Both the position numbers and the translations under genes were made by a program. The notes under the pieces were generated by a model, which made no database searches, was not told where the DNA came from, and worked only from the letters and a program-made list of their open reading frames with translations. From positions 4,885 through 68,884 of the forward strand of contig CADEGH010000016.1 of NCBI GenBank assembly GCA_902826835.1: a stretch of 64,000 nucleotides of DNA, written 5' to 3'. Origin of the DNA: an uncultured bacterium. Its GTDB lineage: Bacteria; Planctomycetota; GCA-002687715. Shown piece after piece: positions 1 through 64,000 of this stretch; positions within the stretch are counted from its first letter, which is position 1; each line of letters starts with the position of its first letter.

Positions 1-2
1 CG

Positions 3-71
3 CCCGGGCGGCCCGACATCGAGGTGATGACCCCGCTCGAGCTGTTCTCTCACGCGCGCTCGCCCGGCTGA
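3..71 (+). CDS. C-terminal end of an unidentified protein (partial)
   Basis: An open frame enters from the left edge and stops with TGA at 69-71. Its last residues read PDIEVMTPLELFSHARSPG, which looks like an ordinary protein tail. It converges on the ETF-QO gene, leaving about 90 bases between the two stops. Only 22 codons are visible, so no family can be assigned and the frame choice itself is uncertain. Confidence 0.3.
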   Translation, partial: PGRPDIEVMTPLELFSHARSPG

Positions 72-161
72 TGCACCCGCCGCGGGACGATCTTTCGAAT
101 CGGACAATGTCCGGCTAAGCAGCGCACCGATCGCGGCGGACGTGTCCCCCTCGAGCGTGGC

Positions 162-1802
162 TCACAGCCCCAAGTAGCGCGGCCCGCCGTTGTCCTGCGG
201 CACCGTCCAAGTGATGATCGAGTAGGGATCCGCGACGTCGCAGGTCTTGCAGTGCACACAATTGGAGAAGTTGATCTGGAGCCGTCGGTCCTTGCCGATC
301 GTGCCGACCATTTCATACACCGCCGCGGGACAGAATCGCTCGCAGGGATTGCCGAACTCGGTCGCGCATTTCGAGGCACACACCGAGGGGTCGGCCACGA
401 GGAGGTGGCTCGGCTGGTGCTCTTCGTGCACGGAGCCAGCGTTGAACACTCCGGAGAGTTTGTCGATGGTCAATTTGCCGTCGGGTTTGAAACTGCGATC
501 GGCGCTCGCTTGTCCCTTGTGCATCGCCTCGTGGTCAGCGTGGATCGGCAGCCGATCCGCGAAGATCTTGCCTCCGAGCGCCCAGGCGAGGCCGGCCACG
601 AACTTGCCGCGACCGAATCCGTGACGGCTGAACGCCTGCCGCCAATTGCGCACGCGCCACAACTCCTCTTTGATCCAGGAGGCTTGCACACGCTCCTCGT
701 ACTTGGCGAGCATGCGCTCCGTGGCGTCTCCGGCGAGGAGCGCTTCCGCGATTGTCTCGGCGGCGAGGATTCCGGACTTGATCGCGGTGTGAATCCCCTT
801 CAGACGCGCGATGTTGAGCAGCGAACCGGAGTCTCCAATGATCAGGAAGCCGTTCCCGTGGCTCTTCGGGCGCGACCAATAGCCACCCTCGGGGACCGTC
901 TTTGAACCCGACTTCAGAATCGTCCCGCCCGCGAGCAGGGCCGCGACAAACGGGTGACTCTTCCAGGTCTGCATGATCTCGTAGGGGTCGGTGCCGGGAT
1001 TGCCCCCGTCGAGCGCGGTCACAAATCCGATGCTGAGCTTGGTGTCGGAAATCGCGTAGATCCAGGATCCGCCGTACGTCGTATTCGGGAGAGGCCAGCC
1101 GGCCGAGTGGTAGACCGTGCCCTTCTGGATGCGGCCGGCGGGGATCTCCCAGACCTCTTTCACGCCGGTGCCGTACACCTGGGGATTCGGCCCTTGCAGT
1201 TGGAGGCCGTCGACGAGTTTCTTGGTGAGCGACCCGCGGCTGCCTTCCCCGAGCACGGTGATAGTGGCCTGCACCTCGGCGCCCGGCTCGAATCCGGATT
1301 CCTCGCTGCCGTCGGGCGCGCGTCCGCGATCGACCAAACGAACCCCCATGACGTGCCCGCCATTGATCACGAGGTCAGCGGCAGGCATTCCCTCCGCGAT
1401 CGTGACGCCGAGGGCTTCCGCCTGGTCCTTCATCCACCGGACGACCTGCGAAAGGGTGACAATCACGCACCCGTGATTCTTGAGCGTCGGGGGCAGGAAC
1501 GGGAGTTTTTTCGCCGCGTCCTTCGTGAAGGTGAACACCTCTTCTTTGCCGACGTCGGCGTCGACCGGGCAGCCCTGCGCGCGCCAATCGGCCCCGTAGA
1601 GCTCGACCATGGCCTTCGGATCCATGATGGCGCCCGAAAGGATGTGGTCGCCGACCTCGCGACCTTTCTCGAGCACCATGATCTGGAAGTCGTCGGCGCG
1701 GCCCTTCTCCGCGAGCAGCTTCTTCAGGCGGTAGGCGCAGGCGAGATTGGCGGGGCCGGCTCCGACCAAGACCACATCGACCGGCATGACCTCGCGTTCC
1801 AT
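162..1802 (-). CDS. Electron transfer flavoprotein:ubiquinone oxidoreductase (ETF dehydrogenase)
   Basis: This 546-residue FAD/4Fe-4S enzyme passes electrons from reduced ETF to the membrane quinone pool. The N-terminus carries the dinucleotide-binding motif VLVGAGPANLACAYRL. The C-terminal ferredoxin-like part has a cysteine in FCPAAVYE and the cluster motif NCVHCKTCDVADP, followed by the typical ITWTVPQDNGGPRY ending. The length matches the family. The ATG at 1802 is preceded by AAGGA at a spacing of five bases. It lies ten bases downstream of the lipoprotein gene at 1813-2652, so the two are probably co-transcribed. Its partners etfA and etfB are in the same window at 26.5-28.2 kb but not adjacent. 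The family assignment is secure. Confidence 0.96.
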   Translation of the reverse strand: MEREVMPVDVVLVGAGPANLACAYRLKKLLAEKGRADDFQIMVLEKGREVGDHILSGAIMDPKAMVELYGADWRAQGCPVDADVGKEEVFTFTKDAAKKLPFLPPTLKNHGCVIVTLSQVVRWMKDQAEALGVTIAEGMPAADLVINGGHVMGVRLVDRGRAPDGSEESGFEPGAEVQATITVLGEGSRGSLTKKLVDGLQLQGPNPQVYGTGVKEVWEIPAGRIQKGTVYHSAGWPLPNTTYGGSWIYAISDTKLSIGFVTALDGGNPGTDPYEIMQTWKSHPFVAALLAGGTILKSGSKTVPEGGYWSRPKSHGNGFLIIGDSGSLLNIARLKGIHTAIKSGILAAETIAEALLAGDATERMLAKYEERVQASWIKEELWRVRNWRQAFSRHGFGRGKFVAGLAWALGGKIFADRLPIHADHEAMHKGQASADRSFKPDGKLTIDKLSGVFNAGSVHEEHQPSHLLVADPSVCASKCATEFGNPCERFCPAAVYEMVGTIGKDRRLQINFSNCVHCKTCDVADPYSIITWTVPQDNGGPRYLGL

Positions 1803-1812
1803 CAGCGTCCTT

Positions 1813-2652
1813 TCAAGGCAGGGGGGCGGCGCTCGGCCGCTCGTGGCTCACTAGTTCGAGGGCGACCGATCCACCGGGGACACGGCCGCGCATTTCGAGA
1901 AGGGGGCGGCCGGGCGTTTCCAGAAGAAAGGCCTCGAGGCGCGTCATCGGCTCCTCGGAAATCGGCTGGCCGCCGGCGTCGAGTCGGCGCGTTTCTACCG
2001 AAAGTGGCCGACCCACGTTTTGGTCTTCGCCCTCCCCGCGGGTTTCGAGGGGGCCAGCGCGCAGGGTCATTTGGTGGAGGTCGCCACCTTCCACCACCAG
2101 CAAGCGCGCCTCGCCGCCCAGAGCGTCGTAGTCGATCGCGCGACCGAGGAAGAGCGCCAGAGTGGGGTCGAGGATGTCTCGGCCCACGCTACGCCGAGAC
2201 TCGCGCAGTTTCCCTTCAACCTTCGCGCTGTGCACGACGCCGTCGCCGCCGAAGAAGGCGGTGCGGGTTGCCGGGTCCTTCCGCGCCGCCGTCACCCAGA
2301 TGGAGGCCCGGGGCCGCAGCGTATCGGGGTCGATCCAGGTCCGGGAGGTACCACCGATCTTCGCGAACGCGGCGACCAGCGCGCTCGGCTCGGTGATCGC
2401 ATCCAGCACGAGCAGTTTTTGGTCCCCATCGCGGACTTCTGACACCTCGTAACGCACTCCGCCCACTGGCAGAAAGCCGCCCCAGGTGATGTCGTACCGG
2501 CTCTTCGCCCCAACCTCGAAGACCTCGCGGGCTTCGGGCCGAAGCGGAAGGGTGGTCGTGCCCAACTCGCCGCCGAGTGGTGCGGGGTCCGACGCGCAGG
2601 CGAAAAGCCCGCACAGAAGCCCCCAACCGATTTTCTGGACCGTCTTGCCCAC
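1813..2652 (-). CDS. Lipoprotein of DUF3108 type
   Basis: A 279-residue protein with a short hydrophobic signal ending in a lipobox-like LFAC (cysteine near residue 19), so it is predicted to be lipid-anchored. The mature part has the flow of DUF3108 proteins: an opening such as SRYDITWGGFLPVGGVRYEV, then a segment about conversion to other units (TWIDPDTLRPRASIWV) and later YDALGGEARLLVVEGG. DUF3108 proteins are envelope proteins of unknown function. The start is GTG at 2652, with GGAGA about nine bases before it. It precedes the ETF-QO gene by ten bases. The divergent tRNA-Cys promoter lies just upstream. The link to electron transfer may be only positional. Confidence 0.72.
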   Translation of the reverse strand: MGKTVQKIGWGLLCGLFACASDPAPLGGELGTTTLPLRPEAREVFEVGAKSRYDITWGGFLPVGGVRYEVSEVRDGDQKLLVLDAITEPSALVAAFAKIGGTSRTWIDPDTLRPRASIWVTAARKDPATRTAFFGGDGVVHSAKVEGKLRESRRSVGRDILDPTLALFLGRAIDYDALGGEARLLVVEGGDLHQMTLRAGPLETRGEGEDQNVGRPLSVETRRLDAGGQPISEEPMTRLEAFLLETPGRPLLEMRGRVPGGSVALELVSHERPSAAPLP

Positions 2653-2669
2653 TCTGCCGATTCTCCGCG

Positions 2670-2697
2670 TTGATCGACCGTCGCTCGCCGCTATGAT
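2670..2697 (+). promoter_or_regulatory. Sigma-70-type promoter for tRNA-Cys
   Basis: TTGATC at 2670-2675 and TATGAT at 2692-2697 are separated by 16 bases. They match the -35 and -10 consensus at five (of six) and five positions or nearly so. The predicted start is near 2704, about 17 bases before the tRNA. The same segment is the upstream region of the divergent lipoprotein gene. Confidence 0.6.
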
Positions 2698-2720
2698 CCG
2701 GCCTCGTCGGTCTCCGACAA

Positions 2721-2791
2721 GGCGCCATAGCCAAGCGGTTAGGCAGCGGATTGCAAATCCGTTAAGCCCGGTTCGACTCCGGGTGGCGCCT
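2721..2791 (+). tRNA. tRNA-Cys (GCA)
   Basis: The cloverleaf closes with acceptor strands GGCGCCA (2721-2727) and TGGCGCC (2784-2790). The anticodon loop is TTGCAAA with anticodon GCA, and the T loop is TTCGACT. The discriminator base is T (2791), as expected for cysteine tRNAs. CCA is not encoded. Downstream, 2792-2983 holds nothing I can identify. Confidence 0.95.
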
Positions 2792-2983
2792 CTGGGTTTC
2801 GCCTCGAAAACGAGGAAGTCGGGGCGACTGGTGACGACGAGAAATCCGTCAAGATCCCGAAGTCAGTGGAGCAGGAACTGGACAATCCAGGTCAGACGGG
2901 CACCACGCTGGTGTCGCGGTGCTGAGGCGTCATGAATTGTCGACAGCGCGAGCGTCGCGCGCGCGAACCGGCACGGACCTGAG

Positions 2984-3436
2984 TCACTTCGGAGGCGAGG
3001 CCAGCGTCGCGAGCAGGGACTTCGCCTGGCCAGCGGGGTCCTTGGTGTCGAGGACGTGCTCGAGGAGGCCTGTCTTGCCGATCACGAAGGTATGGCGCTT
3101 CGGGTAGACGGCTTTGGTGTCCGAGGCTGCCCCTAGGGCCACTGCCAAGGAACGATCCGAGTCGGAAAGCAGGGAGTAGGGGAACGCGTACTTCTTCGCA
3201 AACGCGGCGTTGTCGGCCGGAGAGTCGAACGAGACGCCGAAGATGCGAACGCCGAGCGAGGCGAACTGGGCGGCTTCGTCACGGAAGCCGCAGCCCTGCT
3301 TGGTTCAGCCGGGGGTATCGGCTTTGGGGTAGAACCAAATCACGGTGCGCTGCCCGATCAGGTCGGAATTGCGCACGGTCTTGCCGGTGTGGTCGGTCAG
3401 GGAGAACGGTGGAAGTGGATCGCCGGGTTTGGGCAT
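2984..3436 (-). CDS. bcp: Peroxiredoxin Q/Bcp, predicted selenoprotein (UGA read as selenocysteine at residue 44)
   Basis: Thiol peroxidase of the Bcp/PrxQ family, which reduces hydroperoxides. The ATG at 3436 has GAGGG six bases upstream. Forty-three codons read to FYPKADTPG, then TGA (3305-3307), then TKQGCGFRDEAAQF and on in the same frame to TGA at 2984-2986. Read through, the product is 150 residues, close to the 156 of E. coli Bcp. The UGA replaces the peroxidatic cysteine of the family motif PGCT. The cysteine at residue 49 keeps the i/i+5 resolving position (Cys45/Cys50 in E. coli). A hairpin at 3268-3296 fits a bacterial SECIS. The gene is divergent from gltX. The alternative is a nonsense-mutated pseudogene, which the intact downstream frame and hairpin make less likely. 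Confidence 0.87.
3268..3296 (-). promoter_or_regulatory. Putative bacterial SECIS hairpin downstream of the selenocysteine UGA
   Basis: On the minus strand, eight bases after the UGA, GGGC pairs with GCCC and GGCUUC pairs with GAAGCC, with a UGC bulge on the 5' side. The apical loop is the six bases CGUGAC, with G second and U third. The GU lies 22-23 bases beyond the last base of the UGA. Bacterial SECIS elements recognised by SelB lie inside the coding region just downstream of UGA and use a loop G (often GU) with a bulged U below. The fold was done by hand. Confidence 0.75.
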
Positions 3437-3502
3437 GGGAATCCCTCGGAGTTTGGGCGGAGCCCAGTAGTATGCCCCCTCATCCTGCAAGGAGTTCTCC
3501 CT

Positions 3503-4978
3503 GTGACCAAGAAGGTTCGGGTCCGATTTGCGCCCAGCCCCACCGGCTATCTGCACGTGGGCGGGGCCCGTACTGCCCTCTTCAACTGGCTGTTCGCCCG
3601 CCAGCAGGGGGGAACTTACATCCTCCGCATGGAGGACACCGACGAGGCCCGCAACACCGACGAGGCCCGGCGCACGATCTTCCAGGGCCTGCACTGGCTC
3701 GGTCTCGACCCAGACGAGGGCCCCGAGCAGGGCGGACCCTGCGCGCCTTACTCCCAGAGTGAGCGGCAGGCGATCTACGCGCGTTGCATCGAAGAGCTGA
3801 AAGCCAAGGGCGGGGTTTACCCGTGTTTCTGCACCAAGGAACGGCTGTCCCAACTCCGCGCCGAGCAGGAGCGCACTCGCCAGACGTTCCGCTACGACCG
3901 CCACTGCCGCAGCCTGACTGCGGCGGAGATCGAACGTCGCATCGCCGGGGGAGAAGCTCCGACGTGGAGGCTCAAAGTCCCCCCGGGGGAGACGGTGCTC
4001 GTCGACTTGGTCCGAGGCCGAATCGTGGTCGGGCACGACGATGTCGAAGACATCATCCTCGTGCGGGCCGACGGCACGCCGATCTACAACCTCGCGGTCG
4101 TGATCGACGATCACACCATGGGGGTCACCCACGTTCTGCGCGGTGAGGATCACCTCACCAACTGCTTCAAGCAGATCATCCTCTTCAAAGCATTTGGCTG
4201 GGACGTTCCCGAGTACGGTCACTTGCCGCTGATCCTCGCCCCGGCTGGCGAAGGCAAGTTGTCGAAGCGCAAGCACAAAGAGGCGGCCCTCGACCACTAC
4301 ATCGACATCGGATACCACGTCGAGGCGCTCATCAACTGGCTCGCCCTCATCGGATGGTCCTACGACGACAAGACCGAGATCATGACCCGCGCCGAATTGA
4401 CCGAGCGATTCACGATCGCGCGCGTCGGCTCCGGCGGGGCGCGTCTCAATTTGGACAAGCTCCTGCACATGAGCGGGGAGTACATCCGCAAGACTCCGCT
4501 CGAGACCGTGCTGGCGGAAACGACTCCACGACTCGTCAAAGCCGGGTACGTGTCCAATCCCCCGACGGCGGAGGAGGCGGTGAAGATCCGGGCGCTCGTC
4601 CGCGCCGAACACGAACGCCTTAAGGCTTACGGTGAGATCGTCGGCATGGCGAAATGGGCGTTCGAGCGCGACCTTGTGATCGAACCCGAGGCCCAAAAGA
4701 ACCTGCGCAAGCACCCGGGCTCATCCGACATGCTCCGGGCCTACGCCGACACTCTGACCGACCCCCTTCCTTCCATCTCCGAACTCGAGGCCCAGGGCCG
4801 CGCCTTCGCCGCCGCCCGTGGCATCGGTTTCGGCCAATTCGTCCACCCCGTCCGGGCGGCCCTGACCGGTCGCACCCAGGGCCCACCGCTCTTCGACTGC
4901 CTCACCATCCTCGGCCCCGCCGAAGCCACCCGTCGCCTCCGCCACGGCGCCACCCTCGCCTCCGCCCCCTCGGCCTAA
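3503..4978 (+). CDS. gltX: Glutamate--tRNA ligase
   Basis: Class I aminoacyl-tRNA synthetase of 491 residues that charges tRNA-Glu. The HIGH-type signature is FAPSPTGYLHVGGART near the N-terminus, and the KMSKS-type loop is GKLSKRKHKEAA. A cysteine-rich insert (CFCTKERL, then YDRHC) matches the zinc-binding segment of bacterial GluRS. The start is GTG at 3503, with AAGGAG eight bases upstream. Longer in-frame starts would run through the divergent bcp gene. A tRNA-Glu gene follows 58 bases after the stop. Whether the enzyme also charges tRNA-Gln cannot be told from this window, which shows no gatCAB. Confidence 0.96.
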   Translation: MTKKVRVRFAPSPTGYLHVGGARTALFNWLFARQQGGTYILRMEDTDEARNTDEARRTIFQGLHWLGLDPDEGPEQGGPCAPYSQSERQAIYARCIEELKAKGGVYPCFCTKERLSQLRAEQERTRQTFRYDRHCRSLTAAEIERRIAGGEAPTWRLKVPPGETVLVDLVRGRIVVGHDDVEDIILVRADGTPIYNLAVVIDDHTMGVTHVLRGEDHLTNCFKQIILFKAFGWDVPEYGHLPLILAPAGEGKLSKRKHKEAALDHYIDIGYHVEALINWLALIGWSYDDKTEIMTRAELTERFTIARVGSGGARLNLDKLLHMSGEYIRKTPLETVLAETTPRLVKAGYVSNPPTAEEAVKIRALVRAEHERLKAYGEIVGMAKWAFERDLVIEPEAQKNLRKHPGSSDMLRAYADTLTDPLPSISELEAQGRAFAAARGIGFGQFVHPVRAALTGRTQGPPLFDCLTILGPAEATRRLRHGATLASAPSA

Positions 4979-5036
4979 CCATCCCTCGCAAGGCCGGCTT
5001 GAAACCCCCCGCCGGCCTCCGTACTTTCCCCTCTCT

Positions 5037-5111
5037 GGCCCCATCGTCTAGCCAGGTCTAGGACACAAGGTTCTCATCCTTGGAACAGGGGTTCAAATCC
5101 CCTTGGGGTCA
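5037..5111 (+). tRNA. tRNA-Glu (CTC)
   Basis: The acceptor stem is GGCCCCA (5037-5043) with TGGGGTC (5104-5110), including one G-T pair. The anticodon loop is TTCTCAT with anticodon CTC, on the stem CAAGG/CCTTG. The T arm is GGGG-TTCAAAT-CCCC. The discriminator is A. It lies directly after gltX, so the synthetase and one of its substrates are probably co-transcribed. Confidence 0.93.
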
Positions 5112-5464
5112 TCTCGGAAGCACCTTGACAGTGTGGTGTGTAGCGAAATCAGCTCACAGTAGAGGGGGTAGGTCAGGGGGGTGATCTGAACCACTTCTTG
5201 CCTTGCCAGACCCCGGGAGAACGATCGGCGCAATTCCCAGGACGGGGTGCCTCACCAGGCCGAACACGAGCGGTCGCTCCGCGGCAATCATCTTGAGCCG
5301 GCTGCCAAACTCGACTCTGGTTCACGCCGGCTAGCCTAACGGGTTTGGGCATCAGGAATTTTGCTCGTTAGGCTACGAGACTTTTGGGACTCAGATGAGA
5401 CCCGGACATGCAACCCGGGGGTCCGCGGACACAGATATCTCCGCGCTAACTCGGGAACTCTCTC
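5112..5464. other. 353-base non-coding stretch upstream of the FG-GAP gene
   Basis: No coding frame with protein-like content is seen. TTGACA occurs at 5125-5130 but lacks a convincing -10. The only clear structure is the inverted repeat at 5332-5375. The ATG at 5465 has no obvious Shine-Dalgarno sequence. Confidence 0.5.
5332..5375. repeat. 10-bp perfect inverted repeat upstream of the FG-GAP gene
   Basis: TAGCCTAACG at 5332-5341 and CGTTAGGCTA at 5366-5375 are exact inverse complements with 24 bases between them, about 90 bases before the FG-GAP start codon. There is no T-run after it, so it is a poor intrinsic terminator for tRNA-Glu. It could be an operator or a leader-RNA hairpin. Confidence 0.55.
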
Positions 5465-8167
5465 ATGGCCAGCATCAACAAGCTCGCTTGCTGTGTCCTG
5501 CTGACCGGACTGGTCACAGCCCAGCCCGGCTCTTCGCCCTACGTAGCCCCATTCCTCATGCTCGGCCCTCAGGCTCCTCCCATCTTCTCGGCGGTCGATG
5601 CGGACAGAGACGGCTGGATGGACGCTCTTTCGGTCGTAATGACGCCCGGTTTTGGTGGCACCAACGTCCAATTCAGCCTCCACCGGAATCAGCTGGGAAG
5701 TAGCTTCACGACTCTGTGGACCCTCTCGGTCCTTGTTCCCGCCTCCTACTTTGGCGTCAAGGCTCTCCCGTTGGACTTCAACGGAGATCTCGCTCAGGAT
5801 CTGTTGATCCAGCTTCCAGGCAGGCTCCTTCTGCTCACCAACCTACTCGGTGTACCCGTTCAGACGAACCTACCGCTACCCGGTTTCGAACTTCGAGACA
5901 CGGACGTAGCGGACGTGGATCAAGACGGCTTCGATGATGTGTTCGTCTTGTCCTTGGCCGGCGTACAGCTTGTCCGCGGCAGCCCCCTCGGAAGTTTGAA
6001 TCCTCTCTCCTCGATGATTCCGATTCCCATGCCGATGATGAGTTTTCTAGATAACATTGTGCTCGTTGCACATTCGGGTGGAACTCACACCGCCGTTGTC
6101 GTTTCTAGTCGAGCGTTGAGTCCGAGCAGTAGTATTCCGCGAGTATCTGACGTCCATATCGTTCCAATTGTTAATGCCGTGATTTCCCCTCCGGTGGCCA
6201 CATCGACCCTCTCCGGACATCACCGGCGGCTCCAATCAGTGGACTTCAACAGCGATGGGGCCCGAGATGTCGTCGTGCTGATTTCCCAATTCAGTTCGGC
6301 TTCTCCGAGCGTGGCTGCGGAGGTGATCCTCTCGTCACCGCCTGGGTTGGGCAATGGTCTCAGCTTGGGTGCCCCAGTTCCCTACCTGCCTGGGAATCAG
6401 GCGTCCCTGGCAGATCTTGATGGTGTCCCGCCGCTCGACGTAGTCGCCTCAACCATTGTCAATCAAGGGAGCGCGACGGTGGAAGGCCTCGTGGTCCAGT
6501 TTGGCGGACCTTCCGGAGGCCTCCGTACTCGTGACATCATCCTTTGTGAAGCCCCCGGGAATTCTCAACCGGTTGTGGCTGATTGGAACCGCGACAACGT
6601 AATGGATATCGCTTTCGGTCGCTGGATTCACTTTGGACTCGCTTCGGGTTCGGGCCAGTATGTCGCAGGGCCTTCTCAGTCCCCGGTTACTCTCAACGCG
6701 CCCCACCCTTGGAGCCTCGCGGATGGCGATGGCGACGGGGATCTCGATGTGGAGGATCGGCTTGGTGCGTCCCCACGGTCGAATCAAGGTGACGGGGTAT
6801 TGAGTGTTGCCAGTAGTCCTCTGTCGGGTCTGGGCGCCCTTCCCGCCCAGGGATCTACCATCCAAGTTGACTACGAAAATGATGGGGATCAGGACACCCT
6901 TGCAACCTTCATGCTCCCCGGTTTCGCGAGCCCAGTGCTTTCCGTGGTCGAAAAGAGGGCCCGAACGTCCGTACTTCCGCCGATACCGCTCTTTGAGTAC
7001 GCGAACCTGCCAGCAGCTCTTTCGACATCGAGTTTGCGCGTGGCTCGTTACGAAGATCTCACAGGCGATGGCTTCCGGGAGTTGTTAATCACTGCTCAGG
7101 CGCCATTCGAGCCGACCACGATCGCTCAAAACATCACAACGTTGGTGTTCGGCGGTCCAGGCAACCTCATGACGAGTGCAGTCAATCTTCCATTCACCGT
7201 TCTCGAGCTCGCCGATTTCAATGGTGACGGTCGCAAGGACTTCCTTACGAGCACCATCGGCAACGATTTGACCGTGTGGCAAAATGTCCCCGTCGGCGTG
7301 ATCGGCATGCCAATTGTCCTGAGTCAGACCTTGATTGCCGGGAACACGGACCGGCCGTTGGTCGTTGACTTGGATGGTGACGGAGACGTGGATATTCTGA
7401 CTCCAAGCCGGACCACTCTGACCGCACGCGCTTTCTTGAACCAAGGCGGTGGGACCTTTGTTGCGAGCGCGGCATTCGACACATCACTTGGACCTCCTGC
7501 CCCGTCCAATCCTCAGATGTCGGTCCGTGCCGCGGATATCAATCGAGACGGTTGGCTGGATTTGTTGGCCTTTCCCGCTCCCGGAACCACCCGCGGCGCG
7601 GCGATTCGGCTTGGGATTGGTCCCGGCGCGTTTGCTCCCCCCTTCGTGCAGGCCCTGACAACGGAGTTTCTGGCGGACTTTACCGGCGACGGGCTACCCG
7701 ACGTCTATGATCCCGCTACTGGAAACGTCTTCGTCGCACGGCCTGCTTCGGGCACGCAGTCCGGGATGAGACTGCAGTTCGGAACAGCGGCCTCGGGAAT
7801 GAGCGCGATTTCCCCCTTGTTCGGTGCCGAGGGCCCTCTTCGAGTCAATCAGGTTGTGCGCGCCCGGATTCGCGGGGGGATCGGCGGAGCGTCTGCTGTT
7901 TTTGCGCTCGGGCTCCAATCGCAATCGGTGGCACTCGGGACTTCCGGAACGCTGGAAATTCCAATTCTTTCGCCGTCGACTTTCCTGTTTCCTTTTCTTC
8001 TCGATGGGCCGACCGGGACGCCTGGCGCAGGCAATGCAGAATTGTCTTTCTCAATTCCACCTTCCCTGCTGGGTGTAACGGTATACCAACAAGTCGGTCT
8101 CGCCGATTCCTCACTGCCGACCGGCTTTGGGCTCACAAATGCACTCGCTTTGACCTTCGGCAATTAG
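5465..8167 (+). CDS. Secreted FG-GAP/VCBS repeat protein
   Basis: A 900-residue exported protein with an N-terminal signal sequence (hydrophobic LACCVLLTGLVTA, then AQPGSS). About thirteen calcium-loop-like motifs spread along it, for example DADRDGWMD, DFNGDLAQD, DVDQDGFDD, DFNSDGARD, DGDGDGDLD, DFNGDGRKD, DLDGDGDVD, DINRDGWLD and DFTGDGLPD. They mark integrin-type beta-propeller (FG-GAP/VCBS) blades. The last 130 residues form a different domain, probably a beta-sandwich, ending in ALTFGN. Similar architectures are common among planctomycete surface proteins of unknown role. It stands alone with no enzyme domain. Its base composition looks less GC-rich than the neighbouring housekeeping genes. 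Confidence 0.85.
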   Translation: MASINKLACCVLLTGLVTAQPGSSPYVAPFLMLGPQAPPIFSAVDADRDGWMDALSVVMTPGFGGTNVQFSLHRNQLGSSFTTLWTLSVLVPASYFGVKALPLDFNGDLAQDLLIQLPGRLLLLTNLLGVPVQTNLPLPGFELRDTDVADVDQDGFDDVFVLSLAGVQLVRGSPLGSLNPLSSMIPIPMPMMSFLDNIVLVAHSGGTHTAVVVSSRALSPSSSIPRVSDVHIVPIVNAVISPPVATSTLSGHHRRLQSVDFNSDGARDVVVLISQFSSASPSVAAEVILSSPPGLGNGLSLGAPVPYLPGNQASLADLDGVPPLDVVASTIVNQGSATVEGLVVQFGGPSGGLRTRDIILCEAPGNSQPVVADWNRDNVMDIAFGRWIHFGLASGSGQYVAGPSQSPVTLNAPHPWSLADGDGDGDLDVEDRLGASPRSNQGDGVLSVASSPLSGLGALPAQGSTIQVDYENDGDQDTLATFMLPGFASPVLSVVEKRARTSVLPPIPLFEYANLPAALSTSSLRVARYEDLTGDGFRELLITAQAPFEPTTIAQNITTLVFGGPGNLMTSAVNLPFTVLELADFNGDGRKDFLTSTIGNDLTVWQNVPVGVIGMPIVLSQTLIAGNTDRPLVVDLDGDGDVDILTPSRTTLTARAFLNQGGGTFVASAAFDTSLGPPAPSNPQMSVRAADINRDGWLDLLAFPAPGTTRGAAIRLGIGPGAFAPPFVQALTTEFLADFTGDGLPDVYDPATGNVFVARPASGTQSGMRLQFGTAASGMSAISPLFGAEGPLRVNQVVRARIRGGIGGASAVFALGLQSQSVALGTSGTLEIPILSPSTFLFPFLLDGPTGTPGAGNAELSFSIPPSLLGVTVYQQVGLADSSLPTGFGLTNALALTFGN

Positions 8168-8196
8168 CACGTGCGCAAGAGCGAACTTCTACACTT

Positions 8197-8475
8197 GTGC
8201 TGCGTGCTGGGCGTGCCGTGGTGACGAGAGTACTTCGCGTTCGACGGGGTGGAGCAGGGGCTTGGAAGGCCCCCTTAGGTCCCAACGATCGTGAGACAAT
8301 CCCCCGCTCGGCCAAGTCCTATTGGTCGTATCGGGTCGTGATCGACCGCAGCACGGGCCTCCTCAAGTCCTGCGAGGGGGAGTTCTTGGCCCCGCTCGAA
8401 CTCGTGGCTGCTGACGCTCCCGCGGGGACCAAAGCCGAGCGTGTGAACTACAAGATCTGGACGACGGTCGAGTAA
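8197..8475 (+). CDS. Short unidentified open frame, possibly a gene remnant
   Basis: From a GTG at 8197, 92 codons run to TAA. The second half (SYWSYRVVIDRSTGLLKSCE, then a run ending YKIWTTVE) reads like a genuine protein C-terminus, whereas the first 35 residues are arginine-rich and look non-coding. It may be the tail of a degraded gene. I do not recognise a family. It lies in the 831-base zone between the FG-GAP gene and the ATPase gene that otherwise holds only the relic at 8559-8822. Confidence 0.3.
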   Translation: MLRAGRAVVTRVLRVRRGGAGAWKAPLGPNDRETIPRSAKSYWSYRVVIDRSTGLLKSCEGEFLAPLELVAADAPAGTKAERVNYKIWTTVE

Positions 8476-8558
8476 TCCTCGCATCGCGCTCGGTGATTGG
8501 GGGCGATGTTGTTGGTGGGGGCCCATTGCCTCGATGGCCCGGGTCGGCGCAAGCGTGG

Positions 8559-8822
8559 TCAGCTCGCAGGAACGGAACCTCGGTCGGTGAGGCCGCCGAG
8601 GTCGGCGACGATGCGGCGGGAGTTTTCGATTTCGAGGACGAGGAGGGCGGCGATGGAGCGGAGAGCGAAGAGGTCTTCGGACCAACCGCGGGGATGGGTG
8701 GCGACTTCGTGGAGGTGCTGCCAGTCGGCCAGTTCGGCGGCTTCCGAGCGGCGGAGTTGCGCGCCGAAGGCGTGGTCGACTTTCATGGCGAACTCACCAC
8801 GCCGCCCGCCAGCGGCGCGCAA
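8559..8822 (-). pseudogene. Orphan duplicate of the 3' end of the 1280-residue membrane protein gene
   Basis: The minus-strand frame contains WSEDLFALRSIAALLVLEIE followed by NSRRIVADLGGLT. This is nearly the same as residues near the C-terminus of the large protein encoded at 10979-14821, which has NSRRLVADLGGLT. An ATG near 8787 could give a product of about 75 residues starting MKVDHAFGAQ. Upstream similarity (SEAAELADW against AAAELAAWH) fades quickly, so it looks like a fragment of a paralogue or a copied gene end. Expression as a small protein cannot be excluded. Confidence 0.6.
8586..8740. repeat. Left copy of a 155-bp direct repeat
   Basis: This segment aligns without gaps to 11021-11175 in the same orientation. 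By hand count there are about ten mismatches, roughly 93% identity. It lies inside the orphan fragment at 8559-8822. The pair brackets the AlbA_2 ATPase gene. Confidence 0.88.
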
Positions 8823-8998
8823 GGCGTGAGCGCCTTTGCTAAGGAACCATGCTCCGTCGGTGTTCGGAAGGGCTCAGTGGACGCCTAGATTCGAGGAGGA
8901 GTAGGACTCTCGGCGAGGGCCGCGCTCAACACCGCGGTCTTGGTACCATCGTCGGGAAAGCGTGGTCTGCAGAGAACTCCCTTTTCAGGAACCCTACA

Positions 8999-10951
8999 GT
9001 GGCGGACAGGATCGACTTGGATTGGATCTCCTCGAGGGAAAGTGAGAGGGTCGAGTGGAAGGAGGGCCCGGCCAACGTCGACGATGTTGTGAAGACGCTC
9101 TCGGCATTTGCGAACGACATCTCCAACCTGGGCGGCGGGTATGTCGTTTGCGGGGCGGCGGAGGAGAAGGATGAACATGGTTTTCAGAGAGTTCGGCGCG
9201 TAGGTCTCACTGCGGCCAAGCTCAAGGAAATCGAAGGTGAAGTCCTCACCCTCTGCCAAAGACACGTGTCTCCGTCCATCCAGCCGGTGGGCCATGTTCT
9301 CGATGCGGAGTCTCCCGATCGCAAAGTGCTGGTATTCCAGCAGCCAGGAACTCGCAGCGCGCACCTGTTTCGGAGCAAGGACCAACATGGGGCTTACTTC
9401 GTCCGCAACTCGAAATCGACGTTGGAGGCCAGGAACGGGATCCTGACTGAGCTCCTGACCCAAAAGGGAGAGGTCGAGCCCTGGGACAAACAAGTGGTTC
9501 CCGATGCGACCGCCGACGACATTGACATGCTGGTGCTGCGGGAAACCCTGGTGAGGATGAACCGCCTTCGCCCGGACCGGCCACCGGAGTACTACGTTTC
9601 CGAGACGAACAAGATTCACGAGTTTGTCCCTCCGTTTCTCGTGAAGGAACCTCACACCGGACTGCTCCGGCCACGGAGGTTCGTCATTCTCCTGTTTGGG
9701 CGTGAGACCCAGCGGTTCATTCCGGGGGCATTCACGCTGTTTTCGATCTATCCGGGAGTCGACAAGTCCGAACGCCACTCCGAGCGTCATGAACTTCTGG
9801 GGTCACTCATCCAGCAGACGCTGAAATTGCGCAGCCTCCTGGCCGACCAGAGCACGACGCTCTTCGACAAGGGCGACCCGCAGACTCCCAATCGCGTCAA
9901 GTACCCCGAAGACGCTCTCGTCGAAGCCATGGTGAATGTGCTGGCCCACCGGGATTACTCGCTGGGCGACCCGGCGCGCGTCACCGTATTCTCCGACCGA
10001 ATCGAACTTCTCTCGCCCGGACGCCTCGCGCGCGCCCTCAGTTCCGAGAAGTTTCAACGAGGCGAAGCCACTCCCAGTTGGCGATCCCAGTCCCTTGCGT
10101 GGTTTCTCAAAGAGCTGCAGTTCGCCCAGGGTGAGGGGCAGGGGCTTCCCACCATCAAACGCAGGCTGCTGGAGAACGGTTCTCCCGCGCCCATCTTCGA
10201 ACTCGGCCCGGAGTCTGTTCATTACATCATCTTTGCGCGCAGGGTCTTGCCTGAGGCGTCGCCAAACCGTGCTATTGAACTGCTCATCCTTGTTGGGGAA
10301 TTGGGTCGTGCCAACGCACGGTTAGAGGCGCGCATTCGCGAGGTCGGATACGACTCCGAAACTGTTGCTCTATTGACGAGGGTTCTTCCGGCTTTGCAAG
10401 AGTGGAAAAAGCTCGAAGCGCATGCCGTAGCAATCCGCCATCGCGGCGGCCATCCGAGATCCCTCAAGGAGCTCTCAGCCACTTCGAAAGCGGCCCTTGC
10501 TGGAGCGCTTTGGTCTGCCAGACCTCGAACCAAATCCATGGAATCCCACTCGTTGTCGTTCCTGGAAGAGGCAAAAAGGAACGCTCGTTCGACTCAGGAA
10601 CTATTGCGCGTTCTCGAACAGTTTGCGGTGATCTCTCCATTCGAGGGAGATATCTTGCTCGGAGAAATTGTCGACCGAGATCCCGAAACGAGATCCGATC
10701 CGATTTTCATTAGTTCAGGATTCTCGACCCTGAGCGCGATGTTCGCTCGATTGCTCACCGCGCTCTCCGATCCTCAAGGCACGCCGAAGACTCGGACGCT
10801 CGCCGAGTCCGAATGTCGCAGCCTGTTGATCCGAATGGCGGACTTGGTGCCGTGGGCCAAAAAACTCCCCCCGGATAACGCGGTGCGCATCGACGTGGAG
10901 GCCAAGTTCGTCAAGATCCAAGAAACCGCCGCCGAGCGCGGCTGGCTCTGA
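8999..10951 (+). CDS. AlbA_2 (Schlafen-type) DNA-binding and ATPase-like protein
   Basis: About 650 residues from the GTG at 8999 (AGGA eight bases upstream); the frame is open further 5' but that part lacks protein character. The first 100 residues match the AlbA_2/Schlafen fold: ESERVEWKEG, then VVKTLSAFANDISNLGGGYV. Residues around 305-350 have the HATPase_c_4-like block EALVNVLAHRDY-type (here EAMVNVLAHRDYS, then VTVFSDRIELLSPGRL). The final 230 residues are helical and unfamiliar. Such proteins are annotated as RecG-like regulators and occur in accessory and defence loci. The gene is bounded by 155-bp direct repeats and looks less GC-rich than its neighbours, so horizontal acquisition is plausible. 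Its function is unknown. Confidence 0.8.
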   Translation: MADRIDLDWISSRESERVEWKEGPANVDDVVKTLSAFANDISNLGGGYVVCGAAEEKDEHGFQRVRRVGLTAAKLKEIEGEVLTLCQRHVSPSIQPVGHVLDAESPDRKVLVFQQPGTRSAHLFRSKDQHGAYFVRNSKSTLEARNGILTELLTQKGEVEPWDKQVVPDATADDIDMLVLRETLVRMNRLRPDRPPEYYVSETNKIHEFVPPFLVKEPHTGLLRPRRFVILLFGRETQRFIPGAFTLFSIYPGVDKSERHSERHELLGSLIQQTLKLRSLLADQSTTLFDKGDPQTPNRVKYPEDALVEAMVNVLAHRDYSLGDPARVTVFSDRIELLSPGRLARALSSEKFQRGEATPSWRSQSLAWFLKELQFAQGEGQGLPTIKRRLLENGSPAPIFELGPESVHYIIFARRVLPEASPNRAIELLILVGELGRANARLEARIREVGYDSETVALLTRVLPALQEWKKLEAHAVAIRHRGGHPRSLKELSATSKAALAGALWSARPRTKSMESHSLSFLEEAKRNARSTQELLRVLEQFAVISPFEGDILLGEIVDRDPETRSDPIFISSGFSTLSAMFARLLTALSDPQGTPKTRTLAESECRSLLIRMADLVPWAKKLPPDNAVRIDVEAKFVKIQETAAERGWL

Positions 10952-10978
10952 CCATCGCCTCCGACCCCCGAGGCGGAG

Positions 10979-13900
10979 CTAGGCCGCGGGGCGAGTGATT
11001 CCGGCGGAAGTTGGGGGAATGGTGAGGCCGCCGAGGTCGGCGACGAGGCGGCGGGAGTTTTCGATTTCGAGGACGAGGAGGGCGGCGATGGAGCGGAGGG
11101 CGAAGAGGTCTTCGGACCAACTGCGGGGATGGCGGGCGACTTCGCGGAGATGATGCCAGGCGGCGAGTTCGGCGGCGGCCAAGGAGCCGTGTTCGAGGAT
11201 GGCGAGGAGGCGGCGGCGGGAATCGTCTTCGCCGCGTTCGAGGGCGGTGCGGACGCGCTCGTCGGCTTGGGCTTGGAAGGGGGTGGGGAGGAGTTCGGAG
11301 CGGAGGAGGCGCCAGGCGCGGGCGAGTTTGCGGGGGAGACGGCGCGGTGGGCGACGATCCGAGGGATCCGGGCGCTTGGCCCAAACTTCGAAACGACGAC
11401 GGCTTGTGAGAATGGTGCGGACCTGACTCTCGTCGGTGTGCCACGCCGCCATGACGGCGCGGGCGGCTTCGGCGTCGTTGCCCAAGGCTTCACCGGTGAC
11501 TCCGAGCGCTTCGCGAACCGTGCCGTTGCGGCCGAGTCGCGCGCGCAGGAGGGATTGGAATTCGTCCCGCGAGGCGAGACTCTCCTCTTGTTTGCGCCGG
11601 TAGATCTCGCGCTCGTATTCGCGAGCCCCGATGAGGTCGAGATCCCGCGCGAGTTGTTCGGCGTGGCTCGGATGAAGTTCCCCCTCCAAAGAAATGCCGA
11701 GCAACTCGGGATCCACACTCGTCCGGAGCGCAAGGATCTCCAGGAAGAGCGGGCGGTGCATGCGGTTGATTTTTCTCACCGCGGTCTGGTATTCGCCCCG
11801 AATCTGGCGCGTCGTTTCCGCACCGGGGGCCTCATCGAGTTGCTCGCGCAGAATGCGGCGGAAGAACCGCAGGCTGCGCACCACGAGGGCCACTCCGCGG
11901 AGTAGGCAGCGGAACGGGAGGAGCAGAATTCGACCACCACCCACCCACGTAAACCACAAATGATAGGGGTTGACGGTCCGCCGCGACCGGGGCAATCGCT
12001 CGTAGGGATAGGAGGCGAAGACCGAGCGGATCATCGCTTCCCGATCGAGCAGGAGTCGGTTGCGGACGGCCGGACCGAACTCGGCTTCGACGGCCAGATC
12101 CCGCGCCGGGTCGGCGGCCAAGAAATGCAGGGCGCTGAAGAGAGTCCCGCGAGGCGGAGGGATGGTGGGAGGCGCCGATCGGCCGTGAGCGAGCCATACC
12201 TGATAAGCCGCGCGCTCCGATTCGGAGAGGGCGGGGATCGAAGTGCAGGGAATGGCGCGAGCGCTGTATTCGAGAATCAGCCGCGCGACGTGTTGGGACA
12301 GACTCTCGGTGATGAACAAGAACCAAAGGTAGGGACCGGTCGGGATCGCCCGGTCCTTCGAGAGGTCGAGATCCCGAAGACGCGAGCCCTCGTCTCTGGC
12401 CGCGAGGGGCCGCCGCTTGCGCAGCGACTCCAAGTGCAGGTTGCCGAGGAACTGCTCCGTGACCTTGGTCTGACTGTCGTGGAGCAGCCCGGAATCGAGG
12501 TAATCGAGGTAATAGGTGATCAACTCCTCGCGCAGCGCCGCGCCGGGGGTGGCGCTGTACCTGCCGATTTCCGCGCTCGGTGAGTACTGACGGAGTTGTT
12601 CGAGTTCGCGCGCTTGGCAACTCGGATCTCGGACCGCGAGCTCCGGGGAGAGGACTCGCTCCCCGAGGAATCGCAGGTCGCCCTCCCGCCACGCCAACTT
12701 CCGAAACTTGATCAGGTTGATGCCGTGCGCTTCGGAGACGCGGTGAAATCGTTCCGTGGTGCGGCCCGCGATGCGCACGAACCAGCGACCGAAACCCTGG
12801 ACGACGAGGCAGACCGCCCCGAGCACGAGGAGGCTCGGTCCGAGCACCTTGGAGAAGCTGCGTCGGAGCCAGCCCAGGACTCCTTCTTCGCCGCCGAAGA
12901 TCCCGATGAGGCCCGAAATCAGGGCGACCAGGATGCCGAACATGAGGAGCCGCACCGCCGGCCGGTAGGTGGCTTTGACGAGGCCGGAGCCGACGCGGTC
13001 GAGCAATTGACTGCCGGTGACCACGCCCTGGAGATCGGCGACAAAGCGAAACCGGTCCAGGGTTCGATCGATCCAGGCGCCGATTCGCCTCGCGGCCGTC
13101 TCCACCGCCTCGAGAGGAGAAAGCGAGCGGAGGCCGGGCACCACTCTCCGCAGGAGCGGGAGATGGCGGACCACCGGAAGATCCAAGCTCTGGAGGCTGC
13201 GCGCGAGTCGCCGGGCTCCGTTCGCGCCGAACCGAGGTTCCAGTTCGGAGCGCTCCAACGTGAGGAGGCGAGCCGCCACGTCTTCCGCTCGGAAGGTGCG
13301 GGATGCGCCGAGAGCGGCTCCCGCGATGCGTGGCTCGGGCGGGGGGGCGTGCTCCGCCCGATCCTCGAGCGCCAAGAGTCGCGCGCGTGCCAACTCGCGC
13401 AGCGACTCGCCGCGCGGGTCCCGAAGGCGCTGGCGCAAATGATGGCGAGTGCGATCCCGCAGAGGGCGGAGGCGTTCGGAAAGCCCGGCCTCGGCGACCT
13501 CCTCGCGCGCGCTTTCGAAAAGGACAAAATCCCGATTGAGGAGGTCGGCGTGCCGGCGCACGAGTCGGTCGAGGCCTTTGAGGCTGACCCCCAAGACTCG
13601 CAACGCCTGGAGAGTCGGACGCAAGAACCGCAGGGCAAGCAGGAACTGCGGAATGCGGAGCAGGCGCAGCCACTCGAAGGAGTGGGCCGCCGCCGCGGAT
13701 GACTCGAGGAGCGCTCCCAACCAGGAGAATGGAAGCGCGGGGACAAAGTCCGTGAGCAGATGCCGCGCAAACCACTGGCGGTGGAACCCGCTGCACGACC
13801 AACGGAACACAAACTCCGAGAGCAGCACCATCGAAAGCGCGGTGTCGATGCGAGCGAGGGTCCGGTCTTTGGTTTCCGAATCGACGATGAAAGCGTGCAA

Positions 13901-14821
13901 CACCAAGACGACGAGCAACCCAAGCGTCGCGAGCAGGGTGAGCCACTCGACGATTCGTGCTCCCTTGCCCGGGAGGCGTCGGGCGGCCTCCGCCCGCACC
14001 CGACGCTCCAGCGCCTCGGCCTTGAGCCGACGCGCGCCCTTGGCGAGGCGAACCCGCAGACCCTCGTCGTGAAACTGCGCGGCCAGCGCTTCCCCTCCCC
14101 GCAGCTCGAGCGAGGCTTGCTCCAGCCGAGCGAGGGCGTGGTCGTCTTCCAGGGCCTGGCTCTCGGCGATCGCGTCGCCGATGCGGTCGTCCAACTCTTC
14201 GCCGAGTTGGAAGAGAGCCTGGTCGCGCAGCACCGGGTCGGCGGCTGAGAGCGCCGCGGTCAGCCCTTCGTAGAGGCGCTCCCGCACCCGCTCGACGTGT
14301 GGGTCTCGAGTCGAGATTCCTCCGAGGTCCAACTCGGCCGCGGTGCCTGCGACATCGCGGAGGCCCCGCGCGGGATCAGCCATGTCCGGGGGTTCGGCCG
14401 CGATTCGATCGAGTCGTTCGGCGACCGCCCGGCTCTGCGCCGAGGCCATTCGAAAATAGGCGGGATCCTCGGCGACCCCGGCGCTCCGCAGGTCGAGCAG
14501 ATCGCCCCGCAGTTCGACGAGGGAGTCCGGGGGCGCCTCACCGAGCCGCGGAAACAAATGGTCCCGCAGCACATCCATCACCACGAGCCCTCGGAGCAGC
14601 CGCTCGAGGTCGGCCTCCGTTTCGGCGGCTCCGACCAGACTCAAGCGAAACAGCGCTGACTCGAGGCTGGCGATGGCCGAAGCAGCACGGGAGGTGAGCT
14701 CCGCCGGGGATGCGGAGGAGAGTGCCCACGCACGGGCGAGCTTCCCGACCTCGGGCAGGGACGGCCCCGCCGGGTCCAAGAGCGATGGGAGCGGCGAAAG
14801 CGGCTCGCTCGCGGCCTGCAT
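10979..14821 (-). CDS. Very large membrane protein with a voltage-sensor-like segment
   Basis: A 1280-residue protein without a recognised overall family. Residues 1-285 are helical and soluble. Residues about 290-412 resemble S1-S4 of voltage-gated channels: a membrane helix (WLTLLATLGLLVVLVLHAFI), an acidic-plus-arginine S2 (LLSEFVFRW), an S3-like DFVPALPFSWLGALL, and an S4-like helix with spaced arginines (LRLLRIPQFLLALRFLRP). Two further helices lie near 624-644 and 662-683, and a hydrophobic stretch near 960-990. No pore signature such as GYG is visible. The C-terminal 48 residues are duplicated at 8586-8740. Its ATG overlaps the upstream epimerase stop as TGATG, so translation is probably coupled. 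The channel resemblance is my inference. Confidence 0.7.
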   Translation of the reverse strand: MQAASEPLSPLPSLLDPAGPSLPEVGKLARAWALSSASPAELTSRAASAIASLESALFRLSLVGAAETEADLERLLRGLVVMDVLRDHLFPRLGEAPPDSLVELRGDLLDLRSAGVAEDPAYFRMASAQSRAVAERLDRIAAEPPDMADPARGLRDVAGTAAELDLGGISTRDPHVERVRERLYEGLTAALSAADPVLRDQALFQLGEELDDRIGDAIAESQALEDDHALARLEQASLELRGGEALAAQFHDEGLRVRLAKGARRLKAEALERRVRAEAARRLPGKGARIVEWLTLLATLGLLVVLVLHAFIVDSETKDRTLARIDTALSMVLLSEFVFRWSCSGFHRQWFARHLLTDFVPALPFSWLGALLESSAAAAHSFEWLRLLRIPQFLLALRFLRPTLQALRVLGVSLKGLDRLVRRHADLLNRDFVLFESAREEVAEAGLSERLRPLRDRTRHHLRQRLRDPRGESLRELARARLLALEDRAEHAPPPEPRIAGAALGASRTFRAEDVAARLLTLERSELEPRFGANGARRLARSLQSLDLPVVRHLPLLRRVVPGLRSLSPLEAVETAARRIGAWIDRTLDRFRFVADLQGVVTGSQLLDRVGSGLVKATYRPAVRLLMFGILVALISGLIGIFGGEEGVLGWLRRSFSKVLGPSLLVLGAVCLVVQGFGRWFVRIAGRTTERFHRVSEAHGINLIKFRKLAWREGDLRFLGERVLSPELAVRDPSCQARELEQLRQYSPSAEIGRYSATPGAALREELITYYLDYLDSGLLHDSQTKVTEQFLGNLHLESLRKRRPLAARDEGSRLRDLDLSKDRAIPTGPYLWFLFITESLSQHVARLILEYSARAIPCTSIPALSESERAAYQVWLAHGRSAPPTIPPPRGTLFSALHFLAADPARDLAVEAEFGPAVRNRLLLDREAMIRSVFASYPYERLPRSRRTVNPYHLWFTWVGGGRILLLPFRCLLRGVALVVRSLRFFRRILREQLDEAPGAETTRQIRGEYQTAVRKINRMHRPLFLEILALRTSVDPELLGISLEGELHPSHAEQLARDLDLIGAREYEREIYRRKQEESLASRDEFQSLLRARLGRNGTVREALGVTGEALGNDAEAARAVMAAWHTDESQVRTILTSRRRFEVWAKRPDPSDRRPPRRLPRKLARAWRLLRSELLPTPFQAQADERVRTALERGEDDSRRRLLAILEHGSLAAAELAAWHHLREVARHPRSWSEDLFALRSIAALLVLEIENSRRLVADLGGLTIPPTSAGITRPAA
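11021..11175. repeat. Right copy of the 155-bp direct repeat
   Basis: This copy is the functional 3' coding end of the large membrane protein gene. It matches 8586-8740 over its full length without gaps. Of the differences, about six change an amino acid in the encoded 48-residue stretch. Confidence 0.88.
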
Positions 14822-15855
14822 CAGCGCTTTTTCGCGTAGCGACGGCGAATCGTGGGAATCAAATACTCTTCGAAGGTTCGGACGAGATCGTGGCTCGGAG
14901 CGAAGCCCCAGTCTTGGCGAGCGCGTGAGTCATCGACGGCGGCCGGCCAAGACTCGACGATCGCCTGCCTTCGCGTGTCGGGCTCGAAGGTGATCTGGGC
15001 CTTCGGGAAGGCCCGCTTCGTGAGTTCGGCGATGTCGCCGGCGCTCGGGTTGAAGGCGTTGATGTTGTACTCGGTGCGAGTGAGGCGTTCGGGGGCGGCT
15101 TCGGTGAGCGCGAAAATCGCCGAGACCGCGTCCGGCATCGCCATGAACGGCAGTCGGATCTCGGAGCGCACGAAGCAGCGGTAGGGAAGGTCTTGGGCTG
15201 CCGCGTGGATCATCTCCGGCGCGTAGTCGCTGGTGCCGCCGCTCGGGACGGTGTGCGCCGAAATAAGCCCCGGGAACCGGATCGAGCGGAAGTCGAGCCG
15301 CTTGGCCGACTCCTCCTGCGCGAGTTGGCGATAATGGCGCGCGTAATAGCGACCGAGCTGCTCGCAGTACAGTTTGTTGCAGCCGTACATGGTGGTGGGC
15401 GCGCCGTACTGATCTTCGGTCACCGGGGGAGCCGACTCCCGAGTTCGCCAGTCGGGGAGGCCGTACACGGCGATCGAACTCGGAAAGAGGAACTTGACGC
15501 GCCCGCCGTGTCCTCGCGACTGCTCGACGGCCAGGCTCAGGAGGTTGAGCGTGCCCTGCACATTCACCTGGTGAGCCACCTCGGGATTAAATTCCGAGCG
15601 CGTCGATAGCAGGGCCGCCAGGTGGAAGACGGTGTGAATCTCGAACTCGGTGGTGAGTCGTTCGAGGAGTCGCCGGTCGGTGATGTCGCCGGCGATCGAG
15701 GCCTTGCAGTAGGGCTTCAGGTCCTCGTCGATCCCTTTGAGGTCGAGGGCCAAAACGCGGCTTTCGCCCGAGCTCTCAGCGAGGCGGCGAATGAGGTCGT
15801 GGCCAATCTCACCGTTGGCCCCCGTCACCAAAATCACGGACTTCCGGCTCAGCAT
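14821..15855 (-). CDS. NAD-dependent epimerase/dehydratase-family enzyme, likely L-threonine 3-dehydrogenase (SDR type)
   Basis: A 344-residue extended short-chain dehydrogenase. It has the Rossmann motif VTGANGEIGHDL, the catalytic serine in FPSSIAVYG and the catalytic pair YGCNK. The substrate-side segment RFPGLISAHTVPSGGTSDYA resembles SDR-type threonine dehydrogenases, which have RFPG followed by GGGTTDYA. That enzyme oxidises L-threonine to 2-amino-3-ketobutyrate. The presence of kbl, the next enzyme of the pathway, 1.4 kb away supports the call. The stop codon overlaps the next start as TGATG. UDP-sugar epimerase activity is the main alternative. Confidence 0.8.
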   Translation of the reverse strand: MLSRKSVILVTGANGEIGHDLIRRLAESSGESRVLALDLKGIDEDLKPYCKASIAGDITDRRLLERLTTEFEIHTVFHLAALLSTRSEFNPEVAHQVNVQGTLNLLSLAVEQSRGHGGRVKFLFPSSIAVYGLPDWRTRESAPPVTEDQYGAPTTMYGCNKLYCEQLGRYYARHYRQLAQEESAKRLDFRSIRFPGLISAHTVPSGGTSDYAPEMIHAAAQDLPYRCFVRSEIRLPFMAMPDAVSAIFALTEAAPERLTRTEYNINAFNPSAGDIAELTKRAFPKAQITFEPDTRRQAIVESWPAAVDDSRARQDWGFAPSHDLVRTFEEYLIPTIRRRYAKKR

Positions 15856-15932
15856 GCCGGGATGCTACCGCCGAGCGGGCCGGAGCGAAGTCGCGAGCCA
15901 GCCGACCGATGGCCGGCGGCCCGACGGTGCGT

Positions 15933-17042
15933 TCAGCTCCCGATCCAGTCGTAGTTGCCCAGGGCGTTGGGAATGAAGGTGAGGACGGCCACGCCCGGAG
16001 CGCGGGAGCCCTGGGTTCCGAAGCTGTAGATCATGCCGAAGCCCGCGGGTCCGAGGTTGGGCCCGCTCACGCTAAACGTGGTCGCACCGGGATCGGTGGC
16101 CGGGCCGGAAGTGCCCGCGCTCAGGCCCAAGAACTGCTGGCCAGTCCCGGTGACGATTCCATTCACGCCGTTGATCGTAACGATGCCGGAGGTCTCGACG
16201 ATGAGATCGAAATTGTTGATGGCGGTCGCGTTCGCGAAGTACGGGACCCCGCGGTATTCAACCCTGACGGAGCTCGGGTTGTCCGAGATGATTCGGATTG
16301 TGCCGGCCGTCGCTGGGTTCATGTCTGCCCAGGCCCCGAAGAACGGGGAATCGGTAATCGCCTCGGCTACCGTGGGCGAAAAGTCGATATCAACCGCGCC
16401 AAAGACGAGTCGGCCGTTGCTGATCACCGAGAAACTCGAGTGAGCCACGCCGTAGAAGCTCAGTGAAGAGGGGGCGCAGCCGCCGAGGGAGCTCAGTGCA
16501 ACCGTGACTCCCGAGTCGTCGGTCGTGGGCCCGTTCACGATCGTGCCATAGACCACCTCGCAGCCTTGGCTCAAAGACGAGCCGTCGGCAGCGGTCGGGT
16601 CGATGATCAACATTTGCCCGCTGTTGGTCAGCGCGCTGCTGACCGCGTAGGGCAGAGTGGGGCAGGGGCAAGTGAAGTTGCCGGGGAAGGTCATTGACCC
16701 GACCGTGGCCCCGCCGAACATCCACTGGAACGAGGGGTCGGTGAAGTCGACGTTGACGATTTGGTTCCCGCCGCTCACGAAGGCTCCGCCGGTGACCGAG
16801 CGCAGGGCTCGCGAGGAGAGGGCGACGTCAAAAATCTGTCCCTGGAGCGGGCTCGCGAAGCTGAGGTTGACGACCGTGCCGATGCAACTCGACAAGGTGG
16901 CCTTCACCGTCGCGGAGCCTTGGACGCCATCCGTAGCCATGCTGGCCGTCGGCTGGTTGATCTGGAATTCGACCTGACCCGCGGCGTTGCCGAGGATGCC
17001 GAGGAATGGAACCACGAACAGGAGAGAGCGCACGAAGACCAT
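15933..17042 (-). CDS. Exported protein of unknown function
   Basis: A 369-residue protein with a clear signal peptide ([18 protein letters not shown], cleavage probably before QVEF). The rest is rich in glycine, serine, threonine and beta-strand patterns. It includes a segment around [19 protein letters not shown]-like text and an ending with [20 protein letters not shown]. The start ATG at 17042 has GAGGG seven bases upstream. It lies between tdh and kbl on the tdh strand but has no enzymatic motif. Lone secreted proteins of this kind are frequent in planctomycete genomes. I cannot assign a function. Confidence 0.75.
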
Positions 17043-17210
17043 GGGGATTCCCTCTTTCTTGAGACCAGGCCGGGCGCCATTCGCTTGGGCGCTCCGGCAA
17101 TGACAAGTTCCAGCGTTAATCGACCCTGGGGGGGCGGTTACTTGAGGACACTATCTCAGGAATCTGCAGTTTTGGCGATGCGTAGTATCTTGCCTCCTCC
17201 AGGAGCATCC

Positions 17211-18398
<1,188 letters not shown>

Positions 18399-18442
18399 CT
18401 TGCTCGCCCCCGGGCCCGGGCCTATCATCGCCGCCACTCAGG

Positions 18443-18910
18443 ATGCAGACTCTCGCCGACTTCCTCTCGCCAGGCCACGTTTCGTGGCTCACCGCCACGA
18501 CCAAGGACGAGGCGCTCGGCGCCCTCCTCGGGCTCCTCGCCAGCTCGCGGGCGGTCAAAGATCCGGCTGCGTTGCAGCAGGCGATCTTCAGCCGGGAAGT
18601 GCTCATGAGTACCGGGGTGGGCTATGGCGTCGCGATCCCGCACGCGCACATTCCGACCGTCGAGAATTTTGTGCTCGCCATCGGAGTGACGTCGGACGGC
18701 ATTCCCTACAACGCCCCGGTGGATGACGACCCGGTTCGGCTGATCGTCATGATCGCGGGGCCGGACACGGAGCGGAACGCGTACCTGAAGCTCCTCTCCA
18801 CCCTGATGAAATTCCTGAAGAGCGAGAAGGGCAAGATCCTCTCGTCGTCTTCGGCGGATGAAGTGGTGCGCCTCGCTCGGCAGTATCGGGTCGAGCTTCC
18901 CACGCGCTGA
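18443..18910 (+). CDS. ptsN: PTS EIIA-type (PtsN-like) phosphocarrier
   Basis: A 155-residue EIIA-Fru/Ntr domain. The phosphorylatable histidine lies in GYGVAIPHAH near residue 67, followed by the family-typical VENFVLAIGVTSDGIPYNA and DDDPVRLIVMIAGP. No transport domains (EIIB/EIIC) are adjacent, so a regulatory role like that of PtsN/EIIA-Ntr is more likely than sugar uptake. It starts 44 bases after kbl and is followed 37 bases later by prfB. Confidence 0.88.
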   Translation: MQTLADFLSPGHVSWLTATTKDEALGALLGLLASSRAVKDPAALQQAIFSREVLMSTGVGYGVAIPHAHIPTVENFVLAIGVTSDGIPYNAPVDDDPVRLIVMIAGPDTERNAYLKLLSTLMKFLKSEKGKILSSSSADEVVRLARQYRVELPTR

Positions 18911-18947
18911 AGGTCGACCCTTCGCAGCGCGTCAGAACGAGAGTCCC

Positions 18948-20048
<1,101 letters not shown>

Positions 20049-20052
<4 letters not shown>

Positions 20053-21623
20053 ATGAGTCGGCGGGTCTCCATGCGCCCAAGCGGGCCCTCCTGAGCGCCT
20101 GGCGCAAGGACGGTCTCGTCGAGTTTGGGAAGTCGCTCCACACGATGGGCGTCGAGATCGTGAGCACCGGGGGTACTGCGCGCTCGCTGCGCGAAGCCGG
20201 AGTGGCGGTCCAAGACGTCTCGGAGCTCACCGGATTCCCGGAGATGCTGGATGGCCGGGTGAAGACCCTGCATCCCAAAGTCCATGGCGGCCTGTTGTTT
20301 CGCCGGGACCACTCGGATCACGTGGCCACCGCCGCGCGCCACGGCATTCTCCCGATCGATATCGTCTACGTCGATTTGTATCCCTTCGAGGAGGTGAGCG
20401 TGCGCGCGGGAGTGCCCGACGCGGAGCTCATCGAAATGATCGATATCGGCGGGCCGGCCATGATTCGCTCCGCGGCCAAGAACCACGCCCACGTCCTGGT
20501 TCTGACCGATCCCTCCGACCTCGAGTTGGCCCTCACCGAACTGCGGGCCAACCATGCGGCGTCCACGCTGGCGTTCCGACGTCACGCTGCCGCCAAGGCC
20601 TTTCGACGGACCGCGGCCTACGACGCGATCGTTTCCCAGCGGTTGACCGAAGAGGCCTTTCCCGAGCGCATGGTCTTCGCTTTCGAACGAAGGGAAATCG
20701 GGCGCTACGGCGAGAATCCCCACCAGCCCGGGGCGATCTATTCCCGCCTCCCCGCAGTTCCTAATTCCGCAGCGCGGGCTCGTCAGCTCAGCGGGAAAGA
20801 GATTTCCTACAACAACTTCCTCGACGCCTCTGCCGCGTTCGATGTGGTGCGGGGCCAGACTGATCCGGTGTGCGCGATCATCAAGCACCGCAATCCCTGC
20901 GGGGCCGCGCGCCGACGGGAGGGAATCGTGGCCGCGTTCCACGCCGCCTACGAAGGCGATCCCTTGTCAGCGTTTGGTGGCATCCTCGCGCTGAATCGCC
21001 CCTTCGATGAGGCCTTGGCCCGCGAAGTCGGCCAATCGACCCGTTTCTTCGAGGTCATCATTGCCCCGAGTTTCGTGCCGGCCGCGGTGGGATTCCTCCA
21101 GGGCGCGGTGAAGTGGGGCAAGAGCGTGCGCCTGCTCGAAGTGGGCGGTGAAGGGGCACCTCTGGCCGCCCCCGGACTCGAACTCCGCAGCATCGATGGC
21201 GGCGTTTTGGTGCAGGAGCGGGACGTCGCGCTGGATCCCGAGCGCACCCTCGTCACGAGCCGTGGTCCCACGGAGCGCGAGCGAGCCGATCTCGAGTTTG
21301 CCTGGGACGTCTGCCGCCACGTGACCTCGAACGCGATTGTGTTCGTGCGCGACCAGGCGGTGGTGGGCGTGGGGGCGGGGCAAATGAGCCGCGTGGACTC
21401 CGTCGAAATCGCCGCCAAGAAGGCGGGGGCCAAAGCCCAGGGCGCAGCCATGGCCTCCGACGCATTTTTCCCGTTTGCTGACGGGCTTCAGGCAGGCGCC
21501 AAAGCAGGGGTGACGGCGGTCATTCAGCCGGGCGGCTCGGTCCGGGACGCGGAAATCATCGCCGCCGCCAATGCGGCGGGCCTCGCGATGGTGTTCACGG
21601 GGCGTCGCCACTTCCGGCATTGA
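20049..21623 (+). CDS. purH: Bifunctional AICAR transformylase / IMP cyclohydrolase
   Basis: A 524-residue enzyme for the last two steps of de novo IMP synthesis. The N-terminal cyclohydrolase domain (MGS-like fold) has EIVSTGGTARSLREAG and GRVKTLHPKVHGGLL. The transformylase part has SGKEISYNNFLDASAAFD, IIKHRNPCGAA and SAFGGILALN. It ends AMVFTGRRHFRH as in the family. Translation probably couples to prfB through the ATGA overlap. It converges on the metalloprotease-like gene at 21718. The 94 bases between show no clear terminator. Confidence 0.97.
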
Positions 21624-21717
21624 TCCGGGGCGAAGTGCCCGGGCGAGTCGCACCCGATCGCGGCTCCCCGCCGCGGCCCCCCAATTCCAGTCGAGCCACC
21701 GCGGCCCCTGGCGCGGT

Positions 21718-23634
21718 CTACTTGTCGTCGCGGTCCGGTACGGCCTTCGGAATGTTGGTGGGGTCGAGCGGGGGCAAGAGGTCGTCGGCCTTGTCGCCAT
21801 TGGCCTCGCCGCGCTTATTCCGCCACTTGTCCCAGCGGATCAGTTGTTTGTCTTTCACTTGGAAGTTGCTGATCTTGCGCTGGACGTAATCGAAGTAGCG
21901 CCAAAACTCGACCTCGAGCTTTTCGATGTCCTCGTCGGTCATTCCCATGACATCGCGAAACGTCTTGATGCCGGTGCGCCCCTGCAACTCGGCTTTGACG
22001 TACTCGCGCCACTTCGCTTGGTACTGACCCGGCTTCTCCGGATCGACGTAGCCCTCGGCGTCCACGTTGAAGTGGTTCATGAAGAAGATGAAGAACCACG
22101 CCTGTCCGTACAGGGCCCCGGTCCGGCCGTCCTTCTCGAGTTTGGGTCGGTGTCCGTAGGTGCGGGTCAGGAGTTCCTTGAGCTTGAAGAGCTTTTCCCG
22201 TCCGCCCGAGGTTTGGAGCGAACGGATGTTGCTCATGCGTCCCGCATGGAGACGCCCGATTTCGTAGTCGAAGCCGCCGGTGGATTTGGGGATGCGCGTC
22301 GCGCCGCCGTACCACTCCGCAATCCCCTCCTGGAACCAGTAGCTCCGCGCCATCATGATGGTTCCGTCCTTGGTCTTGCGCTCGGTCCAGGCCCACATGA
22401 GCTGGTGGGTGCCCTCATGCATGATGGTCGGGACATCGCAATTGTCGTGCACCGCGAGGCGCCCGGTCATGGGTTCGAAGTGGGCCAGGGTGGTGGTGTC
22501 GTCCGGGAGCCCCGCGTACTTCTTGTACATGTCGTAGTTGCGGAAGAAGAGCACCGGGACGGGCTCTTCGATCGGCTTCAGGTCCAACGCCTCACCGTAT
22601 TCCTGGAGGATGATGTCCTCCAGGGCTTTGAGATCGCGGGATTTGGACTTCGCGATTTGCACCGGATCCCAGCTCGGGTCGGCCTGAATGAAGAAGACGT
22701 AGGGTTTCTCGACGCTGACGATCACGCCGCGGTATTGGCCGGCGGCGACCCCCGCGAAGCGCTGCTCCAAATCGGCTTTGACATCGGCCTCGAGATCGCG
22801 AGCGAGTTTGAAGAAGGGGGTCGACTCGAGCGAATTGCGTGCGTCCCGCTTAGGAACGAGCTTGGCCAACAATTCTTCGACCGGTGCGAGTTGGTCTTTG
22901 GGCACCCAGCCGCCCGACTTCGCTCCGGCTTTGGTGATCTTGTCGTGGGCTCGTTTGGCCTCGATGCGGTCGGTTTCGAGGAGCCAGGCGGCGTCGAGGA
23001 ACTCGACGAGGGTGTCGGCGTAACGAACCTCCCCGCGTTCATCGCGCAGCGCCTGGAAGTTGGGGTCCAGCACGAGCACTTGATCGCGAAGTTTCTTGGC
23101 CTCGGCTTGAACGAGGTCGGACACCGGACGATCCGTGCCGGCCGACTTCATCTCCGCGGCCTTGGCGCTGAGCGCCTGCGATGCGGCGTAACTGCCGGTG
23201 GCGCTGTCCAGGGGGTGCCCGGCGACCAATGCGTCAATCACGGCCTTGGCGCGTTCCGGCGCGGCGGGGCCGGAGGGGGCACCAGGGGCACCGCTGGTGG
23301 GAGTGCCCGAATTGTTCGAGGGTTTGTCGGCTTTACCCCCGAACGCGAAGTAGCCGCCGACCCCGAGCGCCACCACCACCGCCGCGATGACGGGCACGAT
23401 CGCATTGGACTTGCGCGCGCCCCCCCGGGCCTGCGGCTGGTTCGAGACCACCCGAGCGGCGCTGCTTTTTCCGGGTGCGGTGCGCGCCGGCGCCTTGCCT
23501 TTCACGGGCGGTCGCGGGGTGGCCGGAGACGGTGCTGTGACCGTCTCTTGGCATTCGCCGCAGGTGAAGACATCGCCAGGCGAGACCTGGTCCATCGTGT
23601 AGACCGCACCACAGTGAGGACAGGGGAAGTTCAT
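21718..23634 (-). CDS. DUF1570-like membrane-anchored putative metalloprotease with N-terminal zinc ribbon
   Basis: A 638-residue protein. Residues 1-32 form a zinc ribbon (CPHC, then CGEC). A low-complexity linker leads to a membrane helix at about 78-98 (IVPVIAAVVVALGVGGYFAF), so the C-terminal part is probably outside the cytoplasm. HEGTH at 406-410 is an HExxH zinc-protease motif, with a possible third ligand in FQEGIAEWYGG about 30 residues later, as in gluzincins. It resembles DUF1570 proteins. It is the smaller of two paralogues in the same block (the other is at 24050-26353). Substrate and activity are unknown. Confidence 0.72.
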   Translation of the reverse strand: MNFPCPHCGAVYTMDQVSPGDVFTCGECQETVTAPSPATPRPPVKGKAPARTAPGKSSAARVVSNQPQARGGARKSNAIVPVIAAVVVALGVGGYFAFGGKADKPSNNSGTPTSGAPGAPSGPAAPERAKAVIDALVAGHPLDSATGSYAASQALSAKAAEMKSAGTDRPVSDLVQAEAKKLRDQVLVLDPNFQALRDERGEVRYADTLVEFLDAAWLLETDRIEAKRAHDKITKAGAKSGGWVPKDQLAPVEELLAKLVPKRDARNSLESTPFFKLARDLEADVKADLEQRFAGVAAGQYRGVIVSVEKPYVFFIQADPSWDPVQIAKSKSRDLKALEDIILQEYGEALDLKPIEEPVPVLFFRNYDMYKKYAGLPDDTTTLAHFEPMTGRLAVHDNCDVPTIMHEGTHQLMWAWTERKTKDGTIMMARSYWFQEGIAEWYGGATRIPKSTGGFDYEIGRLHAGRMSNIRSLQTSGGREKLFKLKELLTRTYGHRPKLEKDGRTGALYGQAWFFIFFMNHFNVDAEGYVDPEKPGQYQAKWREYVKAELQGRTGIKTFRDVMGMTDEDIEKLEVEFWRYFDYVQRKISNFQVKDKQLIRWDKWRNKRGEANGDKADDLLPPLDPTNIPKAVPDRDDK

Positions 23635-23702
23635 AGCGCTTCTCGGGGCAGGATGGCGGAGGGGCCGCTCGTGCGGACTCTATCAGCGGATCGCCCGGTG
23701 AA

Positions 23703-24053
23703 CTAGCGAGGCCGGGCGGAGTGGGCGCGTAGGAGTTTTTGCACCTTTTGGGAATCCTCCGCCGAGATTCCGCCGCGCGAGCTTTGGCTCTTCGCCATGC
23801 GTTCGTGGAAGTCCCGGATCGAGAGCAGGGCTTCGGGTGCAAGGTCGTCGCGCTCGAGGAGCGGGAGGAGTTCCCCGGAGTAACTGGCGGAGACACCGAG
23901 TGGTTCGGAGGGCGACCGCGACCGCAACTCCACGGCGACCACGGGCACGGCCAGGCCGAGCGCGCCCACGAGGAGGATCGGAAGAACGAGCCAACTGAGG
24001 GGTGAAAGCGGCGGGGCGTCCGAGCCCTCGGGAGTCTGATCGTCGCGAATCAC
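23703..24053 (-). CDS. Small single-pass membrane protein between the two zinc-ribbon paralogues
   Basis: A 116-residue protein starting with GTG at 24053. The GTG overlaps the TGA of the upstream paralogue (GTGA), which decides the start. One membrane helix (WLVLPILLVGALGLAVPVVAV) lies at about residues 21-41, followed by a soluble helical tail with ERDDLAPEALLSIRDFHERM. No family is recognised. The overlap argues for coupled translation and possibly a physical partnership with the protease-like proteins. Confidence 0.68.
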   Translation of the reverse strand: MIRDDQTPEGSDAPPLSPLSWLVLPILLVGALGLAVPVVAVELRSRSPSEPLGVSASYSGELLPLLERDDLAPEALLSIRDFHERMAKSQSSRGGISAEDSQKVQKLLRAHSARPR

Positions 24054-26353
24054 TTTTTGTCCTCGGGCTTCGAAGGTGGGCGGGAGGGGTCCAGGAGATC
24101 GTCCTCGCGCAGTCCCACTTTCTCGTTCCTCTTGTTGCGGAATTCGTCCCAGGGAATGAGGCGGAGGTCCTTCACGTGGGTGAGGTCCATCTTGCGAATG
24201 ACGAATCGCTGGTAGCGATCGAACTCGTCCGCGAGTTTTGCCATGCCGGCGTCGTCCAAGCCCATCGCCTCCCGAAACGCGGCGCCTCCGCTGTAGGGCT
24301 TGCCGTCCTTGCCGGTGAGTTCGAAGCGCAGGTAACGCTCCCACCCGTCGCGGTATTTCCCTCGCACCGGCTTCGCTGCGGTGTCAATCTTCACGAGACC
24401 GTCCGGCTCGGTGTCGAAATAGTTGAGGAAGTAAATAAGCATCCAGCCTTGGGCGTAAACCAGCGGCACCGTGAACGGATTGTTCGCGAGGCCGGCATCG
24501 CGGTCCCGATAGGTCGCGGTGATGAGCTGATCCAGGGGAAAATGGGTCCCGTCTTTGACCAGCGCCTTGATGCCCTTGAATCGATCCGACTGCAGGAGGC
24601 CGAGCTCGTAATTCCACCCGCCGGTTTGAGCGTTGACGGTGCGCCTGGCCCCTCCGAACCACTCCGCCACTCCTTCCTCGAACCAGAATGACTGGTCCTG
24701 GAACGCGGGGGCGTTTTTCCGATAGCGATGGAAGAGCTGATGGGTTCCCTCGTGCAGGATGGTCTTGAAGTCGGTGTCGTTGTGGACGATCAGCCGCCCC
24801 TTTTCGGGCTCGAAGTGGGCGAGGACGCCGACGAGCGGCACTCCCATCGTTCCCAAACAATATTGCTGGTACGACAGGCCGTTCCGGAGGAAGACGACCG
24901 GAATCGGGTCCTCGATGGGAGTGAGTCCATACTTCGGACCAAACTCTTCGAAGAACTTTCGATTGAGTGACAAGAGCGGCTGCGCCACGGTATTCTCCGC
25001 CTGCGCACTCTCGTCCCAGGAGTCGTTCTCCTCCACAAAGATGACGTAGGGTTCGCGGATGAACGAGAGGAACTTGCGGCCTTCGACGCCCCGGAGCATG
25101 GCCTCCTCGAGAGCCTTCGCCATGGATTCGTCCTTCAAGGTGTCGCGAATCTTGGCGACGTTTTCTTTGGCCTTGGCGAGGCTATCGACGAGTTCTTTGG
25201 CGGTGATGTTCTCGAGGGCGGAGGCCTTCACGAAGAAGGGCCGCTCCGTCATCGCTTTGTAGGCCTTTTCTTTGTCGGCGAAGCGATTCTTCAGGCGCGT
25301 GATCTCGGTTTCTTCTTTGGTGCCGACAAAGCCGCCGTTCTTCGTCGCCAGTTCTTGGATGCGGCGATGCGCTTTGTCGGCGTCGGCGCGGGAGGCGTCG
25401 TCGAGCCAGGGGGCGAGTGCGTAGTCCTGAAGCTCGCCTTGGTAGCGGATTTCGCCGCGGGCCGTGCGGGCGGCGAGATGGGAGGGGTCGAGCACCAAGA
25501 CTCGGTCCGCGAGCGTCTTCGCTTTGCCGGTCAGCCGCGCGACATCGTTGGCGGAGGCCCCGCGCTCGCTCCACGACTTCGCCATGGTCTGGACCTGTTC
25601 CACGAGTTGCCAAAGCTCGGCACCCGAATTGGCGCGGGCGGTCTCGGCCTTACCGATCGTCTCGAGGGCCAAGTCGACGGGGAATCGGAGGTTGGCGAGC
25701 GATTCGGCGGCGCGCGTCGGCGCGGCGCCCTTGCGACCGTCGGCAAAGCCTTCGGAGTATTCGACGGGGGTCGCCTTCTTCCCGGCTTCTCGTTCGTAGG
25801 CTTGCTGGAGCTCGGGCTCGGGAATTGCGCGCTGGCCGAAGCTCGCGAGCGTGCGGTGCATGACGGCATCGCGATAGCCGCGGGCATATCCCTGCGCCCG
25901 GTCGAAGTCGTTGGGCTTGCCAAGCATGGTGAGCACGACCAGGCTGGTAACGAGCACCGCCATCCCTCCGCCCACGAGGCTCCAGAGCACGGCCGGGGAC
26001 ATGGGACGCTTGGCACGCGGCGCACCCCCTTTTTTGGGCGACGGGCGCCGAGACGATCCCGTGCCCGGGCGAGGGGCCGCTTCGGCCGGAGCTACCGTCG
26101 GGCTTCTCGCCGGTCGGACGGGCGTAAGGACGGGAGGCGGGGGAGATGCGGGCGCCGACTGAGGCGCCGGGTTCTTGGTGGGCGGGGCGGTGGGCACCAC
26201 GACCAGGAGTGGAGCGACCGGCGTTTTGGCGGCCGGGGCCCCGGGGACCCGCAGCGACCGCTGACATTGGGCACAGGGAAAGGACGTCCCCGGTGCGAGC
26301 TTCAGGTGTCCATAGGTGGCGCCGCAGCCAGGACAGACGATGGGAACGGACAT
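24050..26353 (-). CDS. DUF1570-like membrane-anchored putative metalloprotease with N-terminal zinc ribbon (long paralogue)
   Basis: A 767-residue paralogue of the 21718-23634 product. It has a zinc ribbon (CPGC, then CAQC) at 7-30, a proline/alanine-rich linker, a membrane helix at about 120-143, then a long helical region. HEGTHQLFHRY (motif at 534-538) is followed by FWFEEGVAEWFGGA. The shared pattern extends to the C-terminal DEFRNKRNE against KWRNKRGE. I chose the ATG at 26353 because the zinc ribbon follows at once and GAGGG lies before it. A start 57 bases upstream is open but adds no domain. Function unknown. Confidence 0.74.
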   Translation of the reverse strand: MSVPIVCPGCGATYGHLKLAPGTSFPCAQCQRSLRVPGAPAAKTPVAPLLVVVPTAPPTKNPAPQSAPASPPPPVLTPVRPARSPTVAPAEAAPRPGTGSSRRPSPKKGGAPRAKRPMSPAVLWSLVGGGMAVLVTSLVVLTMLGKPNDFDRAQGYARGYRDAVMHRTLASFGQRAIPEPELQQAYEREAGKKATPVEYSEGFADGRKGAAPTRAAESLANLRFPVDLALETIGKAETARANSGAELWQLVEQVQTMAKSWSERGASANDVARLTGKAKTLADRVLVLDPSHLAARTARGEIRYQGELQDYALAPWLDDASRADADKAHRRIQELATKNGGFVGTKEETEITRLKNRFADKEKAYKAMTERPFFVKASALENITAKELVDSLAKAKENVAKIRDTLKDESMAKALEEAMLRGVEGRKFLSFIREPYVIFVEENDSWDESAQAENTVAQPLLSLNRKFFEEFGPKYGLTPIEDPIPVVFLRNGLSYQQYCLGTMGVPLVGVLAHFEPEKGRLIVHNDTDFKTILHEGTHQLFHRYRKNAPAFQDQSFWFEEGVAEWFGGARRTVNAQTGGWNYELGLLQSDRFKGIKALVKDGTHFPLDQLITATYRDRDAGLANNPFTVPLVYAQGWMLIYFLNYFDTEPDGLVKIDTAAKPVRGKYRDGWERYLRFELTGKDGKPYSGGAAFREAMGLDDAGMAKLADEFDRYQRFVIRKMDLTHVKDLRLIPWDEFRNKRNEKVGLREDDLLDPSRPPSKPEDKK

Positions 26354-26491
26354 TCGCTCGCCCTCACAAAGTGGATAAGGACGCGGGTTCCGCGTCCGGG
26401 CACCCATCATAAACGACGGGGAGGACAGGCGCCGGGAGGGCCAGTTCGGAGGGACGCTCGGGTCGCTATTCCGGGGACGAGTGGCGAGGGG

Positions 26492-27475
26492 TTAGCGACG
26501 AGCCGCGATGGCCGTCTTCAGCGCGGCGGTGAGGGCCGGCACGATGACCCCGACGTCCCCAACGATCCCGTAGGTAGCCACCTTGAAGATGGGCGCCTCG
26601 GCATCCTTGTTGATGGCGACGATCACCTGGCTCGTGCGCATCCCGGCGAGATGCTGGATCGCCCCAGAGATTCCGCAGGCGATGTAGAGCTTGGGCGAGA
26701 CGACCTTGCCGGTCTGGCCGACCTGATCGGCGTGGGGGCGCCATCCGAGGTCGACGACCGCGCGCGAGGCCCCGACGGCTCCGCCGAGGACTTGGGCGAG
26801 TTCTTCGAGGGGCTTGAAGCCCTCCGGCCCGCCGAGGCCGCGGCCCCCGCTCACGACGACTTCGGCTTCGGCGACATCCTTCGCTCCGCCCGCGGCGGAA
26901 GCCAAGTGTGTGACCACCGCGGCAAAGTCGCCCGACGCGAACGTGGGCGCCAGGTTGGACGTGCCAACGGCGGCGGGGCTCGCCACAAGTGGCGCAAACA
27001 CGTTCGGGCGGAGGCTGACCACGAGGGGATTGCCCTTGGCCTTGACGGTCACGAGCGCCCGGCCCCCGAAGATCGGACGCTTGGCGATGACGGCGCCCCC
27101 CTCGGCGCGAATCTCGACGCAGTCGGCGGCGTAAGCCGCGCCCAGGCGAGCCGCGACCGCGCCCGCGAGGTCGCGACCCTGCACGGTGGCCGAGAACCAA
27201 ATCGTCGTTGCTCCACTGCTCCGCGCGGCTTCCGCGGTGGCCGTGGCCGCCGCTTCGAGCGAGAAACGGTCGAGGCGGGGGTCAGGCACGCAGATGCAGC
27301 GATCCGCCCCAGCAAGCCCGTGCGCGAGCGTGGTGGAAGAAGACCCGAGCAAGATCCCCACCACCTCGCCGCCCAACGCCGCCTTCTGACGACTCGCCTC
27401 TCCCAGGGCCTCGAGAGAGGAACGCTTCACCGCGCCGCCGCGCACTTCCAGGTAAACCAGACTTTGGTGTGCCAT
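26492..27475 (-). CDS. etfA: Electron transfer flavoprotein alpha subunit
   Basis: A 327-residue FAD-binding subunit of ETF. The C-terminal FAD domain shows [20 protein letters not shown], the segment [31 protein letters not shown] and [20 protein letters not shown], all typical. It starts 12 bases after etfB. The heterodimer collects electrons from acyl-CoA and other dehydrogenases and hands them to ETF-QO, whose gene is at 162-1802. Confidence 0.96.
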
Positions 27476-27487
27476 GACGGTTGTTCC

Positions 27488-28234
27488 TCAGAGGACTTTG
27501 GCTTCGTTTTGCAGGGCCGTGACGAGAGCGGCCACTGCGCCGACTCCTTCGCCGAGCATGCGCCCGGCCGGGCGATCTTTCGGAAGCTCGAGTGCGAGCA
27601 CGTCCAAAAGGGGCGGCGGCGCCGACTTGGTTTCCACCGTGAGCGGCTTCTTCTTGGCGGCCATGATCTGATTCAGTCCGGCGCGCCGCGGTTCGTTCAG
27701 GCCCTTTTCGGCGGTGAAGATGCAGGGCAGGGCGCCCTCGATCGTTTCGACGCCACCTTCGACTTCGCGGGTCGCGGAGAATCGATCGCCCTCGATCTTC
27801 AGGGTCGAGATCTTGGAGACCACCGGGAGTCCGAGTTCGTTGCCGAGGAAGGCGCCGGTGGCTCCGACGTCGCCGTCTACCGACTGTTTCCCGAGGAACA
27901 CCGTAGCGGGGAGGAGTGGGCGGATCTGCTCTGCCAAGAGCTTCGAGATTCCTGCCGGCCCGAGCGGGCCCGTGGTCGAAAGCTGGATGGCCTTGTCGGC
28001 GCCCTTGGCGAGCGCGTTGCGCAGTTCCTTTTGGAAGTCGACGGGGCCTACGTGGATGGCCAGGAGCGAAGACCCCTTGGCCTCCCGCAGCTTGACCGCC
28101 TCCTCCAACGCAAATTCATCGTACGGATTGACGACGAACTGGGCGCCCTCGAGATCAGGACTCTTGCCATCCGAGCCGGGTTTGATGCGAGACGCCGTGT
28201 CCGGGACACGGGCGAGGCAGGCCACTACGTTCAT
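27488..28234 (-). CDS. etfB: Electron transfer flavoprotein beta subunit
   Basis: A 248-residue AMP-binding ETF subunit. The N-terminal VACLARVPDT, the middle VNPYDEFALEEAVKLRE, and the region LGKQSVDGDVGATGAFL followed by LGLPVVSKIS match the family. The recognition loop region LPCIFTAEKGLNEPR is also present. It is immediately upstream of etfA on the same strand. The preceding gene encodes an HD-GYP regulator 78 bases away. Confidence 0.96.
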   Translation of the reverse strand: MNVVACLARVPDTASRIKPGSDGKSPDLEGAQFVVNPYDEFALEEAVKLREAKGSSLLAIHVGPVDFQKELRNALAKGADKAIQLSTTGPLGPAGISKLLAEQIRPLLPATVFLGKQSVDGDVGATGAFLGNELGLPVVSKISTLKIEGDRFSATREVEGGVETIEGALPCIFTAEKGLNEPRRAGLNQIMAAKKKPLTVETKSAPPPLLDVLALELPKDRPAGRMLGEGVGAVAALVTALQNEAKVL

Positions 28235-28312
28235 CGGTCACCTCCAGGAGGGCCGGACGTTACAGGGGGGGCTGGGTAGCCTCAAGAAGCGCGGCAACCG
28301 GGAGCGTGCAGA

Positions 28313-29371
28313 TCAGAAAACCCCGGCCCGAAGGCGTTCGGTGAACAGCTCGGCCAGCGCCGGATCGAAGGTTTTTTCGCGCTCGCTCTGAATCAGGTTG
28401 ATGGCTTCTTCGAGGGTCATCGGCTTCCGATAGGTGCGAGCCGAGGTGATCGAATCGAAGTAGTCGGCCACACATAGGATGCGGGCCTCGAGCGGGATGC
28501 TCTCCCCCCCGATCCCGTCGGGGTAACCCGTACCGTCCCACCGCTCGTGATGGTGGCGGACAAATCGCGCCACGCCCTTCAGGAACGAAATCGGAGCGAT
28601 GATGTAATCCCCGATTTCGGAGTGTTTGCGAATCGCCGCGCGCTCTTCCTCGGTCAGCGCCCCGGGCTTATTCAGGATCCGGTCGTCGATGCCGATCTTG
28701 CCGATGTCGTGCAGGAGGGCGGCGTAGCGGAGCGCTCGCTTGCGCTCCTCATCGAACCCGAGGCTCTCTGCCAGGGCTACCGAGTAGTTGGCGGTGCGGC
28801 GGGCGTGCCCGATATTGAGCTTGTCGCGTTCTTCGACCGCGCGCGCCAGACCCAGGGCGGTTTCGAGCATCGCCTGATCCTCGAATTCTTTCTGCGCCTT
28901 CAGCACCCAGTAGCGCTTGGCTTGGTCCTCGAGGCGGCGCTTCTCTTCGACGCGTGTGAGCGTCAGCAGGATCTTGTCGAAATTGAGGGGCTTGGTGAAA
29001 AAGTCGTAGGCGCCGCGCCTCATCGCCTCAATCGCGTACGAGATGTCCAAGTAGCCGGTCATCATCAGGACTTCCGGGCTCTGCTCCTTCTGTTTGATTT
29101 CGAGCAAAAGATCGAGGCCCGACACTTCCGGCATCGCGATATCCGTGAGCACGAGGTCGAAGGGCTCTGCCGCGAGGAGCTTGCGGGCTTCGGTCGCGCT
29201 GGCCGCCATCATGGGCTCGTAGCCGTGACGTTCGAGGACCGCGGCTAGGCTCAAGAGAATGCCGGGCTCGTCGTCGACGAGGAGAATCTTGCGCAGCGGC
29301 GGCACCGTCTCCACCGCCACCCGATCCCCCAAAGGCGCGCGAGCGCGCAGTGATTCGGACGTCATGCTCAC
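28313..29371 (-). CDS. Response regulator with HD-GYP output domain
   Basis: A 352-residue two-domain signalling protein. The receiver domain has the acidic pair in KILLVDDEPG, the phosphoacceptor aspartate in DLVLTDIAMPEVSG and the lysine in FFTKPLN. A coiled linker leads to an HD-GYP domain with HDIGKIG, HSEIGDYI and HHERWDGTGYPDGIGG. HD-GYP domains usually hydrolyse cyclic di-GMP. Here the GYP appears as GTGYP as is normal. No sensor kinase is adjacent. The gene lies between lptB and etfBA and need not be linked functionally to either. Confidence 0.93.
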   Translation of the reverse strand: MSMTSESLRARAPLGDRVAVETVPPLRKILLVDDEPGILLSLAAVLERHGYEPMMAASATEARKLLAAEPFDLVLTDIAMPEVSGLDLLLEIKQKEQSPEVLMMTGYLDISYAIEAMRRGAYDFFTKPLNFDKILLTLTRVEEKRRLEDQAKRYWVLKAQKEFEDQAMLETALGLARAVEERDKLNIGHARRTANYSVALAESLGFDEERKRALRYAALLHDIGKIGIDDRILNKPGALTEEERAAIRKHSEIGDYIIAPISFLKGVARFVRHHHERWDGTGYPDGIGGESIPLEARILCVADYFDSITSARTYRKPMTLEEAINLIQSEREKTFDPALAELFTERLRAGVF

Positions 29372-29474
29372 CCCTTGACTACCGTTCCCGGCTCGAATGC
29401 ACCGTCAGACCAGATTCCCGGGCGAAGCATACCTCCCAATCCCGATTCCGGCTGGTCCAACCCGGTGAAAATGG

Positions 29475-30239
29475 TCATCCCCCCTCGGGAGCGGCCGCGC
29501 TTCCCAGGCTGAATTTCTCCCCGAGATAGGCTCGGCGCACCAGTTCGTCGGCCACGAGGCGGGCCGGCGTCCCGTGCTGGAAGATCTTCCCGTCGACAAT
29601 GATGTAAGAGCGGTCCGTGACCGAGAGAGTCTCGCGGACGTTGTGATCGGTGAGCAGAATTCCGAGCCCGTCCCGGCGGAGTTGGGTGAGGATGCCTTGG
29701 AGTTCTTCGATTGTCCGCGGGTCGATGTTCGCGAAGGGCTCGTCCAAAAGGATGAGCCGCGGGGAGCGAGCCAAGACCCGCGCGATCTCCAGCCGGCGCT
29801 GCTCCCCCCCGGAGAGGCTCCCGGCCTTCTGCTGGCGCTTCTCCCCGAGGTGGAACCGGTCCAAAAGTTCGGCCACCCGATGGCGGCGGGTTTCCTTGGA
29901 AAGTCCGGACATCCATTCCAGGACGACTTCGAGGTTGGCCTCGACGCTCATGGTTCGAAAGACGCTGGGCTCCTGGGCCAAGTAGCCGACCCCGAGCCGA
30001 GCCCGGCGGAACACCGGTTCCCTGGTGATTTCCGTTTCTTCGAACCGAACCTGACCCGCATCAGGTCGGATGAGGCCGACGATGCTTCGGAAGGTCGTGG
30101 TTTTGCCGGCTCCATTGGGCCCCAGGAGCCCCACGATTTCGCCGCGATCGACCGTGAGTCCCACCCCGTCGACGACCCGACGGCCGCCGTAGCTCTTGGC
30201 CAGGTCGGCAACTTTGAGGAGAGGGCCTTCCGGTTTCAT
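29475..30239 (-). CDS. lptB: LPS export ABC transporter ATPase LptB
   Basis: About 254 residues. Walker A is GLLGPNGAGKTTTF, the signature is LSGGEQRRLEIARVLA, Walker B is LILLDEPFANIDP. The LptB hallmark TDHNVRETLSVTDRSYII follows. LptB drives lipopolysaccharide export from the inner membrane, which implies an outer membrane. I chose the ATG at 30239 (MKPEGPLL) on homology. A TTG at 30287 is in frame but would overlap the upstream signal peptidase gene. Neither start has a clear Shine-Dalgarno sequence. No lptF/G/C gene is in the window. Confidence 0.9.
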   Translation of the reverse strand: MKPEGPLLKVADLAKSYGGRRVVDGVGLTVDRGEIVGLLGPNGAGKTTTFRSIVGLIRPDAGQVRFEETEITREPVFRRARLGVGYLAQEPSVFRTMSVEANLEVVLEWMSGLSKETRRHRVAELLDRFHLGEKRQQKAGSLSGGEQRRLEIARVLARSPRLILLDEPFANIDPRTIEELQGILTQLRRDGLGILLTDHNVRETLSVTDRSYIIVDGKIFQHGTPARLVADELVRRAYLGEKFSLGSAAAPEGG

Positions 30240-30276
30240 GGCGGGGGAAGGGGCGACGAACGAGTCGGCCGAGGCA

Positions 30277-31968
30277 TCAGCGCACAAACCCCCAGCGCGA
30301 GATCGGCCAAAAGGCGAGAACTGCGCGGCCTAGGACATTCTTGCGCGGGGTGAAGTGCGCGAATCGCGACGCCCCCACAAAGGGCTGCGCGGAGTGGGGG
30401 CTGGTGAGGGCCCGCAACGCCGCGGTATCGACCGCCGTGTGGGCGACTTGCTCCGCGGTCGGGTTTGCGAGCGTAGTGCCGTGCAGGCTCATGACCTCGG
30501 TGCCACTGGTGTTGTCCCAAGCGTTCAAGTTCAGGATGTCGTAGGAGCCGGACTCCAGCCGGTAGTGGTTGCCTTGGATGTCCAAGAAGTGGTGGCAGGA
30601 ATCGTCGACCTTGCCATCGACCGATTCGAAGTACGGGTTGCTCGCCTGGCGCGGGGCCGTGAGGTCGTCGGATACGGCTTCCATGTCTCCCAAAACCACT
30701 CGGCTCGAGTCGCGCAGTCGAATGGCACTGACCCGGAACCCGCGGGCGTCGAGACTGTTGGGGCTGTTGTCGCCCAAAAAGAGATAGTGGCCTTCGGGAA
30801 TGTCGAAGGTCGTGGGCGCGCCGAAGTAATGGGAGTAGTACAGCTCGCGATAGAGCGCGAGTCGGTGGAATCGCCCTCGTCCGCGGGAAAGCCCAAAACT
30901 GAGGGTCGTGCGTCCGGTGGGGTTGCCGGTCGGGGGCTGTTCGTAGTCGTAAGTGGCGACCGTGTCCCCGTCCACGAGGAGGCGATAGCGGTCATCCGCG
31001 TGTTCCACGCTGATCCGAACGCGATCGCCCGCCTTGATATTGAATCCCCTGAGGGCGTCCGGAGTCACGTCTTGGTCGCCGTGGCGCAGTTGCGAAGGGC
31101 GGTCTCCTCCCTGGACGGCGACGTGAAGGCGCAAGGGAGTCGCGACTTGGGTGCCATCAGTGAGGTGGATCAAGACGCCCCCGGCGCTGGACTCGGGTTC
31201 GACGTCCACTTCGAACAGCACGTCCCCGGTCGGCTCGTCCAGCATGGAGTCGGACATGCCCTTGCGGGTGGGCGCCATCGGATCGCGCCGGTAGGGGGTG
31301 ATGCCGTACTCCCGCAGCTTCCAAAGGCTGCGTCCGGCATCGTCCATTCGCGCGATCTCCTCCGGGCTCTTGCGGCCACCCTCCTCGCGCAGGGTGACGA
31401 GCAGTTCGGCCTGACCAGCGTCGAGGGCGAGCCCCTTGCCCTTGGTCGTCTCGGCGCCGCTGCGAGGAAGCGTCCAATAGTCCCGGAGCTCGTCGTACCC
31501 GAAGCCTTCCTGGTGGCTCTCGGGAATGATCGGATTCTTCGCGAAAAGCGCGGCGAGGACGGTGGAGGGCTTGCGGGTGATGGTCGGGGTGGCGCCGCCC
31601 TTCCCTGCGTAGATGTCGCCGTGCGCGATGATCAGCTTTTCCCCTGGTAGGCCCACGCACCGCTTCACGTAGTTGACGGGGCGGGAGAGGTCGTAGCGAA
31701 ACACCACGATTTCGTAGCGCTCGGGGTCGCGTAGGTAGTAGGCAGACTTGTCAACGATGAGATGATCGCCTCCCGGCTGGCGTCCGATGATCATCGGTTC
31801 CATCGACTCGGTGGGCACCTGAAAGGCCTCCACCGCGAAAGCCTTGATGACCAAGGCCATCGCGATCGCGACCGCGAACGATTCCACGTTCGCGCGGATC
31901 CAAGTTTTTTTCTTCGGCGCCTCCGCGGGGGGAGGGCAAACGGGTGAGGCGGCCTCAGGGGATTCCAT
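30277..31968 (-). CDS. Signal peptidase I with a large inserted domain (paralogue B)
   Basis: A 563-residue S26 peptidase, about twice the usual size. One membrane helix near 29-48 precedes the catalytic serine in VPTESMEPM (Ser55). The lysine is in NYVKRCVGLPGEK (Lys102), and the conserved GDNSPNSLDARGF box lies near residue 380. Between the lysine and that box sits an insert of over 250 residues. It contains a beta-rich part (VRISVEHADDRYRLLVDGD, then a run with SFGLSRGRG) that resembles LamG/concanavalin-like folds. It overlaps the upstream paralogue by one base (TGATG). Confidence 0.86.
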   Translation of the reverse strand: MESPEAASPVCPPPAEAPKKKTWIRANVESFAVAIAMALVIKAFAVEAFQVPTESMEPMIIGRQPGGDHLIVDKSAYYLRDPERYEIVVFRYDLSRPVNYVKRCVGLPGEKLIIAHGDIYAGKGGATPTITRKPSTVLAALFAKNPIIPESHQEGFGYDELRDYWTLPRSGAETTKGKGLALDAGQAELLVTLREEGGRKSPEEIARMDDAGRSLWKLREYGITPYRRDPMAPTRKGMSDSMLDEPTGDVLFEVDVEPESSAGGVLIHLTDGTQVATPLRLHVAVQGGDRPSQLRHGDQDVTPDALRGFNIKAGDRVRISVEHADDRYRLLVDGDTVATYDYEQPPTGNPTGRTTLSFGLSRGRGRFHRLALYRELYYSHYFGAPTTFDIPEGHYLFLGDNSPNSLDARGFRVSAIRLRDSSRVVLGDMEAVSDDLTAPRQASNPYFESVDGKVDDSCHHFLDIQGNHYRLESGSYDILNLNAWDNTSGTEVMSLHGTTLANPTAEQVAHTAVDTAALRALTSPHSAQPFVGASRFAHFTPRKNVLGRAVLAFWPISRWGFVR

Positions 31969-33410
31969 CAGCGAAAGACTCCGGCACGGGACCAAGGAAA
32001 GAGGATAGCGAGACAGCGGCCTTCCACCTCGTCCCACCGAAAATAAGGGCTCGGCCAGGTTTCGACGATCCGGTAGTCCTGGGCGCTCTGGAAACGATGT
32101 TCCCGCCCCTCGAGGTCGATGAACACGTGAGTGCCGTCGACTTCCTCGTGGGGATTGGTCGCATGGAGCAGCAACTCCTTGGCGGTGACCCCCGCACTGT
32201 CGCCGGTGAGCATTTCCCCGGTGGCCACGTCTTGAATGACGACGCGCTTCCACACGCGGCTATCGGCGCTCCCGGCGGTGTTGTCCCCGAGGGCCAAGCC
32301 GCATCCGGCGGGAACCGAGAACCACCGGCGTTCCGTCCCGACGTAATGGAGATCCCGGTGCAGGCTCTGAAACTTGATCGCGATCGGGCCCGCGTTTCCC
32401 CCGACGCTCCAGGAGGCCCGCGCCGCGGGGCGTCCGCCCGCCGCGGGGGAGAGAAAGTCGTCGCGAGCGAGAACCGGCTTGCCCGCGACAAAGACCGTGA
32501 TCCGGTGGTCAACCCGGTCCAGTCTCAGTTCGACCCAATCCCGAGGGTCGTAGGCAACGGCATCCCGACCGAGTTCCCGGTCGTTCAGGGAGAGTGCGAC
32601 GATCGATCCGTCGGCGTGGGGGCTCCAGGTTGCCCGACTCGTCGAAGCCGTCGCGGGGTCGAAGATCGTTAGCTCGACCGACGACGGGCCCCGGACCGTG
32701 AATCGAATCGAGAGATCTCCTACTTCCTCGGTGGCGGTCGGCGGACCGGCGAAGGCGGGGCGCGGTGCGGCTTCGAGGCGCCTCGAATCGGGTTGATCCG
32801 GAACGCCGTGCTTCCAAACGAGCCGCCAGGGGGCGGTCGCGGTTCCACCCAATCGGCCGCGGTCGATCGAAAGCTGCGCGATCTCCACACCCTCGATAAG
32901 GAAGGCCTCGGGCAAGGTGGCCTCTGAGAGCTTCCGGAAGTAATCCTCGTCCTTCACAACCAACTCGTGGAAGAGGGCCTCCTGGAGCTCGAAGGGCTTT
33001 TTCGCCACGACGATGCGACCGCTCCTCACACCCTCCTCGAAACTGCCTCCGAATTGCTCGTCGCCCACCCACACGTCGCCGCCCCGCAGCCAAATTTGTT
33101 CGTGTTCGAATCCGACCACGCGCTTCAAGTAGCCCACGCCGCGGTGGTTCGGGTACCGAAACGAGACGGGCTCGAAGCGGCGGATCGTGAACAGGTCTTG
33201 GTGCAGTCGGGAGACCACGACTTGATCGCCGCCGCTCAGACGGCCCCGCAGGCTCGGCTCCATACTGGCGGTGCGTATGGAGAAGACGTCGAACCAGAGC
33301 GTGTCAACCACCGAGAGGAGGCACAGGGCGACCACGACACCGGGGAGGACCTGACGCACCGGGCCCGGGAGACGATGACCTTCGGCGCCTCCGATCGGCC
33401 CCCGCGGCAT
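31968..33410 (-). CDS. Signal peptidase I-like protein with inserted domain (paralogue A)
   Basis: A 480-residue S26-type protein. A membrane helix near 21-40 is followed by the serine in IRTASMEPSLRG (Ser49) and the lysine in VGYLKRVVGFE (Lys96). The late box is ALGDNTAGSADSRVW. The central insert again has beta-sandwich-like text (WVELRLDRVDHRITVFVAGK). Its tail SRAGVFR resembles the SRWGFVR tail of paralogue B. I chose the ATG at 33410, four bases after the lepA stop. A start at 33443 would overlap lepA. The two paralogues may have different substrates. Confidence 0.82.
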   Translation of the reverse strand: MPRGPIGGAEGHRLPGPVRQVLPGVVVALCLLSVVDTLWFDVFSIRTASMEPSLRGRLSGGDQVVVSRLHQDLFTIRRFEPVSFRYPNHRGVGYLKRVVGFEHEQIWLRGGDVWVGDEQFGGSFEEGVRSGRIVVAKKPFELQEALFHELVVKDEDYFRKLSEATLPEAFLIEGVEIAQLSIDRGRLGGTATAPWRLVWKHGVPDQPDSRRLEAAPRPAFAGPPTATEEVGDLSIRFTVRGPSSVELTIFDPATASTSRATWSPHADGSIVALSLNDRELGRDAVAYDPRDWVELRLDRVDHRITVFVAGKPVLARDDFLSPAAGGRPAARASWSVGGNAGPIAIKFQSLHRDLHYVGTERRWFSVPAGCGLALGDNTAGSADSRVWKRVVIQDVATGEMLTGDSAGVTAKELLLHATNPHEEVDGTHVFIDLEGREHRFQSAQDYRIVETWPSPYFRWDEVEGRCLAILFPWSRAGVFR

Positions 33411-33414
33411 GGGA

Positions 33415-35222
<1,808 letters not shown>

Positions 35223-35226
<4 letters not shown>

Positions 35227-35837
35227 GGGACACTGCGAGTCAGCAGGAGTGCTTCGAGCCGCGGCCGCAGCGCGCGCAGGGCGCGGCCACGGTGGGAGCG
35301 TTCGAGCTTCTCCTTGGAGTCGAGCTCGGCAAATGACTTGCCAAGTTCGGGAAGATGGAAGAGGGGGTCGTAGCCGAAGCCGCTGGCCCCACGGGGGAGG
35401 AGAGAGATCACGCCTTCGCAGGTGCCCTCGGCGGAGATGAGAATCTCCGAACCGCGGGCGACCACCAGGCAACACACGAAACGCGCAAGGCGGCGTTCGA
35501 GAGGGACATGTCGCAGACGCTCGAGGAGCAGGCGGTTGTTGTCGACGTCGGTCGCGTGGGGTCCGGCGAAGCGCGCCGAGTGGACTCCGGGCGCACCGTC
35601 CAGCGCCTGCACTTCGAGGCCGCTGTCGTCGGCCAGGGTGAGTTCTCCGGTCGCGTTGGCGTAGGCCAGAGCCTTGGCGCGGGCGTTGCCGAAAAAGGTG
35701 ATTTCGTTCTCGGCGGGAATCGGCAAGGGAGTCGGCCATTCGCGCGGCGTGAGGAGGCGGACCGGAAGCCCGGCCAGAGCTTCGCTCAATTCCGAGAGCT
35801 TCTTCTGATTACTGCTGCCGACAAAGAGGGTGTGCAT
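35223..35837 (-). CDS. rdgB: RdgB/HAM1-type dITP/XTP pyrophosphatase
   Basis: A 204-residue house-cleaning nucleotide pyrophosphatase that removes non-canonical purine triphosphates. The motifs are [14 protein letters not shown] at the start, [20 protein letters not shown], then SGFGYDPLF and [11 protein letters not shown], all characteristic. I chose the ATG at 35837 because homology begins there. An in-frame start 69 bases upstream adds a basic stretch without similarity. The stop overlaps lepA by four bases. Confidence 0.94.
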
Positions 35838-35932
35838 GCACCGGCGCGACGGGGACCTCGCCTTGCGTCGACTCTGTGAGTTAGCAACGGGGGTCGGCAT
35901 TTGCAACGCGGCGGCGCCCGGCTGAACTCGGG

Positions 35933-37798
35933 TCAGCCGCCCGAATTTTGTGCGGCGAGAAGCCGGGAGTACCGACCGCCGAGCGCCAAGAGCTCGGCAT
36001 GGGAGCCGGATTCGACGACTCGCCCTTCGTCCAAGACCACGATCCGATCCGCGTGGACGATGGTGGAGAGACGATGGGCGATGACCACGGACGTGCGGCC
36101 GGCCATCAGGTTGCGCAGGGCTTCCTGGACCGCCCGCTCGGAATCGGTGTCGAGGCTGCTCGTGGCTTCATCGAGGACGAGCAGGCTGGCATCCCTCAGG
36201 ATCGCCCGAGCGATCGTGATTCGCTGCAGTTGACCGCCCGAGAGGGTCATTCCCCGGTCTCCGACCACCGTGTCGTAGCCCGAAGGCAGTTTTTCAATCA
36301 CGTCGTGGATGTAGGCCGCTTTGGCAGCCGCTTCGATTTCCGCCTGGGTGGCCCCGGGCCGCCCGTACGCGATGTTCTCCCGGACCGAACTGTTGAACAG
36401 GAACGGGTGTTGGCTCACCAGCGCGATGCGGGCGAGCAGGCTGTCTCGAGCGATTTCCGTGAGGGGCACGCCGTCATAAAGGATGGCCCCGGAAGTCGGC
36501 TCGTAGAAGCGGAGGAGGAGGTTGGCGAGCGTCGATTTGCCGGCTCCGGAGGGCCCGACGATGGCCACGGTGGTGCCGGCGCGGATCTCAAGGTCGACCC
36601 GATCGAGGACCGGTTTAGCGTCGCTGTCCCCGAGTTCGTAGCGGAAGCTGACTTGGCGCAGCTCGATGCCTTTTTTCAGCGCTCCGGCCGGCCCTGCGGA
36701 TGGGGAATCGGGGACTTCAGGCTTTTCGTCCAGGACCTCGAAAATGCGACCGGCCGCCGCCATGGACGCTTGCCAGAGGTTGTAGCCCGAGGACAGCCGC
36801 TTGAGCGGGCGGAAGATGTTCACGAGGGCGAACATGAGGGCCACAAAGTCGTCCGGGGTGAGCCCCCAAGTTTGGGTGACAATCAGCCAGGACCCCGAGA
36901 GCATCGTCAAAGAGAGCACGATGCCCCACACGAGATCCATGGTGCCGCGGCCCAGAGCCTTGGCGCGCACGAGGCCGGCTTGCTGCTCGAGCCACCGATC
37001 GTTTACCGACTGATGCTCCCGGACCTCCGCCTCCTCCATGCGAAAGGCCTTGACGACCCGAAGCCCGCCCAAGACCTGCGTCATCGATTCCACCGTCTCC
37101 CCCAAAGTCTCGAGGGTGCGCTTGCTGCGGCGATGGACGCGCTTTCCGAGTCGCAGAACGGGGTAGACCACGAGAGGGAAGAACAGAAGGGCGGCGAGAG
37201 CGAGGCGCCAGTTGTAGGCGATGGCGAGGGAGGCCATCCACACGATCGTGATGGGCTGGAGCAGCAGCTCCGACACGAAGATATTGACCGCTTGGTAGGC
37301 AGTCATCGTGTCGTTGGAGTAGCGCGACATGAGGTCGCCCATCTTCTTGCGGGTGAAGTAGGCGAACGGGAGGCGCACGACTTTGGCGAGCAGTTCGACG
37401 CGGAGATCGCGCACGACGAGGCTGGCCAGGTACTTGGAAATGTATTCCGTGATGTATGTGGTCAGGGCCGCGAGCGCCGAGGTCAGGAAGACCAGGATGG
37501 CGATTACGATTGCGACGCGCAGGCGAGGGTCGAGCCCGGCTTCGCTCGACCCCACGAAACTCACGAGCTTCGCGAACTGGCCATCGACCCAGCCGGGGGT
37601 TTTTCCGGCGGGGCTGCCACCGGCCCCCAAGACCTGATCCATGAACAGATCTGCGAGGACGACGGGCACCGCCTCCGTCCCCCCGGCGACGATCATGGTC
37701 GCAAACGCCAAGATCAGGATGCCGCGATAGCGCAGCGCCCGTTGCAGAAGGCGACGAGTCAGTTCGACGTGGGCGGGCGGAAGGGGAGCGCGAGCCAT
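35933..37798 (-). CDS. MsbA-like ABC exporter (membrane and ATPase domains fused)
   Basis: About 621 residues. The type I exporter membrane domain has six helices and the coupling region LRVELLAKVVRLPFAYFTRK followed by KMGDLMSRYSND. The ATPase domain has Walker A GPSGAGKST, signature LSGGQLQRI, Walker B LLVLDEATSSLD and the switch IAHRLST. The family exports lipids (lipid A in E. coli MsbA) or other hydrophobic compounds. With lptB in the same block, a role in envelope lipid export is plausible but not proven. The start at 37798 or at 37921 is uncertain. The latter adds 41 low-complexity residues. Confidence 0.9.
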   Translation of the reverse strand: MARAPLPPAHVELTRRLLQRALRYRGILILAFATMIVAGGTEAVPVVLADLFMDQVLGAGGSPAGKTPGWVDGQFAKLVSFVGSSEAGLDPRLRVAIVIAILVFLTSALAALTTYITEYISKYLASLVVRDLRVELLAKVVRLPFAYFTRKKMGDLMSRYSNDTMTAYQAVNIFVSELLLQPITIVWMASLAIAYNWRLALAALLFFPLVVYPVLRLGKRVHRRSKRTLETLGETVESMTQVLGGLRVVKAFRMEEAEVREHQSVNDRWLEQQAGLVRAKALGRGTMDLVWGIVLSLTMLSGSWLIVTQTWGLTPDDFVALMFALVNIFRPLKRLSSGYNLWQASMAAAGRIFEVLDEKPEVPDSPSAGPAGALKKGIELRQVSFRYELGDSDAKPVLDRVDLEIRAGTTVAIVGPSGAGKSTLANLLLRFYEPTSGAILYDGVPLTEIARDSLLARIALVSQHPFLFNSSVRENIAYGRPGATQAEIEAAAKAAYIHDVIEKLPSGYDTVVGDRGMTLSGGQLQRITIARAILRDASLLVLDEATSSLDTDSERAVQEALRNLMAGRTSVVIAHRLSTIVHADRIVVLDEGRVVESGSHAELLALGGRYSRLLAAQNSGG

Positions 37799-38023
37799 GG
37801 GGGCCCGAGTCTTAGCAGTGGCTCCGGGCGTGGGCGCCAGGTTTACCGCTGGCGCTTCTTCAGTCGGACCGGCGCTCGTCCGACGCCGGGGCGATGCCTC
37901 GCGAGCCGCAAAGATCCTCAAGTTCTGAATCCGGTTTCGTCGTAATCTGAGCCTGAACCCCTCACCGGGGGGCGAACGCCGTACCTACTAGGGAGGCCTC
38001 CAGGCTTCCACGGAGCCATGGTC

Positions 38024-40138
38024 ATGCCCGCCCGACCCCATATCGCGCTTATCCCCCTGAGTTTCTTGGCAGCGCTGGCTTACAGCCAGGACGTGGTCGC
38101 TCCCACCCCTTCCGCGCCGATTGATCGGGTGAAGGTTCCTCCCACTTATTCGGGGCCCGCTGGAGGGGGGGTACCCGTCAATTCCGGGCCGGTTGGCGGT
38201 GGCAACGTAGAGCCGGAGCCGCCGGATCCCGGCAGTGGTGGGGGCGGTCCTCCGGTCTTCACCGGCCCCGGCGGCCGGGTGCTGTCGCCGCCACCTCTGC
38301 CGCCGTCCATTCCTCCGGTGACCGGCGGTGTCACCCCTAGCCGCCCATCCGGTGCGCCCGGACGAGGCCCCGATCCCGTTCCTCCACCCCGCCCGGACGA
38401 GCCGGCAGACGCCCCGGTTCCGGGTGCCACCGTGGACGCGGCCGGACTGCAATTCTCCTCCGAGATCTGGCAAAATTGGTGGCTGTTCAACCAGGCCCGC
38501 TACTTGGACCTCCGCCGCCACTTCGCGGCGCGATCTCACAGTCCCGAGGCGGACCTCGATACCTTTTTCGGCGCCGCCGAGCCCCGTGATTTGTCCTCGC
38601 CGGTGGATCGCCACCGAACCCAAGTCGACGCGGAGATCTTTCCGCTGCTGCACCAGGCGCTAGCTGATGCCAGCGCCGCCGTCCGCAGCGCGGCCGTACT
38701 CGCGCTGGGCAAGCTCGGAAGCGGCCGGGAGGTAGCCCGGCTTGCGCTGGCACTCCAAGATCCCAACCGACAGGTGCGAGAATCGGCCGCCCTGGCCCTG
38801 GGCCTTACCAAAGATGCTTCCGCCCTGCCTCGCTTGGCGGCGTTTCTTGTCCAGACGAACTCGCAAAACTCGGAGCGGGTGCACGCGGCCTTGGCACTCG
38901 GTCTCCTCGGGCGGCGTGAGGCCTTGGTTCCCCTGCTGATGGTGATCAACCGGGGCGACGAGGACCGCGAGGTGCGTGCCGCCGCCACCTTGGCGCTCGG
39001 TCTCATTCCCAACGATGAAGCTCGGGCCCGGCTCTCCGAGCTGGCTGAGAATCCGGGGCTGGCCGGAGAGTGGCGGTCGGTGGCGGCGCTGGCCCTGGGT
39101 CTCCAGGCCACTGCGGATAGTGCCGAACTGCTGATGAAGCTCAGCCAGGACGGCGAGACGATCGTCCGCCGGTCGGCCATCATCGCGCTCGGACGACTGT
39201 CCTATGTGTCAGCCCACTGGGAGCGCCGAGCGGCTTTGGCGGAGCGCATCCGTGGGTGGGAAGAACGGACCGTCCTCAGTGCCTCGGCCCGAAGAGCGCT
39301 CGACGACCACATGGCGGAAGTCGAAGCCGCCGCGACCGCCGAGACGGATCGCCGCCGCGAGCTCGAACGCCGGGTCGTGAAGGTCTTGGCCAAAGCCCTG
39401 GACCGAGATGCGGACCGCAGTGCCCGTCACTTCGCGGCCCTTTCGCTCGGCCGACTCGGTTCCCCCGAAGCCATCTCGGAACTCCTGCGGGTGCTTCCGC
39501 GGAGTGCATCCCGAGGCGCCACTCGCGACTTTGTCGTCCTGGCGCTGGGAGTGGCTCGGGCCGAACCGGCGGCTGGTGAACTGCGACGCAACTTCATGCG
39601 CCGAGAGGGCAGTCCCAGTTCCCGTGAGGCAATGGCGTTGAGTCTCGGCCTGCTCGAAGACGAAATCGCGGCTCCGCTCGTGCTTCAGGAGGCCCTGGAG
39701 GGTGGCGACCCCTCTTATCGGGGCTGGTGCTTGCTTTCGGTAGGCCTCACCAAGAATCGCAAGGCACGCGCCGCGCTAGTTGATCTCCTCGGGAGCCCGA
39801 AGCGCCCCGAAATGCGCCCCGCCCTTGGAATGGCGCTCGCCGAACTGGGGGTGGCGGAGTCCATCTCGATCCTCACCGGCCTGCTCGACCAGGAACGATC
39901 CTCGCAAGACCGGCTCTACACCATCAGCGCCCTTTCGGCTCTCCACGACCTGCGAACCCTGCGCGCCCTCGCCACGGTCGTGAAGGACGCGACCGAGTCC
40001 GATGTGGTGCGAGCAGCGGCGTTTGCTGCCATCGGTGCGGTCGGAGAGAAGTCGAGTTTGCCGGCTCTGCTGTCTTTGTCGGAAGACTGGAACTACTTGC
40101 TGCCGTTTCCGACGATCCACCGCGCGGTCCTGCGCTGA
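38024..40138 (+). CDS. Secreted HEAT-repeat protein
   Basis: A 704-residue protein with a signal peptide (HIALIPLSFLAALAYSQ). A proline/glycine-rich spacer covers roughly residues 30-135. From about residue 185 to the end it is a solenoid of HEAT (PBS-lyase-like) repeats, with recurring units such as AAVLALGKLGSGREVARLAL, SAALALGLTKDASALPRLAA and HFAALSLGRLGSPEAISELL. These are protein-binding scaffolds. GGAG at 38012-38015 lies eight bases before the ATG at 38024. A second ATG at 38018 is too close to it. The gene is monocistronic and convergent with birA. Its partner is unknown. Confidence 0.87.
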   Translation: MPARPHIALIPLSFLAALAYSQDVVAPTPSAPIDRVKVPPTYSGPAGGGVPVNSGPVGGGNVEPEPPDPGSGGGGPPVFTGPGGRVLSPPPLPPSIPPVTGGVTPSRPSGAPGRGPDPVPPPRPDEPADAPVPGATVDAAGLQFSSEIWQNWWLFNQARYLDLRRHFAARSHSPEADLDTFFGAAEPRDLSSPVDRHRTQVDAEIFPLLHQALADASAAVRSAAVLALGKLGSGREVARLALALQDPNRQVRESAALALGLTKDASALPRLAAFLVQTNSQNSERVHAALALGLLGRREALVPLLMVINRGDEDREVRAAATLALGLIPNDEARARLSELAENPGLAGEWRSVAALALGLQATADSAELLMKLSQDGETIVRRSAIIALGRLSYVSAHWERRAALAERIRGWEERTVLSASARRALDDHMAEVEAAATAETDRRRELERRVVKVLAKALDRDADRSARHFAALSLGRLGSPEAISELLRVLPRSASRGATRDFVVLALGVARAEPAAGELRRNFMRREGSPSSREAMALSLGLLEDEIAAPLVLQEALEGGDPSYRGWCLLSVGLTKNRKARAALVDLLGSPKRPEMRPALGMALAELGVAESISILTGLLDQERSSQDRLYTISALSALHDLRTLRALATVVKDATESDVVRAAAFAAIGAVGEKSSLPALLSLSEDWNYLLPFPTIHRAVLR

Positions 40139-40170
40139 TCGATGGGCACGGAGCGCGCGCCGGGTCGGAC

Positions 40171-40980
40171 TCAGGCGTCCGAAAAACGAACCGCTTCGAC
40201 GTGCGTGAGCGCCGCGCGCAAACGCCGGAGCGAGCCACCGAGGTCCCGCAATTCCAATCCGTCGAAGGGGTCCACCGAGACCACGACGCCCTCGACCGTC
40301 GACGGGCCCTCGCTCGCTCGCACCCACGCGCCCCTCAAACCGTCGCGAGCCGCGTAGGCGGCCGAGAGTTCTTGGTGATCCTCGAGGGCGGCTTCGGACA
40401 AGCGCGTCTCGAGGCGGCGCAGTAGAGACACCAGAATCGTCTCCCGGCGCCACCCCACTGTCGGGGCAAATTCGTCGAGGCTGATGCCAGGGTGACCGGC
40501 GCCGACTCCGCACGGGGGAGGAGCGGCGTGGACGTTGAGGCCGATCCCAATCACGCAGATCCGCTCTGTCCCCTCCTGGATCGCATCGACGAGAATCCCT
40601 CCTGCCTTGCGACGGCCGAGCCAAAGATCGTTTGGCCACTTCAGGCGGGCGACCACGCCGAATTCCTCGAGCGTCTCGGCTACCGCGACACCGAGGGCGG
40701 CCGCCAAGGCCTCGGGTCGAAAGTTCGCTCCGCGCAGCAGAATCGAGAGGAGCAATCCCGAGCGGGGAGGAGAAAGCCAAGCACGTCCCTGGCGACCTCG
40801 CCCCTGGGTCTGACCATCGGCCAGCACGACCGATCCGTCCACCGCCCCCGAGCGACTGCGCGCCAGCAACAAGTCGGAAGTGGACGAGACGATGCCGAGG
40901 CCGTGGATCTCGCGGCCGAAGCGGGTGCCGGCGAGGGCGCGGCGAAGCTGATCCAGTCGGAGAGGAGTAGGCAGGAACAT
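40171..40980 (-). CDS. birA: Biotin--[acetyl-CoA-carboxylase] ligase, monofunctional
   Basis: A 269-residue biotin protein ligase that loads biotin onto carboxyl-carrier protein. The biotinyl-AMP loop is QGRGRQGRAW, followed by SGLLLSILLR, LKWPNDLWLGRRKAGGIL and VIGIGLNVH. There is no N-terminal winged helix, so it does not act as the DNA-binding repressor that E. coli BirA is. The start ATG overlaps the nadC stop as TGATG. Its target gene accB is not in the window. Confidence 0.94.
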   Translation of the reverse strand: MFLPTPLRLDQLRRALAGTRFGREIHGLGIVSSTSDLLLARSRSGAVDGSVVLADGQTQGRGRQGRAWLSPPRSGLLLSILLRGANFRPEALAAALGVAVAETLEEFGVVARLKWPNDLWLGRRKAGGILVDAIQEGTERICVIGIGLNVHAAPPPCGVGAGHPGISLDEFAPTVGWRRETILVSLLRRLETRLSEAALEDHQELSAAYAARDGLRGAWVRASEGPSTVEGVVVSVDPFDGLELRDLGGSLRRLRAALTHVEAVRFSDA

Positions 40981-41894
40981 CAGGGATTAGACGCGGCGTG
41001 GATCTTGAAGGACAGGTCGAGGGCGCGCACGGAGTGGGTCAGCGCTCCCACCGAGATTCGGTCGACCCCGAGGGCCGCCAGAGACGTCACGCGATCGAGG
41101 GTAACGCCGCCAGAAACTTCGAGGAGCGGGGAGCGCCCACCCTGGTTGCGACGCAAGACCGCTGCCCGGATGTCCTCGGTCGAAAAATCGTCCAGCATGA
41201 TGACGTCGGGAGCGGCCTTCAGGGCAGACTCGAACTCGGGGAGCGTTTCCACTTCGATCTCGATCGCGATCCCTCGGGTCTGCCTCGATCGTGCGCGTTC
41301 AACGGCCTTGGCGATTCCCGCGGGGCCGGCGCCGAGGCCGGACAGAGCGACATGATTCTCTTTGATGAGGATCATGTCCGCGAGGCTGGCACGGTGGTTC
41401 AAGCCTCCACCGACGGCTACGGCGTATTTGTCGAGATCCCGATGCCCGGGACAGGTCTTGCGGGTCTCCTGAATTCGGGCGGCGCTGCCCGAGACAGCAT
41501 CGACGTAGGTCCGGGTTGTGGTGGCGATCCCCGACATGCGCTGGACGAAGTTCAGAAGGGTGCGCTCGAGCCCGAGCAACTCGTTGGCGTAGCCGGAAGC
41601 GATGGCCAGCACTTGATCCGGGTGAACCAGATCACCATCCGAAGCGAAACATTCCGCCCTTACGCTAGGGAAGGCGCGGATCAGCGGCGACTCGGGCCAC
41701 AGTAGGAAGAGTCCCGCGATCACGCCGGGCGCCTTGGCTCGCAGCTTTCCGATGGCTTCTCGCTGGGCGGGCACCAGCGCGCGGGTGGTCACGTCCTCGC
41801 GGACAGCATCCTCTTCGAGGGCCAGCCGGACGAGGGTGGCGAGCGCGGGACTCGCGAGGAGGGCGGCGTCACTTGGTCGGTGAGGGTGGGTCAT
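40980..41894 (-). CDS. nadC: Nicotinate-nucleotide pyrophosphorylase (carboxylating)
   Basis: A 304-residue enzyme of NAD synthesis that converts quinolinate and PRPP into nicotinate mononucleotide. Motifs include VREDVTTRAL near the N-terminus, LNFVQRMSGIATTT, and TRKTCPGHRDLDKYAVAVGG followed by GLNHRASLADMILIKENH. The product end has EVSGGVTLDRV and GVDRISVGALTHS. It overlaps the upstream HhH gene by 26 bases and birA by one base, so a three-gene operon is likely. Confidence 0.95.
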   Translation of the reverse strand: MTHPHRPSDAALLASPALATLVRLALEEDAVREDVTTRALVPAQREAIGKLRAKAPGVIAGLFLLWPESPLIRAFPSVRAECFASDGDLVHPDQVLAIASGYANELLGLERTLLNFVQRMSGIATTTRTYVDAVSGSAARIQETRKTCPGHRDLDKYAVAVGGGLNHRASLADMILIKENHVALSGLGAGPAGIAKAVERARSRQTRGIAIEIEVETLPEFESALKAAPDVIMLDDFSTEDIRAAVLRRNQGGRSPLLEVSGGVTLDRVTSLAALGVDRISVGALTHSVRALDLSFKIHAASNP

Positions 41895-42243
41895 GTGAGG
41901 GGATCTGGGCAGAGTTAGTGGCCGGGGCCAGTTCGTCCTGCCATTTACTCCGCAAGATTGCGCTCACCCCGGGCAGCGCAAGGGCCGAGGCGTGAGCGGA
42001 GGGAGGTAGGAGCCGAACGAACCGTTGGAGCTCGCGCGCCCTTGTGGGGCCAACCCCTTCGAGGGACGCGAGGACATACCACGGGGATCGAGCGAGATCT
42101 GCCTGGGTTGCCACAAAGTGAGGCGCTTGCGAAGACCCACCCACGAGCTTGGCCATTCCGAGGATCGCCACGAGGAGGATGACGCCTGGGAAAATCGCCC
42201 GCTCCGTGGCCGCGACGTCTGGCTTCATAGCCCTCTGACTCAT
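41869..42243 (-). CDS. Small membrane-anchored helix-hairpin-helix protein
   Basis: A 124-residue protein. A membrane helix lies at about 16-36 (AIFPGVILLVAILGMAKLVGG). The HhH-like motif LASLEGVGPTRARELQRFV lies near residues 58-76, with a second weaker one at ALALPGVSAILRSKW. The arrangement of a membrane anchor plus HhH resembles ComEA-type DNA-binding proteins, though shorter. The last 26 bases overlap nadC in another frame, which suggests co-expression. A DNA-related role is an inference. Confidence 0.7.
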   Translation of the reverse strand: MSQRAMKPDVAATERAIFPGVILLVAILGMAKLVGGSSQAPHFVATQADLARSPWYVLASLEGVGPTRARELQRFVRLLPPSAHASALALPGVSAILRSKWQDELAPATNSAQIPSHDPPSPTK

Positions 42244-42277
42244 TCTCGAGCCCGCGAGACCAAGAAATTCCCGGGGA

Positions 42278-42306
42278 TTGACCCTGGCCTTAAGGTCCTG
42301 TAGGCT
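42278..42306 (+). promoter_or_regulatory. Sigma-70-type promoter candidate for the HU gene
   Basis: TTGACC (42278-42283) and TAGGCT (42301-42306) are 17 bases apart, with a strong -35 and a weak -10. A transcript would start near 42313 and give a leader of about 67 bases before the HU start codon. It sits in the 136-base gap between the divergent HhH and HU genes. Confidence 0.45.
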
Positions 42307-42379
42307 CCGGAGTTAGGAGTGCTGCTTAGCTCCACCAAGACCCTTGGACGGCGACCCCATCCCCTCGTTTGAGACAGGT

Positions 42380-42745
42380 ATGGCCACGATCACCAAGAAG
42401 GAGCTCGTCAACCGGATCTCGGCCAAGACCGGGCAGACCAAGATCATCACCAAGGACATCATTCAGATGTTCCTAGAGGAGATCGTGACGGAGTTGGGGG
42501 GCGGCAATCGGCTTGAATTTCGCGAGTTTGGCGTCTTCGAGATCAAGCATCGGGCGGCCCGTTTGGCACGCAACCCGCGCACCGCGGAGGAAGTCCAGGT
42601 GCCGTCGAAAAGTGTGGTCAAGTTCAAGGTCGGCCGCAGCATGAAGGACGCAGTGGACCGCTCGTTGGCGGCGCTGGAGACCGGACAGGTTTTGCCGGTG
42701 TTGCCGGACCTGGAAGACGAAGACGACGGGGACGACGACTCCTGA
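42380..42745 (+). CDS. HU/IHF-family nucleoid protein with acidic C-terminal tail
   Basis: A 121-residue DNA-bending protein. The fold begins MATITKKELVNRISAKTG and includes the FGVFEIKHRAAR arm strand and ARNPRT in place of the common GRNPQT. The core ends near residue 95. A tail follows that finishes with alternating aspartate and glutamate (DLEDEDDGDDDS), which ordinary HU lacks. The start at 42380 is chosen by homology. An in-frame ATG 36 bases upstream adds nothing recognisable. Confidence 0.92.
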   Translation: MATITKKELVNRISAKTGQTKIITKDIIQMFLEEIVTELGGGNRLEFREFGVFEIKHRAARLARNPRTAEEVQVPSKSVVKFKVGRSMKDAVDRSLAALETGQVLPVLPDLEDEDDGDDDS

Positions 42746-42970
42746 GCCGTCGAGTTCGGACCCGGGAGGGGGACCTAGTCCTGGGGTCGAGGTCGGCTTG
42801 ATCAATCGGGGGGCCCGGCCGGAACCTGCTCAATTCTCGGGCCCGGGCTGCCTGTGGAGGGCGTGCGCTAAGTCCAACCGGCTGAGCGTGTTAGGTGACT
42901 AAACGTCGCCCATTCGGCCCAATGTCCCCCCTCCGCTCTACCCTCGGAATCCAACCCCACGGAGGATTCC

Positions 42971-43042
42971 ATGAAAGAGTTTTTGACCGACGCGCTCGTC
43001 GCGGCTCTGTTTGCTCTCGTGATCGTCTGGATCAAGTCCTGA
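42971..43042 (+). CDS. 23-residue membrane microprotein
   Basis: An ideal Shine-Dalgarno GGAGG (42961-42965) lies five bases before an ATG that opens 23 codons ending in TGA. The product starts MKEFLTDALV, continues with a hydrophobic stretch (AALFALVIVW) and ends IKS, so it is a single membrane helix with a charged end on each side. It lies alone between HU and mutS2, in a region otherwise without coding potential. Its size is below most annotation limits. Function unknown. Confidence 0.6.
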   Translation: MKEFLTDALVAALFALVIVWIKS

Positions 43043-43320
43043 GCGTCCCCCCCGGACCTGCGAACTCGCCCCATAGCCTGTCTCGACAATTTGCCGGAAA
43101 ATCGCATTCAGTCGGCCCCCTGATGGTGGTTTCTCAGCCCGGGCAGCCGTGATACTGCCGAGGTGACTCGAACCCCGCTGGCCAGCGAACTTCAGACCCT
43201 GATCTGGGCACTCCTCGGAGCCGTGGGAAGGCTCACCCAAGGAGGCCACTCGAAGACTGGCCGTTCACTCGCCACAATGTCCCCCCGCGGTGCCCTCCGG
43301 GCGAAGGCGGGGGAGTGTCC
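43043..43320. other. 278-base gap before mutS2
   Basis: I see no protein-like frame, tRNA or convincing terminator here. The last bases hold the GGGGGAG that serves as ribosome binding site for mutS2. Confidence 0.4.
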
Positions 43321-45402
43321 ATGGACGCGCATGCGGTGGCCGTGTTGGGTTACGAGGAGGTGAAGGTTCACCTCGCGGGGCTGGCTCAGAGCATTTTGGG
43401 CCGGTCGGTGATCGAGCGTCTCCGGCCCTCATCGGATCGGAATCGCTTGCAGGCCAGTCTAGAGCAGGTTGACGAGGCGAGACGGTTGTTGGATCGGCAG
43501 GTGGTGCCCCCGTTCGGTGGGCTCGCCGATGTCATGGCCCGGGTGCGAGCCGGGCATGTCCACAGTCGAGGACTCGAACCTCCCGAACTGCATGCGGTGC
43601 GCCAACTGATTCAGGGCGCCCACCAGCTCCGGCAGTTTTTTCAGTCGCAGGCATCCTTGACGCCCTCGCTATTGAGGCTCGTGCAGAAGCTGCCCGACCT
43701 CGGACCCCTGGTAGTAGCGATCGACGATGCCATCGAGCCGCCCGGCGAAGTCAAGGACCATGCTTCGCCGCTCCTCTTCGATCTTCGTCAGCGGATTCGC
43801 GACCTCGAGGACAAGGTCCGCGTGCTCATGAACGAATTGGCCACCGGGCCGCGCTATCGCACGTGGCTCCAGGAGAAGGTCTTCTCCGTCCGCAACGGAC
43901 GCTACGTCTTGCCGGTGCGCCTCGACCAGAAGGGATATGTGCCGGGAATTTTGCACGACAAAAGCGCCAGTGGAAGCACCGCCTTCGTAGAGCCTCGTGA
44001 GGTGATCCCGCTCGCCAACGACCTCGCCGAAGCTGAACTCGATGCTTCGAAGGAAATCGCCCGCATCCTCCTCGAGCTGTCGAAGCGCGTGTACGCCGAC
44101 GAGGCGGCGATCGCCACGACGCAGGAAGTGTGCGCGTGGCTCGATTTCACGTGGGCACGGGCACGCCAGAGCCAGGCTCTCGGATGTACCTCGCCGAGAC
44201 TCGCGACGGACCGCACGATCAGGCTTCGCTTGGCGCGACATCCCTTGCTGGCCATCGCGCACCACTCTGACCCGACCCGACCCGCGGTCGTGCCATTCTC
44301 CCTCACATTGGGCGAGGAGCATCGCCTGATCGTGGTCACCGGTCCGAATACCGGCGGGAAAACTGTGTTGCTCAAGGCGGTGGGGTTGTTCCAGCTCATG
44401 TTTCAGTCGGGGCTCCATGTTCCCGTCGGCTCGGGCTCGGAGTTGCCGTGCCTCGACGGAGTGTGGGCCGACATCGGCGACGAACAGAGCATCGCGCAGA
44501 ATCTCTCCACATTCAGCGGCCACATCACGCAGGTAGCGGCAATTCTTCGCCAGGCGACCCCTCACTCCTTGGTTCTCCTGGATGAACTGGGAGCGGGCAC
44601 GGATCCGACCGAGGGTGCGGCCCTGGGGGAGGCGCTGCTTTCCCACCTGCTTCAGAGTGGGCATCTCGTGATCGTGACCACTCACTTGTCCACCCTGAAG
44701 GAATTCGGCTTTTCGCGCGAAGGGGCGGAGAACGCGTGCATGACCTTCGACACCGAGAGCCTCATGCCCACTTACGGACTATTGGTTGGCCAGCCGGGGT
44801 CGAGTCAGGCCTTGGCGATTGCCGCGCGCTACGGACTGCCGGAGGCGGTGATCAGCCTGGCCAAGGGACTGGTATCGGCCCAGGCCGCCCGTACCGACAG
44901 CCTGATGACCGACCTGATGAAGTCCCGCGTGAGAGCTGAGGCGGCGCGGCAGCGCTCGGAGGACCTCGTTCAGGCGAGTGAAGAGCGACTGGCTCGAGCC
45001 GAGGGCGCGCTGAAGGAGGCCGAGGCCGCTCGGGATCGCGTCGAACGGGAAGCCGAGTCGGAAATTTTGAGGATCTTCGAGAGTTTGCGAGAAGCCGCCC
45101 GTCCCCATCTCAACGCGCTCAAGAATGTTCCCAAGGCGCTCCTGCCCAATTTGCTGGGTTTGGAACAATCGCTGGAGCGCCACGCCCGCATGACCCCGTT
45201 CCAGGAGCGACGCCGCAGTTTCCTGAAGGACCTGAAGAAATACGACGAGGTCTACGTCCCCAAGTATCAGCAAATTGCGCGGATCGAAAAAATGAATCGC
45301 GCCGAGGAGCGGCTCTCCGTCAAGATCGGCGCCATGACCCTGGAAATAGGATTCGACGACGTGTCGTGGGTCACCCCTCCCGATGCCAAACGGACGAATT
45401 GA
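43321..45402 (+). CDS. mutS2: MutS2-family ATPase lacking the Smr domain
   Basis: A 693-residue MutS2 protein. Walker A is VVTGPNTGGKTVLL, Walker B LVLLDELGAGTDPTEGAALG, and the switch is VTTHLSTLKEF. A coiled coil (DLVQASEERLARAEGALKEA) follows. A KOW-like end (YDEVYVPKYQQIARIEKM) is present, but the protein stops at WVTPPDAKRTN where most MutS2 proteins continue for about 90 residues as the Smr nuclease. MutS2 acts on recombination intermediates or collided ribosomes. The ATG at 43321 is preferred over the GTG at 43315 by spacing. Its stop abuts the convergent sulfatase-like gene. Confidence 0.92.
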   Translation: MDAHAVAVLGYEEVKVHLAGLAQSILGRSVIERLRPSSDRNRLQASLEQVDEARRLLDRQVVPPFGGLADVMARVRAGHVHSRGLEPPELHAVRQLIQGAHQLRQFFQSQASLTPSLLRLVQKLPDLGPLVVAIDDAIEPPGEVKDHASPLLFDLRQRIRDLEDKVRVLMNELATGPRYRTWLQEKVFSVRNGRYVLPVRLDQKGYVPGILHDKSASGSTAFVEPREVIPLANDLAEAELDASKEIARILLELSKRVYADEAAIATTQEVCAWLDFTWARARQSQALGCTSPRLATDRTIRLRLARHPLLAIAHHSDPTRPAVVPFSLTLGEEHRLIVVTGPNTGGKTVLLKAVGLFQLMFQSGLHVPVGSGSELPCLDGVWADIGDEQSIAQNLSTFSGHITQVAAILRQATPHSLVLLDELGAGTDPTEGAALGEALLSHLLQSGHLVIVTTHLSTLKEFGFSREGAENACMTFDTESLMPTYGLLVGQPGSSQALAIAARYGLPEAVISLAKGLVSAQAARTDSLMTDLMKSRVRAEAARQRSEDLVQASEERLARAEGALKEAEAARDRVEREAESEILRIFESLREAARPHLNALKNVPKALLPNLLGLEQSLERHARMTPFQERRRSFLKDLKKYDEVYVPKYQQIARIEKMNRAEERLSVKIGAMTLEIGFDDVSWVTPPDAKRTN

Positions 45403-47835
45403 TCAGCGCCGGTAGTGGTACGGATGACTGAAGCTGCCGCGTCCGGCGGCGTGCCACGCGAGCAATATCGAGAATTGTGAAGGGCTGGGTTCGTGCGGAA
45501 TTTGCTCGCGGGGATCCTGCTCGAGGGAAAACTCGTAGGCGATGCCGATTCGTCGGTGCCAGACCAATTTGGTGTTTCCGTCCGCCGCCAGCAGCGCGTA
45601 GGAATCGTCGAAGGCATTCAGGCTCACGACCGGCCGGGGCGGGAGTCGTTCGGTTTCGCCGCGCAGGAGGGGGCCGAGCGAACGCCCGTGGAAGCGTCCC
45701 GGATTGGAGCGGCCGGTCCATTCCGCGATGGTCGGCGCCAAGTCGATCGCGGCGACCGGGTCATCGATTCGCCTCGGGCGGTAGTCGGGATGCTTGATCA
45801 GGAGCGGAATTCGTAGTTGCTCCTCGTAGGGGAGGAACCCGCCGTTGCGGCCGTGTTCCCCGAGCCCCGTGCCGTGATCGGCAAAGACCACCATCGCCGT
45901 TCTTCGCCACTCTCCCAGAGCTTGAAGCGCCGCGATCAGGCGACCGAGTTCTCGGTCCGCCTTCGCCAATTCCCCGTCGTAGCGATCCGCCGCGGAAGTG
46001 CCGAACTCGGCCACGGGGTTTTCGTTGAACCAGGGAGCGTGCGGGCTCGTGTAATGCACAAAGGTGAAGGTCCCGGACAATCCACGGGCGACCCGCTCGC
46101 GGTGGAGCGTATTCCAGGTCTCGATGACACCGGTGGTCTTCTGGGAATCCTGGTCCAGAGTGTCGGCGTTTTGGAATGGCAATTCGTGCCACTGGAACCC
46201 AGGTTGCCGCGAGTCCCAATGACGATGGAAGGCCTCCGCGCTGACGCCGTTGAAGTCGCTACCGGTCACCGTGATCACGAAGTCCGTCGTGCCAGCCTCG
46301 GACAGGTCCTTCACCACGAATGGTCCGTGGTCCTCCGAGACCATGCAGCGGGAGGAATATTGGCCGGTCATGAGACATCTCACCCCCAGCGTGGTGGCAG
46401 TCGCATTGCTCCGCGCCCGAGTGAAGACGGCCGCATCGTTCGCAAGGGTCTGCAGGTTGGGGGTGTTCGCGCGTACGTGCCCGTACGTGCCCATGCGGTC
46501 GGGGCGCGCCGCGTCCCAGAGCACCATGACGAGGGCGAGATCACGGGAGGATGTACCCGGAGCTGTGAACGGATCCTGCGATCCGACGATGAAATCGGAG
46601 AGCAATTCCGGGCGCTTCGGAAGCACATCACCGGACCCGGAATCGACCACGTTTCCGAAACTCAGTCCCATCCATGGCAAGAGGGTTGCCAATCGCGAGT
46701 TTTCGTGAAGCGCGATGCGGCCTCGGAGGGATCCGGACCACCCGCCACCGAAGAGGCCGACCGAGGCGAGAAAAATTGCCAGGGCTGCCGCGGAGTATCG
46801 CTGCGGGAGCGATCGTGTCGCTGCACTCACCAACGAGATTGCCGCAACGACGGACAGAATCGCGAAGGCGGGATAAAGCCGCAGGCGCAAGTCTTCGATC
46901 GATGGCCACAAGGCAAAGTTGGAGAGTGTGAATACGGATGTGGCGAGAGTGAGCACCCACGCACGGCGCCAGGCGGGACGATCCCCCAAGTCGTTGTCCG
47001 CGCGATTATTCAGGGGCGGAATGGGCCACCACGCAAACGGCGACCCGAAGAACTGGGGAAGCAACGCGGCGGGGGCGGCCAATTCGCTGCGGCGGTGCCG
47101 CGATGCGAGTGATCCCGCGCTGATCCACGCGAGGGCTGCGAGGACTGGCGGCCAAACCCCGAGAGCGGAAATCTCGTCGCCCAAGCACCCTCGCAAAATC
47201 GCGGCGACGCCCAGGGCGCTCACGAGTGCCACGAGGGCGGTGCCGACTCGGGCGCCCTCGAGTCGCATCGACAGCCACCTGAGGAGGAAAAAGGACAGCA
47301 CCAAGGCGATTGCGGCGAGGGGGGCGAGTACCAACCAGATCCGGGATACGACGAAGGCGCTCGCCGGGAGGTCGGACGCAAGGCTCGGCAAGTGGTGACG
47401 CAGGCAGACGGATTCCACGATGGTCGCGACCGCGACTCCGAGACCGGTGCTGAGAAGGAGTTGGGAGAGTGTGGGGTACCACGGTAGGGCGCGGACCACT
47501 GACGGATCGCCGGAGATCATGACAGGGCGGGCCCGGAGGAAATGGGTGACCCAAAGGACACTCATTCCGGCCACGAGCGGGGGGGCGGCGGTGGGCCAAA
47601 CCGCGGCGGCGAGGAGGAGCGGGGTCGACGCGACATGGCGCCAGCCTGGGCTCCGCTTCCCACGGCGCTGGGCCATGAGGAGCCGCAGGACCCAGAGAAA
47701 GAGGGCCGCCCAGGGCAGAAAAGGTCGCGCCCGAAACAAGAAGATGGCCGGGGCAAACTCGTCGGCCGGAACCGCGGAGAGGGCCGCGAGGCGGTCCAAC
47801 AAATTGGCCAGGAGAAGGAGGAGGGGCGCGATCAT
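45403..47835 (-). CDS. Membrane-anchored sulfatase/alkaline-phosphatase-superfamily enzyme
   Basis: An 810-residue protein. The N-terminal half holds about ten hydrophobic helices. The C-terminal half is a sulfatase-fold domain. Metal ligands appear in VLWDAARPDRMGTYG and VVFADHGTGLGEHGRNGGF. The usual nucleophile motif CxPxR followed by xxLxTG reads ATTLGVRCLMTGQYSSR, so threonine replaces cysteine, as in phosphoglycerol or phosphoethanolamine transferases rather than true sulfatases. A role in modifying an envelope lipid or glycan is therefore plausible. The ATG at 47835 has GGCGGA upstream. It diverges from aroC with 105 bases between. Confidence 0.82.
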   Translation of the reverse strand: MIAPLLLLLANLLDRLAALSAVPADEFAPAIFLFRARPFLPWAALFLWVLRLLMAQRRGKRSPGWRHVASTPLLLAAAVWPTAAPPLVAGMSVLWVTHFLRARPVMISGDPSVVRALPWYPTLSQLLLSTGLGVAVATIVESVCLRHHLPSLASDLPASAFVVSRIWLVLAPLAAIALVLSFFLLRWLSMRLEGARVGTALVALVSALGVAAILRGCLGDEISALGVWPPVLAALAWISAGSLASRHRRSELAAPAALLPQFFGSPFAWWPIPPLNNRADNDLGDRPAWRRAWVLTLATSVFTLSNFALWPSIEDLRLRLYPAFAILSVVAAISLVSAATRSLPQRYSAAALAIFLASVGLFGGGWSGSLRGRIALHENSRLATLLPWMGLSFGNVVDSGSGDVLPKRPELLSDFIVGSQDPFTAPGTSSRDLALVMVLWDAARPDRMGTYGHVRANTPNLQTLANDAAVFTRARSNATATTLGVRCLMTGQYSSRCMVSEDHGPFVVKDLSEAGTTDFVITVTGSDFNGVSAEAFHRHWDSRQPGFQWHELPFQNADTLDQDSQKTTGVIETWNTLHRERVARGLSGTFTFVHYTSPHAPWFNENPVAEFGTSAADRYDGELAKADRELGRLIAALQALGEWRRTAMVVFADHGTGLGEHGRNGGFLPYEEQLRIPLLIKHPDYRPRRIDDPVAAIDLAPTIAEWTGRSNPGRFHGRSLGPLLRGETERLPPRPVVSLNAFDDSYALLAADGNTKLVWHRRIGIAYEFSLEQDPREQIPHEPSPSQFSILLAWHAAGRGSFSHPYHYRR

Positions 47836-47940
47836 GGATTCCGCCACCCTACGACGACCGGGCGAACTCCTCGCGGCGGAGTTGGAGGGCGAGCGCTTTA
47901 CGCCGAGGGGCGGGCCCCGGTATCGTTGGCGAGGGTAGCC

Positions 47941-49059
47941 ATGAGCAGACTGCGATGGATCACCGCCGGGGAGTCCCACGGCGCGGGCGTGTTGTGCGTG
48001 GTCGAGGGTCTCCCCGCCGGGCTCCCGATCGATCTTGCCGCGGTGGACGAAGAACTCCGGCGACGTCAGCAGGGTTATGGGCGCGGCAAGCGCATGCAGA
48101 TCGAGCAGGATCGAGCCCGAGTCCTGAGCGGCCTGAAGCGGGGTAAAACCCTGGGCAGCCCGATCACGATTTTGATCGAGAATCGGGATCACCGGATCGA
48201 TGACTACCGCCGCTTGACGCGACCCCGTCCTGGCCACGCCGATCTCCCGGGGGCCTTCAAGTACGGGACCACCGATTGCGGGGACGTGATGGAGCGAGCG
48301 TCCGCCCGGGAAACCGCGGCGCGGGTCGCAGCGGGGGCACTCGCGATGCAGTTTTTGGCGGCAACCTCCGTGCATCTCCATGCCGCGGTGACCCGAATCG
48401 GTGAGGTCCCGTTGCCCCTTTTTTTCGGCACTTTGGAGGAAAGAGCCGCGCGGACGCGTCGCTCCGCGCTGTTCGCGGAGGACGAGGGAGCTACGGGAGT
48501 CGCGGTGGCCCTCATCGATGCTTGTCGCGAAGCCCAGGACACCGTGGGCGGGCAGTTTGTGGTCGAGGCGCATGGCCTGCCCATCGGCCTCGGTTCACCC
48601 ATGCAGTGGGATTCACGTCTGGATGGCCGCCTGGCCCAGGCCGTAATGGCGATCCAAGGCATCAAAGCGGTCGAAATCGGGGCCGGGGTTTTGGGGGCGG
48701 AACTGCGGGGATCACAGTTTCACGATCACATCCTGCCGGGAGGCGGCCGAACGACGAATCGTGCCGGTGGTCTCGAGGGTGGCATGACCAACGGGCAGCC
48801 GGTGTGCGTCCGGGCGACCATGAAGCCCATTCCATCCGTGCGCCAGGCCCTTCCTAGTTACGACCTCGAAACGGGGGAGGCGGTTCCCGCCGTGTACGAA
48901 CGATCCGATGTCTGCTCGGTGCCGGCGGCCAGTCGAGTCGGGCTCGCCTCCGTAGCCCTGGTCTTGGCGGATGCGCTGCTGGAAAAGACCGGGGGAGACG
49001 CCCTACCCGAGGTCTTGGTCAACTTGGCAGGAGTGCGCGCCCGAACGCCCCGGAGTTGA
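47941..49059 (+). CDS. aroC: Chorismate synthase
   Basis: A 372-residue FMN-dependent enzyme making chorismate, the last shikimate step. It has AGESHGAGVLCVVEGLPAG, RRQQGYGRGKRMQIEQD, RPRPGHADLPGAFKYG, RASARETAARVAAGA, then GGRTTNRAGGLEGGMTNGQP and DVCSVPAASRVG. The ATG at 47941 coincides with the family start. No other aromatic-pathway genes are adjacent. A hairpin follows the stop. Confidence 0.97.
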   Translation: MSRLRWITAGESHGAGVLCVVEGLPAGLPIDLAAVDEELRRRQQGYGRGKRMQIEQDRARVLSGLKRGKTLGSPITILIENRDHRIDDYRRLTRPRPGHADLPGAFKYGTTDCGDVMERASARETAARVAAGALAMQFLAATSVHLHAAVTRIGEVPLPLFFGTLEERAARTRRSALFAEDEGATGVAVALIDACREAQDTVGGQFVVEAHGLPIGLGSPMQWDSRLDGRLAQAVMAIQGIKAVEIGAGVLGAELRGSQFHDHILPGGGRTTNRAGGLEGGMTNGQPVCVRATMKPIPSVRQALPSYDLETGEAVPAVYERSDVCSVPAASRVGLASVALVLADALLEKTGGDALPEVLVNLAGVRARTPRS

Positions 49060-49066
49060 ACGGGGA

Positions 49067-49091
49067 CCGGTCGGGAGGTAAGACCGACCGG
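49067..49091 (+). terminator. Hairpin after aroC
   Basis: CCGGTCGG (49067-49074) and CCGACCGG (49084-49091) pair perfectly around a nine-base loop, starting seven bases after the aroC stop. There is no T-run, so termination would be weak or Rho-assisted. Confidence 0.45.
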
Positions 49092-49157
49092 CGGCTTCTG
49101 CGGATCCCCGCAGGCGTGCCCGGTCGTCTCTTGTGATGCAAGGTCGCAAGAGCCTTC

Positions 49158-49185
49158 TTGAGCTCTGAGGTTCGGGTTGTAACAT
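49158..49185 (+). promoter_or_regulatory. Promoter candidate for the tRNA-tuf operon
   Basis: TTGAGC (49158-49163) and TAACAT (49180-49185) are 16 bases apart. The predicted start is near 49192, about 23 bases before tRNA-Thr(TGT). It is the best promoter candidate upstream of the translation gene block. Confidence 0.5.
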
Positions 49186-49214
49186 GCGCAGCCCGCGCCC
49201 CCGGGTTGCGCCCT

Positions 49215-49287
49215 GCCAGCGTAGCTCAATCGGCAGAGCAGCGGTTTTGTAAACCGCAGGTTGACGGTTCGATTCCGTTCGCTGGCT
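49215..49287 (+). tRNA. tRNA-Thr (TGT)
   Basis: The acceptor is GCCAGCG/CGCTGGC (49215-49221 with 49280-49286), discriminator T. The anticodon loop is TTTGTAA on a GCGGT/ACCGC stem, anticodon TGT. It is the first of four tRNAs upstream of tuf. Confidence 0.96.
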
Positions 49288-49357
49288 CTACGGTTCGGGC
49301 TCTGGGGACGGGGTTCGGTGGGCTGAAGTTCCGCCGGACGAGTCACGCAACAAGTCC

Positions 49358-49441
49358 GGGGAGATACCGAAGCGGCCAAACGGGACAGACTGTAAATCTG
49401 TTGGCTTAACGCCTACGAAGGTTCGAATCCTTCTCTCCCCA
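49358..49441 (+). tRNA. tRNA-Tyr (GTA)
   Basis: A class II tRNA of 84 bases with acceptor GGGGAGA/TCTCCCC, discriminator A, anticodon GTA in the loop CTGTAAA, and a long variable arm (TTGGCTTAACGCCTACG region). Confidence 0.95.
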
Positions 49442-49473
49442 TCCCTGCCGGTGTTCGGCATCGGTGGGAGTAA

Positions 49474-49544
49474 GCGGGTGTAGCTCAGTGGTAGAGCCCC
49501 AGCCTTCCAAGCTGGTTGCGAGGGTTCGATTCCCTTCACCCGCT
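49474..49544 (+). tRNA. tRNA-Gly (TCC)
   Basis: The acceptor is GCGGGTG/CACCCGC (49474-49480 with 49537-49543), discriminator T. The anticodon loop is CTTCCAA on CCAGC/GCTGG, anticodon TCC. Confidence 0.95.
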
Positions 49545-49613
49545 CTCGGTCTTCCTTGGAGGACCACCCGAAGCGAGGAGCTTGCTCCGAGCCTCGGTCG
49601 ACAACCTGACAAC

Positions 49614-49686
49614 GCTACTGTAGCTCAGTCGGTAGAGCACCTCCTTGGTAAGGAGGAGGTCCCGGGTTCAAGTCCCGGCAGTAGCT
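49614..49686 (+). tRNA. tRNA-Thr (GGT)
   Basis: The acceptor is GCTACTG/CAGTAGC (49614-49620 with 49679-49685), discriminator T. The anticodon loop is TTGGTAA on CCTCC/GGAGG, anticodon GGT. It alone of the four seems to have CCA in the DNA (49687-49689). tuf starts about 110 bases downstream. Confidence 0.95.
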
Positions 49687-49800
49687 CCATCCAAGCCTTC
49701 CTGGGGTCGACGCCCCGGGAGGGACAGAATTTGCCTGGAGATGGGCGAAAAGCCCTGGGGTGCCCGCGCAGGCGGGAACGACGACAAGGAGTGTTCGGTC

Positions 49801-51009
49801 ATGGCTAAGGAAGTCTTCGTCAGGAATAAGCCTCACGTCAACATCGGCACGATCGGCCACGTTGACCATGGCAAAACCACGCTGACCGCCACCATCACGA
49901 AGTCCCTCGCTCTCAAGGGGCTGGCGCAGATCCGCAACTACGATCAGATCGACAACGCCCCCGAAGAGAAGGCGCGCGGTATCACCATCAACACCGCTCA
50001 CGTCGAGTACGAGACCACCAACCGCCACTACGCCCACGTCGACTGCCCCGGCCACGCGGACTATGTGAAGAACATGATCACGGGTGCGGCCCAGATGGAC
50101 GGCACCATCCTGGTCGTCTCCTCGGCGGACGGCCCGATGCCCCAGACCCACGAGCACATCCTCCTGGCTCGCCAGGTCGGTGTCCCCGCCATCGTGGTGT
50201 TCATGAACAAGGTCGACCAGGTCGACGACCCCGAGCTCTTGGACCTCGTCGAGGTCGAGATCCGCGAACTCCTGAGCAAGCACGGCTTCCCCGGCGACAA
50301 GACCCCCGTGGTCAAGGGCTCCGCGCTCAAGGCTTCGGAGGCGATCGACAAGGGGGCCAAGCCCGATCACGCCGACCTCAAGTGCATCTATGAGCTCATG
50401 GATGCCGTGGATGCCTTCATCCCGGAGCCGAAGCGCGAGATCGACAAGCCGTTCCTCATGCCCGTCGAAGACGTGTTCTCGATCGAAGGTCGTGGAACCG
50501 TGGTGACCGGGCGCGTCGAGCGCGGGATCGTCAAGGTGAACGACAACCTTGAGATCGTCGGGCTCATGCCCGAGCCGAGGAAGACGGTGTGCACCGGCGT
50601 CGAGATGTTCCGCAAGGTGCTGGACGAGGGCCGAGCCGGCGACAACGTCGGCGTGCTCCTCCGTGGCACCAAGAAGGAAGAGGTCGAGCGTGGCCAAGTT
50701 CTCGCGGCCCCCGGCTCGATCACTCCCCACACCAACTTCGAGGCCGAGGTGTACATCTTGAAGAAGGAAGAGGGTGGACGTCACACCCCGTTCTTCACTG
50801 GCTATCGCCCGCAGTTCTACTTCCGCACCACCGACGTGACCGGAACCGCCAAGCTGCCTGATGGCGTCGAGATGGTGATGCCTGGCGACAACATCAAGAT
50901 GTCGATCGAACTGATCTCTCCGATCGCCATGGACGCCGGCCTCCGCTTCGCCATTCGCGAAGGTGGCCGAACGGTCGGCGCTGGTGTGGTCGCGAAGATC
51001 ATCAAGTAG
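49801..51009 (+). CDS. tuf: Elongation factor Tu
   Basis: A 402-residue GTPase that carries aminoacyl-tRNA to the ribosome. The G motifs are [26 protein letters not shown] and NKVDQVDD. The C-terminal barrel has [13 protein letters not shown] and [20 protein letters not shown]. The ATG at 49801 follows AAGGAG at nine bases. It is expected to be co-transcribed with the four upstream tRNAs. Downstream, three tandem hairpins separate it from secE. Neither tRNA-Trp nor rpmG is found in the 158-base gap, unlike many bacteria. Confidence 0.98.
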
Positions 51010-51018
51010 CCAATAGGC

Positions 51019-51142
51019 GAGGGCCGACCGGCGCGCGCCGGAGCCCTCGGTGAGTTGGCATCTCAAGGACGTCCGAGCGGGCCTGTGGGCACGCTCGGAC
51101 CCCTGTGTTGAAGGATCAGACCTCCCGAACCGAGTTCGGGAG
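51019..51142 (+). promoter_or_regulatory. Three tandem hairpins between tuf and secE
   Basis: Hairpin 1 pairs GAGGGC with GCCCTC around an inner CCGGCGCGCGCCGG palindrome (51019-51048). Hairpin 2 pairs GTCCGAGCG with CGCTCGGAC (51071-51100). Hairpin 3 pairs CTCCCGAAC with GTTCGGGAG around only three bases (51122-51142). None has a T-run. They could lower read-through from tuf to secE or serve as RNA processing sites. Confidence 0.6.
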
Positions 51143-51167
51143 CGTGCGAACGGAGTGGGGATCGACG

Positions 51168-51614
51168 ATGGAGACCTACAAGAAGGGCGAAGGCACGCTG
51201 GTTCGGCGAATCGTGTTCTTCGCGATCGCCGGGATCCTCGTCTGGGGTGGCCAGGGGTTCTATACCTGGTTGATCAACCTCGACATGTTCAACGGCCTAT
51301 TCCGCAAGGGGCTGGTCGGGGGCGAGGACGGGACATTCATCCCCGTCTTCAACCAGCGGCTGAATCTCGGCTTCGTTCTCGGTTGGGGTTTTTCCATCCT
51401 GTCCATCTGGGGACTCTGGAAGTGGTTGAACCGCCCGAAGGTTGCCGACTTCCTCATCGAGACCGAAGAAGAACTCCGCAAGGTTTCCTGGCCCACGTGG
51501 AAGGACGCCTGGAACTCGGCCCTGATCGTGCTTGCGTTTGTCGCTCTGCTCACGGTATTCCTGTGGGTTTGCGACGTCGGCACCTACAATCTGCTCGCTT
51601 TGGCCCTCGCCTGA
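51168..51614 (+). CDS. secE: Preprotein translocase subunit SecE
   Basis: A 148-residue translocase subunit. The conserved amphipathic segment ETEEELRKVSWPTWKDAW lies near 100-117 and is followed by the essential helix ALIVLAFVALLTVFLWVCDV. Two extra membrane helices precede it (IVFFAIAGILVWGGQGFYTW and FVLGWGFSILSIWGLWKWL), giving three helices as in E. coli rather than one. The ATG at 51168 (METYKKGEG) is chosen. An in-frame GTG/TTG start upstream would include the third hairpin. nusG starts 13 bases after the stop. Confidence 0.93.
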   Translation: METYKKGEGTLVRRIVFFAIAGILVWGGQGFYTWLINLDMFNGLFRKGLVGGEDGTFIPVFNQRLNLGFVLGWGFSILSIWGLWKWLNRPKVADFLIETEEELRKVSWPTWKDAWNSALIVLAFVALLTVFLWVCDVGTYNLLALALA

Positions 51615-51627
51615 GCAAGGCACGACG

Positions 51628-52227
51628 ATGACTGAACAAATCCCTGACCCTTCGCTGGTGGCCGCGGAGTCCATTCCGCGCCCAGCCGGCGCCGTCTGGT
51701 TCGCGGTTCGCGTCCAGAGCAACAAGGAGGAGTCGGTCAAGCGCAACATGGATCGCCGCATCGAGCTTCGCGGCCTTCAGCGCAAGATCGTGCAGGTCGT
51801 CGTTCCCACCGAAAAAATTGCCGAGATCAAGAACGGCAAGCGCCGCACTCGCCAGGTCAAGACTTATCCCGGGTACGTCCTCGTCGAAATGCTGATGGAC
51901 GACGAGACCTGGGCGTTCGTCCGGGAAACCGGCGGAGTCGGCGACTTTGTGGGCGGGGGCGGGAACATCCACCAAAAGCCCTTTCCCCTGCGTCCCGAAG
52001 AGGTCAACAAGATCTTCGGACTTGAGGTTCCTGGTCAGGAACCCGCCAAGATCAAGATCAACCTCTCGACCGGAGACAAGGTCAAGATCCGCGAAGGCCC
52101 CTTCGAGAACTTCGATGGCGTCGTCGAGGAGATCAACGAACAAAAGGGAACGGTGCGGGTCACCGTGACCATTTTCGGCCGGGCCACGCCGGTCGAGCTC
52201 AAATACTGGGAAATCGAAGCGATCTGA
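51628..52227 (+). CDS. nusG: Transcription termination/antitermination protein NusG
   Basis: A 199-residue elongation factor that binds RNA polymerase and Rho or S10. The NGN domain has WFAVRVQSNKEESVKRNM, then KTYPGYVLVEMLMDDETW and the loop GGVGDFVGGGGN. The KOW domain has DKVKIREGPFENFDGVVEEI. The first 20 residues before WFAVRV are an extension with no clear motif. The ATG at 51628 is chosen as the first start after secE. Confidence 0.96.
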   Translation: MTEQIPDPSLVAAESIPRPAGAVWFAVRVQSNKEESVKRNMDRRIELRGLQRKIVQVVVPTEKIAEIKNGKRRTRQVKTYPGYVLVEMLMDDETWAFVRETGGVGDFVGGGGNIHQKPFPLRPEEVNKIFGLEVPGQEPAKIKINLSTGDKVKIREGPFENFDGVVEEINEQKGTVRVTVTIFGRATPVELKYWEIEAI

Positions 52228-52260
52228 GCGGCTCGGAGCTTTCGAACAAGGGTTCATCAC

Positions 52261-52686
52261 ATGGCCAAACAAGTCACCACGAAGATCAAGTTGCAGTGCC
52301 CGGGTGGGCAGGCCACTCCCGCTCCGCCCGTCGGCCCGGCTCTCGGACAGCACGGTGTCAACATCGGCATGTTCGTGAAGCAGTTCAACGACGCCACCAA
52401 GGCACAGCCGGGCATGATCATCCCGGTCGAAATCACCGTCTACAACGACCGATCCTTCGACTTCATCCTGAAGTCTCCCCCGGCGGCCGTGCTGCTGAAG
52501 AAGCTCGCGGGGATCCCCAAGGGAGCGGGTCGGCCCAAGGCCGAGACGGTGGGGCAGGTGACGCGGGCGCAGGTTCGCGAAATTGCCAAGATCAAAAAGA
52601 ACGAACTCAATTCGGCTTCGGAAGAAGCCGCCATGCGCGTGATCGAAGGAACTGCTCGTTCCTCGGGCATTCGCGTGGTCGATTGA
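52261..52686 (+). CDS. rplK: 50S ribosomal protein L11
   Basis: A 141-residue protein of the GTPase-associated centre. It has [20 protein letters not shown] followed by [16 protein letters not shown], then [10 protein letters not shown] and the C-terminal rRNA-binding helix region with [20 protein letters not shown]. The family's normal length is kept. It is 33 bases after nusG in the conserved nusG-rplK-rplA order. Confidence 0.98.
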
Positions 52687-52792
52687 TGCGACAGTTTCCC
52701 CGCCTTCGCTCGGAAGGCGGACCTCGATGCGGTGGGCTTCCGGACGGGTCGGACCGCGTCGAGTTGGTGATGGCGTCCGGAGGAGCGAGGTG

Positions 52793-53476
52793 ATGGCGCA
52801 CAGAGGTAAGCGCTACCGAGCCGCCGCGTCGATCCGAGAGGCTGAAAAGCCCTACGGACTCGCGGAGGCGGTCGATCTCCTCGCGAAGTTTCCGAAGCCG
52901 AAATTCGACGAGACCGTCACGGTCACGATTCGGCTCGGGATCGACGCGAAGAAATCGGACCAAGTCGTCCGCGGTTCCATTTCCCTGCCACACGGCATCG
53001 GAAAGGAACTGCGGGTGGTCGTGTTCGCCGAGGGGGCTCGGGCCGAAGAGGCCAGGGCCGCTGGTGCAATCCAGGTCGGTTCCGCCGATCTCGCCGAGAA
53101 GGTTCTCGGCGGGTGGACGGAGTTCGACGTGGCGATCGCCAGTCCCGACATGATGAAGCATGTCGGCAAACTCGGTAAGGTCCTGGGCCCGCAGGGCAAA
53201 ATGCCCTCGCCCAAGGCCGGAACCGTGACCATGGACATCGGGCAGGCCGTACGCGAGTTCAAGGCCGGCAAGATCGAGTTTCGCAACGACGCCGGCGGCA
53301 ATCTGGCCGCCCCCATGGGGAAGCGATCCTTCCCGAAACAAAAGCTCCTGGACAACATCCAGGCTTTCCTTACCTACGTCGGGACCCTGAAACCGCCTAC
53401 TGCCAAGGGCAATTTCGTGACCAAGGCAGTTCTGGCGGCGACGCAGAGCCCCGGCATCCGCATTTCGGTCGGTTAG
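52793..53476 (+). CDS. rplA: 50S ribosomal protein L1
   Basis: A 227-residue protein of the L1 stalk. It starts MAHRGKRYRAAA and has FPKPKFDETVTVTIRLGID, RGSISLPHGIGKELRVVVF, and GKLGKVLGPQGKMPSPKAGT. It ends KAVLAATQSPGIRISVG. The ATG at 52793 has AGGAG and GAGG just upstream. L1 usually represses its own operon by binding the mRNA. The 106-base gap after rplK may hold that site but I see no certain copy. Confidence 0.97.
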   Translation: MAHRGKRYRAAASIREAEKPYGLAEAVDLLAKFPKPKFDETVTVTIRLGIDAKKSDQVVRGSISLPHGIGKELRVVVFAEGARAEEARAAGAIQVGSADLAEKVLGGWTEFDVAIASPDMMKHVGKLGKVLGPQGKMPSPKAGTVTMDIGQAVREFKAGKIEFRNDAGGNLAAPMGKRSFPKQKLLDNIQAFLTYVGTLKPPTAKGNFVTKAVLAATQSPGIRISVG

Positions 53477-53492
53477 TCGAGGAGGCACAACC

Positions 53493-54029
53493 ATGAGTAA
53501 AGCCATCAATGCTGCCTTGATCGACAGCCTCGAGAACGAGTTGAAGAACTCGGACTCCTGCGTTCTCGTCGGAACGGTCGGCATGACCGTGGCCGAAGCG
53601 AGCGCATTCCGCAACAAGCTTCGTGGTCACTCATTCCGCATGCGGGTCGTGAAGAACGCTTTGGCTGCCAAGGCGTTCGATCGGCACGGATGGAACGGAT
53701 TGGGAGATCGCCTGAAGGGTATGTCCGCCGTCGTCTACGGAGGCGAAGGCGCGATCGCGATCAGCAAGATGCTGGTCGCGGAAAAGAAGACCCTGAAGGA
53801 GAAGCTGGTCATCCACGGTGGTTACTCGGAAGGGGAGGTCGTCGATGCTGCTGGCGTCGATGCGCTTTCCAGGGTTCCGGGGCGCCCCGAACTCTTGAGC
53901 ATGACGCTCGGGGGCCTTGCCGGCCCGATCAGCGGCATGTCTCGGAACTTGGATGGCCTCTTGACCGAAATGCATGGGCTCTTGACCTCGCTTGCCGACC
54001 AAAAGGAAAAGGCCGGCAGCGCGGCGTGA
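53493..54029 (+). CDS. rplJ: 50S ribosomal protein L10
   Basis: A 178-residue base of the L7/L12 stalk. The N-terminal domain reads ALIDSLENELKNSDSCVLVG and RVVKNALAAKAF. The C-terminal helix that binds L7/L12 dimers includes LLTEMHGLLTSLADQKEKAG. It follows rplA by 16 bases, with GAGGAGG upstream, so there is no space for an E. coli-type long rplJ leader. Confidence 0.96.
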   Translation: MSKAINAALIDSLENELKNSDSCVLVGTVGMTVAEASAFRNKLRGHSFRMRVVKNALAAKAFDRHGWNGLGDRLKGMSAVVYGGEGAIAISKMLVAEKKTLKEKLVIHGGYSEGEVVDAAGVDALSRVPGRPELLSMTLGGLAGPISGMSRNLDGLLTEMHGLLTSLADQKEKAGSAA

Positions 54030-54103
54030 GAGCAGGTAGTCCCTGAGCACAGCACCCGTTCCCCCTCGCGACCAGCGCGGGAGAACTCGTGGAGAACAAG
54101 AAA

Positions 54104-54502
54104 ATGTCGACGACCACTTACCCTGAGAAGATTCAGAAGATCCTTGATTCGATCGGTGACATGACCGTCCGCGAGCTCGTTGAGCTCAAGGAAGCCTTCA
54201 AGACCACCTTCAAGGTCGAGGCGGCTGCTCCCGTGTTCGCCGGCGCGATGCCCGGCGCGGCGGCGGCGGCGGCTCCGGCCGTCGAAGAGAAGACCACTTT
54301 CGATGTGGTCTTGAAAGAAGGCGGCGCCAACAAGATCGCGGTGATCAAGGTCATCCGCGAGATCACGAGCCTGGGCCTGAAGGAGGCCAAGGATCTCGTC
54401 GATGGCGCTCCCAAGACGGTGAAGGAAGGCGCTTCGAAGGAAGACGCCGATGCTCTCAAGAAGAAGCTGACCGACGCGGGTGCGACGGTCGAGCTCAAGT
54501 GA
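54104..54502 (+). CDS. rplL: 50S ribosomal protein L7/L12
   Basis: A 132-residue stalk protein. The N-terminal dimerisation part is [20 protein letters not shown], an alanine-rich hinge follows ([14 protein letters not shown]), and the factor-binding domain ends with [19 protein letters not shown] and GATVELK. Two starts are possible: GTG at 54089 or ATG at 54104. Both have a purine-rich site upstream. I prefer the ATG by family length. Confidence 0.96.
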
Positions 54503-54536
54503 TCTTCACCCTCCAGGGTGGTCGGGACGCGAGGGG

Positions 54537-54613
54537 GTTCGGCTCCTTCCTCACGTTCCGAATGAGAGCGAACAAGGGCCCCTCCCGAAGGTCGGGAGTG
54601 GTTCGAGCCGAAC
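54537..54613 (+). promoter_or_regulatory. Structured RNA element between rplL and rpoB
   Basis: An outer nine-base inverted repeat, GTTCGGCTC (54537-54545) with GAGCCGAAC (54605-54613), encloses an inner hairpin CTCCCGA/TCGGGAG (54582-54588 with 54592-54598). A short T-rich GTTTCTA follows. It lies in the 256-base rplL-rpoB gap. E. coli has an attenuator and an RNase III site at the same location, so an analogous role is plausible. The rest of the gap shows no coding content. Confidence 0.6.
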
Positions 54614-54758
54614 GTTTCTAATGCAGCGGGTACGTCCATCGCTCCAAGCGACCGGGACAGGCGGCGCGCGACCTCATCCTCCAAGCCGTTTTGGCGGGGG
54701 ACGGGTGGCGTGCCGCTTGTGCTGTTCCTGAGCGGTGGACCTTCGCCGAGGTGAGACG

Positions 54759-57700
54759 ATGACTTTGCAGTCGCGGAACTACGGGCGCGGGGACGAGGTC
54801 TTGCCGGTCCCGGATCTGACCGAGCTTCAGATCAAGTCGTACCGGGAATTCCTCCAAGAGGATGCCCCGGTGGCGGAGCGCAAGCTCGTGGGGCTCGAAG
54901 GCATTCTGCGCGAAACGTTTCCCATCGAGTCCTACGACAAGACCATGAAGCTGGTCTATCTGGGCTACGAACTCGGGAAGCCGCGCTACAACCCCGAGGA
55001 GTGCCGTCTGCTGAAGCAGACCTTCGGCATGCCCTTCAAGGTCCGAGTGCGACTCGACAAAGCGGAGCCGGTCGAAGAGGACGTCTATCTAGGGGAAATT
55101 CCCCGCATGGTGGGCGGGGGTGAGTTCATCGTCAACGGCGCCGAGCGGGTCATCGTCTCTCAGCTCCATCGCTCCCCGGGGGTCGACTTTTCCGTCGACG
55201 TGCAGTCCGGCGAAAAGAAGCTCCACTCGTGCTGGATCATTCCGGAGCGTGGCTCCTGGATCGAAATCAACGTCACGAAAAAAGACGTTCTGAACGTCAA
55301 AATCGATCAGAGCGGCAAGTTTCTCGCGACGACCATTATCCGCGCGTTCGACCCGAAATACGGGACCGACGAGGCCATCATCCGGCTGTTCCATCCCACG
55401 AAGGTGGTCAAGCTCGGCAACAAGGCCGCCCTCGAGAAGATTCGCGGCGCCTTCGTCGTCGGGGCCATTGTGGATCCCGAAAGCGGAGAGCCTCGCGTCG
55501 CCTCCGGCGAGCAGCTCACCGACGAGCATCTGAAGGACATCGGCCGATCCGACCTCACCGAGATCGAGATCATCGACGGCCAGCCTCGCGAGTTCCTGCT
55601 CCTCAACACCCTTCGCGAGGATACCGCGAAGACCCACGAAGAAGCTCTGCTTCGGATTTACCAGCGCTTCCGACCCGGGAATCCGCCCCAGCTCGAGAAG
55701 TCGCGCGACCTGTTCAACGAGAAGTTCCGGGACGCTGCCCGGTATCGACTCGGCAAGGTCGGGCGCTTCCGCCTCAACCGTAAGTTCAACCAGACCGTCT
55801 CCGAAGAGGAGATGACCTTGACCGTCGACGACTTCATCAGCGCGATGAAGTACATCCTCGCCCTGCGGGCCAACGACCCGGCTGCCGAAGTGGACGACAT
55901 CGACCACTTGGGCAACCGGCGTGTGCGCACGCTCTGCGAGCTGGCCGCCGACGAGTTCCGCAAGGGCTTCCTCAAGCTTCGCAAGACGGCGCAAGAGCGC
56001 ATGAACCTGGAGAAGGACAACCTCACTCCTCGTGCGCTGATCAACGCCAAGACGATTTCGTCGTCGATCGATTACTTCTTCGGTCGTGGCGAGCTGAGTC
56101 AGGTGGTCGACCAGACCAACCCCTTGTCCCAGCTCACCCACGAGCGCCGCTTGTCGGCCCTCGGGCCGGGTGGTCTCAATCGCAAACGCGCCGGATTCGA
56201 AGTGCGCGACGTGCACATCTCCCACTACGGTCGCATTTGTCCGATCGAAACGCCGGAAGGCACGAACATCGGATTGATCGCGAGCCTTGGGATCTACGCC
56301 AACGTCGACGAGTACGGCTTCCTCATCACGCCGTACCGCGTCGTGAACAAGGGCAAGGTCACCAACGAAGTCGTGCACCTTCGTGCCGACGAGGAGTCGA
56401 GGACGATCATCGCCCCGGCCGACGCTCCGATGGACGACAAGGGCCGCTTCACCGAAGAGCGCGTCATGGCGCGCATGTACGGCGACTTCCGCTTCGTGCC
56501 GAGGGAAGAGATCAACTACCTCGATATCTCGACGCGGCAAATCGTTGGGGTTTCGGCCAGCTTGATCCCGTTCCTCGAGCACGACGACGCCAACCGCGCG
56601 TTGATGGGTTCGAACATGCAGCGCCAAGCGGTGCCGCTGGTTCGCACCGAGCCTCCCGTGGTCGCCACCGGCATGGAGCGCGTGGTCGCCCGCAACAGCG
56701 GGATGGTGGTCACGGCTCGTCAGGCCGGAACCGTCAAGCGCGTCAGCTCTCAGGAAATCCAGGTCGGCGACGATGTCTATCGGCTGAAGAAGTTTGTCGG
56801 CCTGAATGAACGCACCTGCCTCAACCAAAAACCCATCGTGCGCGAGGGGGAGAAGGTGGAAGCGGGACAGGTCATCGCCGACGGCGCCGCTACGCACCAG
56901 GGAGAACTCTCCCTCGGGCGCAACGTGATGGTCGCCTTCATGACCTGGGACGGATACAACTTCGAAGACGCCATCCTGATTTCCGAGAACTTGGTCAAGC
57001 AGGACTACTACACCAGCATCCACATCGATTCGTACGAGACCGAAATCCGCGAGACGAAGCTCGGGCGCGAAGAATTCACGCGCGATATCCCGAACGTCTC
57101 CGAGCGGGCTCTGAAAAACCTCGATGACGACGGCATCGTGCGGACTGGCACCAAGGTTCGCCCCGGCGACATCCTGGTCGGCAAGGTCGCACCCAAGTCC
57201 AAGAACGAGCTCTCGCCCGAAGAGAAGCTCCTCCACGCCATCTTCGGACGGGCTGGCGAGGACGTGAAGAACGACTCTCTCGAAGTGCCGTCAGGCACGG
57301 AGGGGATCGTCATCCACACCGAGAAGTTCTCGCGCAAGGTCAACCAGACGGAGGAAGAGCGCCAGAAGAACCTGGCCGAGATCCGCAAGGCGGAGAGCAC
57401 CTTCCTGCAGCTCTACAAAGAAGAGCTCACCGGTCTGACCGGGCGCTTGAACGAACTCCGGGACACGCCGCTCCACGATCCGAAGACGCGGAAGAAGATC
57501 GCCGCCGACGAAGCCAACGACATCCCACACCTCAAAGCGGTGCGGGAGATGATTTTCGCGGCGGTGGACGCCACCAAGGAAATCAAGATCAAGAAGACCT
57601 CCCAGGAGGTCATGAAGAAGTACTTCGACCGCATCGACGAGTACGAAACCGAGAAGACCAAGCGGGTGAACCGCCTGTCCCGCGGCGACGAACTCCCGAC

Positions 57701-58451
57701 CGGCGTGCTCGAAATGGTGAAGGTGTACGTCGCGACGAAGCGACGCATCTCGGTCGGCGACAAAATCGCCGGTCGTCACGGCAACAAGGGTGTCATTTCG
57801 CGCATCCTTCCCGTCGAAGACATGCCATTCCTCGCGGATGGCACCCCCGTCGAGATGGTGTTGAACCCTCTGGGCGTTCCGTCGCGAATGAATGTCGGGC
57901 AGATCCTCGAAACCCACCTCGGGTGGGCGGCGAAGAAGCTCGGGGTTCAGGCGATCACTCCGGTCTTCGACGGCGCGAGCGAGCAGGACATCGAAGCCTT
58001 GCTCGGAGAAGCCGGCCTTCCCACCGAGGGGAAGGTCACTCTGTACGACGGTCGCACCGGGGAACCGTTCGAGCAGAAGGTGACGGTGGGCTACATGTAC
58101 ATGCTCAAGCTCCACCATCTCGTGGACGAGAAAATCCACGCCCGAGCCACGGGACCTTACTCGCTCATCACGCAGCAGCCCCTCGGCGGCAAGGCTCGTT
58201 TCGGTGGCCAGAGGTTCGGGGAAATGGAAGTGTGGGCACTCGAGGCGTACGGCGCCGCCTACATCCTCCAGGAGCTGCTCACCGTCAAGTCAGACGACGT
58301 CGACGGCCGCACGAAGATCTACGAATCGATGGTGAAGGGTGAAAACACCCTGGAGGCGGGCACCCCCGTTTCCTTTGACGTGCTCTGCAACGAAATCAAG
58401 GGACTTTGCTTGAACATCGAGCTGCACCGCGAACGCGCGCTGCTCGGCTGA
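54759..58451 (+). CDS. rpoB: DNA-directed RNA polymerase subunit beta
   Basis: A 1230-residue subunit. It has [15 protein letters not shown] early. The rifampicin pocket is [20 protein letters not shown] followed by [16 protein letters not shown]. The equivalents of E. coli Asp516, His526 and Ser531 are Asp, His and Ser, so no classical resistance change is visible. The C-terminus has [20 protein letters not shown] and [19 protein letters not shown]. The ATG at 54759 follows GAGGTGAG. An ATG-type start 24 bases upstream is possible. rpoC begins 17 bases after the stop. Confidence 0.97.
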
Positions 58452-58468
58452 GAGGCACGGAGATAGCC

Positions 58469-62614
<4,146 letters not shown>

Positions 62615-62632
62615 ACCGGCTTGGGATCGGGC

Positions 62633-62656
62633 GGGCGGCGCGATACAGTGCCGCCC
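62633..62656 (+). terminator. Hairpin after rpoC
   Basis: GGGCGGC (62633-62639) pairs with GCCGCCC (62650-62656) around a ten-base loop, 18 bases after the rpoC stop. There is no T-run. It may give partial termination or processing before rpsL. The remaining bases to 62782 hold no gene. Confidence 0.4.
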
Positions 62657-62782
62657 CGCAAGCCGATCTTGCTTTCCTCGGGATTTCGGCCCCTGCCGAG
62701 GGAATCACGACCTGCGAATCGATGGTGGCCGATCGCATTTGGATCTTGAGTCAAGAACGGTCAACGACCGGAGTTACGGCAG

Positions 62783-63160
62783 ATGCCGACGATCAATCAA
62801 CTGGTCCGCAAGGGCCGGGTTCAGCAGAAGCGGCGGAGCAAGTCTCCCATCCTCGACGCCTGCCCGCAAAAGCGGGGAGTGTGTCAGCAGGTGAAGACCA
62901 TGACGCCGAAGAAGCCCAACTCGGCGCTCCGCAAGATCGCCCGCGTGCGTCTCTCGAATGGCAAGGAGACCACCGTTTACATCCCGGGCGAGGGGCATAA
63001 TCTCCAGGAGCACTCGATCGTGCTCATACGCGGTGGCCGCGTGCGCGACCTCCCCGGTGTGCGCTACCACGTGATCCGCGGAACCCTGGACGCTTCAGGG
63101 GTCGATGATCGTCGTCGCAGCCGTTCGAAGTACGGGACGAAGCGTCCCAAGGGTAAGTGA
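62783..63160 (+). CDS. rpsL: 30S ribosomal protein S12
   Basis: A 125-residue decoding-centre protein. [20 protein letters not shown] has the streptomycin-sensitive lysine. The loop [17 protein letters not shown] holds the aspartate that is methylthiolated in many bacteria. It begins [12 protein letters not shown] and ends with the basic KRPKGK. It opens the str gene set (rpsL-rpsG-fusA), here directly behind rpoC. Confidence 0.98.
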
Positions 63161-63169
63161 GGTCGTCCT

Positions 63170-63643
63170 ATGGCGCACAAGTACGAATCGACGGAGCGAT
63201 TTCTGAAGCCGGACCCCAAGTACCAGAGCCGGCTCGTCTCGAAGTTCATCAACTGCATCATGCACGGCGGCAAGAAAGCCGCGGCGCGCATCGTGGTTTA
63301 TGACTGCATGGAGCAGATTGCCAAGAAGATGCCCGGGGAGAATCCCGAGGCGGTCTTCCAGGCGGCGGTTTCCAACGTGAAGCCGGTTATTGAAGTCCGG
63401 TCCAAGCGCGTTGGTGGTGCCAACTACCAAGTGCCGATCGAGGTCAAGCGCAGTCGCCAGCAGACTTTGGCGTTCCGCTGGATCATCGAGGCTTGCCGCG
63501 GGCGCGGCGGGCGCCCGATGTCTCAGCGTCTGTCCGAAGAAATCATGGCCGCCTATCGCAAAGAGGGGGTCGCGGTCACGAAGCGCGACAACACCCACAA
63601 GATGGCCGACGCCAACAAGATGAACGCTCACTTCGCCTGGTAA
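63170..63643 (+). CDS. rpsG: 30S ribosomal protein S7
   Basis: A 157-residue 16S rRNA-binding protein, nine bases after rpsL. It has DPKYQSRLVSKFINCIMHGG followed by KKAAARIVVYDCMEQI, then VKPVIEVRSKRVGGANYQVP and ending KMADANKMNAHFAW. The length matches the family. A strong intrinsic terminator follows, which separates it from fusA. Confidence 0.98.
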   Translation: MAHKYESTERFLKPDPKYQSRLVSKFINCIMHGGKKAAARIVVYDCMEQIAKKMPGENPEAVFQAAVSNVKPVIEVRSKRVGGANYQVPIEVKRSRQQTLAFRWIIEACRGRGGRPMSQRLSEEIMAAYRKEGVAVTKRDNTHKMADANKMNAHFAW

Positions 63644-63655
63644 TTCAGGTCGATC

Positions 63656-63694
63656 ACGCCGACGCTCGGGGAATGCCCGCGTCGGCGTTTTTTT
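63656..63694 (+). terminator. Rho-independent terminator between rpsG and fusA
   Basis: ACGCCGACGC (63656-63665) pairs with GCGTCGGCGT (63679-63688) around a 13-base loop and runs straight into seven T residues. It is the only textbook intrinsic terminator I found in the window. Confidence 0.9.
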
Positions 63695-63736
63695 GTTCGT
63701 AGGGGGACTCTCTCCCAAGGAACGAGGACTTCGATC

Positions 63737-64000
63737 ATGCCGGAAGAGACGGACCTGGGTCGCATCCGCAACATCGGCATCATTGCACACATCGACGCCG
63801 GCAAGACAACCGTTTCCGAGCGCATCCTCTTCTACACCGGCAAAGAACATCGCATGGGGGAGGTCCACGAGGGCACCGCCACGATGGACTACCTCGAGGA
63901 AGAGCAGAAGCGTGGCATCACGATCACGTCGGCAGCCACGACCTGCCGTTGGCGCGACGTGGTCATCAACCTGATCGACACGCCGGGCCACGTCGACTTC
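63737..64000 (+). CDS. fusA: Elongation factor G, N-terminal part (runs off the window)
   Basis: The first 88 residues of the translocation GTPase. G1 is [20 protein letters not shown], the switch text is [15 protein letters not shown], and G3 is DTPGHVDF at the window edge. The ATG at 63737 follows GAGGA-like purines. The upstream terminator suggests that fusA has its own promoter in the 40 bases between, or depends on read-through. No clear promoter is visible there. Confidence 0.96.

Follow-up and report, generated by a model that had tools for sequence, protein, structure and literature searches.

A PrxQ/Bcp-type peroxiredoxin gene with a predicted selenocysteine at the peroxidatic position in a selenoprotein-rich planctomycete

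Introduction

Peroxiredoxins that contain selenocysteine (Sec) in a TxxU motif were listed under COG1225, among the most abundant selenoproteins, in the 2005 Sargasso Sea survey of Zhang, Fomenko and Gladyshev (PMC1088965), and they also appear in the GOS data (PMC2398784), in genomes (PMC1794560) and in a 2026 review (PMC13188914). The kind of gene that we describe here is therefore already known, and ours is a further member of a group recognised since 2005. We take COG1225 to be the Bcp/PrxQ group. In the listed titles and opening lines of abstracts of the literature joining selenoproteins with PrxQ or Bcp, no Sec form of PrxQ/Bcp is mentioned by name. The TxxU peroxiredoxins of the Sargasso Sea survey (PMC1088965), compared with our gene by description and not by sequence alignment, have in common with it the PF00578 domain, the TxxU motif (here TPGU) and one Sec at the peroxidatic position; as far as those descriptions go, our gene differs from them only in being a new sequence and in its planctomycete host. 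The fresher points concern the selenoprotein-rich planctomycete itself, the repeated exchange of Sec and Cys, and the persistence of a SECIS hairpin in one Cys relative.

PrxU, which was first described in Eubacterium acidaminophilum and is of the AhpC/2-Cys type, is a Sec peroxiredoxin too. Our protein reaches 23 bits with its model (NF040737) against a cut-off of 270 and is not a PrxU, while another predicted Sec protein of the same genome (L195) is far nearer to it, at 124 bits. The Sec thiol peroxidase Prx-SUH, with a CxxU motif, is named in the 2026 review (PMC13188914). Like our protein it is a selenoprotein peroxidase, but its CxxU differs from TPGU, and its model (NF045827) is absent from the NCBIfam matches of our protein. 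Cys-containing PrxQ/Bcp proteins, such as E. coli Bcp, Sulfolobus Bcp1 (3drn) and Xanthomonas PrxQ (5iiz), share the fold and the active-site motif; they are distinguished from our protein by its predicted Sec in place of the peroxidatic Cys and by a predicted SECIS hairpin within its coding sequence.

The gene lies in a stretch of 64,000 nucleotides (hereafter the window, meaning the whole of the DNA that was analysed). Here we establish by computation the reading frame and fold of this gene, the Sec genes of its genome, the UGA column of its homologues and a conserved hairpin.

Results

Reading frame and neighbourhood

The frame runs on the minus strand from 3436 to 2984. It opens with ATG at 3436 and continues for 43 codons to a TGA at 3307-3305 (codon 44), then for 106 codons to a TGA stop at 2986-2984, giving 150 residues with the UGA residue counted (Table 1). 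The active-site motif is FYPKADTPG-U-TKQGCGFRDEAA, and the second Cys is residue 49, at U+5. On re-reading, the frame given by the original prediction (start at 3436, TGA after FYPKADTPG, 106 codons on, 150 residues) proved exact, and so did its statement that UGA replaces the first Cys while the second is kept five residues further on. The presence of UGA inside this frame exceeds chance.

The arrangement of gltX and the peroxiredoxin gene recurs in two genomes belonging to this family (L022 and L023). A tRNA-Cys gene (window 2721-2792, plus strand) lies directly downstream of the peroxiredoxin gene. A scan of the window for further selenoprotein genes gave none that was convincing; the remaining top candidates among in-frame TGAs flanked by coding-like sequence were ordinary gene junctions.

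Table 1. Features of the peroxiredoxin locus and related predicted selenoprotein genes of the same genome. Coordinates are those of the window unless a contig is named.
Feature	Coordinates	Strand	Basis
prxQ/bcp-type peroxiredoxin gene, 150 residues, one predicted selenocysteine	2984..3436, stop codon included	-	PF00578, PRK09437, 3drn
In-frame UGA, codon 44, peroxidatic Cys column; predicted Sec	3305..3307	-	UGA in 58 rows (window gene included), Cys in 22 phylum rows
Cys49 codon, predicted resolving Cys at Sec+5	3290..3292	-	Sequence; spacing equal in the phylum's Cys homologues
Predicted SECIS core GCGGCUUC(CGUGAC)GAAGCCGC, 8 bp, 6-nt apical loop	3270..3291	-	Fold of -19.9 kcal/mol; homologue comparison
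Arg52 codon CGU, bases 1-3 of the predicted SECIS apical loop	3281..3283	-	Codon bias in Sec homologues
GAGGG, possible ribosome-binding site 6 nt 5' of ATG	3443..3447	-	Read from sequence
gltX (glutamate--tRNA ligase), divergent neighbour	3503..4978	+	TIGR00464, 3.9e-138
selD, UGA-containing (L010)	Contig C5, 9218-8178	-	Table-11 ORF begins downstream of UGA
Eight further predicted selenoprotein genes, besides PrxQ and selD (L195, L200, L202, L203, L204, L206, L210, L211)			AhpC-type peroxiredoxin, SelL-related, four WUGPC thioredoxin-like, deiodinase-family, formate dehydrogenase

Family assignment and predicted fold

With UGA read as a residue, the protein matches Pfam AhpC-TSA (PF00578) at 4e-32 over residues 4-127, and because this match spans both sides of the UGA the two halves belong to one domain. 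Its best NCBIfam model is PRK09437 (NF006960), the thioredoxin-dependent thiol peroxidase Bcp (1.4e-28, 99.8 bits), followed by a PrxQ model. The score lies below the NF006960 equivalog cut-off of 140 bits, which is a threshold for annotation and no defining trait of the PrxQ/Bcp family; the protein is thus not an equivalog by NCBI's rule, and we call it PrxQ/Bcp-type. The nearest solved sequences are 3drn (Bcp1, the closest chain), 5epf, 5enu and other Bcp or peroxiredoxin chains. A structure predicted with Cys standing in for Sec had a pLDDT of 97, and in structure matching ranks 1-5 and several more of the top 16 were Bcp/PrxQ proteins at TM 0.8-0.9, with Bcp1 among the best. The PxxxTPG-C active site of PrxQ/Bcp is present as FYPKADTPGU, and the Pro37, Thr41 and Arg114 columns are conserved in the homologue alignment. 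E. coli Bcp has its resolving Cys at +5, a PrxQ/Bcp trait that is present here as Cys49. The protein is a PrxQ/Bcp-type peroxiredoxin, for which thioredoxin-dependent activity is predicted.

Distribution of UGA and Cys among homologues

Among the closer homologues of peroxiredoxin type in 12 genomes of the same order, most had UGA at the peroxidatic column. Of 392 genomes of the phylum, 264 gave a homologue with an E-value of 1e-12 or lower, and the closest ones nearly all had one in-frame TGA. When 80 homologue rows were read whole, 58 (our gene included) had UGA and 22 had Cys in the identical column, so that the Cys/Sec exchange for which the original prediction had proposed an alignment was indeed found. 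A pattern scan of named genomes used Cys-only patterns, with which only Cys homologues were detectable.

Among the 49 genomes that encode a Sec peroxiredoxin, selA was present in 46, compared with 241 of 392 overall (Fisher 5e-8, from hand-compiled tallies that ignore kinship). The three in which we found a Sec peroxiredoxin and no selA (G089, G153 and G213) are drafts with an estimated completeness of 67-92% (92% for G089, 67% and 84% for the other two).

Two side observations were made on the homologues. One genome (G115) has a tandem pair of TGA-containing PrxQ genes (L069), and a pair is also seen at G316:C13:29961-30862; the two genes of a pair were read whole at L069 only. In addition, six loci (L025-L028, L030 and L042) make up a second Sec peroxiredoxin group with the motif FTPTU-S-EIPG and without the +5 Cys. 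Since a simple hairpin test on these six revealed no strong stem, their SECIS presumably differs or sits elsewhere.

A hairpin conserved in the Sec homologues

The published bSECIS model places an apical loop of 3-9 nt at 16-37 nt after UGA, with G at the first or second loop position, often followed by G or U (PMC13188914). The loop of our gene, CGUGAC, agrees with this model, having 6 nt with G second and then U, and beginning 21 nt after UGA; lower pairs lengthen the fold to about 3299-3261. Taken singly the hairpin of our gene is not significant (z -1.65; synonymous-shuffle p 0.28), and the case for a SECIS therefore rests on the family. There the best hairpin past UGA has 7 contiguous pairs (median of 57 distinct Sec rows), as against 4 in the Cys forms (median of 22 rows). 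Against synonymous-codon shuffles that keep the protein, the mean z was 2.0 for Sec rows and -0.13 for Cys rows, and the two sets of z differ (Mann-Whitney p = 1e-7). On 27 aligned homologues 87% of the stem cells were paired, and at four pairs both partners had changed; the covariation score was 0.236 compared with 0.109 for shuffled data, a value reached by 0 of 500 shuffles, and pairing fell to 49% or less when the partners were slid by one column. Codon choice in the loop points the same way: CGT encodes the loop Arg in 37 of the 52 Sec homologues, whose remaining Arg codons are CGT in 8% of cases, and in 1 of the 19 Cys homologues. Our protein has FRDEAAQ where many relatives have FRDRIRD; in its stem the 3' arm is displaced by one base with pairing retained.

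Selenocysteine genes and other selenoproteins of the genome

The source genome is a 6.09 Mb draft in 94 contigs, 94% complete. It encodes SelA (E 2.8e-126; 500 bits to TIGR00474), a tRNA-Sec (selC) with a UCA anticodon (76 bits, Rfam cut-off 47) and a full-length SelB (347 bits, over the cut-off). selA, selD and selC follow one another in that order on one contig, and selB is on a separate one. selD has an active-site UGA of its own, in GSGG-U-AAKM, and scores 352 bits with the SelD model (cut-off 125). Every one of the four genes that the original prediction had singled out for checking is accordingly present, and its main vulnerability is thereby removed.

A PF00578 search of the genome returned 17 members, eight of which have an internal TGA. 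In all eight the UGA stands at a catalytic position: an AhpC-type peroxiredoxin, the PrxQ of the window, a SelL-related protein, four TlpA/ResA-like proteins with WUGPC and a deiodinase-family protein. The formate dehydrogenase alpha subunit has UGA in RTUHAPS. The minimum-energy fold places a hairpin past each of nine other UGAs; the loop GGUC is common to several, and the hairpin ACGAGC(GGUC)GCUCGU to three of the WUGPC genes. Altogether the genome has at least 10 predicted selenoproteins, SelD and the PrxQ included, which set against a published threshold of six (PMC5029168) makes the organism selenoprotein-rich. The 2016 survey named Deltaproteobacteria, Clostridia and Synergistetes as selenoprotein-rich groups (PMC5029168), and selenoproteins of Planctomycetes have been reported earlier (PMC4807772).

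Discussion

Our sequence comparisons make it very probable that this gene encodes a monomer-sized PrxQ/Bcp-type peroxiredoxin with Sec as its peroxidatic residue; that UGA is decoded as Sec, as originally predicted, is strongly supported by the Sec genes, the UGA column and the hairpin. We infer both the insertion of Sec and the chemistry that would follow from it, including any gain in rate. SelB with Sec-tRNA(Sec) would bind the hairpin directly 3' of UGA and deliver Sec there in place of termination. The Sec44 selenolate would then attack the O-O bond of a peroxide and become a selenenic acid. The oxidised Sec44 would next join Cys49 in a selenylsulfide, which a thioredoxin-like partner would reduce.

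A sequencing or assembly error, or a Cys peroxiredoxin in decay, might be suspected in a draft of 94 contigs and at a codon one base away from TGC or TGT. However, UGA occupies the same column of many independently assembled genomes, the half of the protein after UGA is as conserved as the half before it (identity to homologues of 45-58% downstream and 49-60% upstream), and neither the hairpin nor the codon bias at Arg52 is seen in the Cys forms, the hairpin of one Cys homologue (L062) excepted. We regard this explanation as having a negligible probability, and the specific error raised in the original prediction, a true TGC or TGT at 3305-3307, can for practical purposes be dismissed, as TGA recurs at this codon in independent genomes. 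The many in-frame UGAs in conserved proteins of the genome would also suit an alternative code, in which UGA is generally an amino acid (here Trp, Gly or Cys). Yet the ten in-frame UGAs that were checked all fall at catalytic Cys/Sec positions of recognised redox or selenium enzymes, in the genes examined no housekeeping protein had an in-frame UGA at a Trp or Gly column, and UGA also terminates genes, for example the peroxiredoxin gene itself and those at the nusG/rplK and rpsL/rpsG junctions (named by eye). With selA, selB, tRNA-Sec and selD all found, such a code is exceedingly improbable.

UGA is known in general to be read through at a low level, and were Sec absent translation would end at codon 44. 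A stop that gives a short peptide, or read-through with Cys or Trp at low level and without dedicated machinery, nevertheless seems very unlikely given the conservation of sequence past UGA, a hairpin found in Sec and not in Cys homologues, the co-occurrence with selA, and the placing of UGA exactly in the catalytic column. The protein could also be a selenoprotein with a role other than general peroxide defence, such as a relay, a sensor or a peroxidase that works without a resolving Cys. In a comparison that ignores kinship, the +5 Cys was missing from 18 of 50 Sec homologues and from 1 of 20 Cys homologues, a hint that those relatives that lack it may run a one-Sec cycle. Our protein has kept its Cys at +5 together with the complete active-site motif of PrxQ, and we judge a different role for it to be unlikely.

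Exchange between Sec and Cys appears to be frequent, since a tree of 102 rows requires at least 18 changes of the Sec/Cys label, in either direction, eight of them forced by well-supported branches. The Cys homologue L062 (genome G358, about 1498-1938, minus strand) has TGC in place of TGA and retains a full 9-pair hairpin, with the loop CGCGAUC compared with CGUGAUC in its Sec relatives; it looks like a recent, and likely, case of Sec-to-Cys change. On the same tree our gene falls beside sequences of another family (f56) and not with the two genomes of its own family. Long branches are a possible cause of this placement, and because gltX is the neighbour in those two genomes as well we hold horizontal transfer of the gene to be unproven; gene order argues for orthology with the copies of its own family.

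Standard gene callers can truncate or drop genes of this kind, a loss that the original prediction plausibly expected here, and may thereby lead to an underestimate of antioxidant and selenium biology in a phylum that is widespread in the environment. We suggest tentatively, as a wider picture that is possible but somewhat doubtful in its entirety, that the Planctomycetota are selenoprotein-rich, that their PrxQ switches repeatedly between Sec and Cys and leaves SECIS hairpins in fresh Cys converts, and that Sec relaxes the need for a resolving Cys. The phylum supplies many natural Sec/Cys pairs, one Cys form with its hairpin still in place among them, and these would offer a direct way into the questions of how and why selenocysteine is acquired or lost by enzymes, and of whether Sec dispenses with the resolving Cys.
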